Notes under the pieces: generated by a model
Databases searched by the model: none
What the model saw: only the letters and a program-made list of their open reading frames with translations
What the model was told of the DNA's origin: nothing
Source: Halanaerobium saccharolyticum
Lineage (GTDB): Bacteria > Bacillota > Halanaerobiia > Halanaerobiales > Halanaerobiaceae
DNA length: 64,000 bases
Reading direction: 5' to 3'
Assembly (NCBI RefSeq): GCF_003259895.1
Contig: NZ_QLME01000005.1
Coordinates: 1 to 64,000, forward strand
Shown here: positions 1-64,000 of the stretch, piece after piece
Layout: every line of letters begins with the position of its first letter
How positions within the stretch are numbered: the stretch's first letter is position 1
Program-made: the position numbers and the translations under genes

Positions 1-389
1 GTTCTAAAAAATAAAACTGATTTTCTCTGGCGGCAGGCTTCCAGGCCAATTGCCGTTGCAAGATGAGATTTCCCGGTACCAGCGGCCCCATACAGAATTA
101 AATTTTCGTTTTTTTCAATAAAGCTCCCTGTTTTTAGATCTTCAATTGATAGTGCAGAAGGTATTCTGATTTCATCAAACGAATAGCCTTCAAAGGTCTT
201 AATAGTATAAAATTTAGCCTGTTTAATCAGTCTTTCTATCTTTTTGGCTTTACGGTATTCAACTTCATTTTGCAGTATTTTAAGTAGAAATTCATGTCGA
301 TTTTCAGCTTCAATACTTTCAAAATTATCAGCTATGTTCTGACTTAATTTGAGTGTTTTGCAGCAGGCTGCAATCTGCTCTTTAATCAT
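1..389 (-). CDS. istB: IstB-like ATPase of IS21 (3' part outside window)
   Basis: AAA+ helper ATPase that assists the IstA transposase in target choice and strand transfer. The frame opens with MIKEQIAACC and contains the Walker A motif GAAGTGKS about 95 residues in, followed by the window edge. The start ATG overlaps the istA stop (ATGATTAA), typical of translationally coupled istAB. About 130 of the usual 240-250 residues are visible. Confidence 0.9.
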   Translation of the reverse strand, partial: MIKEQIAACCKTLKLSQNIADNFESIEAENRHEFLLKILQNEVEYRKAKKIERLIKQAKFYTIKTFEGYSFDEIRIPSALSIEDLKTGSFIEKNENLILYGAAGTGKSHLATAIGLEACRQRKSVLFFR

Positions 390-1926
390 TGGCTTCAACT
401 CCATCTGCTACAGTATAGAAAGTATCATAAAAACTAATATCAGGTTTTAGTTCAGGTAATTCAGGTGCATTTTTAGCTGCTAAATGTCCATCAAGTTCCA
501 TAATCTTAGAGTTCTTTCTCTTAAATAGGACCTGGATGCTGTCAGTATCTCTTGCTCCATGAGAGATAGCATCTAAGAGAGCATCTACTGCTGCCTCAAA
601 ATTTGTTTCTTCTGTCAGTGTATTTAGAGTTTTGAGTGTTGCTTTTAAGTTCTCGTAATCTAAAGTATCAAAATAATCTTTAGCTGCTTGGGGAAAAAGA
701 TCATAGATTCCAGTATATTTTAAAGCTGTTGGCCTTTTGGATATCTGACCTAAATAAAGAATCCAGTTGATTGATTCCTGTTTTAAGTCACCATAAAGCC
801 TGTCGTGAGTGACAACCTCTTTCAGATCCTGATCTAAGATTATCACTTTCTCAGCTGTAAGTTTAACAAAAACATTGCTTTTAGCAAGACTTGGTTTAGT
901 AAAATATCTGTGTTTACCTTTATGAATAGTAATACAGGCATTAGCATCAGTTTTCTTGGAAACAACCAATGCTGGCTCAAATTCGACCTCAGGCAGCGGT
1001 AATAATGCTTTTAGATCAGCCTGAAATAATTCATGCTGAGTAGCATTTTTTCTGTAATGTTCGCGGTACTGATCATCATCAAGTTCAGTAAGTAATGATT
1101 TATTGAATTCATCTAAATTATCAAATTCTGGTGGTGGAACAAAATAGTTGCGTCTGTGATAGCCTACTTTACCCTCAATATTGCCTTTTTCATGTCCACT
1201 AGCCGGATTACAAAATACTGCTTCAAATCTAAAGTGATTCTTAAACATCATGAAGTGCTCAGTCAGCTTTCGATACTTGTTTTTACCAATATCTGAAATC
1301 ATACTGGAAGCATTGTCAAATACTATTCTCGAGGGAACACCTCCAAGATGATTAAATATGTTTATCATACCCTGCTCTAAACACTGCAAATTTTCACCTT
1401 TAAAAAGCTGTGTATATCCAGTATTACTCTGGGGAAAGCTAAGATTTAGGTGACGTCCTTCATAAAAGGTTCCGTTTTCTCTGAAGTCAGTTCTCCCAAA
1501 ATCAACCTGAGCTTCTCCAGGCAGGTGTTTTAGTGGTAAAAAGAATTTTGGTTCATCAGAAAATATTTCTTTCTTTTTGATCCGCACATATTCAGCTAAC
1601 AGGCGATATGAGCAGTCATATTTACTGCCATAAACTTCTATTAATCTGTTATGTACTCTTTTTGCTGTATGACGCTGTTTTCTCCAGGCTTTTTTATCAG
1701 CCTCAAGCCACTTATCAATAGTTTTTTTAAATGGATCCAGTTTTGATCCCCGCTTTGATTTTTTAGGTGGTTCTAAAACTTCATTAAAATCTGTCATATC
1801 AAGGTATTTATTAACTGTTTTGCGATCATGACCTGTTTTTCTCATTATTTCAGCCACATTTAAACCTTTCTTAAAGTATAGTTTTTTGATATCATTAATA
1901 TCAGTCATTGCTAATGTCATCTCCAT
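382..1926 (-). CDS. istA: IS21 transposase IstA
   Basis: DDE transposase of 514 residues, the usual IS21 length. It has an N-terminal helix-turn-helix (NVAEIMRKTGHDRKTVNKYL) and a retroviral-integrase-type core with the acidic residues in VDFGRTDF, IVFDNAS and the segment EKGNIEGKVGYHRRN. A ribosome site GGGGAGG precedes the start. Two further in-frame Met codons (residues 3 and 7) are possible starts. The frame is intact, so the element may be active if istB is complete beyond the edge. Confidence 0.92.
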   Translation of the reverse strand: MEMTLAMTDINDIKKLYFKKGLNVAEIMRKTGHDRKTVNKYLDMTDFNEVLEPPKKSKRGSKLDPFKKTIDKWLEADKKAWRKQRHTAKRVHNRLIEVYGSKYDCSYRLLAEYVRIKKKEIFSDEPKFFLPLKHLPGEAQVDFGRTDFRENGTFYEGRHLNLSFPQSNTGYTQLFKGENLQCLEQGMINIFNHLGGVPSRIVFDNASSMISDIGKNKYRKLTEHFMMFKNHFRFEAVFCNPASGHEKGNIEGKVGYHRRNYFVPPPEFDNLDEFNKSLLTELDDDQYREHYRKNATQHELFQADLKALLPLPEVEFEPALVVSKKTDANACITIHKGKHRYFTKPSLAKSNVFVKLTAEKVIILDQDLKEVVTHDRLYGDLKQESINWILYLGQISKRPTALKYTGIYDLFPQAAKDYFDTLDYENLKATLKTLNTLTEETNFEAAVDALLDAISHGARDTDSIQVLFKRKNSKIMELDGHLAAKNAPELPELKPDISFYDTFYTVADGVEAND

Positions 1927-2079
1927 TTTCCTCCCCTATATAAGTTGTGGTTGACTTAATATAAGGGTACGGTATTTTGGGGGTGACTGCAATGACTTTT
2001 TTATTCTGCAATAATAGGGAATTTTAGTTTGCAACTTTTGGGAATACTACTTTGCAATTCCCGGTAATTTTAGTATACA

Positions 2080-2673
2080 ACAAATAGAGCAGGAAGAACA
2101 ACATTTAACCTTTATGAAATGGGCTATAAAAATATCATAGGTTTAGATTTAACTCCGGAAATGATATCTGCAGCTAAAACAATAAATAAAGAAAAAAAGA
2201 CTGATATTGAATTTATCGTTGGAGATGCAACTGACTTAAACTTTGAAGATAATTCTTTTGATCAAGCATTGTTCTCATTTAATGGATTGATGCAGATACC
2301 AGAGAGAAAAAATAGAATTAAAGCATTAAAAGAGACAAAAAGAGTCTTAAATGAAAATGGTATTTTTATTTTTACAACTCATGATCGCGAAACCAATAAA
2401 GAATATAAAGAGTTCTGGGAAAAAGAAGAAAAGATATGGAAAGCAGGTAAACAAGATAAAAGAACTTATGAATATGGAGATAAGATCCTGCCATCGGATA
2501 ATGATGATAGAGATTTATTTATACATTTTCCGAATCGAGAAGAGATAATAGAATGTTTAGAAGAAACAGGCTGGAAGCTAATAGAAGATTTTTATAGAGA
2601 AGATCTATTTAAAGAAAATAAAGAAGTTAAAGAGTTTTCAACTGAATGCCGATTCTGGATAGTTAAAAAGTAA
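2080..2673 (+). pseudogene. SAM-dependent methyltransferase, 5' part removed by IS21
   Basis: Class I methyltransferase fold. The frame continues upstream of the first ATG (2119) to the IS boundary, where AGRTTFNLYEMGYKNIIGLD can be read: the tail of motif I, its beta-1 strand and first glycines lost, followed by the acidic end of beta-2. Motifs LTPEM, VGDATDL and a VLNENGIF strand follow, so the C-terminal two thirds are intact. The stop lies 14 bp before an attC-like site, so this was probably a gene cassette. A product starting at 2119 would lack most of the SAM-binding loop. Confidence 0.8.
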
Positions 2674-2687
2674 AGCTGTGCTACAGC

Positions 2688-2819
2688 TTATAACATGGGA
2701 TTGGTGTCATACTTTCTGTCATAAAGCTTGCAGGCTAACCATCACGGATATGGAAAAGCAAGCTTTACGCCAGTTCCTGACGGAATCAGGCACGAGCGCA
2801 AATCCCAGTAACGTTATAT
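2688..2819 (+). other. attC-like integron recombination site 1
   Basis: R'' box TTATAAC at 2688 and R' box GTTATAT at 2813 are near-perfect complements at the ends of a 132-bp imperfect palindrome. Inner arms TGGGATT/AATCCCA and AAAGCTTGC/GCAAGCTTT pair. This is the R''-L''-loop-L'-R' architecture of attC sites. It follows the methyltransferase stop by 14 bp. Confidence 0.75.
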
Positions 2820-2893
2820 GAAACCGTAGCTAATGCTTTAATAACTAAGAACTTATAGCATAAAAAAACAGTGCCGTAAAACTTTCAGCACTG

Positions 2894-3172
2894 TTAATTA
2901 AATCTAATTTCAAGTTTTTTACCAAGTGCATGAGCAACTTTATCAAGAAATTCAACACTCGGATTATAATCATCATTTTCTAGTCTGGAGATGGCAGACT
3001 GTTTAGTTCCTATTCTATCTGCTAATTCTTTCTGAGTTAAATCATTTTCTATTCTATACCTGATTATTTGTTTTTTTATTTCATACATAACATTCAGTTT
3101 TTCATATTCTTCTTTAACTTCTTTAGATTTAAAAAGTTCATTTTTAAAATCTTTATGATCTATAAATTCCAT
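2894..3172 (-). CDS. higA: HigA-type antitoxin (XRE helix-turn-helix)
   Basis: The 92-residue protein has a C-terminal Cro/CI-type helix-turn-helix (LTQKELADRIGTKQSAISRLE). It is expected to neutralise the toxin encoded just upstream and to repress their shared promoter. The order toxin then antitoxin, 11 bp apart, is that of HigBA pairs. GAGGTG lies before the start. The pair runs opposite to the other cassettes, which is common for toxin-antitoxin modules in integrons because they carry their own promoter. Confidence 0.85.
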   Translation of the reverse strand: MEFIDHKDFKNELFKSKEVKEEYEKLNVMYEIKKQIIRYRIENDLTQKELADRIGTKQSAISRLENDDYNPSVEFLDKVAHALGKKLEIRFN

Positions 3173-3183
3173 TTTGTTTCACC

Positions 3184-3519
3184 TCACTTGATAGAATTAA
3201 GTCTGTTAAGCGCAATATCTATTTCTCTCTGTGGAGCTTTATTAGATTTTCTCTTAAAGATATGAAAAAGAACAAAGATACCATCCTGATAATTTAAAAA
3301 GAAAATCCTAAATATATTAGAACTATTCTTTATTCGTAATTCCCAGAGATCATCATATCCCTTTAACTTTTTAAGATGTGGCATACCAAGGAATAGACCA
3401 AATTATTCTAGAAGTTCTATTTCTCTTAGAATCTTAGCTTTTTCTTTAGCTGACTGTTCTTTAATAAATTCAATTACTGGAGATTTGTTATTTTTTGCAT
3501 AATACTTAATTTTATACAT
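3184..3519 (-). pseudogene. higB: HigB/RelE-type toxin with in-frame TAA
   Basis: The frame opens with MYKIKYYAKNNKSPVIEFI after a GGAGTG ribosome site, runs 38 codons, meets one TAA (after IELLE), then continues in the same frame FGLFLGMPHLKKLKGYDDLWELR to the end. The joined 111-codon frame matches the phage-derived Gp49/HigB family of mRNA interferases, including the conserved MPHLKKL and LWELR segments. A GAA-to-TAA change is the simplest explanation. Reinitiation at MPHLKK (3384) would give only the C-terminal half, so the toxin is probably dead. Confidence 0.8.
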
Positions 3520-3691
3520 AATCTATTCACTCCAATTTCTAAATTTATTATATCACATATATGTTATAAAGGGGAGTGAAAATTTAAGATTAAGTTTATA
3601 TAAAAACATTTACTGTATAAATGCAGGGATTTTTTTCTTTTGCATGAAGTAAGTTAATAATTGATAAATTAATAGATAAAGATACGGCATC

Positions 3692-3823
3692 ATATAACAT
3701 GTGATTGGCGTCATGACTTCTGTCACAAAACTTGCAATTTAAATAATTATTAATGCTGAAAAGCAAGTTTTTTGCTAGTTCCTGGAGGAAACAGGTACAT
3801 CGCAAACCCCAGTACCGTTATGC
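3692..3823 (+). other. attC-like site 2
   Basis: R'' ATATAAC (3692) and R' GTTATGC (3817) bound a 132-bp imperfect palindrome, the same length as site 1. The inner arm AAAACTTGC/GCAAGTTTT pairs perfectly. Sequence similarity to site 1 is obvious through much of both arms (TGTCAnAAA, AGTTCCTG). It marks the end of the toxin-antitoxin cassette. The next gene starts 35 bp after R'. Confidence 0.75.
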
Positions 3824-3858
3824 GAAATGCCAAAAAGATTTAAAAGGGAGCTGATATT

Positions 3859-4665
3859 ATGAATGATAAAAATAATTCAAATGAAAATCCTAAACTTTTT
3901 ATATCATACAGTTGGTCTTCACCAGATCATGAAGAATGGGTTTTAAATCTTGCAGAAGAATTAGTTGCTGCAGGTGTAAATGTCATTTTAGATAAATGGG
4001 ATTTGAAAGAAGGAAATGATGCATATGCCTTTATGGAGAAAATGGTGACTGATCCTGATATAAATAAAGTGATTTTAATATGTGATAAAGAATATGCAGA
4101 AAAAGCTGATGATAGAAGTGGAGGGGTTGGAACAGAAACTCAAATTATTTCACAAGAAATTTACGAAGAAGTAGATCAAAATAAATTTGTTGGAATTGTA
4201 AAAGAAAGAGATGAAGATGGTAAGGCTTATTTACCAACTTATTATAAATCAAGAATTTATATTGATTTAAGTGATGAAGAAGAATATGCTAAAAATTTTG
4301 AAAGGTTGGTGAGGTGGATATATGATAAACCACTGCACATTAAGCCTCCAATTGGTGAAAAACCTTATTTATGAGATAGTTTAGATGCAATTAAAAGTGA
4401 TAAAGAATACATTTATAGAAAATGGTATCCACAAACGTTAGTATATAATCGTCATCAACGGAATTCATTTGAATTATTTGCTAGAGCGGAATCTAAACAT
4501 TATTTTAATAGAATAAAAAATATATTTAATATCAATCAAACTAAAGATTTTAAATTATTATTTAAAGCTTTTGAAGAAAAAAAGTTAAAATTACCTAGTT
4601 GGGGTTATAAAACATTGCCATCTATTAGAAAATTAATGAATTATGATAAATTAGCTAGCAGATAA
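3859..4665 (+). pseudogene. SEFIR/TIR-domain protein with in-frame TGA
   Basis: The first 171 codons form a SEFIR/TIR domain: PKLFISYSWSS opening strand, DKWDLKEG after helix 1, and GGVGTETQIIS, whose glutamate fits the position of the catalytic Glu of NAD-cleaving TIRs. A single TGA follows PYL. The same frame then continues for 96 codons (DSLDAIKSDKEYIYRKWYP to KLASR) up to 18 bp before the attC3 site, so the original gene was 268 codons. Bacterial TIR/SEFIR proteins often act in phage defence by depleting NAD. Without readthrough, a free TIR domain of 171 residues is still made. GGGAGCTG precedes the start. Confidence 0.8.
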
Positions 4666-4683
4666 TAAAAAAATTGGCACTTC

Positions 4684-4840
4684 GCATAACAGAGGGTTCC
4701 CGCTACGGCTAAAGATCAGCCTGCCTTCGGACATGCTCTTTGTCACAAAGTTTGCAATGAGTGAGATAAGTGGTTTGGAATGCAAACTTTGTGCCAGGCC
4801 TTACGGCATGAGCACGTCGGGAACCCTCGAGACGTTAGGC
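4684..4840 (+). other. attC-like site 3 (best preserved)
   Basis: R'' GCATAAC (4684) and R' GTTAGGC (4834) match RYYYAAC/GTTRRRY. Next to them GAGGGTTCCCG pairs with CGGGAACCCTC, and the inner CACAAAGTTTGCA pairs perfectly with TGCAAACTTTGTG. It spans 157 bp. This is the strongest single piece of evidence that the array is an integron cassette array. Confidence 0.82.
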
Positions 4841-4916
4841 GAAATTAAATATTCATCTAAAAAGTGATAATTATTGGAAAAAGAGGAATAAAATAATAAA
4901 AGAATATTATTTAGAT

Positions 4917-5366
4917 TTGAATCCGCAAAAACGTGTTTTAATACAGGAAATATTTTTAATTGCGCTAGGTATTTGTGGTAGATTTCTAAGGTGGGAAACA
5001 ATACCTTTTTCACCGCTCACTAATATTATAGGAGTTTTTTTAATTGTTTTGGCATTTGTTTTACATGGATATTCTCAAAAAAACCTTAAGCAAGCTCATA
5101 ATAGATCAAATGAAATTAAAAATATTGTAACTTCAGGAATATATTCAAAAGTTAGGCATCCAATATATTTGAGTTTAATTATTATGGAAATAGGAATTAC
5201 ATTTACGTTTGGAATAATGTGGATGTTTCTATTAGTAATACTATTTACTTATCTTCATATTTTGACATCAATTGAAGAAGAAAAACTACTAGTTAAAAAA
5301 TTTAATAAAGAGTATATTAATTATATGAATAATGTTCCATGGAGAATACTACCTAAAATTTTTTAG
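4917..5366 (+). CDS. Isoprenylcysteine/phospholipid methyltransferase-like membrane protein
   Basis: Small integral membrane protein with about four hydrophobic segments and the family signature SGIYSKVRHPIYLS near residue 75, followed by an acidic EEEKLL helix and a C-terminal PWRILPKIF. The RHPxY motif typifies ICMT/PEMT-like SAM-dependent membrane methyltransferases; the substrate is unknown. The start is unclear. TTG at 4917 is used here but has no close ribosome site, and the frame stays open upstream to GAGG at 4883, so a non-ATG start near 4893 is possible. A related longer protein lies at 23685. Confidence 0.65.
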   Translation: MNPQKRVLIQEIFLIALGICGRFLRWETIPFSPLTNIIGVFLIVLAFVLHGYSQKNLKQAHNRSNEIKNIVTSGIYSKVRHPIYLSLIIMEIGITFTFGIMWMFLLVILFTYLHILTSIEEEKLLVKKFNKEYINYMNNVPWRILPKIF

Positions 5367-5533
5367 AATTATGACAAGATAACGTCAAATAAAATATGAT
5401 AGTTACCATAAAATGTAAGTAAATAGTAATAGAGCATCACTAATTTTAATTATAATAAAAATCTTAAGAATGTCAAAATCATAAGTTTGATTAGTTTCTA
5501 TAATTTAGAATAACACAATAGGTAGGAAGACAT

Positions 5534-6295
5534 ATGAACGATTGGTTTACAATAGAACAAATTGACGAAGAAACTTATATTATTAGCGAATATCGCCATT
5601 GGGAGGAGACACATTGTTATCTTTTGAATGGGAATAAATACAGTTTGCTGATTGATACCGGGCTTGGAATTTGTAATATTCATGATGAAGTCATCAATCT
5701 GACTGACAATCCTATTATCGCTGTAGCAACACACATTCATTGGGATCATATTGGAGGACATAAATTTTTTCCTGATTTTTACGCTCATCAATATGAATTG
5801 AATTGGCTTAATGGAGAATTCCCTCTGACAATTAAGCAGATTAAGGATATGGTGGTTGATCGTTGTGACCTGCCAAAGGGTTATGACGTAAATGAATACA
5901 AGTTTTTTCAGTGAAATCCAACAAGAATCCTGAAGGATAATGATATAATAGATATAGGTGGTCGCTGTATTAGAGTTCAGCATACACCTGGTCATTCACC
6001 GGGACATATGTGTTTCTGGGAAAAGGATTGTGGTTATCTTTTTACCGGAGATTTAGTTTATAAAGACACGTTATTTGCTTATTATCCATCTACCGATCCA
6101 GAAGCATACCTCAACTCTCTTGAACGGATATTGGCACTACCGGTGAAGCGTGTGTTTCCAGCACATCATTCTCTAGATATTCAACCTGAGATCTTGAAGA
6201 AAATGCGTGACGCTTTTCGGCAGTTGCAAAATGATGGTAAATTGCACCATGGCAGTGGAACATTTGACTATGGTGATTGGGCTGTCTGGTTATAA
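5534..6295 (+). pseudogene. Metallo-beta-lactamase-fold hydrolase with in-frame TGA
   Basis: The 254-codon frame is complete except for a TGA at 5912-5914 (after KFFQ). The zinc-site motifs lie on both sides: THIHWDH near residue 75 before the stop, then HTPGHSPGH, FTGDLVY and PAHHS after it. All ligands would be present if the stop were read as an amino acid, so a single point change (TGG or GGA to TGA) probably inactivated it. It shares a cassette with the upstream methyltransferase-like gene: no convincing attC lies between them. Base composition is more balanced than in its neighbours, suggesting a different source. Confidence 0.8.
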
Positions 6296-6408
6296 TCTGA
6301 AATACTAAATTAAAATACTTGTTCTTGTTGAAACTTCACGAAAAATTTATTTCCTTGGTTGAAAATATTTATGTAATATGATATTACATAAACTTCATCT
6401 AATAGCAA

Positions 6409-6503
6409 GATTTACGGTTCCGCTACGCTGCACCCAAGTCCATCAGACTAAGATGAGAGCTATCTAAATCTGATGGACTTTGTAAACCTGCGGGACGTTA
6501 TGT
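6409..6503 (+). other. attC-like site 4
   Basis: The R' box GTTATGT (6497) is clear. GCGGGAC before it pairs with GTTCCGC at 6417, and the inner stem AAGTCCATCAGA/TCTGATGGACTT is perfect. The stretch GGTTCCGCTACG matches the same part of site 3. The R'' box (GATTTAC, 6409) is degenerate, so the site may recombine poorly. Confidence 0.6.
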
Positions 6504-6732
6504 GAAAGATTACCAAAATTTAAATCCTAAAGATGGAATGAGTATATCAAAGAATGTCAGATGTTCTATAGGAAAAATAAGTAGAGTTAATAATATAAAA
6601 TAGTTAGAAGTAATATTTAATAAGAGAAACTAATAAGAGAAATTAAAAAAGATAGTTAAGAATTTATATTCAAGATTAACTTTAAGTAAAGTATGAAAAT
6701 TATAAAACTAAAACATATAAGAGGTGAATGTA

Positions 6733-7662
6733 ATGCTTAAAAAAATGTTATTTTTTATAATTTTTTTTGTGCTATTTGTATCAGTTAATACTTATGCAAT
6801 TGGAAATGGATTAATAATTAAAGAAAAGAAAGTGGAAAATCCTAAAGGTGAATCCTTAATTTATTATCTAGGAATGAGAGAGGAAAATAGTTTAAGTAAT
6901 ACTTTGTTTATTGGAATTCAGGGATCACAACGTGACTCAAATAAACGATTTGATTTTTGGTCAGATTTTGCGCCTGAAAATGCTGATTTATTGTTGTTAG
7001 AAAAATATGCTTTTTACAATAAGAAGCTGTATAATAAAACGAATTGTCGACAAAGAAGAATTAAAGATATAGAATTTGTTGTAAAATATGTTTTAAATAA
7101 TATTTACAATAATAACTTAAAAAATATTGTGTTGTTTGGTGGTAGTGAAGGAGGAGTAATTAGTCCTGAAATAGCAAGCAATTTAGAAGAAATAACACAT
7201 ATGGTTGTTATAGGAGCAGGTGGGTATTCTCAAGCGAGAGAATTAGATATTTTATTGAAACAAGAAATTAATAGTGAAGAAGAAAGACTACTCGAAAAAA
7301 TAGGAATTAGAAACAAAGAAGATTTACAGAATAAATTTGATGAAATTAGAAATAATCCTTCACCTGATAAGTTTTGGTTCGGATGTACTTATAAAAAGTG
7401 GAATAGTTATCTTGACTATAGTCCAGAAGAATATATAACAGATTTAGACATTCCTTTATTATTTATAATAGGTAAAAAAGATAAAATGGTTCCTTATCAA
7501 TCAGTAGAATATTTGGCTAAAAAATTAAGAGATAAAGTTAATTTTAGGTTTGAAATTCTTCCTGGACTTAATCATAGTTTTACTGACAAAGATGGAAATA
7601 ATAAAATGAATTATATTATAGAACAGATAATTTTTCCTTGGTATCGTGAGAATGGGATTTAG
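6733..7662 (+). CDS. Exported alpha/beta hydrolase
   Basis: The 309-residue protein begins with a Sec signal peptide (basic KK, a long Phe/Ile/Val core, cut near TYA). The nucleophile elbow FGGSEGG (Ser near residue 140) fits GxSxG. An acid candidate is in GKKDKMVP and the catalytic His in PGLNHSF, giving a complete triad in the order expected for prolyl-oligopeptidase/BAAT-like hydrolases. The substrate is unknown. Start chosen at ATG 6733, with GAGGTG six bases before it; a GTG three codons earlier lies inside that ribosome site. About 230 bp of AT-rich sequence separate it from attC4, longer than usual for a cassette. Confidence 0.75.
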   Translation: MLKKMLFFIIFFVLFVSVNTYAIGNGLIIKEKKVENPKGESLIYYLGMREENSLSNTLFIGIQGSQRDSNKRFDFWSDFAPENADLLLLEKYAFYNKKLYNKTNCRQRRIKDIEFVVKYVLNNIYNNNLKNIVLFGGSEGGVISPEIASNLEEITHMVVIGAGGYSQARELDILLKQEINSEEERLLEKIGIRNKEDLQNKFDEIRNNPSPDKFWFGCTYKKWNSYLDYSPEEYITDLDIPLLFIIGKKDKMVPYQSVEYLAKKLRDKVNFRFEILPGLNHSFTDKDGNNKMNYIIEQIIFPWYRENGI

Positions 7663-7732
7663 GAATTGTTTATGCTATAAACTAAAGAAAGTGTTTAAGT
7701 ATTTAGAAGATATTAATATATGAAATAAATAT

Positions 7733-7877
7733 AGGGAACCAGGCAACCCTTCACATAGCAGTACTTTAGCGACATCTAGTTATGGGCAAGGGACATACAC
7801 TGACTTATGAAATTCAAGAGGATAGGAAAAAGTAAAGGACCAACAATGATACGTCGAGAAGTTGCCGGACGTTATGC
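7733..7877 (+). other. attC-like site 5
   Basis: R' GTTATGC at 7871 is preceded by GAGAAGTTGCC, which pairs with GGCAACCCTTC at 7742. The left box reads AGGGAAC (7733), keeping only the AAC of RYYYAAC. The loop region is long and less paired than in sites 1-3. It closes the hydrolase cassette. Confidence 0.55.
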
Positions 7878-7979
7878 GAAATACCTAAATAGGGAGTAAG
7901 AAAAAATTTACAGACATATTTATAGTATTTTCTTAATCACAATTGTTAGAAGGACGCTTTATACTAGGAGGTATATTAA

Positions 7980-8345
7980 ATGAGTGAAATTATAAGAAGT
8001 GATATAAATGAGAAATGGGCACATTCTGGTATTGTTGAAGCTGGTGACTTTGTTTTCATAAATTATTGTGTAGGAAACATTGGACAGTCTATTGAAAATC
8101 AAATAGATGGAGCATTTGATCATTTGAGTAGCCGATTAGAGTCAATTGGTTTGATATTAGAATCAGTAGTAAAGATTGATTGCATGTTTAGAGATATTTG
8201 GGATATACCTGTAATGGAAAAAGTAATAAAAGAAAAATTTCAAGGAAAATACCCAGCTAGAAAATCAATACAAACAGAGTTTGCTCACCGTGGTGGACAA
8301 GATGGGCTTTTATTTCAACTTGATGCTATCGCTTTTAAAGGATAA
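7980..8345 (+). CDS. RidA/YjgF-family protein
   Basis: The 121-residue protein has the full length of RidA (YER057c/UK114), trimeric proteins that hydrolyse reactive enamine/imine intermediates from PLP enzymes. Seen here are GDFVFINYCVG near the N-terminus, the SRLESIGLILESVVKI helix-strand, and KYPARKSIQTEFA, where the arginine occupies the position of the conserved active-site Arg of the family. TAGGAGG precedes the ATG. First gene of a three-gene cassette. Confidence 0.8.
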   Translation: MSEIIRSDINEKWAHSGIVEAGDFVFINYCVGNIGQSIENQIDGAFDHLSSRLESIGLILESVVKIDCMFRDIWDIPVMEKVIKEKFQGKYPARKSIQTEFAHRGGQDGLLFQLDAIAFKG

Positions 8346-8432
8346 GTAATGAGTAATATCTAATTAAATAGAAAAGGTGCTAAATTATGGATAGTGAGTT
8401 TCTTAAAAAAATATTTTTAAATTAGAAAAATT

Positions 8433-8723
8433 TTGTTAAAATCTGAAGTACGTCTATCAGCAGAAAAGGTTGCGGAATTATTATCTGATGAATTTACTGA
8501 GTATTGTAGTTCAGGAAAAATATATAATTATAAAAAAGGTAATTTTATAGATAGTGAAGATAATAATAGTGTTCAGATTTGGGAGATTAAAGATTGTTCA
8601 ATTGATATTTTAGCAGGAAATATAATTTTAGCAAAATATAAACCGATAAAACATAACAAGTTAAAAGATAAGAAAATATGTTCTATTCGTAGTTCAATAT
8701 GGAAATATGTAAAAATAAATTGA
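8433..8723 (+). CDS. Hypothetical protein, start uncertain, possibly degraded
   Basis: 96 residues from a TTG with no ribosome site of its own. A better start (ATG 8387, following AGGTGC) opens MDSEFLKKIFLN in another frame and stops at 8425, so a frameshift in the A/T-rich 8405-8430 stretch probably broke the gene. The rest (LLSDEFTEYCSSGKIYNYKKG, then IWEIKDCSIDIL) shows no domain I recognise. It sits between RidA and an acyltransferase, 18 bp before the latter. Confidence 0.4.
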   Translation: MLKSEVRLSAEKVAELLSDEFTEYCSSGKIYNYKKGNFIDSEDNNSVQIWEIKDCSIDILAGNIILAKYKPIKHNKLKDKKICSIRSSIWKYVKIN

Positions 8724-8741
8724 AGAGAGAAAGGTATAAAA

Positions 8742-9884
8742 ATGCATACAATTAAAAGTAATTACAGGGATAATTATATTGACTATTTGAGGTTAATTAC
8801 AATTGTAGCAGTTGTTATTTTGCATACTGTTATGACATATAGTGGCATAGCTAACTGGCATTATATTGAGGAGCAAGCAATGGGTGACTTATCTAGGTTG
8901 ATCTCAGCATTAGTTGTAACTTTTATAAATGGATATTCCATGGGTTTTTTGTTTCTTATTTCCGCTTATTATACAGCAAAATCATATGCTAAAAAAGGGA
9001 AAAAAGAGTATATTACTGGTAGATTATATCGATTAGGATTACCAGTCTTATTATTTGTCTTATTTATTTATCCATTAACAATGTATTTGTTATATATTGC
9101 GGGAGAGAAAAAAGTACCAAAAGATAATTTTTGGTTATATCTTAAAGAATATATAACTACGGGTGAGTTTTTAGATAGTTCTGGACCTTTGTGGTTTGCA
9201 TTTGCATTGCTTATTTTTTCTATAATTTATGCTATAATGGGAAAAAAACGAGAAGTAAGTGCTAAGCATTTACCTAATACGAGTATAATAATTTTAACGA
9301 TTATTTTAGTTGGAACAGGTAGTTATTTTGTTAGATTAGTCTTTCCAATAGGGTTTGAATTTTTAAATATGCCACTTAGTAACTTTGCGCAACATATTGC
9401 TTCATTCATAATTGGTATTAAGGCATATCAATATGGTTGGTTTAATCAAGTAAGATATAAAGTTGCAAAAAGATGGTTAATAGGAAGTATCGTAATAGGT
9501 ATTATTAGTTGGCTAGCTCTTATTTTGATGGGTGGTGTAATTGAACATGGTGATCATATAATAAAGGGTAAACTAAATTGGCAGAGTTATGTATATGCTG
9601 TTTGGGAAAGTTTCATATGTTTCGGTATGTCTGTTGGATTAATAGGATTCTTCAGAAAGAAATTTAATACAAAAAGTAGGTTGCTGGTAATATTATCTAA
9701 AAATAGCTTTAGCGTTTATGTTTGGCACACGTTAGTTTTAGTAGCTGTGTCACTACTTATGAGAGATCTTGTTATATATCCTCTAGTGAAAATGATGCTA
9801 GTAGCTGTTACTACCTTATCATTATGTTTCTTTTTATCACACTATGTATTTAGAGCATTACCTATACTTAAGAAGATAATGTAG
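8742..9884 (+). CDS. Acyltransferase-3 family membrane protein
   Basis: 380 residues with about ten membrane helices. The N-terminal signature YIDYLRLITIVAVVILHTVMTY carries the conserved His after a hydrophobic stretch, and GPLWFAFALLIFSIIY is the second family hallmark. Such proteins O-acylate sugars or wall polymers using acyl-CoA on the cytoplasmic side. Full length and intact. Last gene before attC6. Confidence 0.85.
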   Translation: MHTIKSNYRDNYIDYLRLITIVAVVILHTVMTYSGIANWHYIEEQAMGDLSRLISALVVTFINGYSMGFLFLISAYYTAKSYAKKGKKEYITGRLYRLGLPVLLFVLFIYPLTMYLLYIAGEKKVPKDNFWLYLKEYITTGEFLDSSGPLWFAFALLIFSIIYAIMGKKREVSAKHLPNTSIIILTIILVGTGSYFVRLVFPIGFEFLNMPLSNFAQHIASFIIGIKAYQYGWFNQVRYKVAKRWLIGSIVIGIISWLALILMGGVIEHGDHIIKGKLNWQSYVYAVWESFICFGMSVGLIGFFRKKFNTKSRLLVILSKNSFSVYVWHTLVLVAVSLLMRDLVIYPLVKMMLVAVTTLSLCFFLSHYVFRALPILKKIM

Positions 9885-9977
9885 ATTTGATTAAGGGAAA
9901 TAAACTAGAAAATTCTATACATTTTTTATTATAAAGATTTAATTATTTTAATCTAAAATTTTCCGTATACCAACATC

Positions 9978-10089
9978 AGCTAACAAAATATTTCCGGCTC
10001 TGTTCCGGCGTTTCTGCACTCAAATCCAGAAACCTAAGTTAAGAGCTAACTAAAAGTTGCTGGAATTGGAAAATATGGATACCTTAGCT
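9978..10089 (+). other. attC-like site 6 (degenerate)
   Basis: Left box AGCTAAC (9978) and right box CTTAGCT (10083) are complementary except that the normally invariant G of GTT is C. AATATTTCC pairs with GGAAAATAT just inside. The missing G at the cleavage position means this site is probably no longer recombined, and it may mark the end of the recognisable array. Confidence 0.5.
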
Positions 10090-10126
10090 GAAATACTTTA
10101 CTAGTGAATTGGAGTGATTTAAAATT

Positions 10127-10654
10127 ATGACAAATTTTACATACAAAGTTATGGCATTTTCAGAAGATAGTAATGGTGGAAATCCTGCGGGAGTCGTTTT
10201 AAATGCAGATTCATTTATTGAGAATCAGATGTTAAGTATCGCAAAAGAAGTGGGCTTTTCAGAGACTGCTTTTGTGATGAATTCAGCCTTAGCGGATTTT
10301 AGAGTTAGGTTTTTTACGCCAGTTGATGAAGTAGATTTGTGTGGACATGCCACGGTCGCAACATTTAATTTGCTAAGAGATCTTGGGATAGTCACAACAG
10401 GTGAATATACTCAAGAAACAAAGGCAGGAATTCTTAAGCTCAAGATTTTTGAAAAACATATTTACATGGAACAGAATATGCCTAAGTTTTATGAGGTGAT
10501 TGATAAGAATGAAATAGAGGGCTGCTTTGAAAGTCAGTTGTTAGGCTATATAAGTGATATGCCAATTCAAATTGCATCAACAGGTTTAAGAGACATAATA
10601 TTGCCTGTAAAGGATTTGGAGACATTATTAGCACTTAATCCTAATAATGTATAG
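10127..10654 (+). pseudogene. PhzF-family protein, C-terminal third missing
   Basis: PhzF-like isomerase fold, N-terminal domain. Visible: GGNPAGVVLN, the conserved glutamate in GFSETAFV, and VDLCGHATVATFN. The family is usually 260-300 residues; here a stop comes at 175, inside the second domain, exactly where sequence for a HAD phosphatase C-terminus begins. A deletion or recombination joined the two. The gene starts 37 bp after site 6, a typical cassette spacing, so it may once have been a cassette. Confidence 0.75.
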
Positions 10655-10821
10655 TTTTTGAAGACAACATTTCCGGAATTGTTGCTGCCAGAAAGGCAGG
10701 GATAAGAAGTATAGTTGTGTTGGTTTCTGCAGCAGAAAAATATCGCTATTTGAATCTGGCTGGAGTAGATGATGTCATTAGTAATTTTCAACAATTTAAC
10801 CGTTTGCTGTTAAGAGTTTAA
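10652..10821 (+). pseudogene. HAD-family phosphatase C-terminal fragment
   Basis: Reads VFEDNISGIVAARKAG and then a ~55-residue tail closely matching the end of the HAD-like protein at 22521 (both end NFxQFNRLLLR). It contains HAD motif IV (EDN...G) but no start and no catalytic Asp. It joins the broken PhzF frame through the shared string TAGTTTTTGAAGA. Confidence 0.75.
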
Positions 10822-11071
10822 GCAGTTATAAGTAAAATCATAAAAAATAAATTGCAGCTTATTAATAAAGCTGAACCAAAAGTTTTTCATATGATAAAAT
10901 AAAGATAATTAATCAACTGAAATCTGACTATATTTTATCAGATGCAAGCAGAGCTATGCCAAAGTTTTAATATAGCCAGAAGCCCTATTTTTATAGTGGA
11001 TTTAAAAATGACTTTGGTTGTTTAATATGCGAAAGATAAAATATTATAGAAAGAGATGGGTGTTGTATTAT

Positions 11072-11737
11072 ATGAAAAGAAAAGGAATTATTTTTGATTT
11101 TAATGGAACCCTTTTATGGGATACTCAGCTACATAACAGAGCATGGGATAATTTTCTTAAGAATCATGGTTTTTCTTTGTCGGACGAAGAAAAGCATCAA
11201 CGTATCCACGGTAGACTGAATAGCGATATATTGAAGGATTTATTTGAAAGCAAGTTGACCAGAGAGGAAATTGAACGTTATGCCCTTGAAAAAGAGTATG
11301 AATATCAGAGGCTGTGTAAGGAAATTGATGAATTTTCATTAGCTGAAGGTGTAATCGAATTGTTTAATAAGCTTAAGGAACAGGACATTCCCTTTGTGAT
11401 TGCAACAGCATCTGGAATAGAGAATGTTGAATTTTACATCAGGGAACTTGAACTGAATAAGTGGTTTAAAAAAGAGCATATCGTGTATAATGATGGTTCC
11501 ATGAGAGGTAAGCCTTTGCCGGATCTGTTTCTTAGAGCCATGGATATATTGGGAATAGAGGGAGAGGATACGATCATTTTTGAGGATTCTATTTCTGGAA
11601 TAAGAGCAGCTGAAGCAGCTGGTGCGGGAAAGGTGATAATTGTAGATTCAAATAGTGGTGAGTATAATTCATGGGTAGACAAATATACAATAATTACGCA
11701 TTTTCATCAAATTGACTACGAGTGGTTTAATAAATAG
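11072..11737 (+). CDS. HAD-superfamily hydrolase (beta-phosphoglucomutase-like)
   Basis: 221 residues. Motif I FDFNGTL has the nucleophile Asp, with Asn in place of the second Asp, a variant often found in this subfamily. Then a helical cap, motif II IATAS, motif III lysine in GKPLPD, and motif IV FEDSISGIRAA. All catalytic residues except the D-to-N change are present, so it is likely an active sugar-phosphate phosphatase or mutase. The start ATG 11072 is chosen because MKRKGIIFDF fits family N-termini; ATG 11027 is possible. Confidence 0.8.
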   Translation: MKRKGIIFDFNGTLLWDTQLHNRAWDNFLKNHGFSLSDEEKHQRIHGRLNSDILKDLFESKLTREEIERYALEKEYEYQRLCKEIDEFSLAEGVIELFNKLKEQDIPFVIATASGIENVEFYIRELELNKWFKKEHIVYNDGSMRGKPLPDLFLRAMDILGIEGEDTIIFEDSISGIRAAEAAGAGKVIIVDSNSGEYNSWVDKYTIITHFHQIDYEWFNK

Positions 11738-12171
11738 ATAAAGGTCAGTTCAAAATAGTGACAGGGATTGATAATGGTGTGTCACCCTTTTACAGTATGG
11801 TGTTGGCAATATATATGTAGAATATTATTTAAGGATTTTCAATGGCAGATATATTAGAGGCTATAACTTTATGGGGTGCCCAATATTCGCTGACAATGTT
11901 TTCAATGCTTCAGACGTGTTCACGGGTCGTTTCTGCCCGGTCGTCAAACGCCGCTAAAGGGTTGACAATCCAAAAAGATAATTTGGTACAATCGCCTAAA
12001 ATTTTTTTTGGTTTCGTTTTTTTAGTCGTTGCATCCAAATCAGTCAACCCAAAATAGTAGCTATCTAAGGGTGTCTGACTTCTGAAATAAGGATACGTCA
12101 TATGAAAGCTATAAATTACTATTTGGCATAAAGATTATAAAATTGAGTTAAATAATAAGGAGATTGATCAG
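11738..12171. other. 434-bp stretch without a supported gene; composition shift
   Basis: Between about 11880 and 12060 the sequence is noticeably richer in G+C (for example GTTCACGGGTCGTTTCTGCC) than anything around it. The minus strand has a 63-codon open frame here, and beyond its start similar-looking codons can be read with stops, suggesting the decayed end of a foreign gene, perhaps a transposase. I cannot name the family. Confidence 0.4.
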
Positions 12172-12455
12172 TATAACTGAATTTTGGAAAATAGACTTTA
12201 AAGAGAAGAGTGAAATGTGAGATTCAGAGCCCTGCTATTGATATTTCAGAACATTTTTCAAAAGATAAGTTACGCAATATTCTAATACCTGGCTTTGGTT
12301 ATGGCAGAAGTGTAACGCCTTTTGATAAAGAAAAATACGATTGTATATTTTGTTATGCTTTGATTGAATTTGAAGAAATAAATGAGCCAGCAACATCTAT
12401 AGAAGGCAAGCCTATTGAGAAGTTTTGGCAAATTGTGTGCAAAAAAGATAAATAG
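12172..12455 (+). pseudogene. SAM-methyltransferase remnant with internal deletion
   Basis: ITEFWKIDFKEKSEM, stop, then after a frame change [23 protein letters not shown] (motif I GFGYG), then [10 protein letters not shown] and directly a C-terminal tail ([13 protein letters not shown]). The middle of the ~200-residue family is missing. The TGA falls where relatives commonly have Trp. Not functional. Confidence 0.65.
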
Positions 12456-12689
12456 GAAAAATTCATCTTCTAGTTCTTTTATTTTTTGTTGTTCAGGTGT
12501 TAATTTATGCTTTTCATTACCAGGAAAGGCATATTCACCACTATCTCTATATTTTTTGCGCCAGCGGGTTAAATTACTGTAATTTATTCCAAGATCATCA
12601 GTAATTTCTTTAACAGATTTATCAGAGTTGAGACTGAGTTCAACAGCATCACTTTTGAATTCTTCAGTGTAATTTCTTCTTTTTTCCAT
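12456..12689 (-). pseudogene. IS3-family OrfA fragment
   Basis: [20 protein letters not shown] opens a helix-turn-helix OrfA ([16 protein letters not shown]), followed by the start of the leucine zipper ([14 protein letters not shown]). It is then cut and fused to the end of the methyltransferase remnant on the opposite strand. CAGGAGG lies before the start. OrfB is not adjacent; an orfB remnant of an IS3 element lies at 20105-20812. Confidence 0.8.
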
Positions 12690-12784
12690 TTTGGGCACCT
12701 CCTGAGTTTATTATATATCTTAACTCAGAGTCCTAGAAATGAGGGAATGTCATATAATATTTTTAACTTAAGGAGACTAAAATC

Positions 12785-13774
12785 ATGGCAAAAAAAGATA
12801 AAATAATTTTAAAGGAAATAGAAGAATGGTACAATCAGGATATAATTGAAGAAAATTTATATATTCGTTTATCTTCAATGTATCAAAAAAATGAATGGGA
12901 TCTTACTACTATCATAAAATGGACATTAGTAATTGGTGCTGTAATGGTCAGCCTGGGTTTGATTTCTTTTATTGCTTTAATAGTTCAATCTGAAATTTTT
13001 TCAGTAATAATTTTATCGGCTCTGTGTTTATCAGGTTATTATTATGGATTTAAATTAAAAAGAAGAGATTTCAAATATTATTTTCCCAAGACAGGAGATG
13101 CTTTAATTGCTATATCTTGTCTGATATTAGCAGCGGATATTTTTATGATAAATCAATTTATTTTTAATCAATTCATTCAAGGACCTACCATGATAGGTTT
13201 AATTTCTATCATATATTTATTTATTGCTTATTTTAAACAAAATAATTTAGTTTTAGTTTTTAGTTTATTAGGATTTGCAACATGGTTTGGTGCAGAAACT
13301 GGTTATATTTCTGGTTGGGGAGTATATTTTTTAGGGTTAAATTATCCAATGAGATTTGCTTTAATAAGCCCAATGATTATTTTAATTGGTTACTTTCATA
13401 AAAAGTTAAATTTTTCTATACCTGAATCATTTATAAGGATTTATTATTCTTTTGGATTATTATTTCTTAATTTATCGCTGTGGATCTTATCTATTTTTGG
13501 TAATCAAGGAAGCTTAGATAATTGGGGTAATAATACAGAACTATTATTTTTTAGTATCTTATGGGGTATAGTAAATGTAATTATATTTTTAATAGGTTCT
13601 AAATTTAAAGATAAAATGTTTGTTGGATATGCAATTACGTTTATAATATTAAATTTGTATACACGTTACTTTGAATATTTTTGGGATGAGATTTATAAAT
13701 CCTTATTTTTTATAGTTCTAGGTGGTATGTCAATAATTATAGGATTATATTTTGAAAATAAATTAAGTGAGTAA
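12785..13774 (+). CDS. DUF2157-like membrane protein
   Basis: 329 residues. A soluble N-terminus (ILKEIEEWYNQDIIEENLYIRL) resembles the start of DUF2157 proteins, then about nine to ten hydrophobic helices. Function unknown. Ribosome site AAGGAG precedes the ATG. The frame is intact although flanked on both sides by remnants. Confidence 0.6.
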   Translation: MAKKDKIILKEIEEWYNQDIIEENLYIRLSSMYQKNEWDLTTIIKWTLVIGAVMVSLGLISFIALIVQSEIFSVIILSALCLSGYYYGFKLKRRDFKYYFPKTGDALIAISCLILAADIFMINQFIFNQFIQGPTMIGLISIIYLFIAYFKQNNLVLVFSLLGFATWFGAETGYISGWGVYFLGLNYPMRFALISPMIILIGYFHKKLNFSIPESFIRIYYSFGLLFLNLSLWILSIFGNQGSLDNWGNNTELLFFSILWGIVNVIIFLIGSKFKDKMFVGYAITFIILNLYTRYFEYFWDEIYKSLFFIVLGGMSIIIGLYFENKLSE

Positions 13775-13832
13775 TTATGTAAAATATAGAAGGAACTGAA
13801 GAATTGATAGCAAAAATAAGTTTGGAAGTTTA

Positions 13833-13949
13833 ATGTGCAGACAATTGAGGAAAGAGGGGTTTAACGAAGATAATCCTTCGCATTTATGTGAAGAAATAAC
13901 TATAGATGCAGCGAAATTTACTGTTAATTATATTAAAAAAAATATGTAA
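13833..13949 (+). pseudogene. Short 38-residue fragment, unrecognised
   Basis: Opens MCRQLRKEGFNEDNPSHLCEEI and ends TVNYIKKNM. No ribosome site and no hydrophobic core. It looks like the C-terminal end of a lost gene and is listed only to describe the gap. Confidence 0.25.
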
Positions 13950-13998
13950 TTGATTTGAAAAAAGAGAGGAGTATTAAAAATGAAATATCTAAGATCAT

Positions 13999-14391
13999 AA
14001 AAGAGAATAAAAATGAATTTTCACAGCATCTATTGCACATTTTATGCATGAAGATGAATTATTTCATAAGAATTTGCTTTATGGATTTATATTTTCAATA
14101 CTGGGTGTCTTCTTGGTGATCTTTAATGGAAAGTATTTTTTAGACTTAAATCCTACAGGAGATATCTTAGCTTTCATTTGTGCAATAATATTTGCGATTT
14201 ATTCTAATCTTTTGAAAAAAACTAATAATAAGTCAAAACAGTTATTTGTTATCAGAAAAATCTTCTTCTATGGTATCATAACAATGATATCAGCATATAT
14301 ATTTTTAGATGAAAAAATAAATATTTTTATGATTGTTGGAGGTATTTTAATATTATTTGGAGTATATTTAAGTGACAGACAAAAATTTTAA
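13999..14391 (+). pseudogene. EamA/DMT-type transporter remnant
   Basis: IFTASIAHFMHEDELFHKNLLYGFI corresponds to the end of the first EamA repeat; a TGA lies just upstream and no proper N-terminus is present. After GDILAFICAIIFAIYSNLL the frame jumps to the end of the second repeat (SAYIFLDEKINIFMIVGG, ILFGVYLSDRQ), so about 100 residues are missing internally. The four remaining helices are unlikely to form a working carrier. Confidence 0.7.
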
Positions 14392-14415
14392 TAATTTTTG
14401 AGAGGAGTATTGAGA

Positions 14416-15597
14416 ATGAATAATATATTTTCAGATCGTATTTCAGATGTGCCTAAATCATTTATAAGAGAAATATTAAAAATAGCAGTAAATCCTGATA
14501 TAATCTCATTTGCTGGAGGATTGCCCAATAAAAAGCTTTTTCCAGTTTCTGAACTTCAAGAGGTGACAAATTATGTATTTGAATCATCTGGTCAGGAGGC
14601 ATTACAGTACAGCAACACAGAAGGATTTTTACCGTTAAGAAAAATTATTGCTGAAAGATACAAAGAGAAAAAAGGAATTAAGATACTTCCCAAAAATATT
14701 CTTATTACAAATGGTTCTCAACAGGGTTTAGATTTGCTTGGTAAAATATTTTTGAATAAGGGTGATGAAGTTATACTAGAAGAGCCGGGATATTTAGGAG
14801 CTATCCAAGCCTTTTCTGTATACAGACCTTTTTTTAAAACAGTTAAACTTTTAGATAGTGGTTTAAATATAAGTGAATTCAGCAAAGTATTAAGTTCTTC
14901 CAGACCTAAATTTATTTATACTGTTCCTAATTTCCAAAATCCATCAGGTATCTCATATTCTGATTCAAACAGGAAAAAGATATCTAATCTTATAAGAGAA
15001 AGAGAGTTGTTTTTAATTGAAGATGATCCATATGGTGATCTTAGATATACAGGTCAAGATAAGGTTTCATTTAAAAAGTTGATTCCAGAACAAACAATAC
15101 TCTTAGGTTCTTTTTCAAAAATAGTGGCACCATCCTTTAGAATAGGTTGGGTTGTAGCATCAGATCAGATAATGGATAAACTTATCATAGCTAAACAGGC
15201 ATCTGATTTACATACTAATTATATCAGTCAGAGGATATTATATCAGTATTTAATTGATAAAGATATTGAGCAACATATTAAAAAGATTAAAGATAAATAT
15301 AACAGTCAACGTAAAGTTATGTTAAACAGTATTGAAAAATATTTTCCAGCTGAAGTAACCACTACAACACCAGAAGGAGGAATGTTCTTATGGGTAACTT
15401 TACCAGAAGAAATCTCAGCAATGGATCTTTTTAATATCGCAATTGAAAAAAAGGTTGCTTTTGTCCCTGGAGGCCCTTTTTATATAAATAAAGATGATAT
15501 AAATACTTTAAGATTAAATTTTTCCTGCGTAGATGAAGAAAACATTGAAATTGGAATTAAAAGATTAAGTTCTGCAATAAAAATGGCAATGAATTAA
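14416..15597 (+). CDS. PLP-dependent aminotransferase (class I/II, 2-aminoadipate-type)
   Basis: 393 residues. Hallmarks: FAGGLPNKKLFP at the start, NGSQQGLDLLGK, PNFQNPSG, EDDPYGDLRY, and GSFSKIVAPSFRIGW with the PLP lysine, all typical of the MocR/LysN-like aminotransferases. The amino donor cannot be fixed from sequence. Start chosen at ATG 14416 after GAGAGGAG; an upstream GTG frame is unlikely. Complete gene. Confidence 0.88.
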   Translation: MNNIFSDRISDVPKSFIREILKIAVNPDIISFAGGLPNKKLFPVSELQEVTNYVFESSGQEALQYSNTEGFLPLRKIIAERYKEKKGIKILPKNILITNGSQQGLDLLGKIFLNKGDEVILEEPGYLGAIQAFSVYRPFFKTVKLLDSGLNISEFSKVLSSSRPKFIYTVPNFQNPSGISYSDSNRKKISNLIRERELFLIEDDPYGDLRYTGQDKVSFKKLIPEQTILLGSFSKIVAPSFRIGWVVASDQIMDKLIIAKQASDLHTNYISQRILYQYLIDKDIEQHIKKIKDKYNSQRKVMLNSIEKYFPAEVTTTTPEGGMFLWVTLPEEISAMDLFNIAIEKKVAFVPGGPFYINKDDINTLRLNFSCVDEENIEIGIKRLSSAIKMAMN

Positions 15598-15696
15598 TTT
15601 GATAGATTACACAAGAGATAAAAAATAAAAATACAGTTGTCTAAACTTTAAAGTAAATGAGCGCTGATATTTTTTGGGATAAATATTAAAAATTTC

Positions 15697-15725
15697 TTGA
15701 CAAAGAAAGTAGTTGTATTACACAA
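15697..15725 (+). promoter_or_regulatory. Candidate promoter -35 and MarR operator
   Basis: TTGACA at 15697 is followed by the inverted repeat TTGTATTACACAA (15713-15725), 22 bp before the MarR start. The palindrome covers the place where a -10 box would lie, fitting autorepression; the -10 itself is not obvious. Confidence 0.5.
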
Positions 15726-15746
15726 TTTAATTGAGGTGAGAATAAT

Positions 15747-16193
15747 ATGCTAGAAGATAGAATTAAAGAAAAGGGAATAGATTGTTGTGTTAATGAAGTT
15801 GGAGTGATGATTCAAAATTTAGTTAGAACTTTAAGGATTTTTGAAAGAGAAGAGATTGTAAGTGAGGGTTTTACTATTTCTCAATGCTATATAATGATTT
15901 ACTTACTAAAAAATAAATCTCTAACAATGAATGAAATAAGTGAAAAAATGAATTTAGATAAGAGTACTATCACTAGAATTGTAAGTAATTTAGTTAGAGA
16001 TGGATATATTGAAAAGAAAACTTCACATGAAGACGGCAGAGTTATACTAGCCAGCTTAACAGCAGCAGGTAAACAAAAAGCTGTAGATTTACAGAGCAAA
16101 GTTAACAATTATTATAAACAAGTTATTGGACAAATTCCAGAGGGAGAAGTAATGGAAGTAGTAAGTTCAGTTAATTACTATGTAAAAAGCTGA
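15747..16193 (+). CDS. MarR-family transcriptional regulator
   Basis: 148 residues with a winged helix-turn-helix: LTMNEISEKMNLDKSTITRIVSNLV as recognition unit, and DGRVILASLTAAGK as wing. GVDCC-like cysteines (GIDCC, residues 11-12) near the N-terminus could sense redox or metal, but this is a guess. GAGGTGAG precedes the start; it ends in TGA, showing that TGA works as a stop here. Confidence 0.85.
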   Translation: MLEDRIKEKGIDCCVNEVGVMIQNLVRTLRIFEREEIVSEGFTISQCYIMIYLLKNKSLTMNEISEKMNLDKSTITRIVSNLVRDGYIEKKTSHEDGRVILASLTAAGKQKAVDLQSKVNNYYKQVIGQIPEGEVMEVVSSVNYYVKS

Positions 16194-16402
16194 AAGTGAA
16201 TTTCTAGTTCACTAATTTTTTCAAAAAATATAATATTATTGCAGGAATTATTTTTTCTAGCTTTAAATTAACTATAATGACTTAAAAATAAAATTTTAAT
16301 GGACATATAATATGAGTTTGATGATTTAGTTTTTGTTCCAATTAATTATCTTATTTTTATTATGATTAATTATATATTTGTATTTTATGAGGAGAGGAAA
16401 AT

Positions 16403-16771
16403 ATGACAGGAATTATTATTATTTTATCTTTAGTAGTAATTTTTGTTATATACTGGATTTTTACAGGAAATAGTTATAAGGTTGAGGGAAAACAGATAAA
16501 AGTTCGTAATGGACAAAGTAATTATGTGGTCAGTATTGATGATATAAATTATATTTATGATACTGATGTTGGAGGCCCTTCAAGATTAAATGATGGTAAA
16601 CAGATTTTTTATCTTACATCAATAAATACACTTAGTTCTGAAATTATTTTCATAAAAACAGGAACTGATAAAAATTATGTGATATCATTTTCAAATCCAA
16701 TTACAAAAGATAAAATTTTAGATAAAATACTTTCTATAAAACCAGATATTAAAGTTAATAAAGAACTATAA
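16403..16771 (+). CDS. Small membrane-anchored protein, PH-like
   Basis: 122 residues: one N-terminal membrane helix (IIIILSLVVIFVIYWIF) followed by about 95 residues of alternating beta strands (YKVEGKQIKVRNGQ, YVVSIDDINYIYD) and a closing helix, reminiscent of bacterial PH-like domains. Ribosome site GAGGAG. Function unknown. Confidence 0.55.
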   Translation: MTGIIIILSLVVIFVIYWIFTGNSYKVEGKQIKVRNGQSNYVVSIDDINYIYDTDVGGPSRLNDGKQIFYLTSINTLSSEIIFIKTGTDKNYVISFSNPITKDKILDKILSIKPDIKVNKEL

Positions 16772-16820
16772 TTTTATTACGAAGGTGAATACTATGTTTA
16801 ATTTAAAAAAATAAAGGATA

Positions 16821-16922
16821 ATGGAATTATTGCGGCCAGAGTTACCCTTTGCTGCAGGAGTATCAGTAATTATAGGAGAAATTATTTCGATTGGTAATTT
16901 GCCTTTTTTTCCAGTATTATAA
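16821..16922 (+). pseudogene. UbiA-type prenyltransferase N-terminal fragment
   Basis: MELLRPELPFAAGVSVIIGE matches the start of UbiA-like prenyltransferases (geranylgeranylglyceryl-phosphate synthase type). It stops after 33 codons, and the ~250 remaining residues are absent. Confidence 0.55.
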
Positions 16923-17002
16923 CTTTGCCGGGGCTGGCAGTGTCTTTTTTTATTAATAAAACAGCTTTTTTTTTATACATTTATAATAAAAAGTAGTATA
17001 AG

Positions 17003-17301
17003 ATGGAATATATAATTAGAAAAATAAAAGCTGAAGATTGGGAAGGGGTAAGAGGGATTTATCTTGAAGGAATAAAAACAGGGAACTCAACTTTTCAGGT
17101 TCAGGCTCCAGATTGGAAAGAACGGGATGCTGGACATTACAGGCAGGTGTTTTTCCGAAAAATAATGCTAGTTTATTCTTACATAAAAAATATGCTTTTA
17201 GAGAAGTTGGGATAAGAGAAAAGATTGGAAAAACAAAAAATAGTAAGTGGCGGGATGTGGTTTTACTAGAAAGAAGGGGCAATAAAGTAGGAATTAAATA
17301 A
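17003..17301 (+). pseudogene. GNAT acetyltransferase (phosphinothricin-type) with internal deletion
   Basis: The N-terminus YIIRKIKAEDWEGVRGIYLEG and the C-terminus FLHKKYAFREVGIREKIGK...WRDVVLLERR belong to the same PAT-like family (~170 residues), but the acetyl-CoA loop between them (about 75 residues) is gone and the two parts lie in different frames. The junction lies near 17145. Confidence 0.75.
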
Positions 17302-17478
17302 TAAATTTACATTTTATTACCTGAATATAGTTATACTATTAATCTTTGTTTCACTATGTGTTATACTAATATTGATATCTATTCTGTATCTTCTTAATGT
17401 TTTACAGTTATTAATGTGATAAAACATGCAGATATATATTTGCTTTTTATTATGCTGGGAATTAGGAGGGATTCAATA

Positions 17479-18111
17479 TTGGATTTAACAGAAATTAGGG
17501 AGTTAATTCCTGAATGTTGTAATACTGCTGCAATAGATATTAATGAATTTTATGATCATAAAAAAGAACATCTGGAAGATTATCTTTCTTCTGTAAAGTC
17601 AATTATAGTTTTGGGTCATCACATTGAAAAATTCGAAGAATGGGTATGGAATCAGTTTAAATTTGAAACAGAAGCATGTATCGCTGATGTACATACTAAA
17701 GAGGTAATGAAAAAAATAAGTTCTTATATTGAATTGCAAGATCATAATTCTAAAATAATACCTTACTCAGGAGTTAGTGGGGTTCGATTTAAAAAAATAG
17801 CTGCAAAATCCAATCTGGGAGAAATAGGAGATAATCATTTATTTTTACACAGGGATTGGGGACCCTGGGTTCACCTGCGGGTTATAATAACTGATGCAGA
17901 GATAGAGAGCAGTCCCCAAAATAAGGTTGATCAAGTATGTATTCATTGTGATAATTGTATAGAAGCATGTCCGATAAATGCGATCAAAAGGAATGATTTT
18001 AATCGTCAGAGGTGTAAAGATAGACACGAAAAGTTAAATCTTTCTCACAGCTGTGAAATCTGTGCTAAAAATTGTCCTATTGGAGAAACACCTGAGAAAA
18101 TTAATAAGTAA
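17479..18111 (+). CDS. 4Fe-4S protein, QueG-like/epoxyqueuosine-reductase-related
   Basis: 210 residues. The C-terminal two-cluster ferredoxin domain has CIHCDNCIEACP and a second CEICAKNCP group. Upstream, PYSGVSGVRFKKIAAKSNLGEIGDNHLFLH resembles the QueG family, but the protein is much shorter than QueG and lacks most of its cobalamin-binding part. Probably a corrinoid-reductase-like or electron-transfer protein. Start set at TTG 17479, eight bases after AGGAGGG; an upstream GTG (17416) has no ribosome site. It is followed 29 bp later by fabI. Confidence 0.7.
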   Translation: MDLTEIRELIPECCNTAAIDINEFYDHKKEHLEDYLSSVKSIIVLGHHIEKFEEWVWNQFKFETEACIADVHTKEVMKKISSYIELQDHNSKIIPYSGVSGVRFKKIAAKSNLGEIGDNHLFLHRDWGPWVHLRVIITDAEIESSPQNKVDQVCIHCDNCIEACPINAIKRNDFNRQRCKDRHEKLNLSHSCEICAKNCPIGETPEKINK

Positions 18112-18140
18112 TTTTGATTTATTAAAATTGGGAGGTAATT

Positions 18141-18920
18141 ATGATGTCTAAATTAATGGCAGGTAAAAAAGGTATAATTATGGGAGTTGCTAATGAAAAA
18201 TCATTGGCCTGGAAGATTGCAGAAAGGTTAAAAGAAGAGGGTGCAGAAACTGCATTTACATATCAAAATGAAAAAATTGGAGAAAAAGTGATCCCTTTAT
18301 TTGAAGGAATAGGGGCAAAAAGTTATCATAAATTAGATATTACAGATGATCAGGAATTTGAAGCAGTTTTTAAGAAAATTGGAGAAGAGTTTGAAGGCGA
18401 ATTTGATTTTATTGTTCATGCAATTGCGGGAGGACCCCGGAAAGAAGATTTAAAAGGTAAATTTGTAAATACTGCTCGAGATAGTTTTCTCCGCAGTATG
18501 GAAATAAGTGTTTATTCTTATGTTAAAGCTCTTCAGCTGGCCTACCCGTTTATGAAAAAGAGTGGTGGCTCAGCAGTTACTCTTACTTATTATGGAGGGG
18601 AGAAAGTCATTCCAAACTATAATATTATGGGGGTTGCTAAGGCTGCTCTTGAGTCTTCGGTTAAATATTTAGCTGCTGATCTTGGTCAGGATGGAATCAG
18701 AGTTAATGCTCTTTCACCCGGGCCAATTTTAACCAGAGCTGCCAGCGGTATTTCTGATTTCAGAGGTTTAATGAAGAGTTTTAAGGAGAAATCACCTTTA
18801 GGAAGATTGGTTAAACAGGAAGAAGTTGCTGCCAGTGCACTTTATTTACTCAGTGATCTTTCAACTATGGTTACCGGGGAGATTATCCATGTAGATGGTG
18901 GCTATCATGTAACAGGATAA
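18141..18920 (+). CDS. fabI: Enoyl-ACP reductase (NADH), FabI
   Basis: 259-residue short-chain-dehydrogenase-type enzyme catalysing the last reduction step in fatty-acid elongation. Signature: MGVANEKSLAWKIA cofactor loop, then Tyr150 and Tyr160-x6-Lys167 (YNIMGVAK), matching FabI Y146/Y156/K163, and a C-terminal GEIIHVDGGYHV. GGGAGG lies before the ATG. It stands alone rather than in a fab cluster. Confidence 0.93.
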   Translation: MMSKLMAGKKGIIMGVANEKSLAWKIAERLKEEGAETAFTYQNEKIGEKVIPLFEGIGAKSYHKLDITDDQEFEAVFKKIGEEFEGEFDFIVHAIAGGPRKEDLKGKFVNTARDSFLRSMEISVYSYVKALQLAYPFMKKSGGSAVTLTYYGGEKVIPNYNIMGVAKAALESSVKYLAADLGQDGIRVNALSPGPILTRAASGISDFRGLMKSFKEKSPLGRLVKQEEVAASALYLLSDLSTMVTGEIIHVDGGYHVTG

Positions 18921-19068
18921 GCTAATCTTTTTATTTTAAATAATAAGATAAATATTTTCTGTATAACATTAAAATAATCTTAGCTGCTAGAAAGCATTAA
19001 AAAATAAATATTTAGAGATAATAAAATTAAGAAGTAAATGACTATAATGATATTCTGGAGGTTTTAAT

Positions 19069-20067
19069 ATGGAAAATAAAAAGCGAGTTTTTTCTGGGGT
19101 TCAGCCCACTGGCCAAATGCATATTGGAAATTATGTAGGAGCCTTAAGTTTGTGGGTAGAAAACCAGAAAAAGTATGATAACATTTTTTGTATTGTTGAT
19201 TTACACGCCCTGACAATTCCTGAGAGTATTAAGCCAGAATACCTGCGAAAAAAGGTAAAAGAAGTTGCTGCTTTGTATCTGGCCTGTGGAATTGATCCTG
19301 AAGAATCTACAATTTTCGTACAGTCTGATGTACCAGAGCACAGCGAATTGACCTGGCTTTTAAACTGTGTGACTCCTGTTGGCTGGTTAGAACGAATGAC
19401 TCAGTTTAAGTCTAAATCAAAAAAGCTAGAATCAGTTGGGACAGGTTTATTTGATTATCCGGTCTTGATGGCATCAGATATTTTGTTGTATAACACAGAT
19501 TTAGTGCCGGTAGGTGAAGATCAAAAACAGCATATAGAAATTACAAGAGATATTGCTCAACGCTTTAATCATTTATATGGAAATGTTCTAAAAGTTCCTG
19601 AAGAATTGATTAGAAAAAGCGGTGCCAGAATAATGGGCTTTGATGATCCGGAAGCTAAAATGAGTAAAAGCACTGGTGAAAGCAAAAAAAGACATGCTAT
19701 TGGACTGCTTGATTCACCTGAGGTTATAAAAGAAACAATAATGAGTGCCACTACTGACTCCAATCGAGAAACAAGATTTGATTATGCCTCACCTGGAATT
19801 AAAAATATGTTAACTTTATATCAGGCTTTGACAAATCAAACTCAAGCAGAAATTGAAAATCATTTTTCGGATGGGAAGTATGGCAAATTAAAAAAAGAAC
19901 TGGCAGAAGTGGTTATTGAAATACTAAAGCCTATCCAGCAAAAATACAAACGAATAATTAATGAAGAAACTTATTTGAATAACGTATTAAAAGAGGGAGA
20001 AGAAAAAGCAGGTGGAATTGCAGCAAAGACAATGGATGAAGTCAAAACAAGTATGGGTTTAAAATAA
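19069..20067 (+). CDS. trpS: Tryptophanyl-tRNA synthetase
   Basis: Class I synthetase of 332 residues, full length. HIGN signature at residues 18-21 and KMSKS near residue 200, with the VGEDQKQHIE segment characteristic of TrpRS. Ribosome site TGGAGG. The 148 bp upstream show no T-box leader. A collapsed second copy lies at 23155-23654. Confidence 0.95.
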   Translation: MENKKRVFSGVQPTGQMHIGNYVGALSLWVENQKKYDNIFCIVDLHALTIPESIKPEYLRKKVKEVAALYLACGIDPEESTIFVQSDVPEHSELTWLLNCVTPVGWLERMTQFKSKSKKLESVGTGLFDYPVLMASDILLYNTDLVPVGEDQKQHIEITRDIAQRFNHLYGNVLKVPEELIRKSGARIMGFDDPEAKMSKSTGESKKRHAIGLLDSPEVIKETIMSATTDSNRETRFDYASPGIKNMLTLYQALTNQTQAEIENHFSDGKYGKLKKELAEVVIEILKPIQQKYKRIINEETYLNNVLKEGEEKAGGIAAKTMDEVKTSMGLK

Positions 20068-20104
20068 CTAGTCTAAAGAAGTAAAAAATGGGTATCTTGT
20101 TTCA

Positions 20105-20812
20105 GCTTATTATTTTATTTTAATATTAAATGGTCTTCTGTTATTGTATTTATCAATAAATTTAGCAATAGAATTTCTATAGTGGGGCTATACTGAGATA
20201 ATGTTTTTGATATACTTCAGCTCTTTTTAATGTACCGTGAAAGCTCTCAATATGAGGTTTTCTTCTGATGTATTTACCATTGTTCTTTCATGAGATATAT
20301 CAAGTTCTCTAATCCTGGTCTGAAACTCTCGACTTCTAAATTGAACGCCATTATCAGTTCTGAGTATCCGATCATCAGTATTTCGGTTTTCTGCTGCTTT
20401 ATTAAGTGCTTTAAGAGCTTCTTTTGTGCGGCAACTTAGGCCTTCGTGATGACTTATAATTTCTCTAGTGAAGACATATATCAAACATATATACCCACTG
20501 ATCATTGTTACCTATATACATCTGGACCAGATCCATCTCCCAGAGCTGGTCAGGTCCAGTTAGTTCGTGTTTTTGTCTTAATTGATATTTTTTAGGTTTT
20601 GGAACTATTTTATCCTGCAGGAGATCTAAAGCCTCCATAATGCGGTAAATTCGCTTGTGATTAACTTTCAGATTTTCTGTATAGTTCAATCAGTTATCAT
20701 TCTGTAGTCCAGATGCGGAGACTCATCACAGTAATCTTTAATCATTTGAACAATGTCTTCCTGGACTTTATGTTGGCCAATAATTTTTTTCATCTCTTTG
20801 AATTATTCGTCT
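20105..20812 (-). pseudogene. IS3-family OrfB (DDE transposase) remnant
   Basis: On the minus strand from 20812: EMKKIIGQHKVQEDIVQMIKD, then NHKRIYRIMEALDLL, TGPDQLWEMDLVQMYIGNNDQW (first DDE Asp), RTDNGVQF (second), HIESFHGTLKRAEVYQ (Glu) and FIDKYNNRRPFNI. All of the DDE core is recognisable but spread over three frames with stops, so it is dead. The N-terminus is cut near 20812. Confidence 0.85.
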
Positions 20813-20839
20813 CGGGAGGTAAATAAAATTAAAATATTA

Positions 20840-21094
20840 ATGAAATTAGGTATCAGTTTATTATCTGGATTTTTAATAACTACATTAACTTTTGTCCCTA
20901 TTATATCAATGATTGTAGGTTTAGTAGCTTTTCCAATTCTTAGTATACCTGGTTTTGAAAGTACCGGTAAACATGTTGAATATGGATTTATGTGGCTGAC
21001 TTTAAAATCAGTTGAAAGTTGGATATTATTCATATTATATTTTTCAATTCTAAGTTTTATTGTTCTTTGGCTAGTAAGTTTTATTAAAAATTAA
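20840..21094 (+). CDS. Small membrane protein of unknown function
   Basis: 84 residues with three hydrophobic segments (LLSGFLITTLTFVPIISMIVG; ILFILYFSILSFIVLWLVS). GGGAGG at 20814 is about 20 bp from the chosen ATG, too far for a good start, so the true start may be a non-ATG codon or the gene may have been trimmed by the neighbouring IS remnant. Confidence 0.45.
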   Translation: MKLGISLLSGFLITTLTFVPIISMIVGLVAFPILSIPGFESTGKHVEYGFMWLTLKSVESWILFILYFSILSFIVLWLVSFIKN

Positions 21095-21172
21095 ATAAGA
21101 TAAATGGGGACAAAGCTAAATTATCTAAGATTTATTCGAATTTAGCTCACTTAATATGAAAGGAAGATTTAA

Positions 21173-21580
21173 ATGAATAAATATAAAGTAATAAGAAAAC
21201 CTCCAACAGTTGAAGATTATCTCAATATTAGAAATAATACTACGCTTGGTCCTCGAGATGAAGCAGGGGCTCGAAAGGGTGTTCAAAACTGTTGGTTCGG
21301 AGTGCATATTAAAGATAGTGAGAAGACAGTAGCAATGGGACGAATAATTGGAGATGGAGGATGCACGTTTCAAATTACAGATATTGCTGTATTACCTCAA
21401 TGTCAAGGAAAAGGTTTAGGTAAGAAAATTATGGAAGTGCTTATGGAGTATTATCGAGAAAATGCACCAAAAGATGCATATTTGAGTTTAATAGCAGATG
21501 GAGAGGCTAAATTCTTATATCAAAAATTTGGATTTAAAGCTACAGCACCAGAATCAATCGGTATGCGCTATATTAAATAA
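21173..21580 (+). CDS. GNAT-family N-acetyltransferase
   Basis: 135 residues, complete. The acetyl-CoA loop is in ITDIAVLPQCQGKGLGKKIME (Q/R-x-x-G-x-G/A pattern, QGKGLG), and the C-terminal beta-bulge region FLYQKFGFKATAPESIGM is normal. Substrate unknown. GAAAGGAAG precedes the start. Confidence 0.85.
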   Translation: MNKYKVIRKPPTVEDYLNIRNNTTLGPRDEAGARKGVQNCWFGVHIKDSEKTVAMGRIIGDGGCTFQITDIAVLPQCQGKGLGKKIMEVLMEYYRENAPKDAYLSLIADGEAKFLYQKFGFKATAPESIGMRYIK

Positions 21581-21779
21581 AGTTTACTATTTCTGATAAT
21601 TAAGTAATCATGGCCTATTATATAATTTGTTTATATTTTAAAGACCCAATGTTGACTTATCAGAAAATATGATCAAAAGAGCTATAAAAGAGAAGTCATC
21701 TCTTCTGTTTAAAGTAGTCTACACTACTATAAATGGGAATAATTTAAATAGATTAAAAACATGGTCTCCATTTTTAACT

Positions 21780-22380
21780 CCGGTAGCTGCTGGGAGAACA
21801 GTGCATATATTGCTTAAATACCTTTGAAAAATAGCTGGGGGTGTTAAAGCCTGTCCTGTAGCAAGTTTCTGTTACCGGAATACTTGTATCCTTCAGTAAT
21901 CGAGCAGCAACAGAAAGTCATTATTTAAGTAGATAAACTACCAGTGAACTATTAATAGTATTTTTAAAACAGCGAAAACATTCTCGCTGACTGATACTGG
22001 CTGCTGCAGCAATTTGGTCTACCTTAACCTTGCTGGCATAATTATTGTGAATAAAATCCAGCATTTTTTTAATTCTCAGAGTATCAGTATTATTATTTTG
22101 TAACTCTTTGTCAATCACAGGCTGCATATTTTTAATTATTAGGTAAAAAGCTCGGGAAAGATTATCGCGTACTAGAAATTAAAAACCATAGGTTTGACTT
22201 TTATACTCCTGATAAGCATTTAGAATAGCCTTGATTATTTCCTACAATCTGTATAGAATGAAGTACGTTTGAATTAATAAAAGCGCCCTCACCTTTTTTT
22301 AGGGTAAATCCATTTTCTCCAAGATTAGTGTGGATCATCCCCTTAGACAAAAAATTCAGTATGGCAGTATAATTATATAA
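21780..22380 (-). pseudogene. AraC-family regulator remnant
   Basis: The best-preserved part (22127-21921) reads IKKMLDFIHNNYASKVKVDQIAAAASISQRECFRCFKN, the first helix-turn-helix of AraC proteins. Upstream, GENGFTLKKGEGAFINSNVLHSI is the cupin-type sensor domain, and downstream a second helix-turn-helix can be traced. Several stops and frame changes interrupt it. Confidence 0.75.
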
Positions 22381-22520
22381 TAAGGCAATTTAATTATTGT
22401 TTATCAATTTTATTGTCAATATAATTATATTCAACAGTTAAACTTCTGTCAATAAATAATTTACTCAGTTGATTGAAATTGCTGAGAATTTAACTGGTTT
22501 TTTCTCAGGGGAGTGTTATT

Positions 22521-22991
22521 ATGAAAACTGTGATTTTTAAGTTTGAAGGGGTTTTATTTCAGAAGCAGAAAAACGGTGATTTTGCGCTTAGATGTGGAAC
22601 TAGATTTTTATTAAAAGAGTTAAAAATAAGACAGATTCAGTCTTTGCTAATTCAGGAAACTAGAAGTTTAGATGTTGGTTTTTATCTTACTAAATTCAAT
22701 TTAAATAATTATTTTAAATCTAAAAATATAGTTTGGGTTAAAAACCATGTTTCTGATAAAATAATTTCTAATTTTTATCAAAATATAATGGAACTGACCA
22801 AACTAGAACCAGAGAATTGTCTAGTTTTTGAAGATAATATTTCCGGGATTAGGGCGGCTAGAAAAGCTAAAATCGGTAATATAGTTGCTCTGGTTTCAGC
22901 GTCAGATAAATATAAGTATTTAAATCTAACAGAAGTTGATGATGTAATCAACAACTTTCACCAGTTTAATCGTCTACTTTTAAGAACTTGA
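22521..22991 (+). CDS. HAD-like protein without the catalytic aspartates
   Basis: 156 residues, shorter than the ~215 usual for the family. The motif I position reads FKFEGVLF where active enzymes have FDFDGTL, so the nucleophile Asp is Lys and the acid/base Asp is Glu. The cap domain is largely missing. Motif IV FEDNISGIRAA and the C-terminus are intact and closely match the fragment at 10652. AGGGGAG gives a good ribosome site and the frame is open, so it may be expressed as a non-catalytic protein or be at an early stage of decay. Confidence 0.6.
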   Translation: MKTVIFKFEGVLFQKQKNGDFALRCGTRFLLKELKIRQIQSLLIQETRSLDVGFYLTKFNLNNYFKSKNIVWVKNHVSDKIISNFYQNIMELTKLEPENCLVFEDNISGIRAARKAKIGNIVALVSASDKYKYLNLTEVDDVINNFHQFNRLLLRT

Positions 22992-23154
22992 ATCTAAAAA
23001 CATAAATTTTACAATCTGAATTTGTGTTTTAAAAAACCAGCCATTTTTTTACTTTAGATTATATTAAATGATAAAATGAACTATATTTAATTAATAGTTC
23101 GATAATTATCTAGAAGTAAAATAGAATTATAAAAAATAAGATACAATTACGTAA

Positions 23155-23654
23155 GGGCAAATACATATTGGAAATTATGTAGGAAATTTAAGTTTATGGG
23201 TAGAAAACCAGAAGAAGTATGATAACATTTTTTGTATTGTTGATTTACACGTTCTAACAATTCCTTAGAGTATTAAACCAGAATATCTGCGAAAAAGATA
23301 AAAGAAGTTGCTGCACTGTATCTGGCCTGTGGAATTGATCCTGAAGGATCTATAATTTTTGTATAGTCTGATGTAGCAGAGCACAGCGAGTTGATCTGGC
23401 TTTTAAACTGTGTGACTCCTGTTGGCTGGTTAGAGCGAATGACCCAGTTTAAGTCTAAATCAAAAAACTAGAACCTGTGGGAACCGGTTTATTTAATTAT
23501 TCAGTTTGGTTTGCTTGAGGCCCCGGTGCTAATAAGAGAAACTATAATGAGTGCCACTACTGACTCCAATCGAGAAACAAGATTTGATTATGCCTCACCT
23601 GGAATTGCAGCAGAGACAATGGGTAAAGTTAAAACAAGCATGGGATTAAAATAA
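23155..23654 (+). pseudogene. Collapsed second copy of trpS
   Basis: Nucleotide similarity to the trpS gene at 19069 is very high over several blocks: GGGCAAATACATATTGGAAA (HIGN region), the block ACTCCTGTTGGCTGGTTAGA, and ACTATAATGAGTGCCACTAC through GATTATGCCTCACCTGGAAT. It ends with the same last codons (ATGGGATTAAAATAA). The start, a middle piece including KMSKS, and a late piece are deleted, and TAG/TGA stops are present. About half the gene length remains. Confidence 0.9.
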
Positions 23655-23684
23655 CTAAGTTGAATTATAAAGTCGGTGATTAAT

Positions 23685-24323
23685 ATGAATAAAAAAATTA
23701 ATATTGCAGTTAAAATAGTAATTATTATCTTATTAATTTATACCTGGAGATTAATTGAGGCTAATAGATCAGCTATAAACAAATTTTACATCTATCTATA
23801 TTTAGTTCTAGTTAGCTGCAGTTTATTATCTGATAAATATTTTTATAAGGGACAAAAAACTGAAAATAGGAAGTCATACCTTGCAACAAGTCATTATTTA
23901 TCATTAACCTGGTTTGTTGCATTAATAGTTCCGGTGATCGAATATCTGTATCTGCAGCGATATAATATTTTCTTTACAATACTTGGAAGTATATTAATTA
24001 TTTCGGGGATAATAATTCGGGGGCTGGCAATTAAAAGACTGGGCAAGTTTTTTTCAAGAGATATAGAAAACTGGGAAGAACAGAAAATAATCAAATCTGG
24101 AATTTATAAATATATCAGGCACCCGGCTTATACAGGTAATATAATACAGATAACTGCCTTCCCTCTAGTTTTGAATTCATATTATAGTCTCCTTCTTTCA
24201 TTAATAACGATAACTGGATTTTTATGGCGAATAAAAGTTGAAGAAAAATTTTTGGTTGATAAACTACCGGAGTATAAAGAATATATGGAGAAAACAAAAA
24301 GATTGATACCTAAAATCTGGTAG
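23685..24323 (+). CDS. Isoprenylcysteine carboxyl methyltransferase-like protein
   Basis: 212 residues with five or so membrane helices. Signature SGIYKYIRHPAYTGNII near residue 145, then RIKVEEKFLVDKLPEYKEYM and a C-terminal LIPKIW. This ICMT/PEMT-like family methylates membrane-linked substrates with SAM; the bacterial substrate is unknown. A shorter relative sits in the cassette array (4917). Start set at ATG 23685; the ribosome site GGTGAT is weak. Confidence 0.75.
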   Translation: MNKKINIAVKIVIIILLIYTWRLIEANRSAINKFYIYLYLVLVSCSLLSDKYFYKGQKTENRKSYLATSHYLSLTWFVALIVPVIEYLYLQRYNIFFTILGSILIISGIIIRGLAIKRLGKFFSRDIENWEEQKIIKSGIYKYIRHPAYTGNIIQITAFPLVLNSYYSLLLSLITITGFLWRIKVEEKFLVDKLPEYKEYMEKTKRLIPKIW

Positions 24324-24438
24324 TAAAAACTTAAACGGGGTAGTTGAAGCGAAAGATCAATTACCTGAGGAAATAAGAGTATTTTTTATTAAATTCTAGT
24401 AATTTACTTATATTTTTAAATGTGGAATTATATTAGGT

Positions 24439-24507
24439 TTGATATATTTACAGGCATATCGTATACTATAATGGACTACTTTAGTTTTGCAGTAGTCTAT
24501 TTTTTTG
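24439..24507 (+). promoter_or_regulatory. Promoter followed at once by terminator-like hairpin
   Basis: TTGATA (24439) and TATACT (24462) are 17 bp apart. From 24474, GACTACT pairs with AGTAGTC (24491) and a run of eight T-rich bases follows. The hairpin would start at about the first transcribed base. It may end transcription from upstream genes or act as an attenuator for the iron operon. Confidence 0.5.
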
Positions 24508-24515
24508 CAATTAAA

Positions 24516-24530
24516 TGAGAATCGATTTCA
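24516..24530. promoter_or_regulatory. Fur-box-like operator of the siderophore ABC operon
   Basis: TGAGAATCGATTTCA matches the Fur consensus TGATAATNATTATCA at 10 of 14 specified positions and has the 7-1-7 layout. It lies 50 bp upstream of the first gene of an iron uptake operon. Confidence 0.55.
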
Positions 24531-24579
24531 TTTTCAATTAGATTTAATTAGTATTTTATCAATCTGGGAGGTGCATTTT

Positions 24580-25419
24580 ATTTTATTAAAAACTAAGGAT
24601 TTAAATGTTGGCTATGATGATACCCTGGTGGTTAAAGGTTTGAATATAGAAATTTCTGAACATAAAATAACAGCAATTATTGGAGCCAACGGCAGTGGTA
24701 AATCAACTTTGCTCAAAGCTCTGACCAGAATAATACCCTATAATTCGGGTGAAATAATTTTAGATGGTCAAAATATAAACAGTACTGATACCAGAGAACT
24801 GGCAAAAAAAATATCAATTCTGCCCCAGACTCAGGAAATGGCTACTGGAATGACAGTAGGAGAATTAGTTTCCTATGGTCGTTTTCCTTATCAGAGTGGG
24901 TTAGGAAGATTAACTAAAAAGGATTATGAAGTGATCAACTGGGCGCTGGAGGTTACCGGAACAGATGAGTTTAAGTATCGTTCTGTAGATGCTCTTTCTG
25001 GAGGCCAGAGACAGCGGGTCTGGATTGCTATGGCCCTGGCCCAGGAGACTGACACCATATTTTTAGATGAACCTACTACCTATCTTGATCTGGCCCACCA
25101 ATTAGAAGTACTAAAACTGCTGGATGATTTAAATAAAAGGCAGGGAAGAACAATTATTATGGTGCTGCATGATTTAAACCAGGCAGCTAGATTTGCAGAT
25201 TATATTATTGCAATGAAAGATGGAAAAGTCGTTAAAGCTGGTGATCCGGAAGAAGTAATTTCTGCATCAGTATTAAAAGAAATATTCAATATTGATGCTT
25301 TGATTGGGAGAGATCCGATAACAGATAAACCAATGTGTGTAACCTATAATATTATAAATGGAGGAGACAAAGATGAAAAAAATTATAACAATTACGCTGA
25401 TACTGCTTCTGGCTTTTAG
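24580..25419 (+). CDS. Iron-siderophore ABC transporter ATPase (FecE/FepC type)
   Basis: Walker A GANGSGKST, Q-loop LPQTQ, signature LSGGQRQR, Walker B IFLDEPTTYLD, H-loop VLHDLNQ: all intact. It couples ATP use to uptake through the two permeases downstream. The start is unusual. GGGAGGTG at 24566 points to ATT 24580 (then LLKTKDLNVG); no ATG/GTG/TTG lies at proper spacing, and a TTG at 24505 would add 25 unlike residues. The C-terminus overlaps the binding-protein gene by 47 bp. Confidence 0.88.
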   Translation: MLLKTKDLNVGYDDTLVVKGLNIEISEHKITAIIGANGSGKSTLLKALTRIIPYNSGEIILDGQNINSTDTRELAKKISILPQTQEMATGMTVGELVSYGRFPYQSGLGRLTKKDYEVINWALEVTGTDEFKYRSVDALSGGQRQRVWIAMALAQETDTIFLDEPTTYLDLAHQLEVLKLLDDLNKRQGRTIIMVLHDLNQAARFADYIIAMKDGKVVKAGDPEEVISASVLKEIFNIDALIGRDPITDKPMCVTYNIINGGDKDEKNYNNYADTASGF

Positions 25420-26260
25420 TCTAAATTCTGCTGTGCTGGCAGAAAACAAGGGAGAAATGATTACATATCAATCAGAAAATGGACCCGTAGAAGTGCCTGC
25501 TAATCCGGAGCGGGTAATAGTACTTTCTTCTTTTACCGGTAATGTACTTGCTTTAGATGTTAATTTAGTGGGAGTAGATTCCTGGTCAAAAAGCAATCCC
25601 AATTATGATCTGGAAGCTGTTCCGGCAGTAACTGATGAGAATTTAGAAAAAATACTGGAGCTTAATCCTGATTTGATTATTGGTCTCTCTAATATCAAAA
25701 ATTTAAGTAGATTAAATAAAATTGCGCCAACTGTAACTTTTACTTATGGTAAGCTTGATTATCTGGAACAGCATTTAGAGATTGCTAAACTGCTGAATAA
25801 AGAAGAAGAGGCTAGAGCCTGGATTCAAGACTTCAAAACAAGAGCTCAGGCAGCAGGAGAGGAAATTAAAGATAAGATCGGTGAAGATGCAACTGTGACT
25901 GTGATTGAGAATTTTGATAAGGAATTATATGTTTTTGGAGAAAACTGGGCCCGGGGAACAGAAATCTTATATCAGGAAATGGAACTGAAGATGCCTGAGA
26001 GAGTTAAGGAACTGGCACTGGAAGCTGGTTTTCATGCCCTTTCTTTTGAAGTGTTACCTGAAGTTGCCGGGGATTATCTAATCATTAGCAAAAATTCTGA
26101 GACAGATACATCATTCCAGGAAACAGAAACCTATAAAAATATTCCTGCAGTTGAAAATGGCAGAGTCTTTGAGGCAGATTCCAAAAAGTTTTATTTTAAT
26201 GATCCAATTACTTTAGAATATCAACTGGAGTTTATAAAAGAGAGCTTTCTAAATAACTAA
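25373..26260 (+). CDS. Periplasmic iron-siderophore-binding protein
   Basis: 295 residues. The signal peptide ends AVLA-EN with no lipobox cysteine, so the mature protein should be soluble rather than a lipoprotein, as in bacteria with an outer membrane. Body of the FepB/BtuF-like class III fold: NPERVIVLSSFTGNVLALDV, ELNPDLIIGLSNI and TVTFTYG. Ribosome site GGAGGAG; start overlaps the ATPase gene. Confidence 0.88.
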   Translation: MKKIITITLILLLAFSLNSAVLAENKGEMITYQSENGPVEVPANPERVIVLSSFTGNVLALDVNLVGVDSWSKSNPNYDLEAVPAVTDENLEKILELNPDLIIGLSNIKNLSRLNKIAPTVTFTYGKLDYLEQHLEIAKLLNKEEEARAWIQDFKTRAQAAGEEIKDKIGEDATVTVIENFDKELYVFGENWARGTEILYQEMELKMPERVKELALEAGFHALSFEVLPEVAGDYLIISKNSETDTSFQETETYKNIPAVENGRVFEADSKKFYFNDPITLEYQLEFIKESFLNN

Positions 26261-26284
26261 TCTTGATAATAAAGAGGTTTTTTT

Positions 26285-27307
26285 ATGAAATTTGATCTAA
26301 AGAAAAATAAAGTGAATAGCTTATCTTTTAGTTTTATTCTACTTGCCAGTCTGTTAATTTTAGTAGCTAGTTTTTTTCTGGCAGTAGTCTTTGGTGCAGC
26401 TGAGATTTCTGCAGCTCAGGTCTGGCAGGCCCTAACTGCTTCTGGAACTGGAGATGATATTTTAATAATTCAGGAAATCCGGCTGCCCCGGGCAGTAGCA
26501 GCTGTAGTTGTTGGAGCAGCTCTGGCAGTGGCTGGAGCCATCATGCAGGGAATGACCAGAAATCCCCTGGCTGATCCGGGTTTATTTGGACTGACTGCTG
26601 GGGCAAATGCCGCTCTGGCTCTGGCAATTGCACTTTTCCCTGCACTCAATTATTTTGGAAATATACTTGCCAGTTTTATCGGAGCTGCAGTGGGAGCTGG
26701 ACTGGTATTTGGAATTTCTTCTCTGAATAAAAAAGGATTTTCTCCTTTTAGAATTGTACTTGCTGGTTCTGCAGTTTCTACATTTCTTTATGCTTTAGCA
26801 AAAGGGATTAGTCTCTATTTTCAGATTTCAAAAAATGTCTCAATGTGGACTGCAGGTGGACTGGTTGGTATCTCCTGGACACAGCTAAAACTGATAATTC
26901 CTTTTGTGTTGGTCGGTCTGGCAGCTACTTTTTTTCTGTCCAGACAGCTAACTATCCTCAGTTTAAAAGAGGAAATTGCGGTTGGTCTGGGACAAAACAT
27001 CTTTAGAATTAAGGTATTTTTATTTATTATTATCATTGTTCTAACCGGAGCTTCGGTTGCCCTGGTTGGAAATATAGTCTTTTTAGGGTTAATGATTCCT
27101 CATATTGTGCGGGCAGCTGTGGGTAGAGATTACCGCTTTGTGCTGCCGCTTTCTGCACTCTCAGGTTCTGCTTTTATGCTGCTGGCTGATCTGCTGGCAA
27201 GAACCATCAATGCTCCCTATGAAACTCCAGTTGTAGCAGTTGTTGCCATGCTGGGACTTCCGTTCTTTTTAATAATTGTCAACAAAAGGAGAAGAGATTT
27301 TGCATGA
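26285..27307 (+). CDS. Iron-siderophore ABC permease (FecCD family), first subunit
   Basis: 340 residues, about ten helices. Family motifs: RLPRAVAAVVVGAALAVAGAIMQGMTRNPLADPGLFGLTAGA and GLMIPHIVRAAVGRDYR, the latter holding the EAA-like glycine that contacts the ATPase. It overlaps the second permease by 4 bp; the two should form a heterodimer. G+C is higher here than in the flanking genes. Confidence 0.92.
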   Translation: MKFDLKKNKVNSLSFSFILLASLLILVASFFLAVVFGAAEISAAQVWQALTASGTGDDILIIQEIRLPRAVAAVVVGAALAVAGAIMQGMTRNPLADPGLFGLTAGANAALALAIALFPALNYFGNILASFIGAAVGAGLVFGISSLNKKGFSPFRIVLAGSAVSTFLYALAKGISLYFQISKNVSMWTAGGLVGISWTQLKLIIPFVLVGLAATFFLSRQLTILSLKEEIAVGLGQNIFRIKVFLFIIIIVLTGASVALVGNIVFLGLMIPHIVRAAVGRDYRFVLPLSALSGSAFMLLADLLARTINAPYETPVVAVVAMLGLPFFLIIVNKRRRDFA

Positions 27308-28311
27308 TCCATCCAGAGACTATTAAAAGACAACGTTTAATTATTTTTATACTAGTTTTTCTTATCCTGGCTACAGTTATCTTCAGCCTGGGACTGGGGA
27401 CTTCTCAATTATCTTTCAGCAGAATAATTCCTGTTTTATTAGGCCAGGGAAACTTTAATGAAAATTTTGTCCTATTTTCTATTCGGCTGCCCCGGTTGGT
27501 TATAACTTTACTGGCGGGGATGGCACTTGCTCTTTCGGGCTCAATTCTGCAGGGATTAAGCAGAAATGATCTGGCTGATCCGGGCATTATTGGGATTAAT
27601 TCTGGAGCTGGTTTTGCAGTGGCCCTATTTTTTCTTTACTTTCCCTTACAGGTAGGGTCCTTTATTTATCTGCTGCCACTGGTAGCATTTGCAGGAGCAT
27701 TAATAACTGCTATCTTAATTTATTTTTTCTCCTATGATCGTAATTCTGGTTTGAAACCAATTAAATTGATTTTAGTTGGAGTTGGTTTTTCTACCGCTTT
27801 ATCGGGAGCGATGATGGTTTTGATTTCATCTGCTGATCGTTCTAAAGTTGAATTTATCTCTCGCTGGCTGGCTGGTGATATCTGGGGAACAGATTGGCCT
27901 TTTGTCCTCGCACTTTTACCCTGGCTTTTAATACTGCTGCCGGCAGCCTTATATATGTCCAATCGCCTGAATATACTGGCTCTGGGCAATTCTATTGCTG
28001 TAGGAGTCGGTATGAGAGTAGAAAAAGAACAGGCGATTTTACTTGCTATTGCCGTTGGTCTGGCCGCTGCTTCTGTCTCTGTGACTGGGGGCATTGCCTT
28101 TGTCGGTTTAATGGCACCACATATAGCTAAAACTCTAATCGGGAAGAGACATCAGCTTTTTATGCCAATAGCTATCCTGATAGGTGGCTGGCTGCTGCTT
28201 CTGGCTGATACGATTGGGCGCAACATCTTTCAGCCTCAGGGTGTAGCAGCTGGAATAATGGTGGCTGTGATTGGTGCTCCTTATTTTATTTATTTGCTGA
28301 CTCAGAATTAG
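27304..28311 (+). CDS. Iron-siderophore ABC permease (FecCD family), second subunit
   Basis: 335 residues, parallel to its neighbour: RLPRLVITLLAGMALALSGSILQGLSRNDLADPGIIGI and GGIAFVGLMAPHIAKTLIGKRHQ. Start ATG overlaps the previous stop (ATGATCC). Last gene of the Fur-type operon, followed by a terminator hairpin. Confidence 0.92.
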   Translation: MIHPETIKRQRLIIFILVFLILATVIFSLGLGTSQLSFSRIIPVLLGQGNFNENFVLFSIRLPRLVITLLAGMALALSGSILQGLSRNDLADPGIIGINSGAGFAVALFFLYFPLQVGSFIYLLPLVAFAGALITAILIYFFSYDRNSGLKPIKLILVGVGFSTALSGAMMVLISSADRSKVEFISRWLAGDIWGTDWPFVLALLPWLLILLPAALYMSNRLNILALGNSIAVGVGMRVEKEQAILLAIAVGLAAASVSVTGGIAFVGLMAPHIAKTLIGKRHQLFMPIAILIGGWLLLLADTIGRNIFQPQGVAAGIMVAVIGAPYFIYLLTQN

Positions 28312-28371
28312 AAATTATTATTTCACGTTGAATAAATTCAATAATAAAATATATTTCACATTATATTAATG

Positions 28372-28412
28372 CTCTTGGGCCAGTTTCTTCTGGTTTGAGA
28401 GTTTTTTTATTT
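28372..28412 (+). terminator. Rho-independent terminator after siderophore operon
   Basis: CTCTTGGGCCAG pairs imperfectly with CTGGTTTGAGAG across a TTTCTT loop, then a run of T. Confidence 0.7.
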
Positions 28413-28417
28413 TTCTA

Positions 28418-28445
28418 TTGACAAAATCTAACAACATCATATACT
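28418..28445 (+). promoter_or_regulatory. Sigma-A promoter of CcmA/ABC-2 operon
   Basis: TTGACA (28418) and TATACT (28440) are separated by 16 bp, 49 bp before the ATG at 28494. Confidence 0.75.
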
Positions 28446-28493
28446 TATATATAACCATACAAACTCAAATTATTTCAAAGGAGGATCAGAATA

Positions 28494-29420
28494 ATGGCTG
28501 AAAATACTAAAGCAGTAGAAATTATTGATTTAGAAAAATCATATGGGTCTCTCAAAGCTGTTGCTGGAATATCATTTTACGTTAAAAAAGGCCAGATATT
28601 TACACTTTTAGGGCCAAATGGGGCTGGAAAAACTACTACAATAGAAATACTTGAAGGCCTAAAAGAAAAAGATGGTGGAGAAATAAAATTTTTTGGAGAA
28701 ACAGTAGCTAAGATTTCGAAAAAAGAAAAAGAAGAGATTGGAGTTCTGCTGCAGAAAAATAACTATATAGAAAAAATAAAAGTGAAAGAGATTCTTAAAA
28801 TGTTCAGTTCGTTTTACAAAAATTCACTTTCGACGAGTGATATTATCAAGAAAATTTCTCTTGAGGATAAAAAAGATTCTTTTGTAGAAAATCTTTCGGG
28901 TGGACAACAACAGCGCCTATCTATAGGACTTGCTTTAATCAATGATCCCAAAATTCTATATCTGGATGAACCAACAACCGGGCTTGACCCTCAGGCAAGA
29001 CGAAAATTATGGGGTTTAATAAAAGATTTGAAAAAAGCTGGTAAAACAGTTTTTTTAACAACTCATTACATGGAGGAAGCAGAAAGACTATCAGATTATG
29101 TCTATATCATGGATCAGGGTAAAATCATTGCAGACGGCAGTCCGGAAAAATTGATTGAAGATCTGGGAAAAGAAAATGTAATCGTTTTTGCAAAAACTGG
29201 TTTTACAGATTCAGCAATTGAAGAGCTGCAGGAGACTTATCCAGAGCTAAAAATAACAGAGTCTGAAATTTCTATTTATGTTAAAGATCTTTCTTCTTCC
29301 TTGACTGAGTTGATTAAATGGGCAGGTGAAAAAGAAGTTGAAATTGATAATTTAAAAATTAGAAGACCAAATCTGGAAGATGTTTTTATTGAATTAACAG
29401 GAAAGGGGCTGCGTGACTGA
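28494..29420 (+). CDS. ABC-2 type exporter ATPase (CcmA family)
   Basis: 308 residues: Walker A GPNGAGKTT, Q-loop LLQKN, signature LSGGQQQR, Walker B LYLDEPTTGLDPQ, H-loop LTTHYMEEA, then a ~90-residue C-terminal domain ending NLEDVFIELTGKGL, typical of drug/lipid/antibiotic exporters such as DrrA-like ATPases. AAGGAGG before ATG. TGA stop overlaps the ATG of the permease by one base. Confidence 0.92.
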   Translation: MAENTKAVEIIDLEKSYGSLKAVAGISFYVKKGQIFTLLGPNGAGKTTTIEILEGLKEKDGGEIKFFGETVAKISKKEKEEIGVLLQKNNYIEKIKVKEILKMFSSFYKNSLSTSDIIKKISLEDKKDSFVENLSGGQQQRLSIGLALINDPKILYLDEPTTGLDPQARRKLWGLIKDLKKAGKTVFLTTHYMEEAERLSDYVYIMDQGKIIADGSPEKLIEDLGKENVIVFAKTGFTDSAIEELQETYPELKITESEISIYVKDLSSSLTELIKWAGEKEVEIDNLKIRRPNLEDVFIELTGKGLRD

Positions 29421-30604
29421 TGGGAGCCATAAAAAGTATTTTTTTGCAACATCTGCGGCAGCACTTACGAGATAAATATTCAATTTTTTGGAACCTGATT
29501 TTTCCATTGATTTTAATGACTATCCTGGTTCTTATTTTCGGAGGTCAGATTGAGGAAAATGTAACTTTTAGAATTAGTATAGTCAGTCCGGAAATCGAAG
29601 AAGGCATGGCTGATAATAGTTATCCAGTAATAATTAATACTGTATTTGATTCAATAGAAGATTCTGATGAAAGCCGATGGTTTAAATTTTATAGAAAAAA
29701 GAAAAATCAAAGCAGATCAAATTTTCTGCAGGAAGAAAGAAAAAAACTTGAGTCAGGTGAGAGAGAGTTAGTTTTAGTGGTTCCGGAAGTAGAATGGGGC
29801 GAAAAAGTTCAATTAGAAATTTATCGCCAGCCGGAAAGACAGCTTTCTCTTATTGCTGCCGATGTGATTACCAGTATTATTAATGAATTAAATAGAGAAA
29901 TCAATATAGCAGAGGGGAATATCAGCAGAGATGAGCTGATAAATGTCAGCAGCAGAGAAATAGCGATAATGGAATCTGAAAGCAGAAGTAACTTTTCGTT
30001 TGCAGAATTTTTAGTACCCGGAATTATACTTTTTAGTTTTTTAATTTCAGGTCTTGAAATTTTTGTGGAAAAGATTTCGTCGATGAGGGCTAGAGGAATT
30101 CTTAAAAGGTATTTTGCAACTCCTTTAAGAGCAGTTGAATATTTTAGCGGGATACTTGGTTTTATTATTCTGCTTTCAAGTACCCAGGTCGTTTTAATTT
30201 ATGGTTGGGCTAAAATATTTTTTGATATCAATCTGGCAATTTTCAGACCAGAATTTATATTTTATATGCTGTTTTCTCTGATTGTTTCTATTGCTCTCGG
30301 CTTTTTTCTTTTATCAATAGTTAAAAACAAGGAGTCAGTTGGTGTAGTAACTCAGGCTGTGATTTATCCGATGGCTTTTTTGGGTGGGATGTTCTTTGAA
30401 GTTTCTAATTTGTCAGGAGTTATATCTCTGGCAGCAAAAATAAATCCGATGTACTATTTGGTTAATGGAATGCGAGATGCACTGGGAATTTATCCAAGTC
30501 CAACTTCGCTTATACTTAATCTTTTTGTTCCGGCTATCTGGATGTTTGGCTCAATTATAATTTCAAGCTACAAATTCAGCTGGAATCCTGGAGGTGAATC
30601 ATGA
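29420..30604 (+). CDS. ABC-2 type permease, first subunit
   Basis: 394 residues: N-terminal helix, a large extracytoplasmic domain of ~170 residues, then six helices with the ABC-2 pattern (FAEFLVPGIILFSFLISGLEIF; YPMAFLGGMFFEVSNL). Pairs with the next gene as a heterodimer, likely exporting a hydrophobic compound. Confidence 0.88.
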   Translation: MGAIKSIFLQHLRQHLRDKYSIFWNLIFPLILMTILVLIFGGQIEENVTFRISIVSPEIEEGMADNSYPVIINTVFDSIEDSDESRWFKFYRKKKNQSRSNFLQEERKKLESGERELVLVVPEVEWGEKVQLEIYRQPERQLSLIAADVITSIINELNREINIAEGNISRDELINVSSREIAIMESESRSNFSFAEFLVPGIILFSFLISGLEIFVEKISSMRARGILKRYFATPLRAVEYFSGILGFIILLSSTQVVLIYGWAKIFFDINLAIFRPEFIFYMLFSLIVSIALGFFLLSIVKNKESVGVVTQAVIYPMAFLGGMFFEVSNLSGVISLAAKINPMYYLVNGMRDALGIYPSPTSLILNLFVPAIWMFGSIIISSYKFSWNPGGES

Positions 30605-31695
30605 TGTTAAAACAGTATTTAAATAATACCAAAATTTTAACACTGAGTTTTCTGCGCAATAAGGAGACTATATTTTTTGTGCTTTTATTACCACTTATAT
30701 TTATGTTGATTTTTGGTTCGCTTTACAGTGGAGATGATCAGAGTCAGCCTGATAGATTACTTATCTATTATAGTGATCAGGCAACAATTGAACAGGATAA
30801 ATTAGAAGAGGTAATAAATGAAAACCAGAGTTTAAGTTTTCAATATATTTCCAGTCTGGAAGCGGGAGAGGAGCTTTTAAGGAATTATGAAGCAGAAGCT
30901 CTACTAATTGTTGGTGATAACAGTCTGGAATTTGCCTTTAATCCTGCCAGAATTCAGGATAATCCAGCTCTGGAGCAGCAGGCTTATTCAATTGCCAGAG
31001 AAATTAATTTAAGAGAAAAAAATCTAAATGAATATTTAGAAACAGTAATTATTGATACAGAATCTTCAACTACAGCTCCGGCAGCAGGTTCAACTCAATT
31101 TTTATCATTATTTCCCGGCTTGATTGCTTTAGGACTTGCTTCTTCAGGATTATTTGTAATAGTCGAGGTTTTTATCTATTATAAAGAAAAGGGAGTTTTA
31201 AAACGGATGGCAGCAGCTCCCATCAACAAAAATGCTTTTGTTCTGGCTTTGATAACAAGCAGGATGCCGGCATCAATTTTGAGCATGTTTTTAATTTTGA
31301 TCGCCAGCAGAATTGTTTTTGGAGTTAGTTTTGCTATCAACTGGCTGCTTTTTATCCCTTATATCTTTATTGGAACAGTTATCATGATGGGTTTTGGTGC
31401 TTTAATTACATTATTTTTCAAAAAAGCAGACAGTGCTTTTCAGGCTGCAAGTATATTGCTGACAATTATGATCTTTTTTTCCGGGATTTATTTTCCAATA
31501 GAATTCCTACCTTCCTATTTTCAGAGCTTAAGCCGTTTTCTGCCGCTAACCCACCTTGCCCGAGCTTTACAGCAGATTATGGGAGTCAGTCAATTAAAGC
31601 TATTCAATTTAGCTTTAGAAACCGGTGGATTATTGATCGTATCAATAATTTTGATTATTATAGTTGCAAAAAAGAGCAGCTGGACAGCTAAATGA
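30601..31695 (+). CDS. ABC-2 type permease, second subunit
   Basis: 364 residues with the same layout as its neighbour: TM helix with FVLLLPLIFMLIFGS, an external domain, then FLSLFPGLIALGLASSGLFVI and IFFSGIYFPIEFLPSYFQ. Overlaps the previous gene by 4 bp and converges with the MATE gene, their ends overlapping by 8 bp. Confidence 0.88.
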   Translation: MMLKQYLNNTKILTLSFLRNKETIFFVLLLPLIFMLIFGSLYSGDDQSQPDRLLIYYSDQATIEQDKLEEVINENQSLSFQYISSLEAGEELLRNYEAEALLIVGDNSLEFAFNPARIQDNPALEQQAYSIAREINLREKNLNEYLETVIIDTESSTTAPAAGSTQFLSLFPGLIALGLASSGLFVIVEVFIYYKEKGVLKRMAAAPINKNAFVLALITSRMPASILSMFLILIASRIVFGVSFAINWLLFIPYIFIGTVIMMGFGALITLFFKKADSAFQAASILLTIMIFFSGIYFPIEFLPSYFQSLSRFLPLTHLARALQQIMGVSQLKLFNLALETGGLLIVSIILIIIVAKKSSWTAK

Positions 31696-33043
31696 AATCT
31701 GCTTTATATTCTCTCAAATATTTTTTAACTGCTTTGTGAGCTAAGATTCCAGAAAGAAGATAGGATAGAGCAAGAGCTCCAAAGATTCCTCCAATTCCGA
31801 TTAAATTAGACCCCAGATAAGCAAGCGGTATATAAAGGATAAATGTCTGAGTAAAAATTAATAAAGCAGCATGTACAGGTTTATTTAGAACATTTAAGAT
31901 GGTAGAATTAATTTTTAATATGCCCTGAAAACCATAAGTGAAAGATACAATTACTAAATATTTGACTACTGTATCTATTACCTCGGGATTAGAGTTAAAG
32001 ATTCTGGCAACTGGTTCAGCAAAAACAACTAAAATTACTGTAATTGTGATACCGATCAGCAGTGAAAAAAGTTCTCCAAATTTAAAACCCTTATCTACTC
32101 TTTTAAATAATTTTGAACCAAGATTTTGACCGATAAAGGGACCCATAACTGAATTTAAGGCCATTATAAATGACATTGCAAAAAATTCAATTTTAGTTGC
32201 TACTCCAAAGCCTGCAACTATATTTACACCATAAGAAGCAAGTAACCTGGTTATAATGGCTGAACTGACCGGTAATGCCATTTGAATTAAAGCATTTGGC
32301 ATACCAATGTAAAGTATTCCTTTCCACGATTCTATCGCTTTTTTAATTTCGAATTTCCCAAAATAAATTATGTTTTCTCTAAAATGTAGGACTCCAAGTG
32401 CGGTGATAGCGGTAATAGTTCTGGCAAAAACTGTTGCAATAGCAGCCCCGCTAATCCCAAGAGTAGGAAAAGGTCCATAGCCAAAAATAAGTATGGGATC
32501 AAGAATAATATTGACCGCTGCACTAATTCCCATAATTAGACCAGGCACCTTAGTATCCCCCAGAGCCCTGATTATATTATTTCCGATCATTGGTATTACC
32601 ACCATAAAAGAGCCAAAATACCAGATAGACATATATTCTACAATATAATCTAAAATAATACCCTTTGCTCCCAGTAGTGAAAAGAGAGGTCGAATAGTTG
32701 ATATTCCAATAAGGATAATTACAGTAGTCATTATAAGTCCCAGGGTTAAACTATCAGTGGCAGTTCTTCTAACTTTATTTTGTTCTTTACCTCCAATATA
32801 TTTTGAGATAATCGAAGTAGTTCCAATTCCAATTCCTAGAATAAAACTATTAATAATTAAGACTATCGGAAAAGTAAAAGAAAGAGCTGCAAGTTGATCA
32901 GCTCCCAGCTGCCCTACAAAATATGTATCAGTTAAATTAAAAAGAACCATCCCCAGCATTCCAACAATCATCGGTAGTGTTAATTTAATTAATTGAGTTG
33001 TTATATTTCCTTCTGTTAATTTTGCTTCAGTTATTTTTTTCAA
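31688..33043 (-). CDS. MATE-family efflux pump
   Basis: 452 residues with twelve membrane helices in two repeats (LPMIVGMLGMVLFNLTDTYFVGQLG; MPNALIQMALPVSSAII). It exports cationic drugs or toxins using an ion gradient. Start set at TTG 33043, seven bases after AGGGAGAT; the ATGs upstream overlap that ribosome site or lack one. Divergent from a MarR regulator. Confidence 0.88.
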   Translation of the reverse strand: MKKITEAKLTEGNITTQLIKLTLPMIVGMLGMVLFNLTDTYFVGQLGADQLAALSFTFPIVLIINSFILGIGIGTTSIISKYIGGKEQNKVRRTATDSLTLGLIMTTVIILIGISTIRPLFSLLGAKGIILDYIVEYMSIWYFGSFMVVIPMIGNNIIRALGDTKVPGLIMGISAAVNIILDPILIFGYGPFPTLGISGAAIATVFARTITAITALGVLHFRENIIYFGKFEIKKAIESWKGILYIGMPNALIQMALPVSSAIITRLLASYGVNIVAGFGVATKIEFFAMSFIMALNSVMGPFIGQNLGSKLFKRVDKGFKFGELFSLLIGITITVILVVFAEPVARIFNSNPEVIDTVVKYLVIVSFTYGFQGILKINSTILNVLNKPVHAALLIFTQTFILYIPLAYLGSNLIGIGGIFGALALSYLLSGILAHKAVKKYLREYKADFI

Positions 33044-33086
33044 AATTATCATCTCCCTAACTAGTTTCATTTTTCAACTATTACTA

Positions 33087-33159
33087 ATTATAACAGCTAT
33101 AGTTTATAATTGCAACTATATAGTTTGTATTTGAAACTGTTTTTTAACTGTGCTAGAAT
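33087..33159. promoter_or_regulatory. Divergent MATE/marR promoters with two operators
   Basis: Minus strand: TTGCAA, 17 bp, TATAAT (33115-33087) drives the MATE gene. Plus strand: TTGAAA (33131), 17 bp, TAGAAT (33154) drives marR. AGTTTATAATTGCAACT (33101-33117) and AGTTTGTATTTGAAACT (33122-33138) are two 17-bp inverted repeats spaced 21 bp, each covering one -35 box. Confidence 0.75.
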
Positions 33160-33201
33160 TATACTATAATAAAAGAATATTTTACTAGAAGGAGGATTTA
33201 A

Positions 33202-33636
33202 ATGAGGGAATCACTGGGTCGCTATATCACAACAATTTCAAAACATATAAAATATTATATTAATCAACGAGCAAATAAATTTAATTTAAATATTGATCAG
33301 GTTCACATTTTAAAAGTTTTGTACGATAACCAGGGTGTCAATCAGGAAGAACTGACCGAGATTTATAAATCCGATAAGGTAACTATTTCAAAACTGCTGG
33401 ATAGATTGGTGGAAGAGGGATATATAGAAAAGAGAAGAAACAAAAATGATAGAAGGGTGAAGAATTTATATGTGACGGAAAAAGGAGAAGCTTTAAAGGG
33501 AGAAATAAAAGAAATTTTTAAAGATATTACAAGAGTACTGGCTTCAGACTTTAGTGAGGAAGAAGACATTATGGTCAGAAAATTATTAAGAAGAATGTCA
33601 GAAAATATTTATGAAGAAGTAAATAAAGAAAAATAA
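33202..33636 (+). CDS. MarR-family repressor of the MATE pump
   Basis: 144-residue winged-helix protein: VNQEELTEIYKSDKVTISKLLDRLVEEGYIEKRRN and wing NDRRVKNLYVTEKG. Divergence from the pump gene with operators on both promoters argues that it represses both and is released by a pump substrate. AGGAGG before ATG. Confidence 0.88.
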   Translation: MRESLGRYITTISKHIKYYINQRANKFNLNIDQVHILKVLYDNQGVNQEELTEIYKSDKVTISKLLDRLVEEGYIEKRRNKNDRRVKNLYVTEKGEALKGEIKEIFKDITRVLASDFSEEEDIMVRKLLRRMSENIYEEVNKEK

Positions 33637-33716
33637 TTTACTTAACAGTGTAAGAGATATCTAAAAAAATAAAGTTTAAGCTTTATTTTTGGCGAGGATT
33701 GTTCTAATAGTATAAA

Positions 33717-33754
33717 TTAAAAAAGCCACCAATCACTATCAGTGAACGGTGGCT
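33717..33754 (-). terminator. Terminator of the peroxiredoxin gene
   Basis: AGCCACC (33724) pairs with GGTGGCT (33748); read on the minus strand it is followed by TTTTTTA. It can also stop marR transcription from the other side. Confidence 0.85.
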
Positions 33755-33779
33755 AGATATTTTATAGTATTTTAAGTTT

Positions 33780-34343
33780 TTATATTTTACCAACAAGGTT
33801 TAGCCCTGGCTTAAGAGTTCGACTTCCTTCTTTCCATTTGGCAGGACAAACTTCCTCTGGATTGTTCCTTACATATTGAGCAGCTTTAATTTTGCTGACA
33901 ATGGAACTTGCATCTCGCCCGAGATTTCCAGCGTTGATTTCTATACCCTGAACTATTCCATCTGGGTCAATTATAAAGGTTGCGCGATCGGCAAGACCTT
34001 CTTCCTCAATTAAAACATCAAAGTTTTTGCAGAGGGTATGAGAGGGGTCTCCAACCATCACAAATTCAATTTCACCGATTGTTGGCGAATTATCATGCCA
34101 GGCTTTGTGAGTATAGTGGGTATCTGCAGAAACTGAATAAACTTCAGCACCCAGGTCTTTTAAAGTATCGTATTCCTCCTGTAAATCTGCTAATTCAGTC
34201 GGGCAGACAAAGGTAAAATCAGCCGGATAAAAAACAACCACACTCCACTGATCTTTAAAATCTTCCTCTGTAACTTCTAAAAATTCTCCATTTTGATATG
34301 CCTGTGCCTTAAAAGGCAGTACTTCTTTTCCTACTAATGACAT
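33780..34343 (-). CDS. 2-Cys peroxiredoxin (AhpC type)
   Basis: 187 residues. Peroxidatic Cys47 in [14 protein letters not shown] and resolving Cys166 in EVCPAKW. Reduces hydrogen peroxide and organic peroxides; the reductant (AhpF or thioredoxin) is not encoded nearby. TAGGAGG precedes the ATG. A perfect Fur/PerR-type box sits 46 bp upstream. Confidence 0.93.
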
Positions 34344-34389
34344 CTTATGTACCTCCTATTATTTTGATTTATAATTTACTATTTGATAT

Positions 34390-34404
34390 TGATAATTATT
34401 ATCA
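34390..34404. promoter_or_regulatory. Perfect PerR/Fur box upstream of peroxiredoxin
   Basis: TGATAATTATTATCA is a perfect 7-1-7 palindrome matching TGATAATNATTATCA at every position. For a peroxide-scavenging gene the likelier regulator is PerR, but the sequence fits Fur equally well. Confidence 0.8.
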
Positions 34405-34575
34405 ATTAATATTATCGCATAAAATTATTTAGCTGTCAAGTTTATTTTGGGAGTGGTATAAATTAATATTATTTACAGTATATTAAGCAGGAATTAATTT
34501 TTTTTCAAAGAAATATCATAATAAGTTAATTGTTAAGGAAAATTTTTTGATTAATTAAACTAAGGAGGAAAGATT

Positions 34576-35169
34576 ATGCAAAATAATCAAAAAAAGAATT
34601 TATGGTCGTTTAATTTCTCCACTATGGCACTGGTTTTGATACCTGTCAGTATCGGAATTAACTATGTGGGGAAATTATTTGCTCAGACTTTAAGATTACC
34701 ACTCTGGCTGGACTCAATTGGTACAATCCTGGCTGGTATTCTTGCTGGACCCTGGGTGGGAGCTATTAGTGGTGGAATAAATAATGCGATTTATGGTTTG
34801 ACAATCAGTCCTGTTTCTTTTGCCTATGGAATTACCAGCATTGCTATTGGTATTACTGCTGGGGTTATGGCCAGAATGGGATTTGTTAAAAGTATGAAAA
34901 GGGCTGTGATAATGGGACTTGTTATTGCAGGAATATCAACAGTTGTTTCTACGCCGATCAACATAATTTTTTGGGGAGGACAGACAGGAAATATTTGGGG
35001 AGATGCTCTCTTTGGAATTCTTCGTTCGGCAAATTGGCCAGTCTGGCTTGCTTCTGGACTGGATGAACTGGCAGTAGACTTACCTGATAAAATAGCAACT
35101 ACTATTATTGCCTTTATTATTTATCAGGGTTTACCTAAGCGAATAACTGTACTTTTTGAAGAAAGCTAA
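34576..35169 (+). CDS. ECF transporter substrate-binding (S) component
   Basis: 197 residues, six helices. LPLWLDSIGTILAGILAGPWVGAISGGINN is the helix pair typical of S components. The embedded vitamin-binding subunit works with EcfT and two EcfA ATPases that follow. The substrate cannot be told: no riboswitch precedes it and no biosynthesis gene is adjacent. AAGGAGGA before ATG. Confidence 0.82.
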   Translation: MQNNQKKNLWSFNFSTMALVLIPVSIGINYVGKLFAQTLRLPLWLDSIGTILAGILAGPWVGAISGGINNAIYGLTISPVSFAYGITSIAIGITAGVMARMGFVKSMKRAVIMGLVIAGISTVVSTPINIIFWGGQTGNIWGDALFGILRSANWPVWLASGLDELAVDLPDKIATTIIAFIIYQGLPKRITVLFEES

Positions 35170-35186
35170 TAGAGGAGGACGGAAGC

Positions 35187-35954
35187 TTGAGATCTCTCAG
35201 TTTATATGTAAAAAGAGATAGTTTAATTCACAAGATTGATCCGTTTACAAAAATTATTTATGTTTTTGTTTCTGTAATTTCGCCATTTATTCTACCGACT
35301 TTAATTTTTTCGACAAGTTTAACTTTAATTAATTTATTATTTCTGCTGCTGGGCAGGGTAGTAAAAAAGGTGCTCCCTATAATTAGCTTTGTATTTATAA
35401 TCATCCTTACTATTTTTATTATTCAGGGTATGTTTTATGATGCAAATCAGACAGAACTTTTTAGTTTATTTAATTTAAATTTTTATGTTGAAGGAATACT
35501 TTATGCGGCCAGAATTTCGGTAAGAGCAATTAATGTTTTGTTAGCTTTTTCTCTTCTAATCTTAACTACACCACCAACTGAGATGATAGAATCACTGGTG
35601 CGAAGAGGAATGCCGGCAAAACTGGGCTATATTATGCACTCAGTTCTGCAGATAATACCTATGATGTCCAGTAATGCTTCTATAATTATGGATGCCCAGA
35701 GAGCTCGCGGAATGGAAACAGAGGGTAGTCTCTGGGTTCGGATTAAAGCTTTTATACCACTGATTGGACCTCTGGTTATGAGTTCTCTGGTAAACACTCA
35801 TGAGCGCTCAATAGCTCTGGAGGTTAGAGGGTTTTCTGCTGCTACTCAAAAAACATTCCTGCATCAGGAAAAAGTACCTGGAGGAATGAAACAGCTTAGA
35901 ATTTTCTTCTTATTATTTTTAGCGGCAGTATTGGCCTGGAGGCTGGTTTTATGA
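35187..35954 (+). CDS. ecfT: ECF transporter transmembrane subunit EcfT
   Basis: 255 residues, with the EcfT coupling-helix signatures MDAQRARGME and ALEVRGFSA (both x-Ala-Arg-Gly type), which grip the ATPases. The start is TTG 35187 (LRSLSLYVKRDSL) after GGAGGACG. Overlaps the next gene by 4 bp. Confidence 0.88.
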   Translation: MRSLSLYVKRDSLIHKIDPFTKIIYVFVSVISPFILPTLIFSTSLTLINLLFLLLGRVVKKVLPIISFVFIIILTIFIIQGMFYDANQTELFSLFNLNFYVEGILYAARISVRAINVLLAFSLLILTTPPTEMIESLVRRGMPAKLGYIMHSVLQIIPMMSSNASIIMDAQRARGMETEGSLWVRIKAFIPLIGPLVMSSLVNTHERSIALEVRGFSAATQKTFLHQEKVPGGMKQLRIFFLLFLAAVLAWRLVL

Positions 35955-36805
35955 AAAAAATTACTATTAATAATTTATCATATAAGTATTCACTTGCGGA
36001 AAATAAAGCCTTAAACAATATTTCTCTGGAAGTCGAAAAAGGTGACTTTATAGGAGTGGTTGGTCCTAATAAAGCAGGAAAATCGACTCTCTGTAAATCT
36101 CTTGTAGGACTGATTCCTCATTTCTACAAAGGAGAATTTGAAGGGGAGATCTTAATTGATAACCTGAATACTTTAAACAGCAGTATTGCTGAATTATCTT
36201 TAAAAGTTGGTCTGGTTTTTCAAAATCCCTTTAACCAGATTTCTGGGGCTAAACTGAGTGTTTATGATGAGCTGGCATTTGGTCTGGAAAATAATGGGCT
36301 AGGAAGAGAAGAAATGATCACCAGAATTGATAAATATCTTAATTTAATGGATTTAAATGAAGTAAAAGATAATAATCCCTTTGAATTATCAGGAGGTCAG
36401 ATGCAGAAGCTGGCTATTGCAAGTATTATGGCTTTAAAACCAGATGTTTTCGTTTTAGATGAACCCACCTCACAGCTTGATCCACAGGGAACAGAAGAGG
36501 TTTTTAAAGCAGTTTCTCGCTTAAGAGAAGAGAATTTAACTGTTATTCTGGTCAGTCAGAAATTAAATAAGTTAGCTGACTATGCTAATAAGATTCTATT
36601 TTTAAATCAGGGAGAAATTGCAGCTTATGATAACACAGCAGCAGTTTTTTCTCGAAACGACCTGGAGCAGATGGGAATGGGAGCACCCATATATACTGAG
36701 ATAGCCAGGGAATTAGGATTAAAAAATGAAAAGAATCAGTACCCTATTAGAAAATCAGAACTCAAAGAAATGTTGGTGGCCAAGTATGGCAAAAATATCG
36801 GTTAA
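35951..36805 (+). CDS. ecfA: ECF transporter ATPase, first
   Basis: 284 residues. Walker A GPNKAGKST is acceptable but has Lys where Gly is normal after Asn. Q-loop FQNP, signature LSGGQMQK, Walker B VFVLDEPTSQLD. The H-loop position reads VSQKLN instead of the usual His-containing loop. Together with its partner it probably forms one canonical and one degenerate ATP site. Confidence 0.88.
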   Translation: MKKITINNLSYKYSLAENKALNNISLEVEKGDFIGVVGPNKAGKSTLCKSLVGLIPHFYKGEFEGEILIDNLNTLNSSIAELSLKVGLVFQNPFNQISGAKLSVYDELAFGLENNGLGREEMITRIDKYLNLMDLNEVKDNNPFELSGGQMQKLAIASIMALKPDVFVLDEPTSQLDPQGTEEVFKAVSRLREENLTVILVSQKLNKLADYANKILFLNQGEIAAYDNTAAVFSRNDLEQMGMGAPIYTEIARELGLKNEKNQYPIRKSELKEMLVAKYGKNIG

Positions 36806-37595
36806 TAATCTTTCATTTCATTATAGTCAAGGAATACCAGTACTCAAAAATCTTAGTTTTTCTCTTGCTGAGAAATCTACAGCAATAATTGGTCAGAACG
36901 GGGCAGGTAAAACTACTTTAGTCAAACTGCTAAAAGGACTTTTAAAACCCCAAAAAGGGAATATTTTAATTAATGATAAGAATACAAAAGAACATACTGC
37001 TGCTGCTTTAGCCCGTGAGATTGGACTGGTTTTTCAAAATCCAAGTGACCAGATTTTTAAAAATAATGTTCTGGAAGAAGTAAAGTTTGGACCTTTAAAT
37101 CTTGATATTGAAGAAAATAAAGCAGAGGAGAGGGCCAGAAAAGCTATTGAAAGACTTGGACTTTCGGAAATAGCTGCTGAAAACCCCTATGATTTAAGTC
37201 TTTCAGAACGAAAATTGGTTACTATTGCTTCTATTCTGGCCATGGAGCCTGAGATTATTATTTTTGATGAACCTGCTATCGGTCAGGACTATAGAAATAT
37301 AGCTTTAATCAAAAAAATTATCAGAGAAGAGATTGAATCAGGTAAATTGGTGCTTACCATTAATCATGATATGGATTTTGTAGCAGAAGTTTTTGAAAGA
37401 ATAATTGTGTTGAATCAGGGAAAGATTCTGGCTGACGGACCAACTGCTGAAGTTTTTGCCCAAAAGGAGATACTCAAAAAAGCTCATTTAGAGATACCTT
37501 CGGTTACTGCTTTAGCTCAAGAACTGGGGATTAAAAATCAAATCTTTTTAAATAAAAAAGAATTTATTCAGTATTTTAAAAATATTAATGATTAA
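36786..37595 (+). CDS. ecfA: ECF transporter ATPase, second
   Basis: 269 residues. Walker A GQNGAGKTT, Q-loop FQNPSDQ, Walker B IIIFDEPAIGQD and H-loop TINHDMDF are normal, but the signature is LSLSERK instead of LSGGQ. The normal signature of the partner and the H-loop here would complement each other. The start ATG lies 20 bp inside the end of the previous gene. Confidence 0.88.
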   Translation: MAKISVNNLSFHYSQGIPVLKNLSFSLAEKSTAIIGQNGAGKTTLVKLLKGLLKPQKGNILINDKNTKEHTAAALAREIGLVFQNPSDQIFKNNVLEEVKFGPLNLDIEENKAEERARKAIERLGLSEIAAENPYDLSLSERKLVTIASILAMEPEIIIFDEPAIGQDYRNIALIKKIIREEIESGKLVLTINHDMDFVAEVFERIIVLNQGKILADGPTAEVFAQKEILKKAHLEIPSVTALAQELGIKNQIFLNKKEFIQYFKNIND

Positions 37596-37648
37596 ATATT
37601 ATTTTCGAGTTACATAATAAAGATTATGATACTTAGGGGTAGATACTA

Positions 37649-37999
37649 ATGGCCTATTTAATATTTAAAACTATAATTTCAGCAGTAATAATCGTAGCTA
37701 TCTCCGAAGTTTCTAAAAGGAGTTCTCTGTTAGGTGCGATTTTGGCCTCACTACCTTTAGTTTCGTACTTAGGAATTATCTGGCTTTATATAGATACTGG
37801 AAGTAAAGCTCAGGTAGCTCAGGTATCAAAGAGCATTTTCTGGATGGTTATCCCTTCCTTATCCTTTTTTATAACTTTACCAGTATTATTAAAAATGGAA
37901 TTAAATTTTTATATCTCACTGGCTATTTCTACGATAGTCATGGTTACCGTATATTTTGGAATGATAGTTATACTGCAGAGATTTGGGATAAATATTTAG
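37649..37999 (+). CDS. DUF3147-family small membrane protein
   Basis: 116 residues, four helices: VAISEVSKRSSLLGAILASLPLVS and IFWMVIPSLSFFITLPVLL match the DUF3147 family. Function unknown. It stands 53 bp after the ECF operon and may be co-transcribed. Confidence 0.7.
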   Translation: MAYLIFKTIISAVIIVAISEVSKRSSLLGAILASLPLVSYLGIIWLYIDTGSKAQVAQVSKSIFWMVIPSLSFFITLPVLLKMELNFYISLAISTIVMVTVYFGMIVILQRFGINI

Positions 38000-38100
38000 A
38001 CGTTTTAAACTTGTAGTAATCAAAATAGCTGTGAAATATTGTGTAGCGCACGATGATATTAACCGGAGTTGAAGCTTATAAGCTGGAAAATCGAATATAA

Positions 38101-38183
38101 TTAGCATCTCGATTGGAGATGATTTGCCTCAGAGAAACTTCATTTGTTCAGTAAATAATGGAGTTTATCTGGGGCTTTTTGTA
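38101..38183 (+). repeat. Repeated hairpin element, copy 1
   Basis: A small hairpin (GCATCTC gatt GGAGATG) is followed by a long one: GCCTCAGAGAAACTTCATT opposite AATAATGGAGTTTATCTGGGGC, then T-run. It shares sequence including the loop (TTGTTCA) with copies at 46118 and 53706, so it is a repeat family, probably with terminator activity. Confidence 0.75.
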
Positions 38184-38564
38184 TAAGAAATAAGAAAAGC
38201 TGTTACCTTCGATTAATCCACTTTTTCAGTCTACTCCAAAAGTTTTAATAGACACATATTGGTCCACCTTATGTTGTAATTAAGAAGTAATTGTCTTCAG
38301 AGCCTGTTTAGGTAATTCATTACTGCTGCATTGATTCCCAAAATTAAGTCTAAATATTTATGTTTTTAAGAGCTTGGATGAACAGGAAAAAATTTATATA
38401 AAATAGATTTAAAAACTTATAAATTGTAGTCTAGATAACAATTCATGCTTTAAAACACTAAATAGAGAAAGTTTAGCGACTTAATCGGTTTTAATTCCTT
38501 CTGAAACGCTTACAAGTTCTATTTTTCACTTTGCACTTTTCTGCAATAACAGTTAAACTTTAAT
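38184..38564. other. Non-coding, about 380 bp
   Basis: AT-rich, no open frame with a ribosome site. On the minus strand scattered residues such as VDQYVSIKTFGVD hint at a dead gene that I cannot identify. Confidence 0.4.
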
Positions 38565-38579
38565 TGAGATTGATTTTCA
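38565..38579. promoter_or_regulatory. Fur box of FTR1-P19 operon
   Basis: TGAGATTGATTTTCA fits TGATAATNATTATCA at 11 of 14 specified positions in 7-1-7 layout, 39 bp before the FTR1 start. Confidence 0.65.
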
Positions 38580-38617
38580 ATATCTATAAATAACATTTTG
38601 TGAAGGGGGGGTGAATT

Positions 38618-39838
38618 TTGAAATTAAGTCTTTTTAATAGTCGAAAGTTAAATATAATTTTGTTATTGAGTTTTATTTTAATTCTCGTGTCTAGTTTTTC
38701 AGTTAGTGCTGCTTCCAGCTGGATGGATGTAGTTGATGATATTGGAGAAAAAATTGATTTAGCCTTAGAACAATATGAAGCTGGAAATGCAAAAATTGCT
38801 AGAGAAAGTGTAACCAATGCTTATTTTGGTCCTTTTGAAGGGGAAGAAATGGAACAGGCCATTCAGCGAAATATAGGCAGTCAGGTTGCATTTAAGGTAG
38901 AATATGCATTTACTCAGATAAAAGAATTGATGAAAAATGGTGCTTCTCAAAGTGAAGTTGAAAAAAGGGCAGATAAATTGATACAGGATCTTGAACAATA
39001 TGCAAATGAATTAGATGAATTAGCTCCTAGAGAAAATAACAGTCCTCTCAGTAAATTTATATATTCATTATTGATTATTGTTCGAGAAGGATTTGAAGCT
39101 ATACTAGTGCTAAGTGCCATTATTGCTTATTTAATTAAATCAGGTAACCAGGATAAATTGAAGACAGTTTACAGCAGTACAGCTGTCGCAATTTTAGCCA
39201 GCATATTAACTGCTGTAGCTTTTAAATATTTATTTAATGTCAGTGCTTTTAGTCAGGAAATTCTGGAAGGCGTAACGATGCTGCTGGCAATGGTTGTACT
39301 GTTTTCCGTTAGTTTTTGGATGGTAAGTAAAATTGAAACTAAAAAATGGGAAAACTATATACAGGGAAAAGTAGAAAATTCTATATCTACTGGAACAAGT
39401 TTAACTCTAGCTTTAGCTGTTTTTCTTGCTGTATATCGTGAGGGTGCTGAAACTGTACTTTTTTATCAGGCTTTAATTATTGATACAGCAAAAAGTAATT
39501 ATGGGATGATTGGATTAGGATTTTTAGTAGGTTCAATGCTGCTAGCTTTAATCTACATAGTTATTAGAAAGGGAAGTGACAAATTACCGTTAAAACCGTT
39601 CTTTGCTATCACCAGTCTTTTGATGTATTATCTGACAGTTGTCTTTGCAGGAAAAGGAATTAGAGAATTACAGGAAGCGGGAGTAGTTGGGACAAGTATA
39701 ATAGAAGGATGGCCGACAGTTAATTTAATTGGCCTTTATCCAACCTGGCAGACAATTTCTCTGCAGGCGATTCTAATTATAGTCGCAGTAGCTGGTGGCT
39801 TATATTACTTTGTTGGTAGCAAGAAGAAAGAAGTTTAA
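38618..39838 (+). CDS. FTR1-family iron permease with periplasmic domain
   Basis: 406 residues: signal peptide (cut near VSA), ~115-residue periplasmic helical domain, then seven helices. Two iron-binding glutamate motifs REGFEAILV (near 155) and YREGAETVL (near 273), the bacterial versions of REGLE. Takes up iron together with the P19 protein that follows. TTG start with GGGGGG six bases upstream. Confidence 0.88.
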   Translation: MKLSLFNSRKLNIILLLSFILILVSSFSVSAASSWMDVVDDIGEKIDLALEQYEAGNAKIARESVTNAYFGPFEGEEMEQAIQRNIGSQVAFKVEYAFTQIKELMKNGASQSEVEKRADKLIQDLEQYANELDELAPRENNSPLSKFIYSLLIIVREGFEAILVLSAIIAYLIKSGNQDKLKTVYSSTAVAILASILTAVAFKYLFNVSAFSQEILEGVTMLLAMVVLFSVSFWMVSKIETKKWENYIQGKVENSISTGTSLTLALAVFLAVYREGAETVLFYQALIIDTAKSNYGMIGLGFLVGSMLLALIYIVIRKGSDKLPLKPFFAITSLLMYYLTVVFAGKGIRELQEAGVVGTSIIEGWPTVNLIGLYPTWQTISLQAILIIVAVAGGLYYFVGSKKKEV

Positions 39839-39926
39839 GTGTTATAATTGTAGTATATTTTTAAACTTGGGATTTAAATTTAAATTATTGAATTTGCTCA
39901 AATCTAAAAGGAGGAAGTAATAAAAT

Positions 39927-40472
39927 ATGAAAAACTTTAGTAAAGTTACAGTGATCCTAGCAATGTTATTTTTTGTTTTAGCTGGAATTGGTGGTAATGC
40001 TCTAGCATTTACAGAATATCCAATTGGTGAAGAAAAAATTATTAAGCAGATGAAAATTGCAGCAGTATATTTTCAAGCTGTACCAATGAAGCCGGAAGAA
40101 AAAGCTGGGTTAAAAGCTGAAGAATCAGATCTGCATCTTGAGGCTGACATACATGCAGTTGCAAATAACCCTTATGGTTTTGGACTTGGAGCCTGGGTTC
40201 CCAATCTTACTGTAGATTATACATTAGAAAATATGGAAACAGGCGAAATTCAGGAAGGTAGTTTTATGCCAATGGCTGCCAGTGATGGTCCGCATTATGG
40301 TACTAATGTTCAAATGATGGGAATCGGAAATTACAAACTAACATATATTATTTATCCACCAACTAAGCAGGATTTTCTTCAGCATACTGATAAAGAAACT
40401 GGTGTAGAAAAAGTATTCTGGAAAAAACCTATTAAGGTAGAGTGGGATTTCAAATATACAGGAAAAGTTTAA
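39927..40472 (+). CDS. P19/FtrA-type periplasmic iron-binding protein
   Basis: 181 residues with a Sec signal peptide (cut near ALA). DLHLEADIHA (the family metal ligands Glu/His/Asp) and SDGPHYGTNVQMMG identify the P19/Tp34 (Fe2+ transport) family, an immunoglobulin-like fold that binds copper and iron and feeds an FTR1 permease. AGGAGG before ATG. Confidence 0.88.
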   Translation: MKNFSKVTVILAMLFFVLAGIGGNALAFTEYPIGEEKIIKQMKIAAVYFQAVPMKPEEKAGLKAEESDLHLEADIHAVANNPYGFGLGAWVPNLTVDYTLENMETGEIQEGSFMPMAASDGPHYGTNVQMMGIGNYKLTYIIYPPTKQDFLQHTDKETGVEKVFWKKPIKVEWDFKYTGKV

Positions 40473-40496
40473 ATAAAAATTGGCAAATAACACAGC

Positions 40497-40535
40497 AACT
40501 AAATTCCTGAAAACCCAGGAATTTAGTTGTCTTAT
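40497..40535 (+). terminator. Strong hairpin between P19 and DUF2318 genes
   Basis: AACTAAATTCCTG and CAGGAATTTAGTT form a perfect 13-bp stem, followed by GTCTTATT. The weak T-run suggests partial termination, lowering expression of the downstream ABC genes relative to FTR1-P19. Confidence 0.75.
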
Positions 40536-40557
40536 TAACAGGAGGTGTAAAATTTAA

Positions 40558-41826
40558 ATGCTTAATACTTTTGTGCTCACTTTAAAAGATGGATTAGAAA
40601 TGGTAATTCTCGCAGTATTTTTATTTTCATTCATTCTTAAAATGAAAAAAAGAGATTTAAATAAATATGTTTACTGGGGTTTAATAATTGCTTTACCATA
40701 TAGTGCTCTACTTGTTTATTCTTTATTAAATTTAAAGATTGAAAAAGGTATAGAAAGTTTTATGGCTTTAATTGGGCTTCCGATTATAACAGTAGTTATT
40801 GTCTGGATCTGGTATCAATATTTCAATTTTAATAAAAGTAAAAACAGAAAAAGCACTTCTCTTTTTTCTAAATTAACTATTTTCCTGACATATCTATTTT
40901 TAGGTATTAACTTTGAAACAAAGCTGATGCTTTTCCCCAGCAAGATAGTTGTAGACAGTACTTTTGCTACCGGTTTAAATACTGAACTTTTACTTAAATA
41001 TAGCGGTGGTTTGCTGGGGATCGTTTTTTCAATTATTTTCGCTGTTATACTACTTAAAGCCCAAAAAAAGATTTCTCTCAAACAGTGCCTTAGTATAACA
41101 ACAGTTATTTATTTTGTTAACTTTTTGAAATATTCTATTTTAATTGTCTATGCTTTAATGATTTATGATCTTATACCAGTAACTACAACTTTCTTATCAT
41201 TTTTTGCTCCTTTTTATAATAATCTAAAGATGATTCTATACATAATGTTTGGGATTACAGCAGTCTGGATAGTATTTGTAAATTTTAAGCCGCTTAAACT
41301 AAAGAAAGATGCCAGCTTAAATCCGGCTCAATTGAGAAAATTAAAAGCTAATATAAGAAGCAAACAGAGATGGGCTCGTTCTGCATTAATCGCAGTTATT
41401 ATATTTACTTCAGTTTTTACTTTTAATTATGTTTATGCAGGTCAAACTATCACTGAAAAACCAGCAGTACCTCTACAGGTCAATAATGATAAGTTTGTTA
41501 TTCAAAAAAATGAATTGAAAGATGAAAAATTACATCGTTATTCATTTACCACTGAAGATGAGTTTGTAATCGAATTTTTCTTAATTGAAAAAGCAGAAGG
41601 TGCTTATGGTGTTGTTTATGATGCCTGTAATGTCTGTGGAGATTCAGGTTATTATCAGGACAAAGATAAAATAATTTGTATTAGATGTGATGTAATAATG
41701 AATAAATTAACCCTTGGTTTTCCCGGTGGTTGTAATCCAATTCCTCTTAATTATAGTGAAAACGAAGATTCAATTGTAATTCAACTTGATGACTTACTGG
41801 CAGAAAAAGATGTGTTTGTCAACTAG
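40558..41826 (+). CDS. DUF2318-type Fe-S membrane protein
   Basis: 422 residues: about eight helices (N-terminus TFVLTLKDGLEMVILAVFL with an FTR1-like acidic motif), then an extracytoplasmic domain with YDACNVCGDSGY, IICIRCDVIM and GGCNPIP: two CxxC pairs and one more Cys, the DUF2318 pattern. In P19 operons this protein probably passes electrons to reduce or keep iron as Fe2+. GGAGGTG upstream. Confidence 0.85.
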   Translation: MLNTFVLTLKDGLEMVILAVFLFSFILKMKKRDLNKYVYWGLIIALPYSALLVYSLLNLKIEKGIESFMALIGLPIITVVIVWIWYQYFNFNKSKNRKSTSLFSKLTIFLTYLFLGINFETKLMLFPSKIVVDSTFATGLNTELLLKYSGGLLGIVFSIIFAVILLKAQKKISLKQCLSITTVIYFVNFLKYSILIVYALMIYDLIPVTTTFLSFFAPFYNNLKMILYIMFGITAVWIVFVNFKPLKLKKDASLNPAQLRKLKANIRSKQRWARSALIAVIIFTSVFTFNYVYAGQTITEKPAVPLQVNNDKFVIQKNELKDEKLHRYSFTTEDEFVIEFFLIEKAEGAYGVVYDACNVCGDSGYYQDKDKIICIRCDVIMNKLTLGFPGGCNPIPLNYSENEDSIVIQLDDLLAEKDVFVN

Positions 41827-41837
41827 GAGGTATAATA

Positions 41838-43130
41838 ATGTTTTTTAGAATGATAAGGAGGCTTTTTAGCAGAGGGCTTAAATCAAAGCTGCTGGCTATT
41901 TTAGCGATAACTTTTGGTGCCTCTCTGATGACAGCTATGCTGAGTGTAACTCTTGATATAGGAGATAAGTTAAATAAGGAATTAAAATCTTTTGGTTCTA
42001 ATATAGTTATAGTACCAGAGTCTAAATCTTTACCAGTCAAAATTGATGGAGTTGACTTTACTCCACTTGAAAAAAATAAAAAATATATTGATGAAAAAGA
42101 TATAACAAATATTAAAATGATTTTTTGGAGACATAATATAGTTGATTTTGCGCCCTATCTGACTGCAACAGCAGAGATAAATAATAAGCAGGTTCCAATA
42201 GTTGGTACCTGGTTTAAAAATAATGTAAAGATACCAACAGGAGAAAGATTTGATTTTGGAGTAAAAAAATTAAAATCATGGTGGGAAGTAGAAGGTGACT
42301 GGATTACTAATGGTGGTTCAAAAGATGAAGCTTTAATTGGTTTGAAATTTGCAGAAAAGATGAATATAAAGCCTGGAGATCAGTTTGAAGTTACAATAAA
42401 TAACAATGGTACATTGTTAAGCAAAAAATTAACAGCAAAGGGAATTCTAAAAACTGGTGATCAGGCAGAATCGAAAATTTATGTTCCGCTTGACACTCTA
42501 CAATCAATTACCGGCCTTGAGAATAAGGTTGAAGAAATAGAAGTTAGTGCACTAACCACACCTGAAAACAAATTGGCCAGAAGAGCTAAGGCAGATCCTG
42601 ATTCTCTGACTACTGCAGAATTTGATACCTGGTATTGTACTGCTTATGTTAGTTCTATTATCTATCAAATTGAGGAATCAATACCCGGTGTAGTTGGTAA
42701 AGAAGTTAGACAGATTACACAGGGAGAAGGCCAAATTTTAAATAAGATGAGTCTTTTAATGCTGCTTGTTACAATTACAGCTTTGATAAGTTCTGGTCTG
42801 GGAATTTCAAGTATAATGACTACCAGAGTTTTAGAAAGACAGCAAGAAATTGGACTACTTAAAGCAATTGGTGCAAGTAATCTGGCGGTCATTGCTTTAT
42901 TTACTGTAGAAATTTCTTTAGTTGGCCTGATTGGTGGATTATTTGGCTATGGTCTGGGAAATATATTTGCCACTATTATCGGACAACAAGTATTTGGAAC
43001 CGCAATTTCAGTTAAATTATTAGTTTTACCCTTAACGTTAGTGATGGCAATTATTGTAGCATTAGTCGGTAGTAGTTCTCCTTTGAGAATGGCTTTAAAA
43101 TTAGATCCGGCTGAAGTTTTAAGAGGATAA
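41838..43130 (+). CDS. MacB/FtsX-type ABC permease, first
   Basis: 430 residues: one N-terminal helix, a ~230-residue extracytoplasmic MacB-like domain, then three helices ending SSPLRMALKLDPAEVLRG, the FtsX-family C-terminus. ERQQEIGLLKAIGAS is the ATPase-contact loop. Part of the P19 operon; such pairs do not transport like importers but transmit force across the envelope. Confidence 0.88.
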   Translation: MFFRMIRRLFSRGLKSKLLAILAITFGASLMTAMLSVTLDIGDKLNKELKSFGSNIVIVPESKSLPVKIDGVDFTPLEKNKKYIDEKDITNIKMIFWRHNIVDFAPYLTATAEINNKQVPIVGTWFKNNVKIPTGERFDFGVKKLKSWWEVEGDWITNGGSKDEALIGLKFAEKMNIKPGDQFEVTINNNGTLLSKKLTAKGILKTGDQAESKIYVPLDTLQSITGLENKVEEIEVSALTTPENKLARRAKADPDSLTTAEFDTWYCTAYVSSIIYQIEESIPGVVGKEVRQITQGEGQILNKMSLLMLLVTITALISSGLGISSIMTTRVLERQQEIGLLKAIGASNLAVIALFTVEISLVGLIGGLFGYGLGNIFATIIGQQVFGTAISVKLLVLPLTLVMAIIVALVGSSSPLRMALKLDPAEVLRG

Positions 43131-43142
43131 GAGGTGAATTAA

Positions 43143-44324
43143 ATGCAGAAATTAAAAATGTTTTTACGTTTAACACTTAAGTCATTTAAAGAAAGAAAAT
43201 CACGAATAGCAATAGCATTTTTTGCTATAGTTGTTGGTATTGGAGTAATTACTTCACTCTTTAGTGTTTATTATGATATTAATTTAAAAATGAGTAAAGA
43301 AATGAGAGCCTATGGTGCCAATATGATATTAACACCTGATAGCTCAAATCAGCAGGATCAAAATAATAAAATGTTAAGTATGAATAAATTTAACCAGGTC
43401 GTGTCTAAATTTTCTGATCAAAATCTGATTGGAGTTCGGCCCAATCTTTATGGGATTATTGAATTGCAGCAGAATAGTGTTAAAGGGGTTTTTAGTAATA
43501 TGCGCCCTGCCGTAATGGTTGGTACCTGGTTTGATCAGGTTGAGAAAGTGAACCCTTACTGGAAAATTGAAGGTGAGTTACCTGTTAATCGGGAAGTAGA
43601 CGATGAGATAGTATTAGGTAAAACTGTTGCCGAAAAACTTGGTTATTCAGTTGGAGAAAAAATCAAGATGAAGTTATCGGATAGCTATCAAGTTAAGGAA
43701 TTTATTGTAGCTGCAGTTATTGAAAGTGGATCTGATGCTGATAATCAGGTATTTGTTAATCTCAAAACAGCTCAGAAGTTATTAAATAAAGATAATAAAA
43801 TAAGTGCTGCCTATTTAAGTGTTCTTAATTATGAAAATGATCCAGCGTTACTTAAGGGAATTGAAAATGACATTATTGGGATTAATTTAAATTCCATTAA
43901 AAAAATTGCTAGTTCCGAAAGTAAGATTCTGGATAAAATAAAATCACTGATGTATCTGGTTGTGATCATAATTCTATTATCTACTTTACTCTGTGTTTCA
44001 ACGACAATGATGACAATTGTAACGGAAAGAAAAGAAGAAATTGGACTTAAAAAATCACTAGGAGCAGATAATAAAAATGTAATCATAGAGTTTTTAACTG
44101 AAGCTGCTATTTTAGGTGGTTTTGGAGGATTATTAGGTTATGGAATTGGTTATTTAGGCGCACAAATTATTGGCCAGAGTGTCTTTGGCTCTTTTATTTC
44201 TTTCAGATTACCTATTATCCCTTTTGCTTTCTTTCTCTCAGTTTTTGTTGCCTGCCTTGCTTCGATAATACCTGTAAGACTTGTAATAGATGTTGATCCG
44301 GCAGTTGTTCTTAAAGGAGAATAA
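43143..44324 (+). CDS. MacB/FtsX-type ABC permease, second
   Basis: 393 residues with the same architecture as its neighbour: SRIAIAFFAIVVGIGVITSLF, periplasmic domain, then ERKEEIGLKKSLGA contact loop and PVRLVIDVDPAVVLKG end. Heterodimer partner. Confidence 0.88.
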   Translation: MQKLKMFLRLTLKSFKERKSRIAIAFFAIVVGIGVITSLFSVYYDINLKMSKEMRAYGANMILTPDSSNQQDQNNKMLSMNKFNQVVSKFSDQNLIGVRPNLYGIIELQQNSVKGVFSNMRPAVMVGTWFDQVEKVNPYWKIEGELPVNREVDDEIVLGKTVAEKLGYSVGEKIKMKLSDSYQVKEFIVAAVIESGSDADNQVFVNLKTAQKLLNKDNKISAAYLSVLNYENDPALLKGIENDIIGINLNSIKKIASSESKILDKIKSLMYLVVIIILLSTLLCVSTTMMTIVTERKEEIGLKKSLGADNKNVIIEFLTEAAILGGFGGLLGYGIGYLGAQIIGQSVFGSFISFRLPIIPFAFFLSVFVACLASIIPVRLVIDVDPAVVLKGE

Positions 44325-44360
44325 AGCTAATAGATATTATTTGAGGAGGTTTATATAAAG

Positions 44361-45032
44361 ATGGAATTAATTAAATTAGATAAAGTATCAAAGATTTATG
44401 GAGATGATCTGAGAGCTCTGGATAATGTGAGTTTTGCAATTGATAAAGGAGAATGGGCTTCAGTTATGGGTCCTTCAGGTTCTGGTAAGAGTACACTTTT
44501 AAATATGATAGGTTGTTTAGATACCCCAACTAAAGGAGAAGTTTCCATTGGTGGAATTAATATTTCCCAGTTAAATAAACAAGAACTGACAAAAGTGAGA
44601 CGAGATAAAATTGGCCTGGTTTTCCAGAAATTTCACCTTGTTCCTTACCTCACAGCTATTGAAAATGTAATGGTGGCTCAGTATTATCACAGTATGGCCG
44701 ATGAAGAAGAAGCTCAGCAAGCTTTAGAAAGAGTAGGCCTGGGAGAGCGCGCTAAACACCTTCCCAAAGAACTATCGGGAGGAGAACAACAACGCGTCTG
44801 TATTGCAAGGGCCCTAATAAATTATCCGGATTTAATACTTGCAGATGAACCAACTGGTAATTTAGATAAGGAAAATGAAGAGATGGTTCTTGATATTTTT
44901 AGGGAGCTCCATTCTCAGGGACATACTATTTTAATGGTAACTCATGATCCTACAGTTGGAGATTTAGCTGAGAAAATGCTTGAGTTAGAACATGGAAGAT
45001 TAGTTGTTAATAGCAAAAATAGTTTAGTTTAA
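44361..45032 (+). CDS. LolD/MacB-type ABC ATPase
   Basis: 223 residues: Walker A GPSGSGKST, Q-loop FQKFHLVPYLT, signature LSGGEQQR, Walker B LILADEPTGNLD, H-loop VTHDP. Energises the two FtsX-like permeases. GAGGAGG before ATG. Confidence 0.92.
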   Translation: MELIKLDKVSKIYGDDLRALDNVSFAIDKGEWASVMGPSGSGKSTLLNMIGCLDTPTKGEVSIGGINISQLNKQELTKVRRDKIGLVFQKFHLVPYLTAIENVMVAQYYHSMADEEEAQQALERVGLGERAKHLPKELSGGEQQRVCIARALINYPDLILADEPTGNLDKENEEMVLDIFRELHSQGHTILMVTHDPTVGDLAEKMLELEHGRLVVNSKNSLV

Positions 45033-45068
45033 AATTAAGCTAATGTTTAAGTCAGGGGGAAGGATTTA

Positions 45069-45767
45069 ATGATAAAGTTAAATAAAAATCAGAGAGGATT
45101 AATTATTTTAGTAATTATGATATTTTTCTTTTTTCCATTAAGTATTAACGCTGCAGATACTACATATCAGGATGGTCGATATTTAGGTTATACAGCAAGT
45201 AATGATGGAGATGTTTTAGTTGAATTAAATATTAATCGAGGAAAGATAGTGGATGTTAATCTTTTAAATCCATTTAAAATAGACTATAAATTTCCTCCCG
45301 GTAGAAAAATATTTTTAGAATGGCCGGCTAAAGTTTTGAAAAAACAATCAGCAGAAATTGATGTTGTTTCTGGAGCTACTGAAAGTTATAATAAATATCA
45401 AAAGGCAACCCAGATGGCCCTGGATATTGCCAGCGGGAAGTATCAAGAAAATGTTTATTATGGAGTAGCAAAAGATTATAAAGCAGGACATTTATTATTA
45501 GAAGTAACTATTGAAAATAATAAAATAACAGATTTAAGAATAATAAATGGAAACCCACAATTATTAATTAAACCAGATGGTAGAGAAAAATTGCTGCCTG
45601 CAGAGCCTGATAACTACCAGGAAGCAGAATTGAAATTTTTGAGAAATTTCCCTGCAAAAGCTATTGAAAATCAGGGAGAAGTAGAAGCTGCTCCCTCTAC
45701 TAAGAAAGTGACCAAAATCTGCAATTCTGCCTTAAAAATGGCCCTTGAACAGGCTGGAATAGAGTAA
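45069..45767 (+). CDS. Exported FMN-binding protein (covalent flavin motif)
   Basis: 232 residues: signal peptide (cut near NAA), then an FMN_bind domain with VVSGATES (Ser101-Thr104); in this family the threonine is linked to FMN by the ApbE transferase. A second, similar half (HLLLEVTIENNKITDLRI) lacks the SGAT motif. It ends the P19 operon, in a place where related operons carry thioredoxin-like genes, and is likely the extracytoplasmic electron carrier for iron reduction. No apbE is in the window. Confidence 0.85.
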   Translation: MIKLNKNQRGLIILVIMIFFFFPLSINAADTTYQDGRYLGYTASNDGDVLVELNINRGKIVDVNLLNPFKIDYKFPPGRKIFLEWPAKVLKKQSAEIDVVSGATESYNKYQKATQMALDIASGKYQENVYYGVAKDYKAGHLLLEVTIENNKITDLRIINGNPQLLIKPDGREKLLPAEPDNYQEAELKFLRNFPAKAIENQGEVEAAPSTKKVTKICNSALKMALEQAGIE

Positions 45768-46117
45768 TATTATCTTTAAAAGGATTAAACTTGTAGTAGC
45801 TGTGTCAGTAAAATCAGTAAAATCAAAATAGAAGTCTGTAAATTTAGATCAAATATATAAATGCAACATTAGTAAAATAAAAAGAAGCAGAAACAAAGGA
45901 GCTTGGTATGAGCTATCAGGGTCGAACCTAAGCTCAAGGCTTCGGAGAGCTTTGTCGAAGATCCTTATATTAGTATTTTTCCGTATAATCCCTGTCATAA
46001 CAGCAATTTATTGTTGAAAATATCCCATATAGTTGTAAAATGCTGTATATTTTACTGCGGTATTTAACGGTGGCTGAGGCTCACTGCGGTGAAATCACGG
46101 TGGAAATTAGAATAAAA
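45768..46117. other. Non-coding, 350 bp
   Basis: Starts with TTAAACTTGTAGTA, shared with the DNA after the DUF3147 gene (38005), so the repeat at 46118 may once have been longer. 45900-45966 holds two short hairpins (GAGCTT..AAGCTC, CTTCG..CGAAG) without tRNA shape. No gene seen. Confidence 0.4.
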
Positions 46118-46204
46118 TTAGCATCTCATTTGGAGATGATTTACCCTCAGAGAAACTTCATTTTGTTCACTCAATGATGGAGCTTTTCTGGGGGTTTTAT
46201 TTGT
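46118..46204 (+). repeat. Repeated hairpin element, copy 2
   Basis: GCATCTC/GGAGATG hairpin, then CCCTCAGAGAAACTTCATT opposite AATGATGGAGCTTTTCTGGGGG and a T-run. Matches copy 1 along its full length and copy 3 in the long hairpin. Confidence 0.8.
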
Positions 46205-46377
46205 TAATAATATCTGTTATTGGACAATTATAACTGTCTTTTTCTTTAATACAATCAAAGACAAATGGAAGAAATATTAAGTCCACAATGCAGAACAAAG
46301 GGGAAAAAGTTAGTATAGTAACAATAAAAACTGATTGAAAAAGAAGTTGAAAGGAATAACTCTTCTCCAATCTGATA

Positions 46378-47145
46378 TTATAAAGAAAATATTAATATTA
46401 ATCCAAGTGTAATACAATAATAGGCAAAATAATGAAGTTTTTGTTCTTTTATCATTTTTAAGAAAAAGTTAATAGCAAGATAACCTGTGATCATTGATGA
46501 TATAGCAGCTAAAAATAGATAGAAATAATTTAGGTCAGTTGTACCATTTAAAGTTAATTCTTTTAGTTTGAGAAGAGTTGCTCCTCCTATGACAGGTATA
46601 GAAAGAATAAACGAAAATTTGGTAGCAAGTTCTCTGTTTAAATTTTTATATAAGCCGGCAGCTATAGTAGATCCAAAGCGAGATAAACCGGGGAAAATTG
46701 CGAGTGCCTGAGCTAGTCCTATAAAAATTGAATCTAAAACCGACATATCTTTTATCTTCCGTTTATTGATTGTTATTTTATTAGTTAGCCAGAGTATTAT
46801 ACCGGTAATTATTAAAAAAACCCCGACAACAGTTAAAGAAGAATTCATTTTTTCAAAAAAATCTTCAAAAAATATCCCTACAACTGCAGCAGGAATTGAG
46901 CCGATTATGATATATAGATTAAAAGTCTTATATTCATCCTTAAAATAAATCATATTTAGTATATCCTGGTAATACACAAAAAATATTGCCAGTAAAGTTC
47001 CAAAATGCAAAAAGATGTCAATTGTCAGTCCAGCTTTAATATCTAAAAAATATTTAAAAAGCACAATATGCCCTGAACTGCTGATTGGTAAGAACTCAGT
47101 TATTCCCTGGATTATGCCTAAAACTAAGTACTTGATAATTTCCAT
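46378..47145 (-). CDS. uppP: Undecaprenyl-diphosphatase UppP (BacA)
   Basis: 255 residues, eight helices. GITEFLPISSSGH and GLSRFGSTIAAGL are the two catalytic motifs (Glu and Ser/Arg). It recycles the lipid carrier for wall synthesis and gives bacitracin tolerance. Start ATG 47145 after GGAGGT; the 17 codons upstream have no ribosome site. Confidence 0.93.
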   Translation of the reverse strand: MEIIKYLVLGIIQGITEFLPISSSGHIVLFKYFLDIKAGLTIDIFLHFGTLLAIFFVYYQDILNMIYFKDEYKTFNLYIIIGSIPAAVVGIFFEDFFEKMNSSLTVVGVFLIITGIILWLTNKITINKRKIKDMSVLDSIFIGLAQALAIFPGLSRFGSTIAAGLYKNLNRELATKFSFILSIPVIGGATLLKLKELTLNGTTDLNYFYLFLAAISSMITGYLAINFFLKMIKEQKLHYFAYYCITLGLILIFSL

Positions 47146-47250
47146 AAATAACCTCCAATATATTTTTATTAAATTATTATAGCATATAGTTCTCATTTTA
47201 ACAAATTGAGTTTTTACTCGATTGTGTCAAGTAGCTTTTGGAAATAATTT

Positions 47251-48643
47251 AAGACTCCCTTTAGATATTTTAAAATGCAAGAGATTTTATTGCTCTCTGT
47301 AAACCATTAACTTTGCCTTTGCGTAAGGCAGGAACTGTTTCTTTGGCAACAGGAAATAGTGTTTTCCTGTGGTCTATCATTTTTTCTGTTCTCATTTTGA
47401 TTCTTTTCTCTTTTTCTTTATGCTCATATAGTTTGAATAGATCATCTTTTTTACCGCCATTATATTTAAATACTCTTAATCTTGCCATTCTATCTGCACC
47501 ATCTTCTGACCAGGATAAAGGCCTTGAAGACATTCTTGAAGCCAGCACATGACTTACATGACCTTCAGCACTACACCCTTCTGTATTCGGATCATTTGCG
47601 TAATTTTCAATGCCTGCCCAGTTAGAATATATATAATTTCTTGCTTCTTTAATTCTTTCTTTTTGCTCCCCGTTTTCTGCTTTCTCAGAAATTGATTTAA
47701 AAGTTAATCTAACTAATTTGTAATCAGCTTGATTTAAACCTAACCAGAGATTGCTTCTTTTCTTTGGACAGTGTCCAGTTGCCATTATTACATACTTATT
47801 CAGATGGTATCTATCCAGTACATATTTTGTTTTCTGAATCTCTTTAAGACCGGTTTTAATCCAGTTTGCTCCATCTCCTGCTAAAAATATCGTCTCTATA
47901 TAGTCCATATCATAAATATCATCTATATAGCTTAAAACCTCTTCCCAGAGATCTTCAGACTTATTGTAGATACCTGAAAAGAATTTAACGTTCTTTAGTT
48001 TATTCCTGGCTCCCTGACGCCCTTCATGCACATAGACCAGCTTTGTTACTTTATTCTCAGATTTATCTTTCTCATCTTCATCACGGTTTTTCTTCTGGAT
48101 AGAGATATGATCTTCATCTGCTTCTATGTAGAGGTATTTAACTTTCTTTTTTTCTTCATCTTCAAGCTTTTTATCAGTAGCTCTATTGTCTATTTTACCC
48201 AGCTTTTTTATCTTGTTTAAAGTTGTCTGCTTACTTAAAGGAACAACCTTAGAAGCCATATCAGCTGCTTTCTGATAGGAATATTCTTCAGCTTTTTCTA
48301 CCAGATCCAGCTCCAATCCTTTATCCAGCCTCTGGTATCTTTCAATACCAAAAATATCATCTACCAGATATGTGTAATCTGTATCTTCGGTGTTTTTGGA
48401 AGCATAATATGTTCTCTGATATTTTATCTCACCAAAATGGGTGATTAAAGTTTTATCCATATCATGCTGCATAATCTCAATTAGCTCTGAAATATCCTTT
48501 TTTTCACCCTCAAAAAGATTATCTACATATTTTTCGATATGACGGATGAAATTCTCTGCAAAATCCTGTATAATATTATCCATAAGAAGACTCCCCTTTC
48601 TTTGTTTTTTGTCCTAAAAATATTTTATCAAAAAGGGAGTCTT
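47251..48643 (-). mobile_element. ISLre2-family insertion sequence
   Basis: Ends AAGACTCCCTTT (47251, plus strand) and its inverted copy AAAGGGAGTCTT (ending 48643). Inside is a single intact transposase gene on the minus strand. No clear target duplication is seen next to the ends. Confidence 0.8.
47270..48583 (-). CDS. ISLre2 transposase (UPF0236)
   Basis: 437 residues, full length. An N-terminal coiled region with YQRTYYAS is followed by LYIEADEDHISIQ (first acidic site), FLAGDGANWIKTG (second), and a C-terminal segment with WAGIENYANDPNTEGCSAEGHVSHVLASRMSSRP, all typical of ISLre2. The ribosome site AAAGGGGAG lies inside one arm of a hairpin (see 48584-48649). Confidence 0.9.
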   Translation of the reverse strand: MDNIIQDFAENFIRHIEKYVDNLFEGEKKDISELIEIMQHDMDKTLITHFGEIKYQRTYYASKNTEDTDYTYLVDDIFGIERYQRLDKGLELDLVEKAEEYSYQKAADMASKVVPLSKQTTLNKIKKLGKIDNRATDKKLEDEEKKKVKYLYIEADEDHISIQKKNRDEDEKDKSENKVTKLVYVHEGRQGARNKLKNVKFFSGIYNKSEDLWEEVLSYIDDIYDMDYIETIFLAGDGANWIKTGLKEIQKTKYVLDRYHLNKYVIMATGHCPKKRSNLWLGLNQADYKLVRLTFKSISEKAENGEQKERIKEARNYIYSNWAGIENYANDPNTEGCSAEGHVSHVLASRMSSRPLSWSEDGADRMARLRVFKYNGGKKDDLFKLYEHKEKEKRIKMRTEKMIDHRKTLFPVAKETVPALRKGKVNGLQRAIKSLAF

Positions 48644-48649
48644 CTTTCT
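48584..48649 (-). promoter_or_regulatory. Hairpin that can hide the transposase ribosome site
   Basis: Read on the minus strand, AGAAGACTCCCTTT at the IS end pairs with AAAGGGGAGTCTTCT next to the start codon. Only transcripts that begin outside the IS contain both arms. Confidence 0.7.
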
Positions 48650-48758
48650 AATTTTTAGATAATTTCAAAATGAATCTCCAAAACTTATTTTACACTATGT
48701 TTTACTCCTGTTTCAATAATTTAATTAAGTCCGGTGAATAGTAGGGTGTAAGATTTTT

Positions 48759-48787
48759 TTGACGCTAGGGAAGAAATATAGTATAAT
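48759..48787 (+). promoter_or_regulatory. Sigma-A promoter of the M23 peptidase gene
   Basis: TTGACG (48759), 17 bp, TATAAT (48782), 90 bp before the ATG at 48878. The long untranslated leader is AT-rich and shows no riboswitch. Confidence 0.75.
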
Positions 48788-48877
48788 ATGTTTGAACATC
48801 TGCTCATACATTAAAAGTTTATTCTATTCTTTACTATTTTTATACAATACTAATGAAAACAGGGGGCAATCTGAAAT

Positions 48878-50008
48878 ATGAAAAAAAGATTTACAGCTAT
48901 TCTTTTATTAATTGCATTTACAATAATTTACAAAAACTTTGTTCTGGGAGAGCGGCATTTGGAAAGCACAAGAGTTCCCAGAGGATCTATTTCTGTAAAA
49001 AAAGAACTTGATCTTAAGCGAAACTCAAAAGAAAATTCAGATTTTAGTTTGATTATAACGGAAAAGCGAAAAAATGCACTGGAGAGAAAGACCGATTTTG
49101 TTAAAATCCAAGAAGAATTTAACCTCTCAGAGAATTCAGAACTTAATTTTGCAGAAAATCAGTTAGAATTTAATAATAAGTTAGAATACATAGAAAAATT
49201 ATATAAAGATAAAGACACAAAGTATAATATTGAAAGCTCCAGTCAGGGTTTTACTGAAGAATTAGTTAAAGAAAATAGTCGAAAGCCGGGCAGTAGAATT
49301 GGTTTAATTAATCAAATAAAAAAGCACAGAGTAGAAAACGGTGAAACTCTTTGGGATATTGCTCAAAAGCACAATGTGGATTTAGATACTTTAATTGGGG
49401 CAAACGATATTAATAATATTAATAAAATAAAACCCGGTCAAACGATAAAGGTTCTTCCAGTAAAAGGGATCTTATATAAAATAAGTCCGGGGGAGAATCT
49501 TTCATCTATTACTGATAAGTTTAATATAAGTTTAAACAAAATTATTGCCAGTAATTTAATTAATAATCCAAATAGGGTTCAACCTGGTGATACATTAATC
49601 TTACCTGGAGCAAAACCTGAATTTGGTTATCGTGATCGCCTTGAAAAAGTATTTACTAAACCAGTATATGCAAGAATCTCGTCTTATTTTGGTAGGAGAT
49701 GGGGAAGAATGCATGAAGGTATTGATTATGCAGTTCCTTCAGGTTCGAAAGTGAAAGCATCAGGTGAAGGTAGAGTTGTATATAGTGGTTGGGCTAGAGG
49801 TTATGGTAAAACTATTATTATTGAACACCAAAAAGGAATGAGAACACTTTATGCACACAATTCTAAGTTGATAGTCAATACTGGAGATAGAGTTTCAAAA
49901 GGTGATTTAATAGCAAAATCCGGTAATACCGGTAATACAACAGGACCAAATGTGCATTTTGAGGTTCAGGTTAATGGAAGACCAGTTGATCCTTTATCAT
50001 ATATTTAA
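48878..50008 (+). CDS. LysM-LysM-M23 wall peptidase
   Basis: 376 residues: N-terminal membrane anchor, ~120-residue variable stalk, two LysM domains (HRVENGETLWDIAQKHNVDL; YKISPGENLSSITDKF), then an M23 domain with HEGIDYA (zinc His/Asp), LYAHNS and PNVHFEV. The usual HxH of M23 reads NVH here: the zinc His is kept but the preceding catalytic His is Asn. It may be an EnvC/NlpD-like activator rather than a full hydrolase. GGGGG precedes ATG. Confidence 0.85.
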   Translation: MKKRFTAILLLIAFTIIYKNFVLGERHLESTRVPRGSISVKKELDLKRNSKENSDFSLIITEKRKNALERKTDFVKIQEEFNLSENSELNFAENQLEFNNKLEYIEKLYKDKDTKYNIESSSQGFTEELVKENSRKPGSRIGLINQIKKHRVENGETLWDIAQKHNVDLDTLIGANDINNINKIKPGQTIKVLPVKGILYKISPGENLSSITDKFNISLNKIIASNLINNPNRVQPGDTLILPGAKPEFGYRDRLEKVFTKPVYARISSYFGRRWGRMHEGIDYAVPSGSKVKASGEGRVVYSGWARGYGKTIIIEHQKGMRTLYAHNSKLIVNTGDRVSKGDLIAKSGNTGNTTGPNVHFEVQVNGRPVDPLSYI

Positions 50009-50036
50009 AAGATTTACCTAAAGGTAAATCTTTTTA
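50007..50036 (+). terminator. Terminator of the M23 gene
   Basis: AAGATTTACCT and AGGTAAATCTT form an 11-bp stem with a tiny loop, followed by TTTATTTA. Confidence 0.85.
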
Positions 50037-50044
50037 TTTAAACA

Positions 50045-50122
50045 ATATATGAATAATTGCTCAATCATTGTTGACAAAAATCGAATTTAATTGTATACTA
50101 TATATGAACAATTATTCAATTA
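50045..50122 (+). promoter_or_regulatory. zntA promoter flanked by two SmtB/CadC-type operators
   Basis: TTGACA (50071), 17 bp, TATACT (50094) is a near-ideal sigma-A promoter. ATATATGAATAATTGCTCAA (50045) and TATATGAACAATTATTCAAT (50101) resemble SmtB/CadC/CzrA operators (TATGAACA-n-TATTCA core), one upstream and one over the start site. Confidence 0.8.
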
Positions 50123-50156
50123 ATCATATATTAAATTATAACTAGGGAGGATTATT

Positions 50157-52397
50157 ATGCCAGAAAAAGCAGAAAATAAGAAAAAGAAATTTGAACTAGA
50201 AGGTTTGGCCTGTACTAATTGTGCAGGTAAGATTGAGAAAGAAGTTAATAATTTAGAGGATATAGAAAAGGTGAGTTTGAATTTTGCTACCAGCACGATT
50301 ACTGTTGAAGGAGAGGGTGCTGATAATTCATTTGAAAATGAATTGCAAGAAATTGCAGATAGAATAGAACCTGGCTTAACTGTTAAGGAGTCTAGAAATA
50401 GACGAAAAAGAGCTAATCAAAAGTCTGATCACAACCAGGTCCATGAACATAATCACGAGGACGGTCGTGTAAATGATCACGAAGAGAGTCACGGACATGA
50501 TCGCGATCATGGGGTTGACGATGAAAATTCTTATCTTAAAAAACGATTCTGGCCGGGAACAATAATTTTTGCTCTGGCAATAATTCTATTCGAACTACCA
50601 TTTTTGGAAGTAGAATTGGGAAGTTTATCAATATATCTGGAATGGCTACTTTTTGGTTCCAGTTACCTGCTTATCGGTGGACCAGTATTAATGGCAGCTT
50701 TCAAAAATATAAAGCGAGGCCAGGTCTTTGATGAGAACTTCTTAATGAGTATAGCAACAATTGGAGCTTTTTCTATTCAGGAGTTTCCTGAAGGTGTAGC
50801 AGTAATGCTTTTCTACATGGTTGGTGAGATTTTTCAGGAAAGAGCAGTTGACCGTTCCAGACGCTCAATTAAAAAATTAATGGATATAAGACCTGATTAT
50901 GCTAATTTAAAACTTGAAGATACAACAAAAGAGGTTGACCCTGAAGATGTTCAAATAGGTGATATAATAATTATAAAACCTGGTGAAAAAGTACCACTTG
51001 ATGGAGAAGTGCTTGAAGGAAGTTCTATGGTGGATACTTCAGCACTTACCGGGGAATCTGTTCCGCGTAAAGTTGAAACTGGTGATGAAATTTTGAGTGG
51101 AACAATTAACAAAGATGGTTTATTAACAGTAGAAGTGACAAAAGAATATGGTCAGTCAACAGTATCTAAGATTTTGGAACTTGTGGAAAATGCCAGTGGA
51201 AAAAAAGCACCAACTGAGAAGTTTATTACTAAATTTGCCCGTTATTATACACCGGTTGTAGTCTATTCGGCTCTGGCTATTGCGGTCTTACCGCCACTAT
51301 TTTTACAGGGAGCAGCCTTTGCAGACTGGTTTTATCGAGCTCTTATCTTTTTAGTTATTTCCTGTCCCTGTGCACTTGTAGTATCCATTCCGTTAGGATT
51401 TTTTGGAGGAATAGGTCGAGCATCGCGACAGGGCGTTCTGGTTAAAGGTGGTAATTATCTGGAAGCACTGAACAATGTTAGTCAAATAGTATTTGATAAA
51501 ACTGGAACTTTAACTAAAGGAGAATTTGCTGTTAGTAAGGTGGAATCATATAATGGCTTTAATAATGAGCAGATTTTAACTATGGCTGCTTATGCTGAAA
51601 GTCATTCCACCCACCCGATAGCAAAGTCAATTGTCGAAGCGTTTGACCAGAAAATTGATAATCAAAGAATAAAAGATTATCAGGAAATTTCTGGACACGG
51701 GATTAAAGCTGTGGTTGATGACAAAGAAATTCTGGCAGGTAATATCAAATTAATGAATAAAAATAACATTGAATATCAGGAAGTTGATGCAGATGGAACA
51801 ATTGTTTATCTAGCGATTGAAAATAAATACGCAGGTTATATAACAATTACGGATGAATTAAAAGAGGATTCGATAAAGGCAATTAAGGGTTTAAAAGAAT
51901 TAGGTATTAAGCAGTTAACTATGTTAACTGGTGATCGGGAGGCAGTTGCCGGGAGAGTAGCCCAGCGGCTTAGCTTAGATAATTATTATTCTGAACTTCT
52001 ACCGGATCAGAAGGTAGATGAAATTGAAGAATTACTTGGCAGACAGAAAGAAAATGATAAACTTATCTTTGTAGGAGATGGAATCAATGATGCACCTGTT
52101 CTGGCTCGCTCTGATATAGGTGTTGCTATGGGAGGACTTGGTTCAGATGCAGCTATTGAGGCGGCAGATGTTGTCTTAATGACAGATGAGCCTTCAAAAT
52201 TAATTACTGCTATTAATACTGCCCGGAGAACAAGAAAAATTGTCTGGCAGAACATTATTCTGGCCTTAGGTGTAAAAGGTATAGTACTTATAATGGGTGC
52301 TGTGGGTTTAGCAACCATGTGGGGAGCAGTCTTTGCCGATGTAGGTGTGGCATTAATTGCTGTCTTTAATGCTGTGAGAATTAGCCGTAATGTTTAA
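50157..52397 (+). CDS. zntA: Zn/Cd/Pb-exporting P-type ATPase (ZntA/CadA type)
   Basis: 746 residues. HMA domain with Cys19-x-x-Cys22 (GLACTNCAGK), His/Asp-rich linker (residues 86-125), eight helices, ion site SCPCALVVS, phosphorylation DKTGTLTKGE, hinge GDGINDAP, and helix-8 Asp in FADVGVALIAVFNA, the P1B-2 hallmark for divalent Zn/Cd/Pb. Pumps metal out of the cytoplasm. CadC-like repressor encoded at 53238. GGGAGG before ATG. Confidence 0.92.
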   Translation: MPEKAENKKKKFELEGLACTNCAGKIEKEVNNLEDIEKVSLNFATSTITVEGEGADNSFENELQEIADRIEPGLTVKESRNRRKRANQKSDHNQVHEHNHEDGRVNDHEESHGHDRDHGVDDENSYLKKRFWPGTIIFALAIILFELPFLEVELGSLSIYLEWLLFGSSYLLIGGPVLMAAFKNIKRGQVFDENFLMSIATIGAFSIQEFPEGVAVMLFYMVGEIFQERAVDRSRRSIKKLMDIRPDYANLKLEDTTKEVDPEDVQIGDIIIIKPGEKVPLDGEVLEGSSMVDTSALTGESVPRKVETGDEILSGTINKDGLLTVEVTKEYGQSTVSKILELVENASGKKAPTEKFITKFARYYTPVVVYSALAIAVLPPLFLQGAAFADWFYRALIFLVISCPCALVVSIPLGFFGGIGRASRQGVLVKGGNYLEALNNVSQIVFDKTGTLTKGEFAVSKVESYNGFNNEQILTMAAYAESHSTHPIAKSIVEAFDQKIDNQRIKDYQEISGHGIKAVVDDKEILAGNIKLMNKNNIEYQEVDADGTIVYLAIENKYAGYITITDELKEDSIKAIKGLKELGIKQLTMLTGDREAVAGRVAQRLSLDNYYSELLPDQKVDEIEELLGRQKENDKLIFVGDGINDAPVLARSDIGVAMGGLGSDAAIEAADVVLMTDEPSKLITAINTARRTRKIVWQNIILALGVKGIVLIMGAVGLATMWGAVFADVGVALIAVFNAVRISRNV

Positions 52398-52413
52398 TTA
52401 AGCAAGTAAAAAA

Positions 52414-52474
52414 TCCCTCTGAAGCTTAAAAATAATTTCATCAGAAATATGTTTGGATAAAATCTTCAGGGGGA
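52414..52474 (-). terminator. Hairpin after zntA, T-run on minus strand
   Basis: TCCCTCTGAAG pairs with CTTCAGGGGGA across a 39-base loop. The T-run follows only on the minus strand (TTTTTT), although there is no minus-strand gene here. Confidence 0.45.
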
Positions 52475-52504
52475 AATCATTTATAAGGCTGTGGGGGGAT
52501 TATA

Positions 52505-53125
52505 ATGAAATATTATGATATCTTTTCTTATCTATATGATCTACTAGCACCTGACTGGTATTATCACAAGCCGCGAAAATTTGCTATTGAAAAACTGGAT
52601 TTTAAAAAAAACAGTAATATAATAGTTTTACCCTGTGGAACTGGACAAAGTTTTAAATATCTTAAAAATCAGTTGAAAAGTAATGGTTTAATAATTGGTA
52701 TTGATTATTCTGAAGGAATGTTGACAAAAGCCAGAAAAAAAATTAGAAAAAAAGGTTGGGATAATATAATAACTTTACATGAAGATGCTGCTAGATTTAA
52801 TAAATCTGATATTGCATCTATTTCAGAAGAAGAATTAAATATTGATGCTATCTATCTCGAATTGGGTTTATCAGCTATGCCTGAATGGCAAAAAGTTATT
52901 GATAAAAGTCTTTCGCTTGTAAGGGTTGGCGGTAAAATTGTTATTATGGATTGGTATATGGAAGAACTCAATTTATGGGGCCGTTTTATAGACTTAATTG
53001 GTAATGCTGATGTTACTAGACCAACCTGGGAGTATTTAAAAAGCAGAAAAGAAGTGAAAGATTTTAATTTAAATCACAGTTTTAAAAATGGCGGTGTCTT
53101 TGTTGCTTCAGGATATAAAGTTTAA
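52505..53125 (+). CDS. Class I SAM-dependent methyltransferase
   Basis: 206 residues. Motif I IIVLPCGTGQS near residue 45, acidic IGIDYSEGML, LHEDAARF, and a post-core VRVGGKIVIMDWYMEELN. Resembles small UbiE/phospholipid-type methyltransferases; substrate unknown. Sits between zntA and its likely regulator, possibly in one operon with them. Confidence 0.8.
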   Translation: MKYYDIFSYLYDLLAPDWYYHKPRKFAIEKLDFKKNSNIIVLPCGTGQSFKYLKNQLKSNGLIIGIDYSEGMLTKARKKIRKKGWDNIITLHEDAARFNKSDIASISEEELNIDAIYLELGLSAMPEWQKVIDKSLSLVRVGGKIVIMDWYMEELNLWGRFIDLIGNADVTRPTWEYLKSRKEVKDFNLNHSFKNGGVFVASGYKV

Positions 53126-53237
53126 CCCCAATAATTGCTGCTGTATAATTTAGATTAAAGTAAATGCCTTTTATTAGAAATTAATCTATGTTAAAATAAA
53201 TATAAGGTGCTAGTTTTGATTTGGGGGAGATGATTTA

Positions 53238-53606
53238 ATGGCAAAAGACAAAAATTTTTGTGATATGTGTGAAGTGTTTGACCCGGATGAGCAGGTTGTA
53301 AATTTAATGAAAGACCGTAAACTTCAAGAAAATATTGTTTATCAGCTTTCAGAACTATTTAAGACCATAGGAGATCCAACACGGATAAATATTTTATATG
53401 CTTTAAAAGATAGGGAGTTATGTGTTTGTGATTTGTCTGAAATACTGGAAATGAGTTCTTCTGCAATATCTCATCAATTAAGAGTTCTTAGGAACAATAA
53501 CCTAGTTAAATATCGAAAGGAAGGTAGGTCTGTTTATTACTCTCTGGATGATAATCATGTTTTATGTTTGTTTGGACAGGGTTTGAATCACGTTTTAGAG
53601 GATTAA
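53238..53606 (+). CDS. ArsR/SmtB-family metal repressor (CadC-like)
   Basis: 122 residues. Winged helix LCVCDLSEILEMSSSAISHQLRVLRNNNLVKYRKEG. Cys8 and Cys11 in the N-terminal arm plus Cys62 and Cys64 (ELCVCDL) reproduce the thiolate alpha-3N site of CadC for Cd/Pb. Likely acts on the two operators at 50045-50122 although encoded 3 kb downstream. GGGGGAG before ATG. Confidence 0.87.
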   Translation: MAKDKNFCDMCEVFDPDEQVVNLMKDRKLQENIVYQLSELFKTIGDPTRINILYALKDRELCVCDLSEILEMSSSAISHQLRVLRNNNLVKYRKEGRSVYYSLDDNHVLCLFGQGLNHVLED

Positions 53607-53705
53607 TATTTTTATCTTTAGATGTAGTTTATAAAAATTAAACTTACTGGATTTTTCAGAAACAATGCATTTTATTATTGAACTATAAATTTGGGTGCGA
53701 TTATT

Positions 53706-53768
53706 CACCCTCAGAGAAACCTTCATTTTGTTCAGTTATTGATGGAGCTTTTCTGGGGGTTTTATTTT
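53706..53768 (+). repeat. Repeated hairpin element, copy 3
   Basis: ACCCTCAGAGAAACCTTCATT opposite TGATGGAGCTTTTCTGGGGG, then TTTTATTTTG. Long-hairpin part nearly identical to copy 2; the small 5' hairpin is missing. Confidence 0.8.
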
Positions 53769-53879
53769 GTATAATATTTTCTTCAGGGGGACTTAATAAT
53801 TAGATATTATTTCGAGTTTTATGTAATATAATAAATTTAGGCTCAATTAGTAAGTTGTAATATCAGGGAGGTGCTGAAA

Positions 53880-53954
53880 ATGAAAGCTAAGAAAAAAGTA
53901 GCTAAGAAAAAACCTGTGAAGAAAGAAATTGAAAAGAAAGAAGAAAAGAAATAA
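53880..53954 (+). CDS. 24-residue lysine-rich peptide
   Basis: MKAKKKVAKKKPVKKEIEKK and four more residues; 13 of 24 are Lys and 4 are Glu. GGGAGGTG lies eight bases before ATG and a clean terminator follows 40 bp after the stop, so it has the full form of an independent gene. It resembles histone-H1-like tails; it could bind nucleic acid or ribosomes. No known family. Confidence 0.6.
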   Translation: MKAKKKVAKKKPVKKEIEKKEEKK

Positions 53955-53993
53955 TTTCTTTCAATCAGTCAAAGTTAAATTGTTTATATTTTC

Positions 53994-54026
53994 CCCTGTA
54001 GACTAATAGTTACAGGGTATTTTTTG
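53994..54026 (+). terminator. Terminator after the lysine-rich peptide
   Basis: CCCTGTA pairs with TACAGGG, followed by TATTTTTTG. Confidence 0.85.
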
Positions 54027-54332
54027 TTGAGCTATTTGATTGGTGCAGTTGATAAGTGTTAAAAACCTCCGCACATATCTATAAGTGCGGATAACTTTAA
54101 CGGATTGAACAGTTTACATGTTTAGCTTAACTATAAATTATTATAATGTAAGGTGTAATCGAAATGAGTACACCTTGTTTAACATCGTAAAATTTAATAT
54201 AGGTTTAGTCTGAACAACTATTAAGAGAATCAACTGATAGACTATTTTTTTTGTCCATAATCTATAATTTTTATCTAATATGATATTTTTTATATCGATT
54301 TTGCTGAAAATGTTGCTTTTTATTACTAATAG
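54027..54332. other. Non-coding, about 300 bp, two more hairpins
   Basis: TCCGCAC/GTGCGGA (54067-54090) and AAGGTGTA/TACACCTT (54150-54176) are perfect short stems with weak T-tracts. No gene; they may insulate the defence genes downstream. Confidence 0.5.
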
Positions 54333-54362
54333 TTGTATAATTTAATCAATGGAGGTGATCAA

Positions 54363-55751
54363 ATGAAGGAGAGAATGCTGCGTCTGCAGCAGGTACAATT
54401 GAATAATTTTAAGAATGTTAGGCAGGGGCTGATTGATTTTAACAGTTATAAAAGTGACGACTTTTTTTCCAAAACATCAGATGTGCTGGGAATATACGGC
54501 CAGAATGGTTCTGGTAAAACTGCTTTTATTGAAGCTTTGTGGATACTGAAACTGGTCCTGCTTGGAGAATCTCTGCCTGGAGATATTAAAGATTATATAT
54601 ACCAGGGTGAGAAAGAAGCTGCTATTAATTCTGTTTTTTCTATGTCTTTGGGAGAAGATAAATATCAACTCTTTTATGAAATGGTAATTGAAAGAAGAGA
54701 GAATGCTGCTCCAGTTATTATCAAGGAAGATCTATCATATAAGAAACTTGAAGAAGATGGCTGGACATATAAGAGGGGGATAATAACTCACAACCTTGAT
54801 GAGAAGGAGCAGTTGTTAAGTCCCCAAAAGAATTACAATTTGCTTACAAAGAACAATAAAGATGCTAAAGTGGATCTTAAAGTGGCTAAGGAGCTTGCGA
54901 AAAAGGAACAAACATCCTTTATTTTTTCTAGTGAGATGGATCATATTTATAAGGGTAATAAAGCCTTTAACGAATTTGCTGATATTATAATGGAGATTAA
55001 ACAGAATGCTCGTATGAACCTGTTTGTGATCAGAAATTCTCGTTCAGGTATGATCAATGCAAATCTAATTATACCTTTCTGTTTTCAGCTTAGTGATTCA
55101 GAGAGAATAGAAGGTGGAGATCTGGCAATAGCTCTGTCTGAGCCGACAACAGTTCCTGAGCGGGTCCTCTCTATTGTCAAAAATGTTATCGAGAACTTAA
55201 ACATCGTCTTAAAAGAGATAATTCCAGAGCTAACAATTAAAATTAAAGAGTATGGAGAAGAATTGGATGAGAATGGTGATCCAGTTATTAAAATAGAGCT
55301 GCTGGCAGAAAGAGGAGAGATTAAGATTCCTCTGAGATATGAATCAGATGGAATTAAAAAGATTATATCTATCTTGAGTGCAATGATTGCTATGTATAAT
55401 AAGCCCGGTATTTGTCTGGCTGTTGATGAGCTTGATACTGGTATATTTGAATATCTTTTAGGTGAAATTCTGGAGATCATTCAGGATAGAGCTAAGGGAC
55501 AGTTGGTCTTTACTTCTCATAACCTAAGACCGCTGGAGAAACTTAATAAAGAGTCACTGATTTTTACAACAACTAATCCCGAGAATCGATACATTAGATT
55601 TACCAATGTTAAGGAAACAAATAATTTAAGAAGCTTTTATTATCGTGGAATTAAGTTAGGTGGACAGGACGAGGAAGTTTATGAGAGAACAAATGAATAC
55701 AAAATAGCCAGAGCTTTTAGGGCTGCTGGTAGAGTTGATGCTGATGACTAG
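54363..55751 (+). CDS. AAA-family ATPase of an AbiL/RloA-like defence pair
   Basis: 462 residues. Walker A GQNGSGKT at residues 46-53, an SMC/OLD-like insertion, and Walker B CLAVDELDTG followed by FTSHNLRP. This is the AAA_15/21 type found in Abi, OLD/Gabija and Rlo systems. The next gene, overlapping by 8 bp, is TOPRIM-like. Start at ATG 54363 after GGAGGTGAT. A type I restriction operon lies 5 kb downstream, the usual company of Rlo genes. Confidence 0.8.
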   Translation: MKERMLRLQQVQLNNFKNVRQGLIDFNSYKSDDFFSKTSDVLGIYGQNGSGKTAFIEALWILKLVLLGESLPGDIKDYIYQGEKEAAINSVFSMSLGEDKYQLFYEMVIERRENAAPVIIKEDLSYKKLEEDGWTYKRGIITHNLDEKEQLLSPQKNYNLLTKNNKDAKVDLKVAKELAKKEQTSFIFSSEMDHIYKGNKAFNEFADIIMEIKQNARMNLFVIRNSRSGMINANLIIPFCFQLSDSERIEGGDLAIALSEPTTVPERVLSIVKNVIENLNIVLKEIIPELTIKIKEYGEELDENGDPVIKIELLAERGEIKIPLRYESDGIKKIISILSAMIAMYNKPGICLAVDELDTGIFEYLLGEILEIIQDRAKGQLVFTSHNLRPLEKLNKESLIFTTTNPENRYIRFTNVKETNNLRSFYYRGIKLGGQDEEVYERTNEYKIARAFRAAGRVDADD

Positions 55752-56421
55752 AAAATTAATTCTATTCTTAGTAGAAGGTATAACGGAGGAAATATCTTTT
55801 GGTCTTATTTTTTCTGAGATATTTGAGGATAAAGAGATTGAATTTCAAATTGCTCGTGGAGATATAACTACCAGGAATGGAGTTGATTCTCGTAATGTGA
55901 TAGAAGTAATAAATGAAGAAGTATTATCTTTTTTGGACAAAGAACATTATAATAAAGGGGATATTTTAGCAATTATTCATTTATTGGATACTGACGGAGC
56001 ATATATCAGTGAAGATTTGATCGAAAAACATGATAGGGATAAGAATTACTATTATGTTGATAAGTTATGTACCAGACATCCTGAAAACACAAAGAAAAGA
56101 AATGATAAAAAAAGTAGCATCATGGATAGACTGAGTAGGCATTCTAAAATAAATGGTATTCCATATAACGCTTACTACTTATCCTGTAATTTAGAGCATG
56201 TACTTCACAATGATGCAAATGTTGATGATAATCAAAAAGTAGATAAAGCTGAAGAATTTAGTGATAGCTATTTTGAAAGGGAATTAGAGTTTTTAGATTT
56301 TATTAGAAAGGATAGTTTTGCTGTCGAAGGTGAATATGAAGAAACTTGGGAGTTTATTAAGCAGGGAAATAACTCCTTAAACAGATATAGCAATTTGTAC
56401 CTTGTTTTTGAAAATATCTAG
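55744..56421 (+). CDS. TOPRIM-like nuclease partner (RloB/AbiL-type)
   Basis: 225 residues. LFLVEGITEE near the N-terminus supplies the TOPRIM glutamate, and HLLDTDGAYI near residue 83 the DxD. YLSCNLEHVLHND is a further conserved-looking block. In related pairs the ATPase senses or controls and this subunit cuts nucleic acid. ATG 55744 overlaps the upstream stop; ATG 55738 is an alternative. Confidence 0.7.
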   Translation: MTRKLILFLVEGITEEISFGLIFSEIFEDKEIEFQIARGDITTRNGVDSRNVIEVINEEVLSFLDKEHYNKGDILAIIHLLDTDGAYISEDLIEKHDRDKNYYYVDKLCTRHPENTKKRNDKKSSIMDRLSRHSKINGIPYNAYYLSCNLEHVLHNDANVDDNQKVDKAEEFSDSYFERELEFLDFIRKDSFAVEGEYEETWEFIKQGNNSLNRYSNLYLVFENI

Positions 56422-56475
56422 CATTTTTAATGGCTTATTTTTCTATTAGCAATCTCAAAAATTGAACAAAATTTC

Positions 56476-56536
56476 TAGCGGGACCACGTCTTAATTATGA
56501 ATTTCAGATCGACGTTCGACGCCCCACCCCCTAGAG
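56476..56536. other. Short GC-rich island between defence modules
   Basis: Contains GCGGGACCACGTC, CGACGTTCGACG and GCCCCACCCCC, strikingly rich in G+C among AT-rich flanks. No tRNA fold, no gene. It may be a scar from an integration event. Confidence 0.35.
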
Positions 56537-56560
56537 CATAACTGAATACTTAAAGACATT

Positions 56561-56611
56561 GAGCTGTCTGGACAGTCTCTTAACTGAGGCTGTTCAGGCA
56601 GCTCTTTTTTT
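56561..56611 (+). terminator. Very strong terminator
   Basis: GAGCTGTCTGGACAGTCTC pairs with GAGGCTGTTCAGGCAGCTC (wobbles only), then TTTTTTT. Confidence 0.9.
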
Positions 56612-56686
56612 ATGTCTAAATTTAAGGAGGTGAGAGTAGATAAGGGAGTGGTCTTAGTCCAAAATAATGAAAGGGAGGTGAATTAG

Positions 56687-56809
56687 ATGGCTTCTAAAAC
56701 ACTTGTTATCCTACTGCTTGGTGCTTTAGCCTGGCAGAGTTTGTTCAGTGGAGATATTCTGCTGGCTTTGTTCTTTATTCTCTTTGATCTTTATCTAATT
56801 TCTGAGTAA
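56687..56809 (+). CDS. 40-residue membrane peptide
   Basis: MASKTLVILLLGALAWQSLF, a Gly-Asp turn, then LLALFFILFDLYLISE: two short hydrophobic helices. GGGAGGTG gives a good ribosome site. Holin-like size and shape, but with no phage lysis genes near; function unknown. First of a series of small genes leading to recT. Confidence 0.6.
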   Translation: MASKTLVILLLGALAWQSLFSGDILLALFFILFDLYLISE

Positions 56810-56861
56810 CTGCTGTTTAAGTTGAAAGTCAAAATAAGACTAAAATACGGAGGTAATAATT

Positions 56862-57284
56862 ATGTTTAAAGAAGAAAATAATGTTGAGACTGTTCTAAGA
56901 CTGAGAGAGATGCTGGTTAGAGCAATGATGGCGGAGAACGATGTTATGCAGGAGCTGGTCTTAAGTAAGCTGGAAGAGCTGGATCTCAAGAGAAAAGATG
57001 AGCTCAAATATGCTGAGAAGATTATTGATTCTAAGAGTGGTGACAATGCCTTTAAGAAGCTTGCTCAGACAGCTGAGAATGGCGTTAAAAAGGCAGCTGG
57101 ACTTGCTTCTACTGGAACCAGGAATGTTGCTAAAGTCACCGGTGTGGCAGCTTCAAAGGTCGATAGAGCGGCTCTGAAGGCGATAGAGAAGTCAGTTATC
57201 GCTGCCAATTCAACCAGGCTTAAATCAGAAAGTGTTTTCTCAGAATTAAAGGAAGCGTTCATGAAAGGCTGGAATAATGCTTAG
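56862..57284 (+). CDS. Hypothetical helical protein
   Basis: 140 residues, largely alpha-helical by composition: VETVLRLREMLVRAMMAEND, LVLSKLEELDLKRKDELKYAE, then an Ala/Thr/Val-rich basic section. No cysteines and no signal peptide. Not recognised. CGGAGG before ATG. Confidence 0.6.
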   Translation: MFKEENNVETVLRLREMLVRAMMAENDVMQELVLSKLEELDLKRKDELKYAEKIIDSKSGDNAFKKLAQTAENGVKKAAGLASTGTRNVAKVTGVAASKVDRAALKAIEKSVIAANSTRLKSESVFSELKEAFMKGWNNA

Positions 57285-57296
57285 AATTAAACTCAG

Positions 57297-57333
57297 GGGA
57301 CTGTCAGTGAGAGCTGATGGTCTCTTTTTTTAT
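57297..57333 (+). terminator. Hairpin with T-run inside the small-gene series
   Basis: GGGACTGTCA pairs with TGATGGTCTC (wobbles), then TTTTTTTATTT. It may be a weak terminator that sets gene ratios. Confidence 0.7.
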
Positions 57334-57348
57334 TTGGAGGTGAAAATT

Positions 57349-57522
57349 ATGCCGGTTAATGGTGTGCCGAGTGATGATTGGAGAACAAAAAGAGCTTTAG
57401 GACCTTATGCTGAGCCAATGGATGAAGATGAGCTGGAAAGAGCAGCCAGACTGCTGCAGGAAAAGAAGAAAAGAGCTGCAGTTTTAAGCAGTGATGATCA
57501 GGAATTTAAGATGCCCTTTTAA
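57349..57522 (+). CDS. 57-residue hypothetical protein
   Basis: MPVNGVPSDDWRTKRALGPY, an acidic PMDEDELERAARLL helix and a basic EKKKR run. GGAGGTG eight bases upstream. Its stop is directly followed by the next gene's region. Unknown function. Confidence 0.55.
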   Translation: MPVNGVPSDDWRTKRALGPYAEPMDEDELERAARLLQEKKKRAAVLSSDDQEFKMPF

Positions 57523-57555
57523 ATGAATACTAAAAACATAAAGGAGATGAGAGTA

Positions 57556-58011
57556 ATGGTAAATATTCAGAAGTTTAGTCTAAGGATTGTTAAGGAATCA
57601 GGTGGAAGGTATGACATTGATAAGTATGTGAGGAATCCATTTCAGGCAAGAGATCTCTTTGTTGAGGTGGTTGAACTGGACCGGAGAGCAGAAGAAGTCT
57701 TTGCTATCGCTACCCTTGACGTTAAGAACAAGGTAACAGGGGTATTTGAGGTTTCTACAGGTACATTGACCTCAAGTCTTGTTACTCCAAGAGAGGTCTT
57801 TAAACGGGCAATACTGCAGAATGCAGCGGGTATAGTTTTAGCTCACAATCATCCTTCAGGTGTGGCTGATGCAAGCAGTGATGATATCTCTATCACCAAA
57901 AAGCTGCAGAAGGCCGGTAAGATAATGGGGATCAATGTTGTGGACCACATAATTATCGGCAGCAGAGATAATTTTATCAGTATGCAGGAAGAAAATCTAA
58001 TGAAAGACTGA
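57556..58011 (+). CDS. radC: RadC/JAB-domain protein
   Basis: 151 residues, the JAB/MPN+ domain alone (no N-terminal helix-hairpin-helix). EVSTGTL, the metal-binding AHNHPSG and the later Ser-x7-Asp (SDDISITKKL) are intact, so a JAMM-type hydrolase site is present. Short RadC proteins are typical of mobile elements and genomic islands. Start at ATG 57556 after GGAGATGAG. Confidence 0.88.
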   Translation: MVNIQKFSLRIVKESGGRYDIDKYVRNPFQARDLFVEVVELDRRAEEVFAIATLDVKNKVTGVFEVSTGTLTSSLVTPREVFKRAILQNAAGIVLAHNHPSGVADASSDDISITKKLQKAGKIMGINVVDHIIIGSRDNFISMQEENLMKD

Positions 58012-58040
58012 ATCATCAAAAGTTAATAATAGTTAATTAA

Positions 58041-58065
58041 CCTGGCCGGCGCCGGGATTTTTTTA
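58041..58065 (+). terminator. GC-rich hairpin with T-run
   Basis: CCGGCGCCGG palindrome extended by CCTGG, followed by ATTTTTTTA. Confidence 0.65.
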
Positions 58066-58097
58066 TGTCAAAAAAATAGAGAAAGGAGATGATCAAG

Positions 58098-58226
58098 ATG
58101 TATGTAAAGCAATGTCCTGAGTGTAAGAAGAAGTCCTACAGCTCCTGTAAGAAGGGTGAATGGAACTGCCCCCACTGTGACCATGATCTAAGTGATGAAG
58201 AAGCTCAAAGACCAGAAGAAGACTAA
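58098..58226 (+). CDS. 42-residue zinc-ribbon protein
   Basis: MYVKQCPECKKKSYSSCKKG, then NCPHCDHD and an acidic tail. CPEC and CPHC form a rubredoxin-like zinc knuckle pair. GGAGATG before ATG. Such micro-ribbons are common beside phage recombination genes; role unknown. Confidence 0.7.
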   Translation: MYVKQCPECKKKSYSSCKKGEWNCPHCDHDLSDEEAQRPEED

Positions 58227-58285
58227 ATATAATTGGAGGCCTGGATTTAATCTGGGTCTCCTTAAATTAAGAGGAGGAATAAAAA

Positions 58286-59179
58286 ATGAGTGCAAATAGC
58301 AAAGTTGTTGATATTAACAGAAAGAAAAAAGAACTAATTACTTTTACTGAAGAGGAGTTAGAAACCCTGAGACGAACTGTTGCCGGAGATGCAAGCAGTG
58401 ATGAATTTAAAATGTTCATCTATCTGGCTAAAAACTATGGACTTGATCCTTTCAATAAGGAAATATTTTTCTGGAAGAAAGATGGTAAGCCAACAATTAT
58501 GACTTCCAGGGATGGTTATCTAAAGATAGCTGATAGGCATCCCCAGTATGATGGGCTGGTTTCAGATGTAGTTAGAGAAAATGATAAGTTTAGACGAAAA
58601 GAAACTGGAATTAATCATCAATATGGGACCAACCGCCGACAGATTGTCGGTAGTTACGCTTTAGTTTATAGAAAGGACAGAAGCTATCCCGTTTATATCT
58701 TTGCTCCTTTTAATGAATATCAGGCTGATTCTAAGATCTGGGAGCAGTATCCTTCAGCTATGATCCTTAAAGTTGCTGAATCAATGGCCTTAAAGAGAGC
58801 TTTCAGTGTTTCTGGTCTTGTTTCCAGGGAAGAAATGGCTGTACAGCAGCAGAATGATTATAATTTTGATGAGATTCCATTCAGCCAGGTACAGGGCAAG
58901 AAGAATAAAGGTGAGACTCAGGAAGATAAATCTCTGAAAAACGATCAAGTTAACTCTCTAACTGAAAGAGAACTTGCTATTAAAGAAATAGTTGGGGATG
59001 ATCCTAAGCTGAAAGAAGATCTCTATAATTACCTCAGACATGTAAAAAGAGAAAAAGGTATAGACAGCAGCAAAAAGATATCGATCAACAGCTTAAGTAA
59101 AGAGCAGTTTGAGCAGTTGAAGTCTATCTTAAATACATTCAGTAGGTTAAGTGCTCAGGAAAGGAAGGAAATCTCATGA
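58286..59179 (+). CDS. recT: RecT/Bet-family single-strand annealing protein
   Basis: 297 residues. FIYLAKNYGLDPFNKEIFFW, PTIMTSRDGYLKIAD and WEQYPSAMILKVAESMALKRAF are the conserved blocks of phage Bet/RecT recombinases, which anneal complementary DNA strands. No partner exonuclease (RecE/Exo) is encoded nearby. A C-terminal extension of ~90 residues is less conserved. AGGAGG before ATG. Confidence 0.9.
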   Translation: MSANSKVVDINRKKKELITFTEEELETLRRTVAGDASSDEFKMFIYLAKNYGLDPFNKEIFFWKKDGKPTIMTSRDGYLKIADRHPQYDGLVSDVVRENDKFRRKETGINHQYGTNRRQIVGSYALVYRKDRSYPVYIFAPFNEYQADSKIWEQYPSAMILKVAESMALKRAFSVSGLVSREEMAVQQQNDYNFDEIPFSQVQGKKNKGETQEDKSLKNDQVNSLTERELAIKEIVGDDPKLKEDLYNYLRHVKREKGIDSSKKISINSLSKEQFEQLKSILNTFSRLSAQERKEIS

Positions 59180-59442
59180 ATAAACTAACCGCAGCTTCTG
59201 TATTGATGGCAGTAATGTTTTTGACAGCTGCAATTCTAGCCCAGACAGGTCCAGATGATATTATTGACAGTTACAGCTGGAATGAAGTTTATGTGGTAAA
59301 GCAAGGTGATACACTCTGGGAGATAGCAGAAGAGATTAACTCTGACTTTGACCCGCGGCTGATGGTAGCAGCCATTAAAAAGGTCAATGAAATTGATACA
59401 ATGATCAGAGTTAATCAGAAGATTGTACTTCCAGAAAAGTAG
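59176..59442 (+). CDS. Exported LysM-domain protein
   Basis: 88 residues: signal peptide (cut near ILA), then one LysM domain YVVKQGDTLWEIAEEINSDF ... VNQKIVLPEK. It resembles YneA-type wall proteins that delay division during DNA damage. Overlap with recT (ATGA) supports co-expression of a recombinase with a possible division inhibitor. Confidence 0.75.
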   Translation: MNKLTAASVLMAVMFLTAAILAQTGPDDIIDSYSWNEVYVVKQGDTLWEIAEEINSDFDPRLMVAAIKKVNEIDTMIRVNQKIVLPEK

Positions 59443-59918
59443 ACTGAGAAAGGGTGAAGCTTTGAGAAATCTTTTCTGGTTTAAAACTATGATTTAATAA
59501 TATCACTGGAGCGACTAATCTTCAAAAATAATCCTGCAGTCTTCATTGTGAATAAAGGTAAATCTGATGGAGACTGCTGATATTTTAATCCAGTCTATAT
59601 GGCTTTAAATGCTTGTTTTGAGGGCGTTCATCTGTTAACATACAAATAGCCAGATAAGGTAAAAATAAGCGCATATGACTTTCTGAGACCCTTTAGGAGT
59701 GGCTATTCCAGTGTGCTGATATATGTGGAGAATAAAGTGAAAATAGTTGGTTATACCGCTCTTTTTCTACAATTTACGACAATAATAACTGCTGCAGCAA
59801 TAAAGGAAAATTAAAGAATTTATTGAAGTATAAATAGTAATAGGTAAAATATTTTCTTGCTGGTGACAATACGGTGTCAGAGTAGTGAGCTACAATAAAT
59901 TAAAGGGGATGAAAAATA
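59443..59918. other. Non-coding, 476 bp, with an 11-bp hairpin
   Basis: GCAGTCTTCAT (59536) pairs with ATGGAGACTGC (59567) over a 20-base loop. Otherwise AT-rich; no frame with ribosome site. May contain the promoter of the next gene, not identified. Confidence 0.45.
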
Positions 59919-60359
59919 ATGAGAAGAAAACTGGGAATAAGTCTTGCTTTAATATTTGTGTTGGTCTTCACTTTTTCGATTCAGGCTGCTGGACCAGAAG
60001 ATCTATTTCTTGATTCTGCAGCTGCTCAAGAGGTTATAAAGGAGCAGGCAACAGAAGACTGGGAAGATGATTTTGAAATGGTTAAATACCAGATTGATAA
60101 CCAGACTGCAGCCTATAACTGGCTTATAAAAGTAGAGGATCATCTTGACTTATTGAAACTGGCTAAAGAAAAATGGGACACCGATTATGAAATGATTAAG
60201 TACGAATATGAAAACCAGGTAGCTGCCTATAACTGGGTTCAATCTCAAGATGAACATCCCGAAATCATGGCTGCTGCAAAAGAAAAATGGGGTCTTGACT
60301 ATGAAATGGTCAAGTATGAATATGAAAATCAGGTAGAAGCTTATGAAAGCATTAATTAA
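59919..60359 (+). CDS. Exported protein with three ~38-residue repeats
   Basis: 146 residues: signal peptide (cut near IQA), then three tandem units built on W-x-x-DYEMVKYEYENQVAAYNW. Units 2 and 3 differ at few positions, so the repeat expanded recently. The repeats look amphipathic and aromatic-rich (Trp/Tyr), suggesting helical bundle or wall-binding. AAAGGGGATG upstream. It lies 53 bp before hsdM and may share its transcript. No family recognised. Confidence 0.6.
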   Translation: MRRKLGISLALIFVLVFTFSIQAAGPEDLFLDSAAAQEVIKEQATEDWEDDFEMVKYQIDNQTAAYNWLIKVEDHLDLLKLAKEKWDTDYEMIKYEYENQVAAYNWVQSQDEHPEIMAAAKEKWGLDYEMVKYEYENQVEAYESIN

Positions 60360-60412
60360 ACTTTATAATATATTAATAAGTGAGAACTTAACTATTCTAG
60401 GAGGAATTGTAA

Positions 60413-61906
60413 ATGTCGAAGTTAACATTAGAAGAATTAGAATCACATCTCTGGGAATCAGCTAATATTTTAAGAGGTAGCATTGATTCCGCAGATTATA
60501 AGAACTACATATTTGGACTATTATTTCTAAAAAGAATGAATGATGTATTTATGGAGAACAGAGAGCACATTATTGAAGAATACGGTGAAGAAGTAGTAGA
60601 TGATCCAGACTTTTACACTGAGTCAAAGGTGTTTATTCCTGAAAGAGCTCGCTGGTCTGCAATTAAAGAACAGACTGAAGATATTGGAGCAGCTATCAAT
60701 AAAGCCTTTGTAGTTTTAGAACAGGAAAACTCTGTTTTAGAAGGAGTGCTGACTACAGTTGATTTCAATGACAAGGATAGATTACCTGACAGTGTGTTAG
60801 AAAAGTTAATCCAGCATTATACTGATTTAAAATTAGGTAATGAAAACTTAGAAGATGCTGATCTTCTGGGTAGAGCCTATGAGTACTTAATCAGACAGTT
60901 TGCTGATGATGCCGGTAAAAAAGGTGGAGAGTTCTATACTCCCCGTGAGGTGGTTCAGCTTTTAGTAAGAATTTTAGATCCTCAGTCCGGGGATCGTGTC
61001 TATGACCCGGCCTGCGGCTCTGGCGGGATGCTTATTTATTCTGCTGAACATATTAGAAAAGAAGATCAGGATAGAATGGAGAACATTTCTCTTTTTGGTC
61101 AGGAAAGAAACTTAAATACCTGGTCTATTGCTAAGATGAATATGTTTTTACATGATCTTTATGATGCACAGATTAAAAGAGGCGATACTTTTACAGAACC
61201 ACTATTTTTAGAAGATGGTGGTAAGCTGCAGCAGTTTGACAGAGTGATTGCCAATCCAATGTGGAATCAGAGCTATGCCAAGGGTGATATTAAGGAGTCT
61301 CAGGCATATAATAGGTTCAATTATGGTTTCCCCCCTAAAAACTCTGCGGACTGGGCCTGGGTTCAGCATATGTTAGCAAGTGCCAATCGTGATGGTAAGG
61401 TTGGGGTAGTTTTAGATAATGGAGTGCTTTTCCGCAGCCGTTCTGAGGGTAAGATCAGAAAGAAAATCTTAAAAGAAGATTTAATTGAAGCTGTGATTGC
61501 TCTGCCATCTAATTTATTTTACAATACCTCTTCACCTGGCTGTATTTTAATGTTGAATAAGAATAAGCCTGCTGAAAGAAAAGACAAGGTTATTTTTATC
61601 TATGGTGAGGAAGATTATGAAGAAGGAAGCAACCAGAACTTCTTAAGAGAGAAAGACTTAGAAAAGATTTTAGATGCCTATCACAACTTTGATGATATAG
61701 AGAAATATTGTAGAGTTGCTGATATGGAGGAAATAGAGAGAAATGATTTCAATTTAAATGTACCTCGCTATGTTGATACCACAGAAGAGGAAGAGCCTGT
61801 AGATGTGGCAGAAGTTTTAACTGAGCTTGATCAGCTAGAAAAAGAAAGAGATGAGATAGAATCAGAGATGATTAGCTATCTTAAGGAGCTTGGTTATAAT
61901 GGTTAA
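60413..61906 (+). CDS. hsdM: Type I restriction-modification methyltransferase subunit
   Basis: 497 residues. N-terminal HsdM_N bundle (LESHLWESANILRGSIDSADYKNYIFGLLFLKRM), SAM site DPACGSGGML, catalytic ANPMW (a common HsdM variant of NPPF), and a C-terminal coiled part. Makes N6-methyladenine with the HsdS specificity subunit. AGGAGG before ATG; overlaps hsdS by 8 bp. Confidence 0.95.
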   Translation: MSKLTLEELESHLWESANILRGSIDSADYKNYIFGLLFLKRMNDVFMENREHIIEEYGEEVVDDPDFYTESKVFIPERARWSAIKEQTEDIGAAINKAFVVLEQENSVLEGVLTTVDFNDKDRLPDSVLEKLIQHYTDLKLGNENLEDADLLGRAYEYLIRQFADDAGKKGGEFYTPREVVQLLVRILDPQSGDRVYDPACGSGGMLIYSAEHIRKEDQDRMENISLFGQERNLNTWSIAKMNMFLHDLYDAQIKRGDTFTEPLFLEDGGKLQQFDRVIANPMWNQSYAKGDIKESQAYNRFNYGFPPKNSADWAWVQHMLASANRDGKVGVVLDNGVLFRSRSEGKIRKKILKEDLIEAVIALPSNLFYNTSSPGCILMLNKNKPAERKDKVIFIYGEEDYEEGSNQNFLREKDLEKILDAYHNFDDIEKYCRVADMEEIERNDFNLNVPRYVDTTEEEEPVDVAEVLTELDQLEKERDEIESEMISYLKELGYNG

Positions 61907-63158
61907 AGAGGGATACAGAAATACTTCCATTGGAGTTATTCCAAATGATTGGAAAGTTGAGCGTTTAAGTGATGTTGGTAAAGTAACTGGAGGTAATACT
62001 CCAAGAAGGAGTACAGATGAGTATTGGGGAGGAGATATTCCCTGGCTTACCCCTTCCCAATTGACTGGGAAATTGATTAATGAGATTAGTGAAACTGATG
62101 AATATATTACAGAAAAAGGATTTGAAAATAGTTCTGTTAAATTATTACCTCCTGGTACAGTAATTATGAGTAGCCGTGCCACTATAGGTGAAACAGTTAT
62201 TAATAAGGTTCCCCTGACAACAAATCAGGGATTTGCTAATATAATTTGCGATGAAAATAAAGTTTATAATTACTACTTGTTATATTTGTTACGTTATATT
62301 ACTCCACGTTTGGAGGCTCTAGCAGGAGGGAGTACTTTTTTAGAGATCAGTAGGACTAATGTTAGGAGTGTAAATATTCCTGTCCCACCTCTCTCTGAGC
62401 AGAAAAGAATAGCATCAATTCTATCATCAGTAGATAAGTCAATAGAAAAAACTGATGAAGTAATAGAAGAAACAAAAGAACTGAAAAAAGGATTGATGCA
62501 GGAGTTACTTACTAAAGGGATTGGGCATAGTGAGTTTAAGGATAGCCAGTTTGGTGAGATTCCTAAGAGTTGGGAAATAAAACAGGTAAAAAACACTGGA
62601 AAAGTAATTACAGGTTCTACTCCGAGAACTGCAGATGAAGAGAATTATGGAGGCTACAAACTATTAGTTGGACCAGGAGATCTTACTGATAATAAATATA
62701 TATATAATTCTGAAAAAAAGCTATCTGAAATTGGTTTTGAAAAGACAAGAAAACTCCCTAAAGGGTCTATTTTAATAACTTGTATTGGAGCAACAATAGG
62801 AAAGATGGGAATTGCTGGAATAGAGTTAAGTACTAATCAACAAATCAATTCGATAATTTGCAATAATAAATATGACAATGAGTTTGTATATTATTGTTTG
62901 AATAAGAACTTTAGAATATATAAAAGTTATATTTCTAATCAAGCTGTACCGATAATGAATAAGACAACATTTTCTAATTTATCTTTACCAGTTCCTTCTC
63001 TAGAAGAACAAAAGAAAATAGCATCAATTCTATTAACAGTAGATACTAAGATAAAAAAAGAGAAAGAATACAAAGCTAAACTGGAGCGACTTAAAAAAGG
63101 TTTAATGCAGAAACTATTAACAGGAGAGATTAGAGTAAATACAGATATGGAGGTTTAG
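61899..63158 (+). CDS. hsdS: Type I restriction-modification specificity subunit
   Basis: 419 residues, two target-recognition domains (VERLSDVGKVTGGNTPRRST and IKQVKNTGKVITGSTPRTAD), each ending in a conserved helix (IASILSSVDKSIEKTDE; IASILLTVDTKIKKEKE) that sets the spacer length. Intact, so a bipartite recognition site is expected. ATG 61899 after AAGGAG. Confidence 0.93.
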   Translation: MVKEGYRNTSIGVIPNDWKVERLSDVGKVTGGNTPRRSTDEYWGGDIPWLTPSQLTGKLINEISETDEYITEKGFENSSVKLLPPGTVIMSSRATIGETVINKVPLTTNQGFANIICDENKVYNYYLLYLLRYITPRLEALAGGSTFLEISRTNVRSVNIPVPPLSEQKRIASILSSVDKSIEKTDEVIEETKELKKGLMQELLTKGIGHSEFKDSQFGEIPKSWEIKQVKNTGKVITGSTPRTADEENYGGYKLLVGPGDLTDNKYIYNSEKKLSEIGFEKTRKLPKGSILITCIGATIGKMGIAGIELSTNQQINSIICNNKYDNEFVYYCLNKNFRIYKSYISNQAVPIMNKTTFSNLSLPVPSLEEQKKIASILLTVDTKIKKEKEYKAKLERLKKGLMQKLLTGEIRVNTDMEV

Positions 63159-63161
63159 AAA

Positions 63162-64000
63162 ATGACTGGAAATTGGGATGAGTATAATCAATCAGAAAAA
63201 CCTGCTTTAGATTTATTGGATACTTTAGGCTATAAAGTCTATGATCAGCTGGACAAAGATTTTACAGAGCTGCCTCAAAGAGAATCAGAACACCAGGTGA
63301 TTTTAATTGAGGAGCTTAAGAGTGCACTCAAAAGAATCAATCCCTGGATCAATGAGAATAACTTGAATAAGGCAGTTAATGAGATCAGGCCTGCTCGCCT
63401 AAAAGCTAATTCTTTAATGGCAGCCAATGAGATGATCTATGATAAACTGATTAATCACATCAGTTTACAGCAGGATATAGGTCATGGCAAGAAGAACCAG
63501 ACTATTAAGTACATAGATTATGAGGACATTGATAACAACTCCTTTATAGCAATCAACCAATTTCGAGTCAAAGGAAAAGATCCGATTAAACCTGACATAA
63601 CTCTGTTTGTTAACGGTTTACCTCTGGCTGTAATAGAATGCAAAAATAATACTACCTGTAATGAGCCAGAAGAAGAGGCAATAAATCAGCTGAGAAGATA
63701 TCAAAATATAAGAAGTGATGATACTGAGGAAGGTGCAGAAGAACTATTTTACCCCAATCAACTGCTTGTTGCCGCCTGGGGTGACTCAGCTACCTCTGCT
63801 ACAGTAGGTGCTCCAGCACAGGCATTTAAAGGCTGGAAAGATCCTTATCCCTATACTAAAGACTCTTTGGCAGAACTACTGGGGAAAGAGCCTACAGGAC
63901 AGGATATACTTCTTTTCTCACTTTTCAAAAAGAATAGATTTTTAGATATTATCAGGAACTTTACTGTTTTTGAAGACAAGGGCAATGCTAAAGTTAAAAT
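63162..64000 (+). CDS. hsdR: Type I restriction endonuclease subunit, 3' part outside window
   Basis: Opens MTGNWDEYNQSEKPALDLLD; 279 codons are visible and open to the edge. KPDITLFVNGLPLAVIECKN is the PD-(D/E)xK nuclease core. The helicase part must follow beyond the window. GGAGG six bases before the start codon's AAA; 3 bp after hsdS. Confidence 0.93.
   Translation, partial: MTGNWDEYNQSEKPALDLLDTLGYKVYDQLDKDFTELPQRESEHQVILIEELKSALKRINPWINENNLNKAVNEIRPARLKANSLMAANEMIYDKLINHISLQQDIGHGKKNQTIKYIDYEDIDNNSFIAINQFRVKGKDPIKPDITLFVNGLPLAVIECKNNTTCNEPEEEAINQLRRYQNIRSDDTEEGAEELFYPNQLLVAAWGDSATSATVGAPAQAFKGWKDPYPYTKDSLAELLGKEPTGQDILLFSLFKKNRFLDIIRNFTVFEDKGNAKVK

Follow-up and report, generated by a model that had tools for sequence, protein, structure and literature searches.

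Probable recent inactivation of an integron-borne bSEFIR anti-phage gene in a Halanaerobium species by loss of the helical domain

At positions 3859-4665 of the window, i.e. the whole 64,000-nucleotide stretch of Halanaerobium DNA that was analysed, a reading frame for a SEFIR domain ends at a TGA beyond which the same frame stays open. SEFIR is listed among the NAD-depleting defence domains and systems (PMC12774641). The locus could encode a toxin freed of its control, a gene interrupted by a single stop codon, or the remnant of a larger gene. Most likely, the gene died recently, and no new type of toxin is involved. The reading favoured here, with a probability of about 0.9, is that a cassette-borne bSEFIR gene for phage defence in a Halanaerobium species has lately been inactivated, with nearly all of the helical domain deleted and a TGA following the deletion junction.

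Reading frame, stop codon and tail

The ATG at 3859, preceded by a ribosome-binding site (GGGAG, 3846-3850), opens a 171-codon ORF on the plus strand that is closed by the TGA at 4372-4374, and a further 96 codons follow in the same frame up to a TAA at 4663-4665. This arrangement, already described in an earlier note on this DNA, was confirmed by ORF calls, Pfam and PADLOC. The features of the gene are:

3859..4374, plus strand: 171-codon ORF with the SEFIR domain (about residues 11-155) and a linker, from Pfam, PADLOC and the structural model.
4135..4137, plus strand: codon of Glu93 in GGVGTETQ, candidate catalytic residue, invariant in homologues (E91 in the numbering of the Halanaerobium congolense relative L001).
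4363..4371, plus strand: deletion junction with its breakpoint in a TATTTA stretch, from codon-by-codon comparison with L001.
4372..4374, plus strand: in-frame TGA, the first codon past the junction and part of the distal-side material; L001 has a sense codon there.
4375..4665, plus strand: residual bSEFIR 3' end, 96 codons and TAA, untranslated in frame from the ATG, from PADLOC and tblastn.

The ORF matches the SEFIR family of Pfam (PF08357, E=1e-18) and positions 37-195 of the 412-position PADLOC bSEFIR profile (E=4e-91). The tail (4375-4665) matches positions 328-384 of the same profile (E=1.6e-5) and is 49% identical over 96 aa to the bSEFIR protein of H. congolense (L001; tblastn, E=4e-26); base shuffles of the tail gave an open 96-codon frame in about 5 of 100,000 cases. 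Judged from these sequence matches, the tail is genuine bSEFIR sequence and not a product of chance, and the proposal that it once formed part of the same protein stands. Since the SEFIR part ends at profile position 195 and the tail starts at 328, the gene has lost the middle of its protein and is not just interrupted by a stop codon.

The SEFIR domain itself is complete before the TGA, as had been proposed: the model of the 171-aa product (pLDDT 79) shows the whole SEFIR fold, finished by about residue 155, and its best PDB match is the prokaryotic SEFIR domain 5y8e (TM-score 0.85 by target). The candidate catalytic glutamate, previously assigned to GGVGTETQ, is residue 93 and is invariant across an alignment of 65 intact homologues. 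An AlphaFold run on this alignment gave a mean pLDDT of 87 for the intact relative L001, with the SEFIR domain at residues 10-152, a weak linker and an all-helical C-terminal domain at 181-483. This helical domain of about 300 aa, encoded in the same ORF, is almost entirely missing from the window gene (226 codons gone, plus the TGA); neither a sequence search of the PDB nor a structural comparison gave a confident match for it. In bSEFIR, detection of infection and control of NAD+ cleavage by the SEFIR domain are ascribed presumptively to the C-terminal part, and by analogy the C-terminal helical half would be the sensing half here.

The missing central part

Loci with a relative were collected from genome contigs (n=80) and viral contigs (n=25), 105 in total. 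A single closed ORF of 473-520 aa (median 480) was present in 73 of the 80 genome loci, and in 24 of the 25 viral-contig loci the frame was open for 465-483 codons from the match start. The tail was found in 75 of the 80 genome loci, invariably 655-727 nt downstream of the SEFIR match, compared with a gap of 10 nt in the window. Neither a natural end at residue 171 nor direct joining of SEFIR domain and tail occurred among the 105 loci; the case named earlier as contradicting the proposal, homologues that end naturally at residue 171 with the tail belonging to another gene, was sought in the same loci and not found. In one locus, L046 from a Thiothrix MAG, a frameshift ends the ORF at this position, but the downstream gene sequence is still present; this stop is treated as a coincidence or MAG error.

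The nearest relative is the intact 492-aa protein of H. congolense L001 (G001:C47), whose SEFIR part is 79-81% identical. The window locus is the sole bSEFIR copy in its source genome, where L001 residues 5-175 and 396-493 are matched side by side. In a codon-by-codon comparison, the window tracks L001 up to GEKP and then continues without gaps from L001 residue 394 onward, and L001 residues 168-393, i.e. 226 codons or 678 nt, are absent. TTTTTA is present at both breakpoint regions of L001, and the window junction has TATTTA. As the window is gapless with distal L001 from TTA-TGA-GAT onward, one deletion at this junction is preferred over two. MAFFT placed the LDAIK of the window on the proximal ALDAIK of the homologues, a placement overruled by the codon-level comparison. 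When the two cassettes were aligned globally at the nucleotide level, the gap was misplaced, and this alignment served solely for cassette lengths and the base-shuffle control. The deletion takes nearly the whole helical domain and ends within a predicted helix (383-403 of L001); its length is a multiple of three, for which the chance expectation is one in three.

The TGA had been regarded as the single lesion, and the 678-nt deletion of the central part was overlooked. A comparison of strains for TGA or a sense codon does not decide the matter, because the deletion has removed the central part. That a lone premature TGA interrupts an otherwise whole gene, with sense-codon strains making a 268-codon protein, is therefore hardly credible: past the TGA, 96 open codons with bSEFIR homology do follow, but such a protein would be about 226 codons short of every intact homologue, and L001 and the other intact loci refute it.

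The tail shows no additional decay. Its identity to L001 is 0.52, compared with 0.54 +/- 0.075 in 129 intact pairs of similar SEFIR distance, and the ratio of tail dN to SEFIR dN (3.65) lies inside the 5-95% range of intact pairs (2.1-4.1); only relative dN was used, as NG86 values are saturated for distant pairs. Thus, the tail has not evolved faster than in intact genes, which indicates that the lesion is young relative to the split from the L001 cassette.

Cassette, attC arrays and neighbouring genes

The SEFIR gene is carried as an integron cassette, as the earlier note had recognised, with an attC-like site on either side. The elements of the cassette are:

3686..3837, plus strand: upstream attC-like site, whose terminal R' box GTTATGCG (3817-3824) marks the start of the SEFIR cassette; bottom-strand fold z=-2.3.
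3817..4690, plus strand: SEFIR gene cassette of 874 nt, starting with GTTATGCG (3817) and ending with CGCATAAC (4683-4690).
4680..4846, plus strand: downstream attC of the SEFIR cassette with R'' box CGCATAAC (4683-4690); fold -40.5 kcal/mol, z=-7.2.

Reverse-complementing the R'' box of the cassette, CGCATAAC, gives exactly its first eight bases, GTTATGCG. Both flanking attC sites fold on the bottom strand, the upstream one more weakly (z=-2.3) and the downstream one strongly (z=-7.2), such that none of 200 shuffles of the latter folds as well. The upstream site is about 79% identical to an attC family found at 16 places in its own genome, and the R' box GTTAGGCG (4834-4841) opens the next cassette. 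The preceding HigBA cassette, starting with GTTATATG (2813) and ending with CATATAAC (3691), has the same complementarity between 5' end and R'' box, and the site at 2683-2824 also folds as an attC bottom strand (z=-3.8).

The intact H. congolense cassette (L001 4951-6497) comprises 1547 nt, compared with 874 nt in the window. Since both have the first 12 bases, GTTATGCGAAAT, and the R'' box CGCATAAC in common, the same cassette is intact in H. congolense and broken here. The attC type of the SEFIR cassette differs between L001 4951-6497 and window 3817-4841; the occurrence of different attC types despite the same first bases and R'' box suggests attC exchange between cassettes.

These cassette ends also bear on the possibility of an assembly or sequencing artefact. 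The genome is a draft of 63 contigs and the single searchable record of the species, so that the own-species comparison covers one genome. However, a clean in-register 678-nt deletion at microhomology without a long repeat is atypical of assembly errors, and the cassette boundaries are intact at both ends; an artefact is very improbable.

Single lesions recur in the surrounding genes. The HigB-type toxin of the adjoining cassette (3184-3519, minus strand) has one in-frame TAA at codon 39, and the copy of the HigBA cassette on contig C28 (L105 6985-7610) is intact. A gene with a metallo-beta-lactamase fold (5534-6298, plus strand) has one in-frame TGA (5912-5914), with both halves matching Pfam Lactamase_B, and a PhzF-like gene (10127-10654, plus strand) ends after 175 codons, matching positions 1-174 of a 281-position profile. 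From 20 kb on, the window is mostly filled by long ORFs. As the HigB and metallo-beta-lactamase-fold genes also carry single in-frame stops, the broken SEFIR gene is part of a local decay of an accessory region, in which several damaged genes lie close together. At the contig edge, a transposase-like ORF (382-1926, minus strand) shows a weak Mu-type C-terminal match; it is presumably of the IS21 IstA type. Downstream of it, a methyltransferase cassette (2119-2673) seems to lack its 5' end.

The HigB stop is also relevant for the idea of a compact bSEFIR variant, made up of the SEFIR domain and the C-terminal end only and expressed by stop-codon readthrough. Deletion and tail do stay in one frame, but no second compact SEFIR-plus-tail copy occurs in the 80 genome loci, in the 25 from viral contigs or in 59 genomes belonging to the class, the deletion cuts the predicted helix 383-403 of L001, and HigB is broken by TAA and not by TGA, which gives no sign of UGA reassignment. 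Such a variant has a next to negligible likelihood. UGA recoding is rejected on account of the TAA in the neighbouring HigB and the lack of a UGA at that position of L001.

No integrase gene adjoins the array in the window, and none of the 12 Halanaerobium genomes contains a match over cut-off to the integron integrase TIGR02249. The attC family of the window array is present in 10 of these 12 genomes, a single genome having as many as 41 matches to one attC, and nine contain a conserved Xer-like recombinase of 361-368 aa, which adjoins arrays in e.g. G000:C28, G003:C28, G005:C1, G006:C22, G007:C17 and G008:C38. The C28 enzyme (361 aa, tyrosine type; L105 743-1828, G000:C28:33742-34827) would be the likely recombinase for the window array. 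The recombinase passes NCBIfam NF040815 (226 vs 220 bits), fails TIGR02249 (195 vs 265) and has about 85 extra N-terminal residues. In an alignment with IntI4 (2a3v), just 18 of its residues stand opposite the 56 residues 183-238 of IntI4, a region that should hold the IntI-specific insert, which the recombinase would lack. By sequence, the Halanaerobium arrays may represent an integron platform whose integrase is non-canonical. In the literature search, Halanaerobium and integrons were named together only under unrelated titles. The attC arrays beside a recombinase that seems to lack the IntI-specific insert may outweigh the SEFIR finding in importance.

Fate of the product and comparison with known systems

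The intact gene would have encoded one protein of about 490 aa with an N-terminal SEFIR (TIR-like) effector and an all-helical C-terminal domain. In the published family model, from which its function is deduced, such a protein would respond to phage by cleaving NAD+ and stopping growth. The 678-nt deletion took almost all of the helical domain and probably arose through slippage (or end-joining) at the short T-rich microhomology. With the TGA now right after the junction, the product that could still be made would be the 171-aa SEFIR domain without a sensor. Because TIR-type enzymes usually require assembly driven by a partner domain, this product is by analogy most likely inert or unstable. 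The 226 missing codons and the TGA thus mark the locus as a remnant of the bSEFIR family and not as a working member, and they favour inactivation, one of the two readings offered previously.

The other reading was an ungated NADase. Some features do run counter to a dead gene: the SEFIR half still has a ribosome-binding site and a start codon as well as its fold and the invariant glutamate, the deletion length is divisible by three, and the deletion alone, without the TGA, would leave an in-frame mini-protein. Since Glu93 and the SEFIR fold are both kept, a slight chance is left that the 171-aa product is a live ungated or mildly constitutive SEFIR NADase, freed of its sensor by truncation; beyond these two features, nothing at this locus speaks for it. 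Lone prokaryotic SEFIR domains are stable enough for crystals (5y8e and 5y8f, 154 and 144 residues). However, none of the 105 loci holds a natural SEFIR-only homologue, constitutive activity would burden the host, the promoter signal upstream of the ORF is not above chance, and the neighbouring genes show plain decay. It is correspondingly unlikely that the 171-aa SEFIR domain has been retained as an active or regulatory mini-protein, e.g. as an NADase that acts without a sensor or as a protein that dominantly blocks the assembly of other TIR/SEFIR domains. A recently dead gene is thus the preferred reading, and the locus illustrates an ordinary fate of defence genes in integron arrays, in which one deletion removes the sensor half and the toxic half stays readable.

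bSEFIR (PADLOC PDLC03957) was reportedly named in a 2022 survey of new defence systems; no use of the name was found in the literature searched. The window resembles this system in matching profile positions 37-195 and 328-384 and in having the invariant glutamate, but it lacks positions of about 196-327 (helical domain), and the TGA splits what remains. The crystallised domains 5y8e and 5y8f share 46% identity with the 171-aa product (TM-score 0.85-0.88 by target), but as domain constructs they are silent on the helical domain. Like phage-defence integron cassettes, the window has a single gene between attC sites with matching R' and R'' boxes; unlike them, its gene is broken and its array has no adjoining integrase. 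The closest parallel is the H. congolense L001 cassette, whose SEFIR part is 79-81% identical and which shares the start GTTATGCGAAAT and the R'' box CGCATAAC, but differs in its intact 492-aa ORF, its downstream attC type and its neighbouring cassettes. Intact and broken copies of one bSEFIR cassette in one genus thus provide a ready pair for the question of whether a sensor-free SEFIR domain is harmful.
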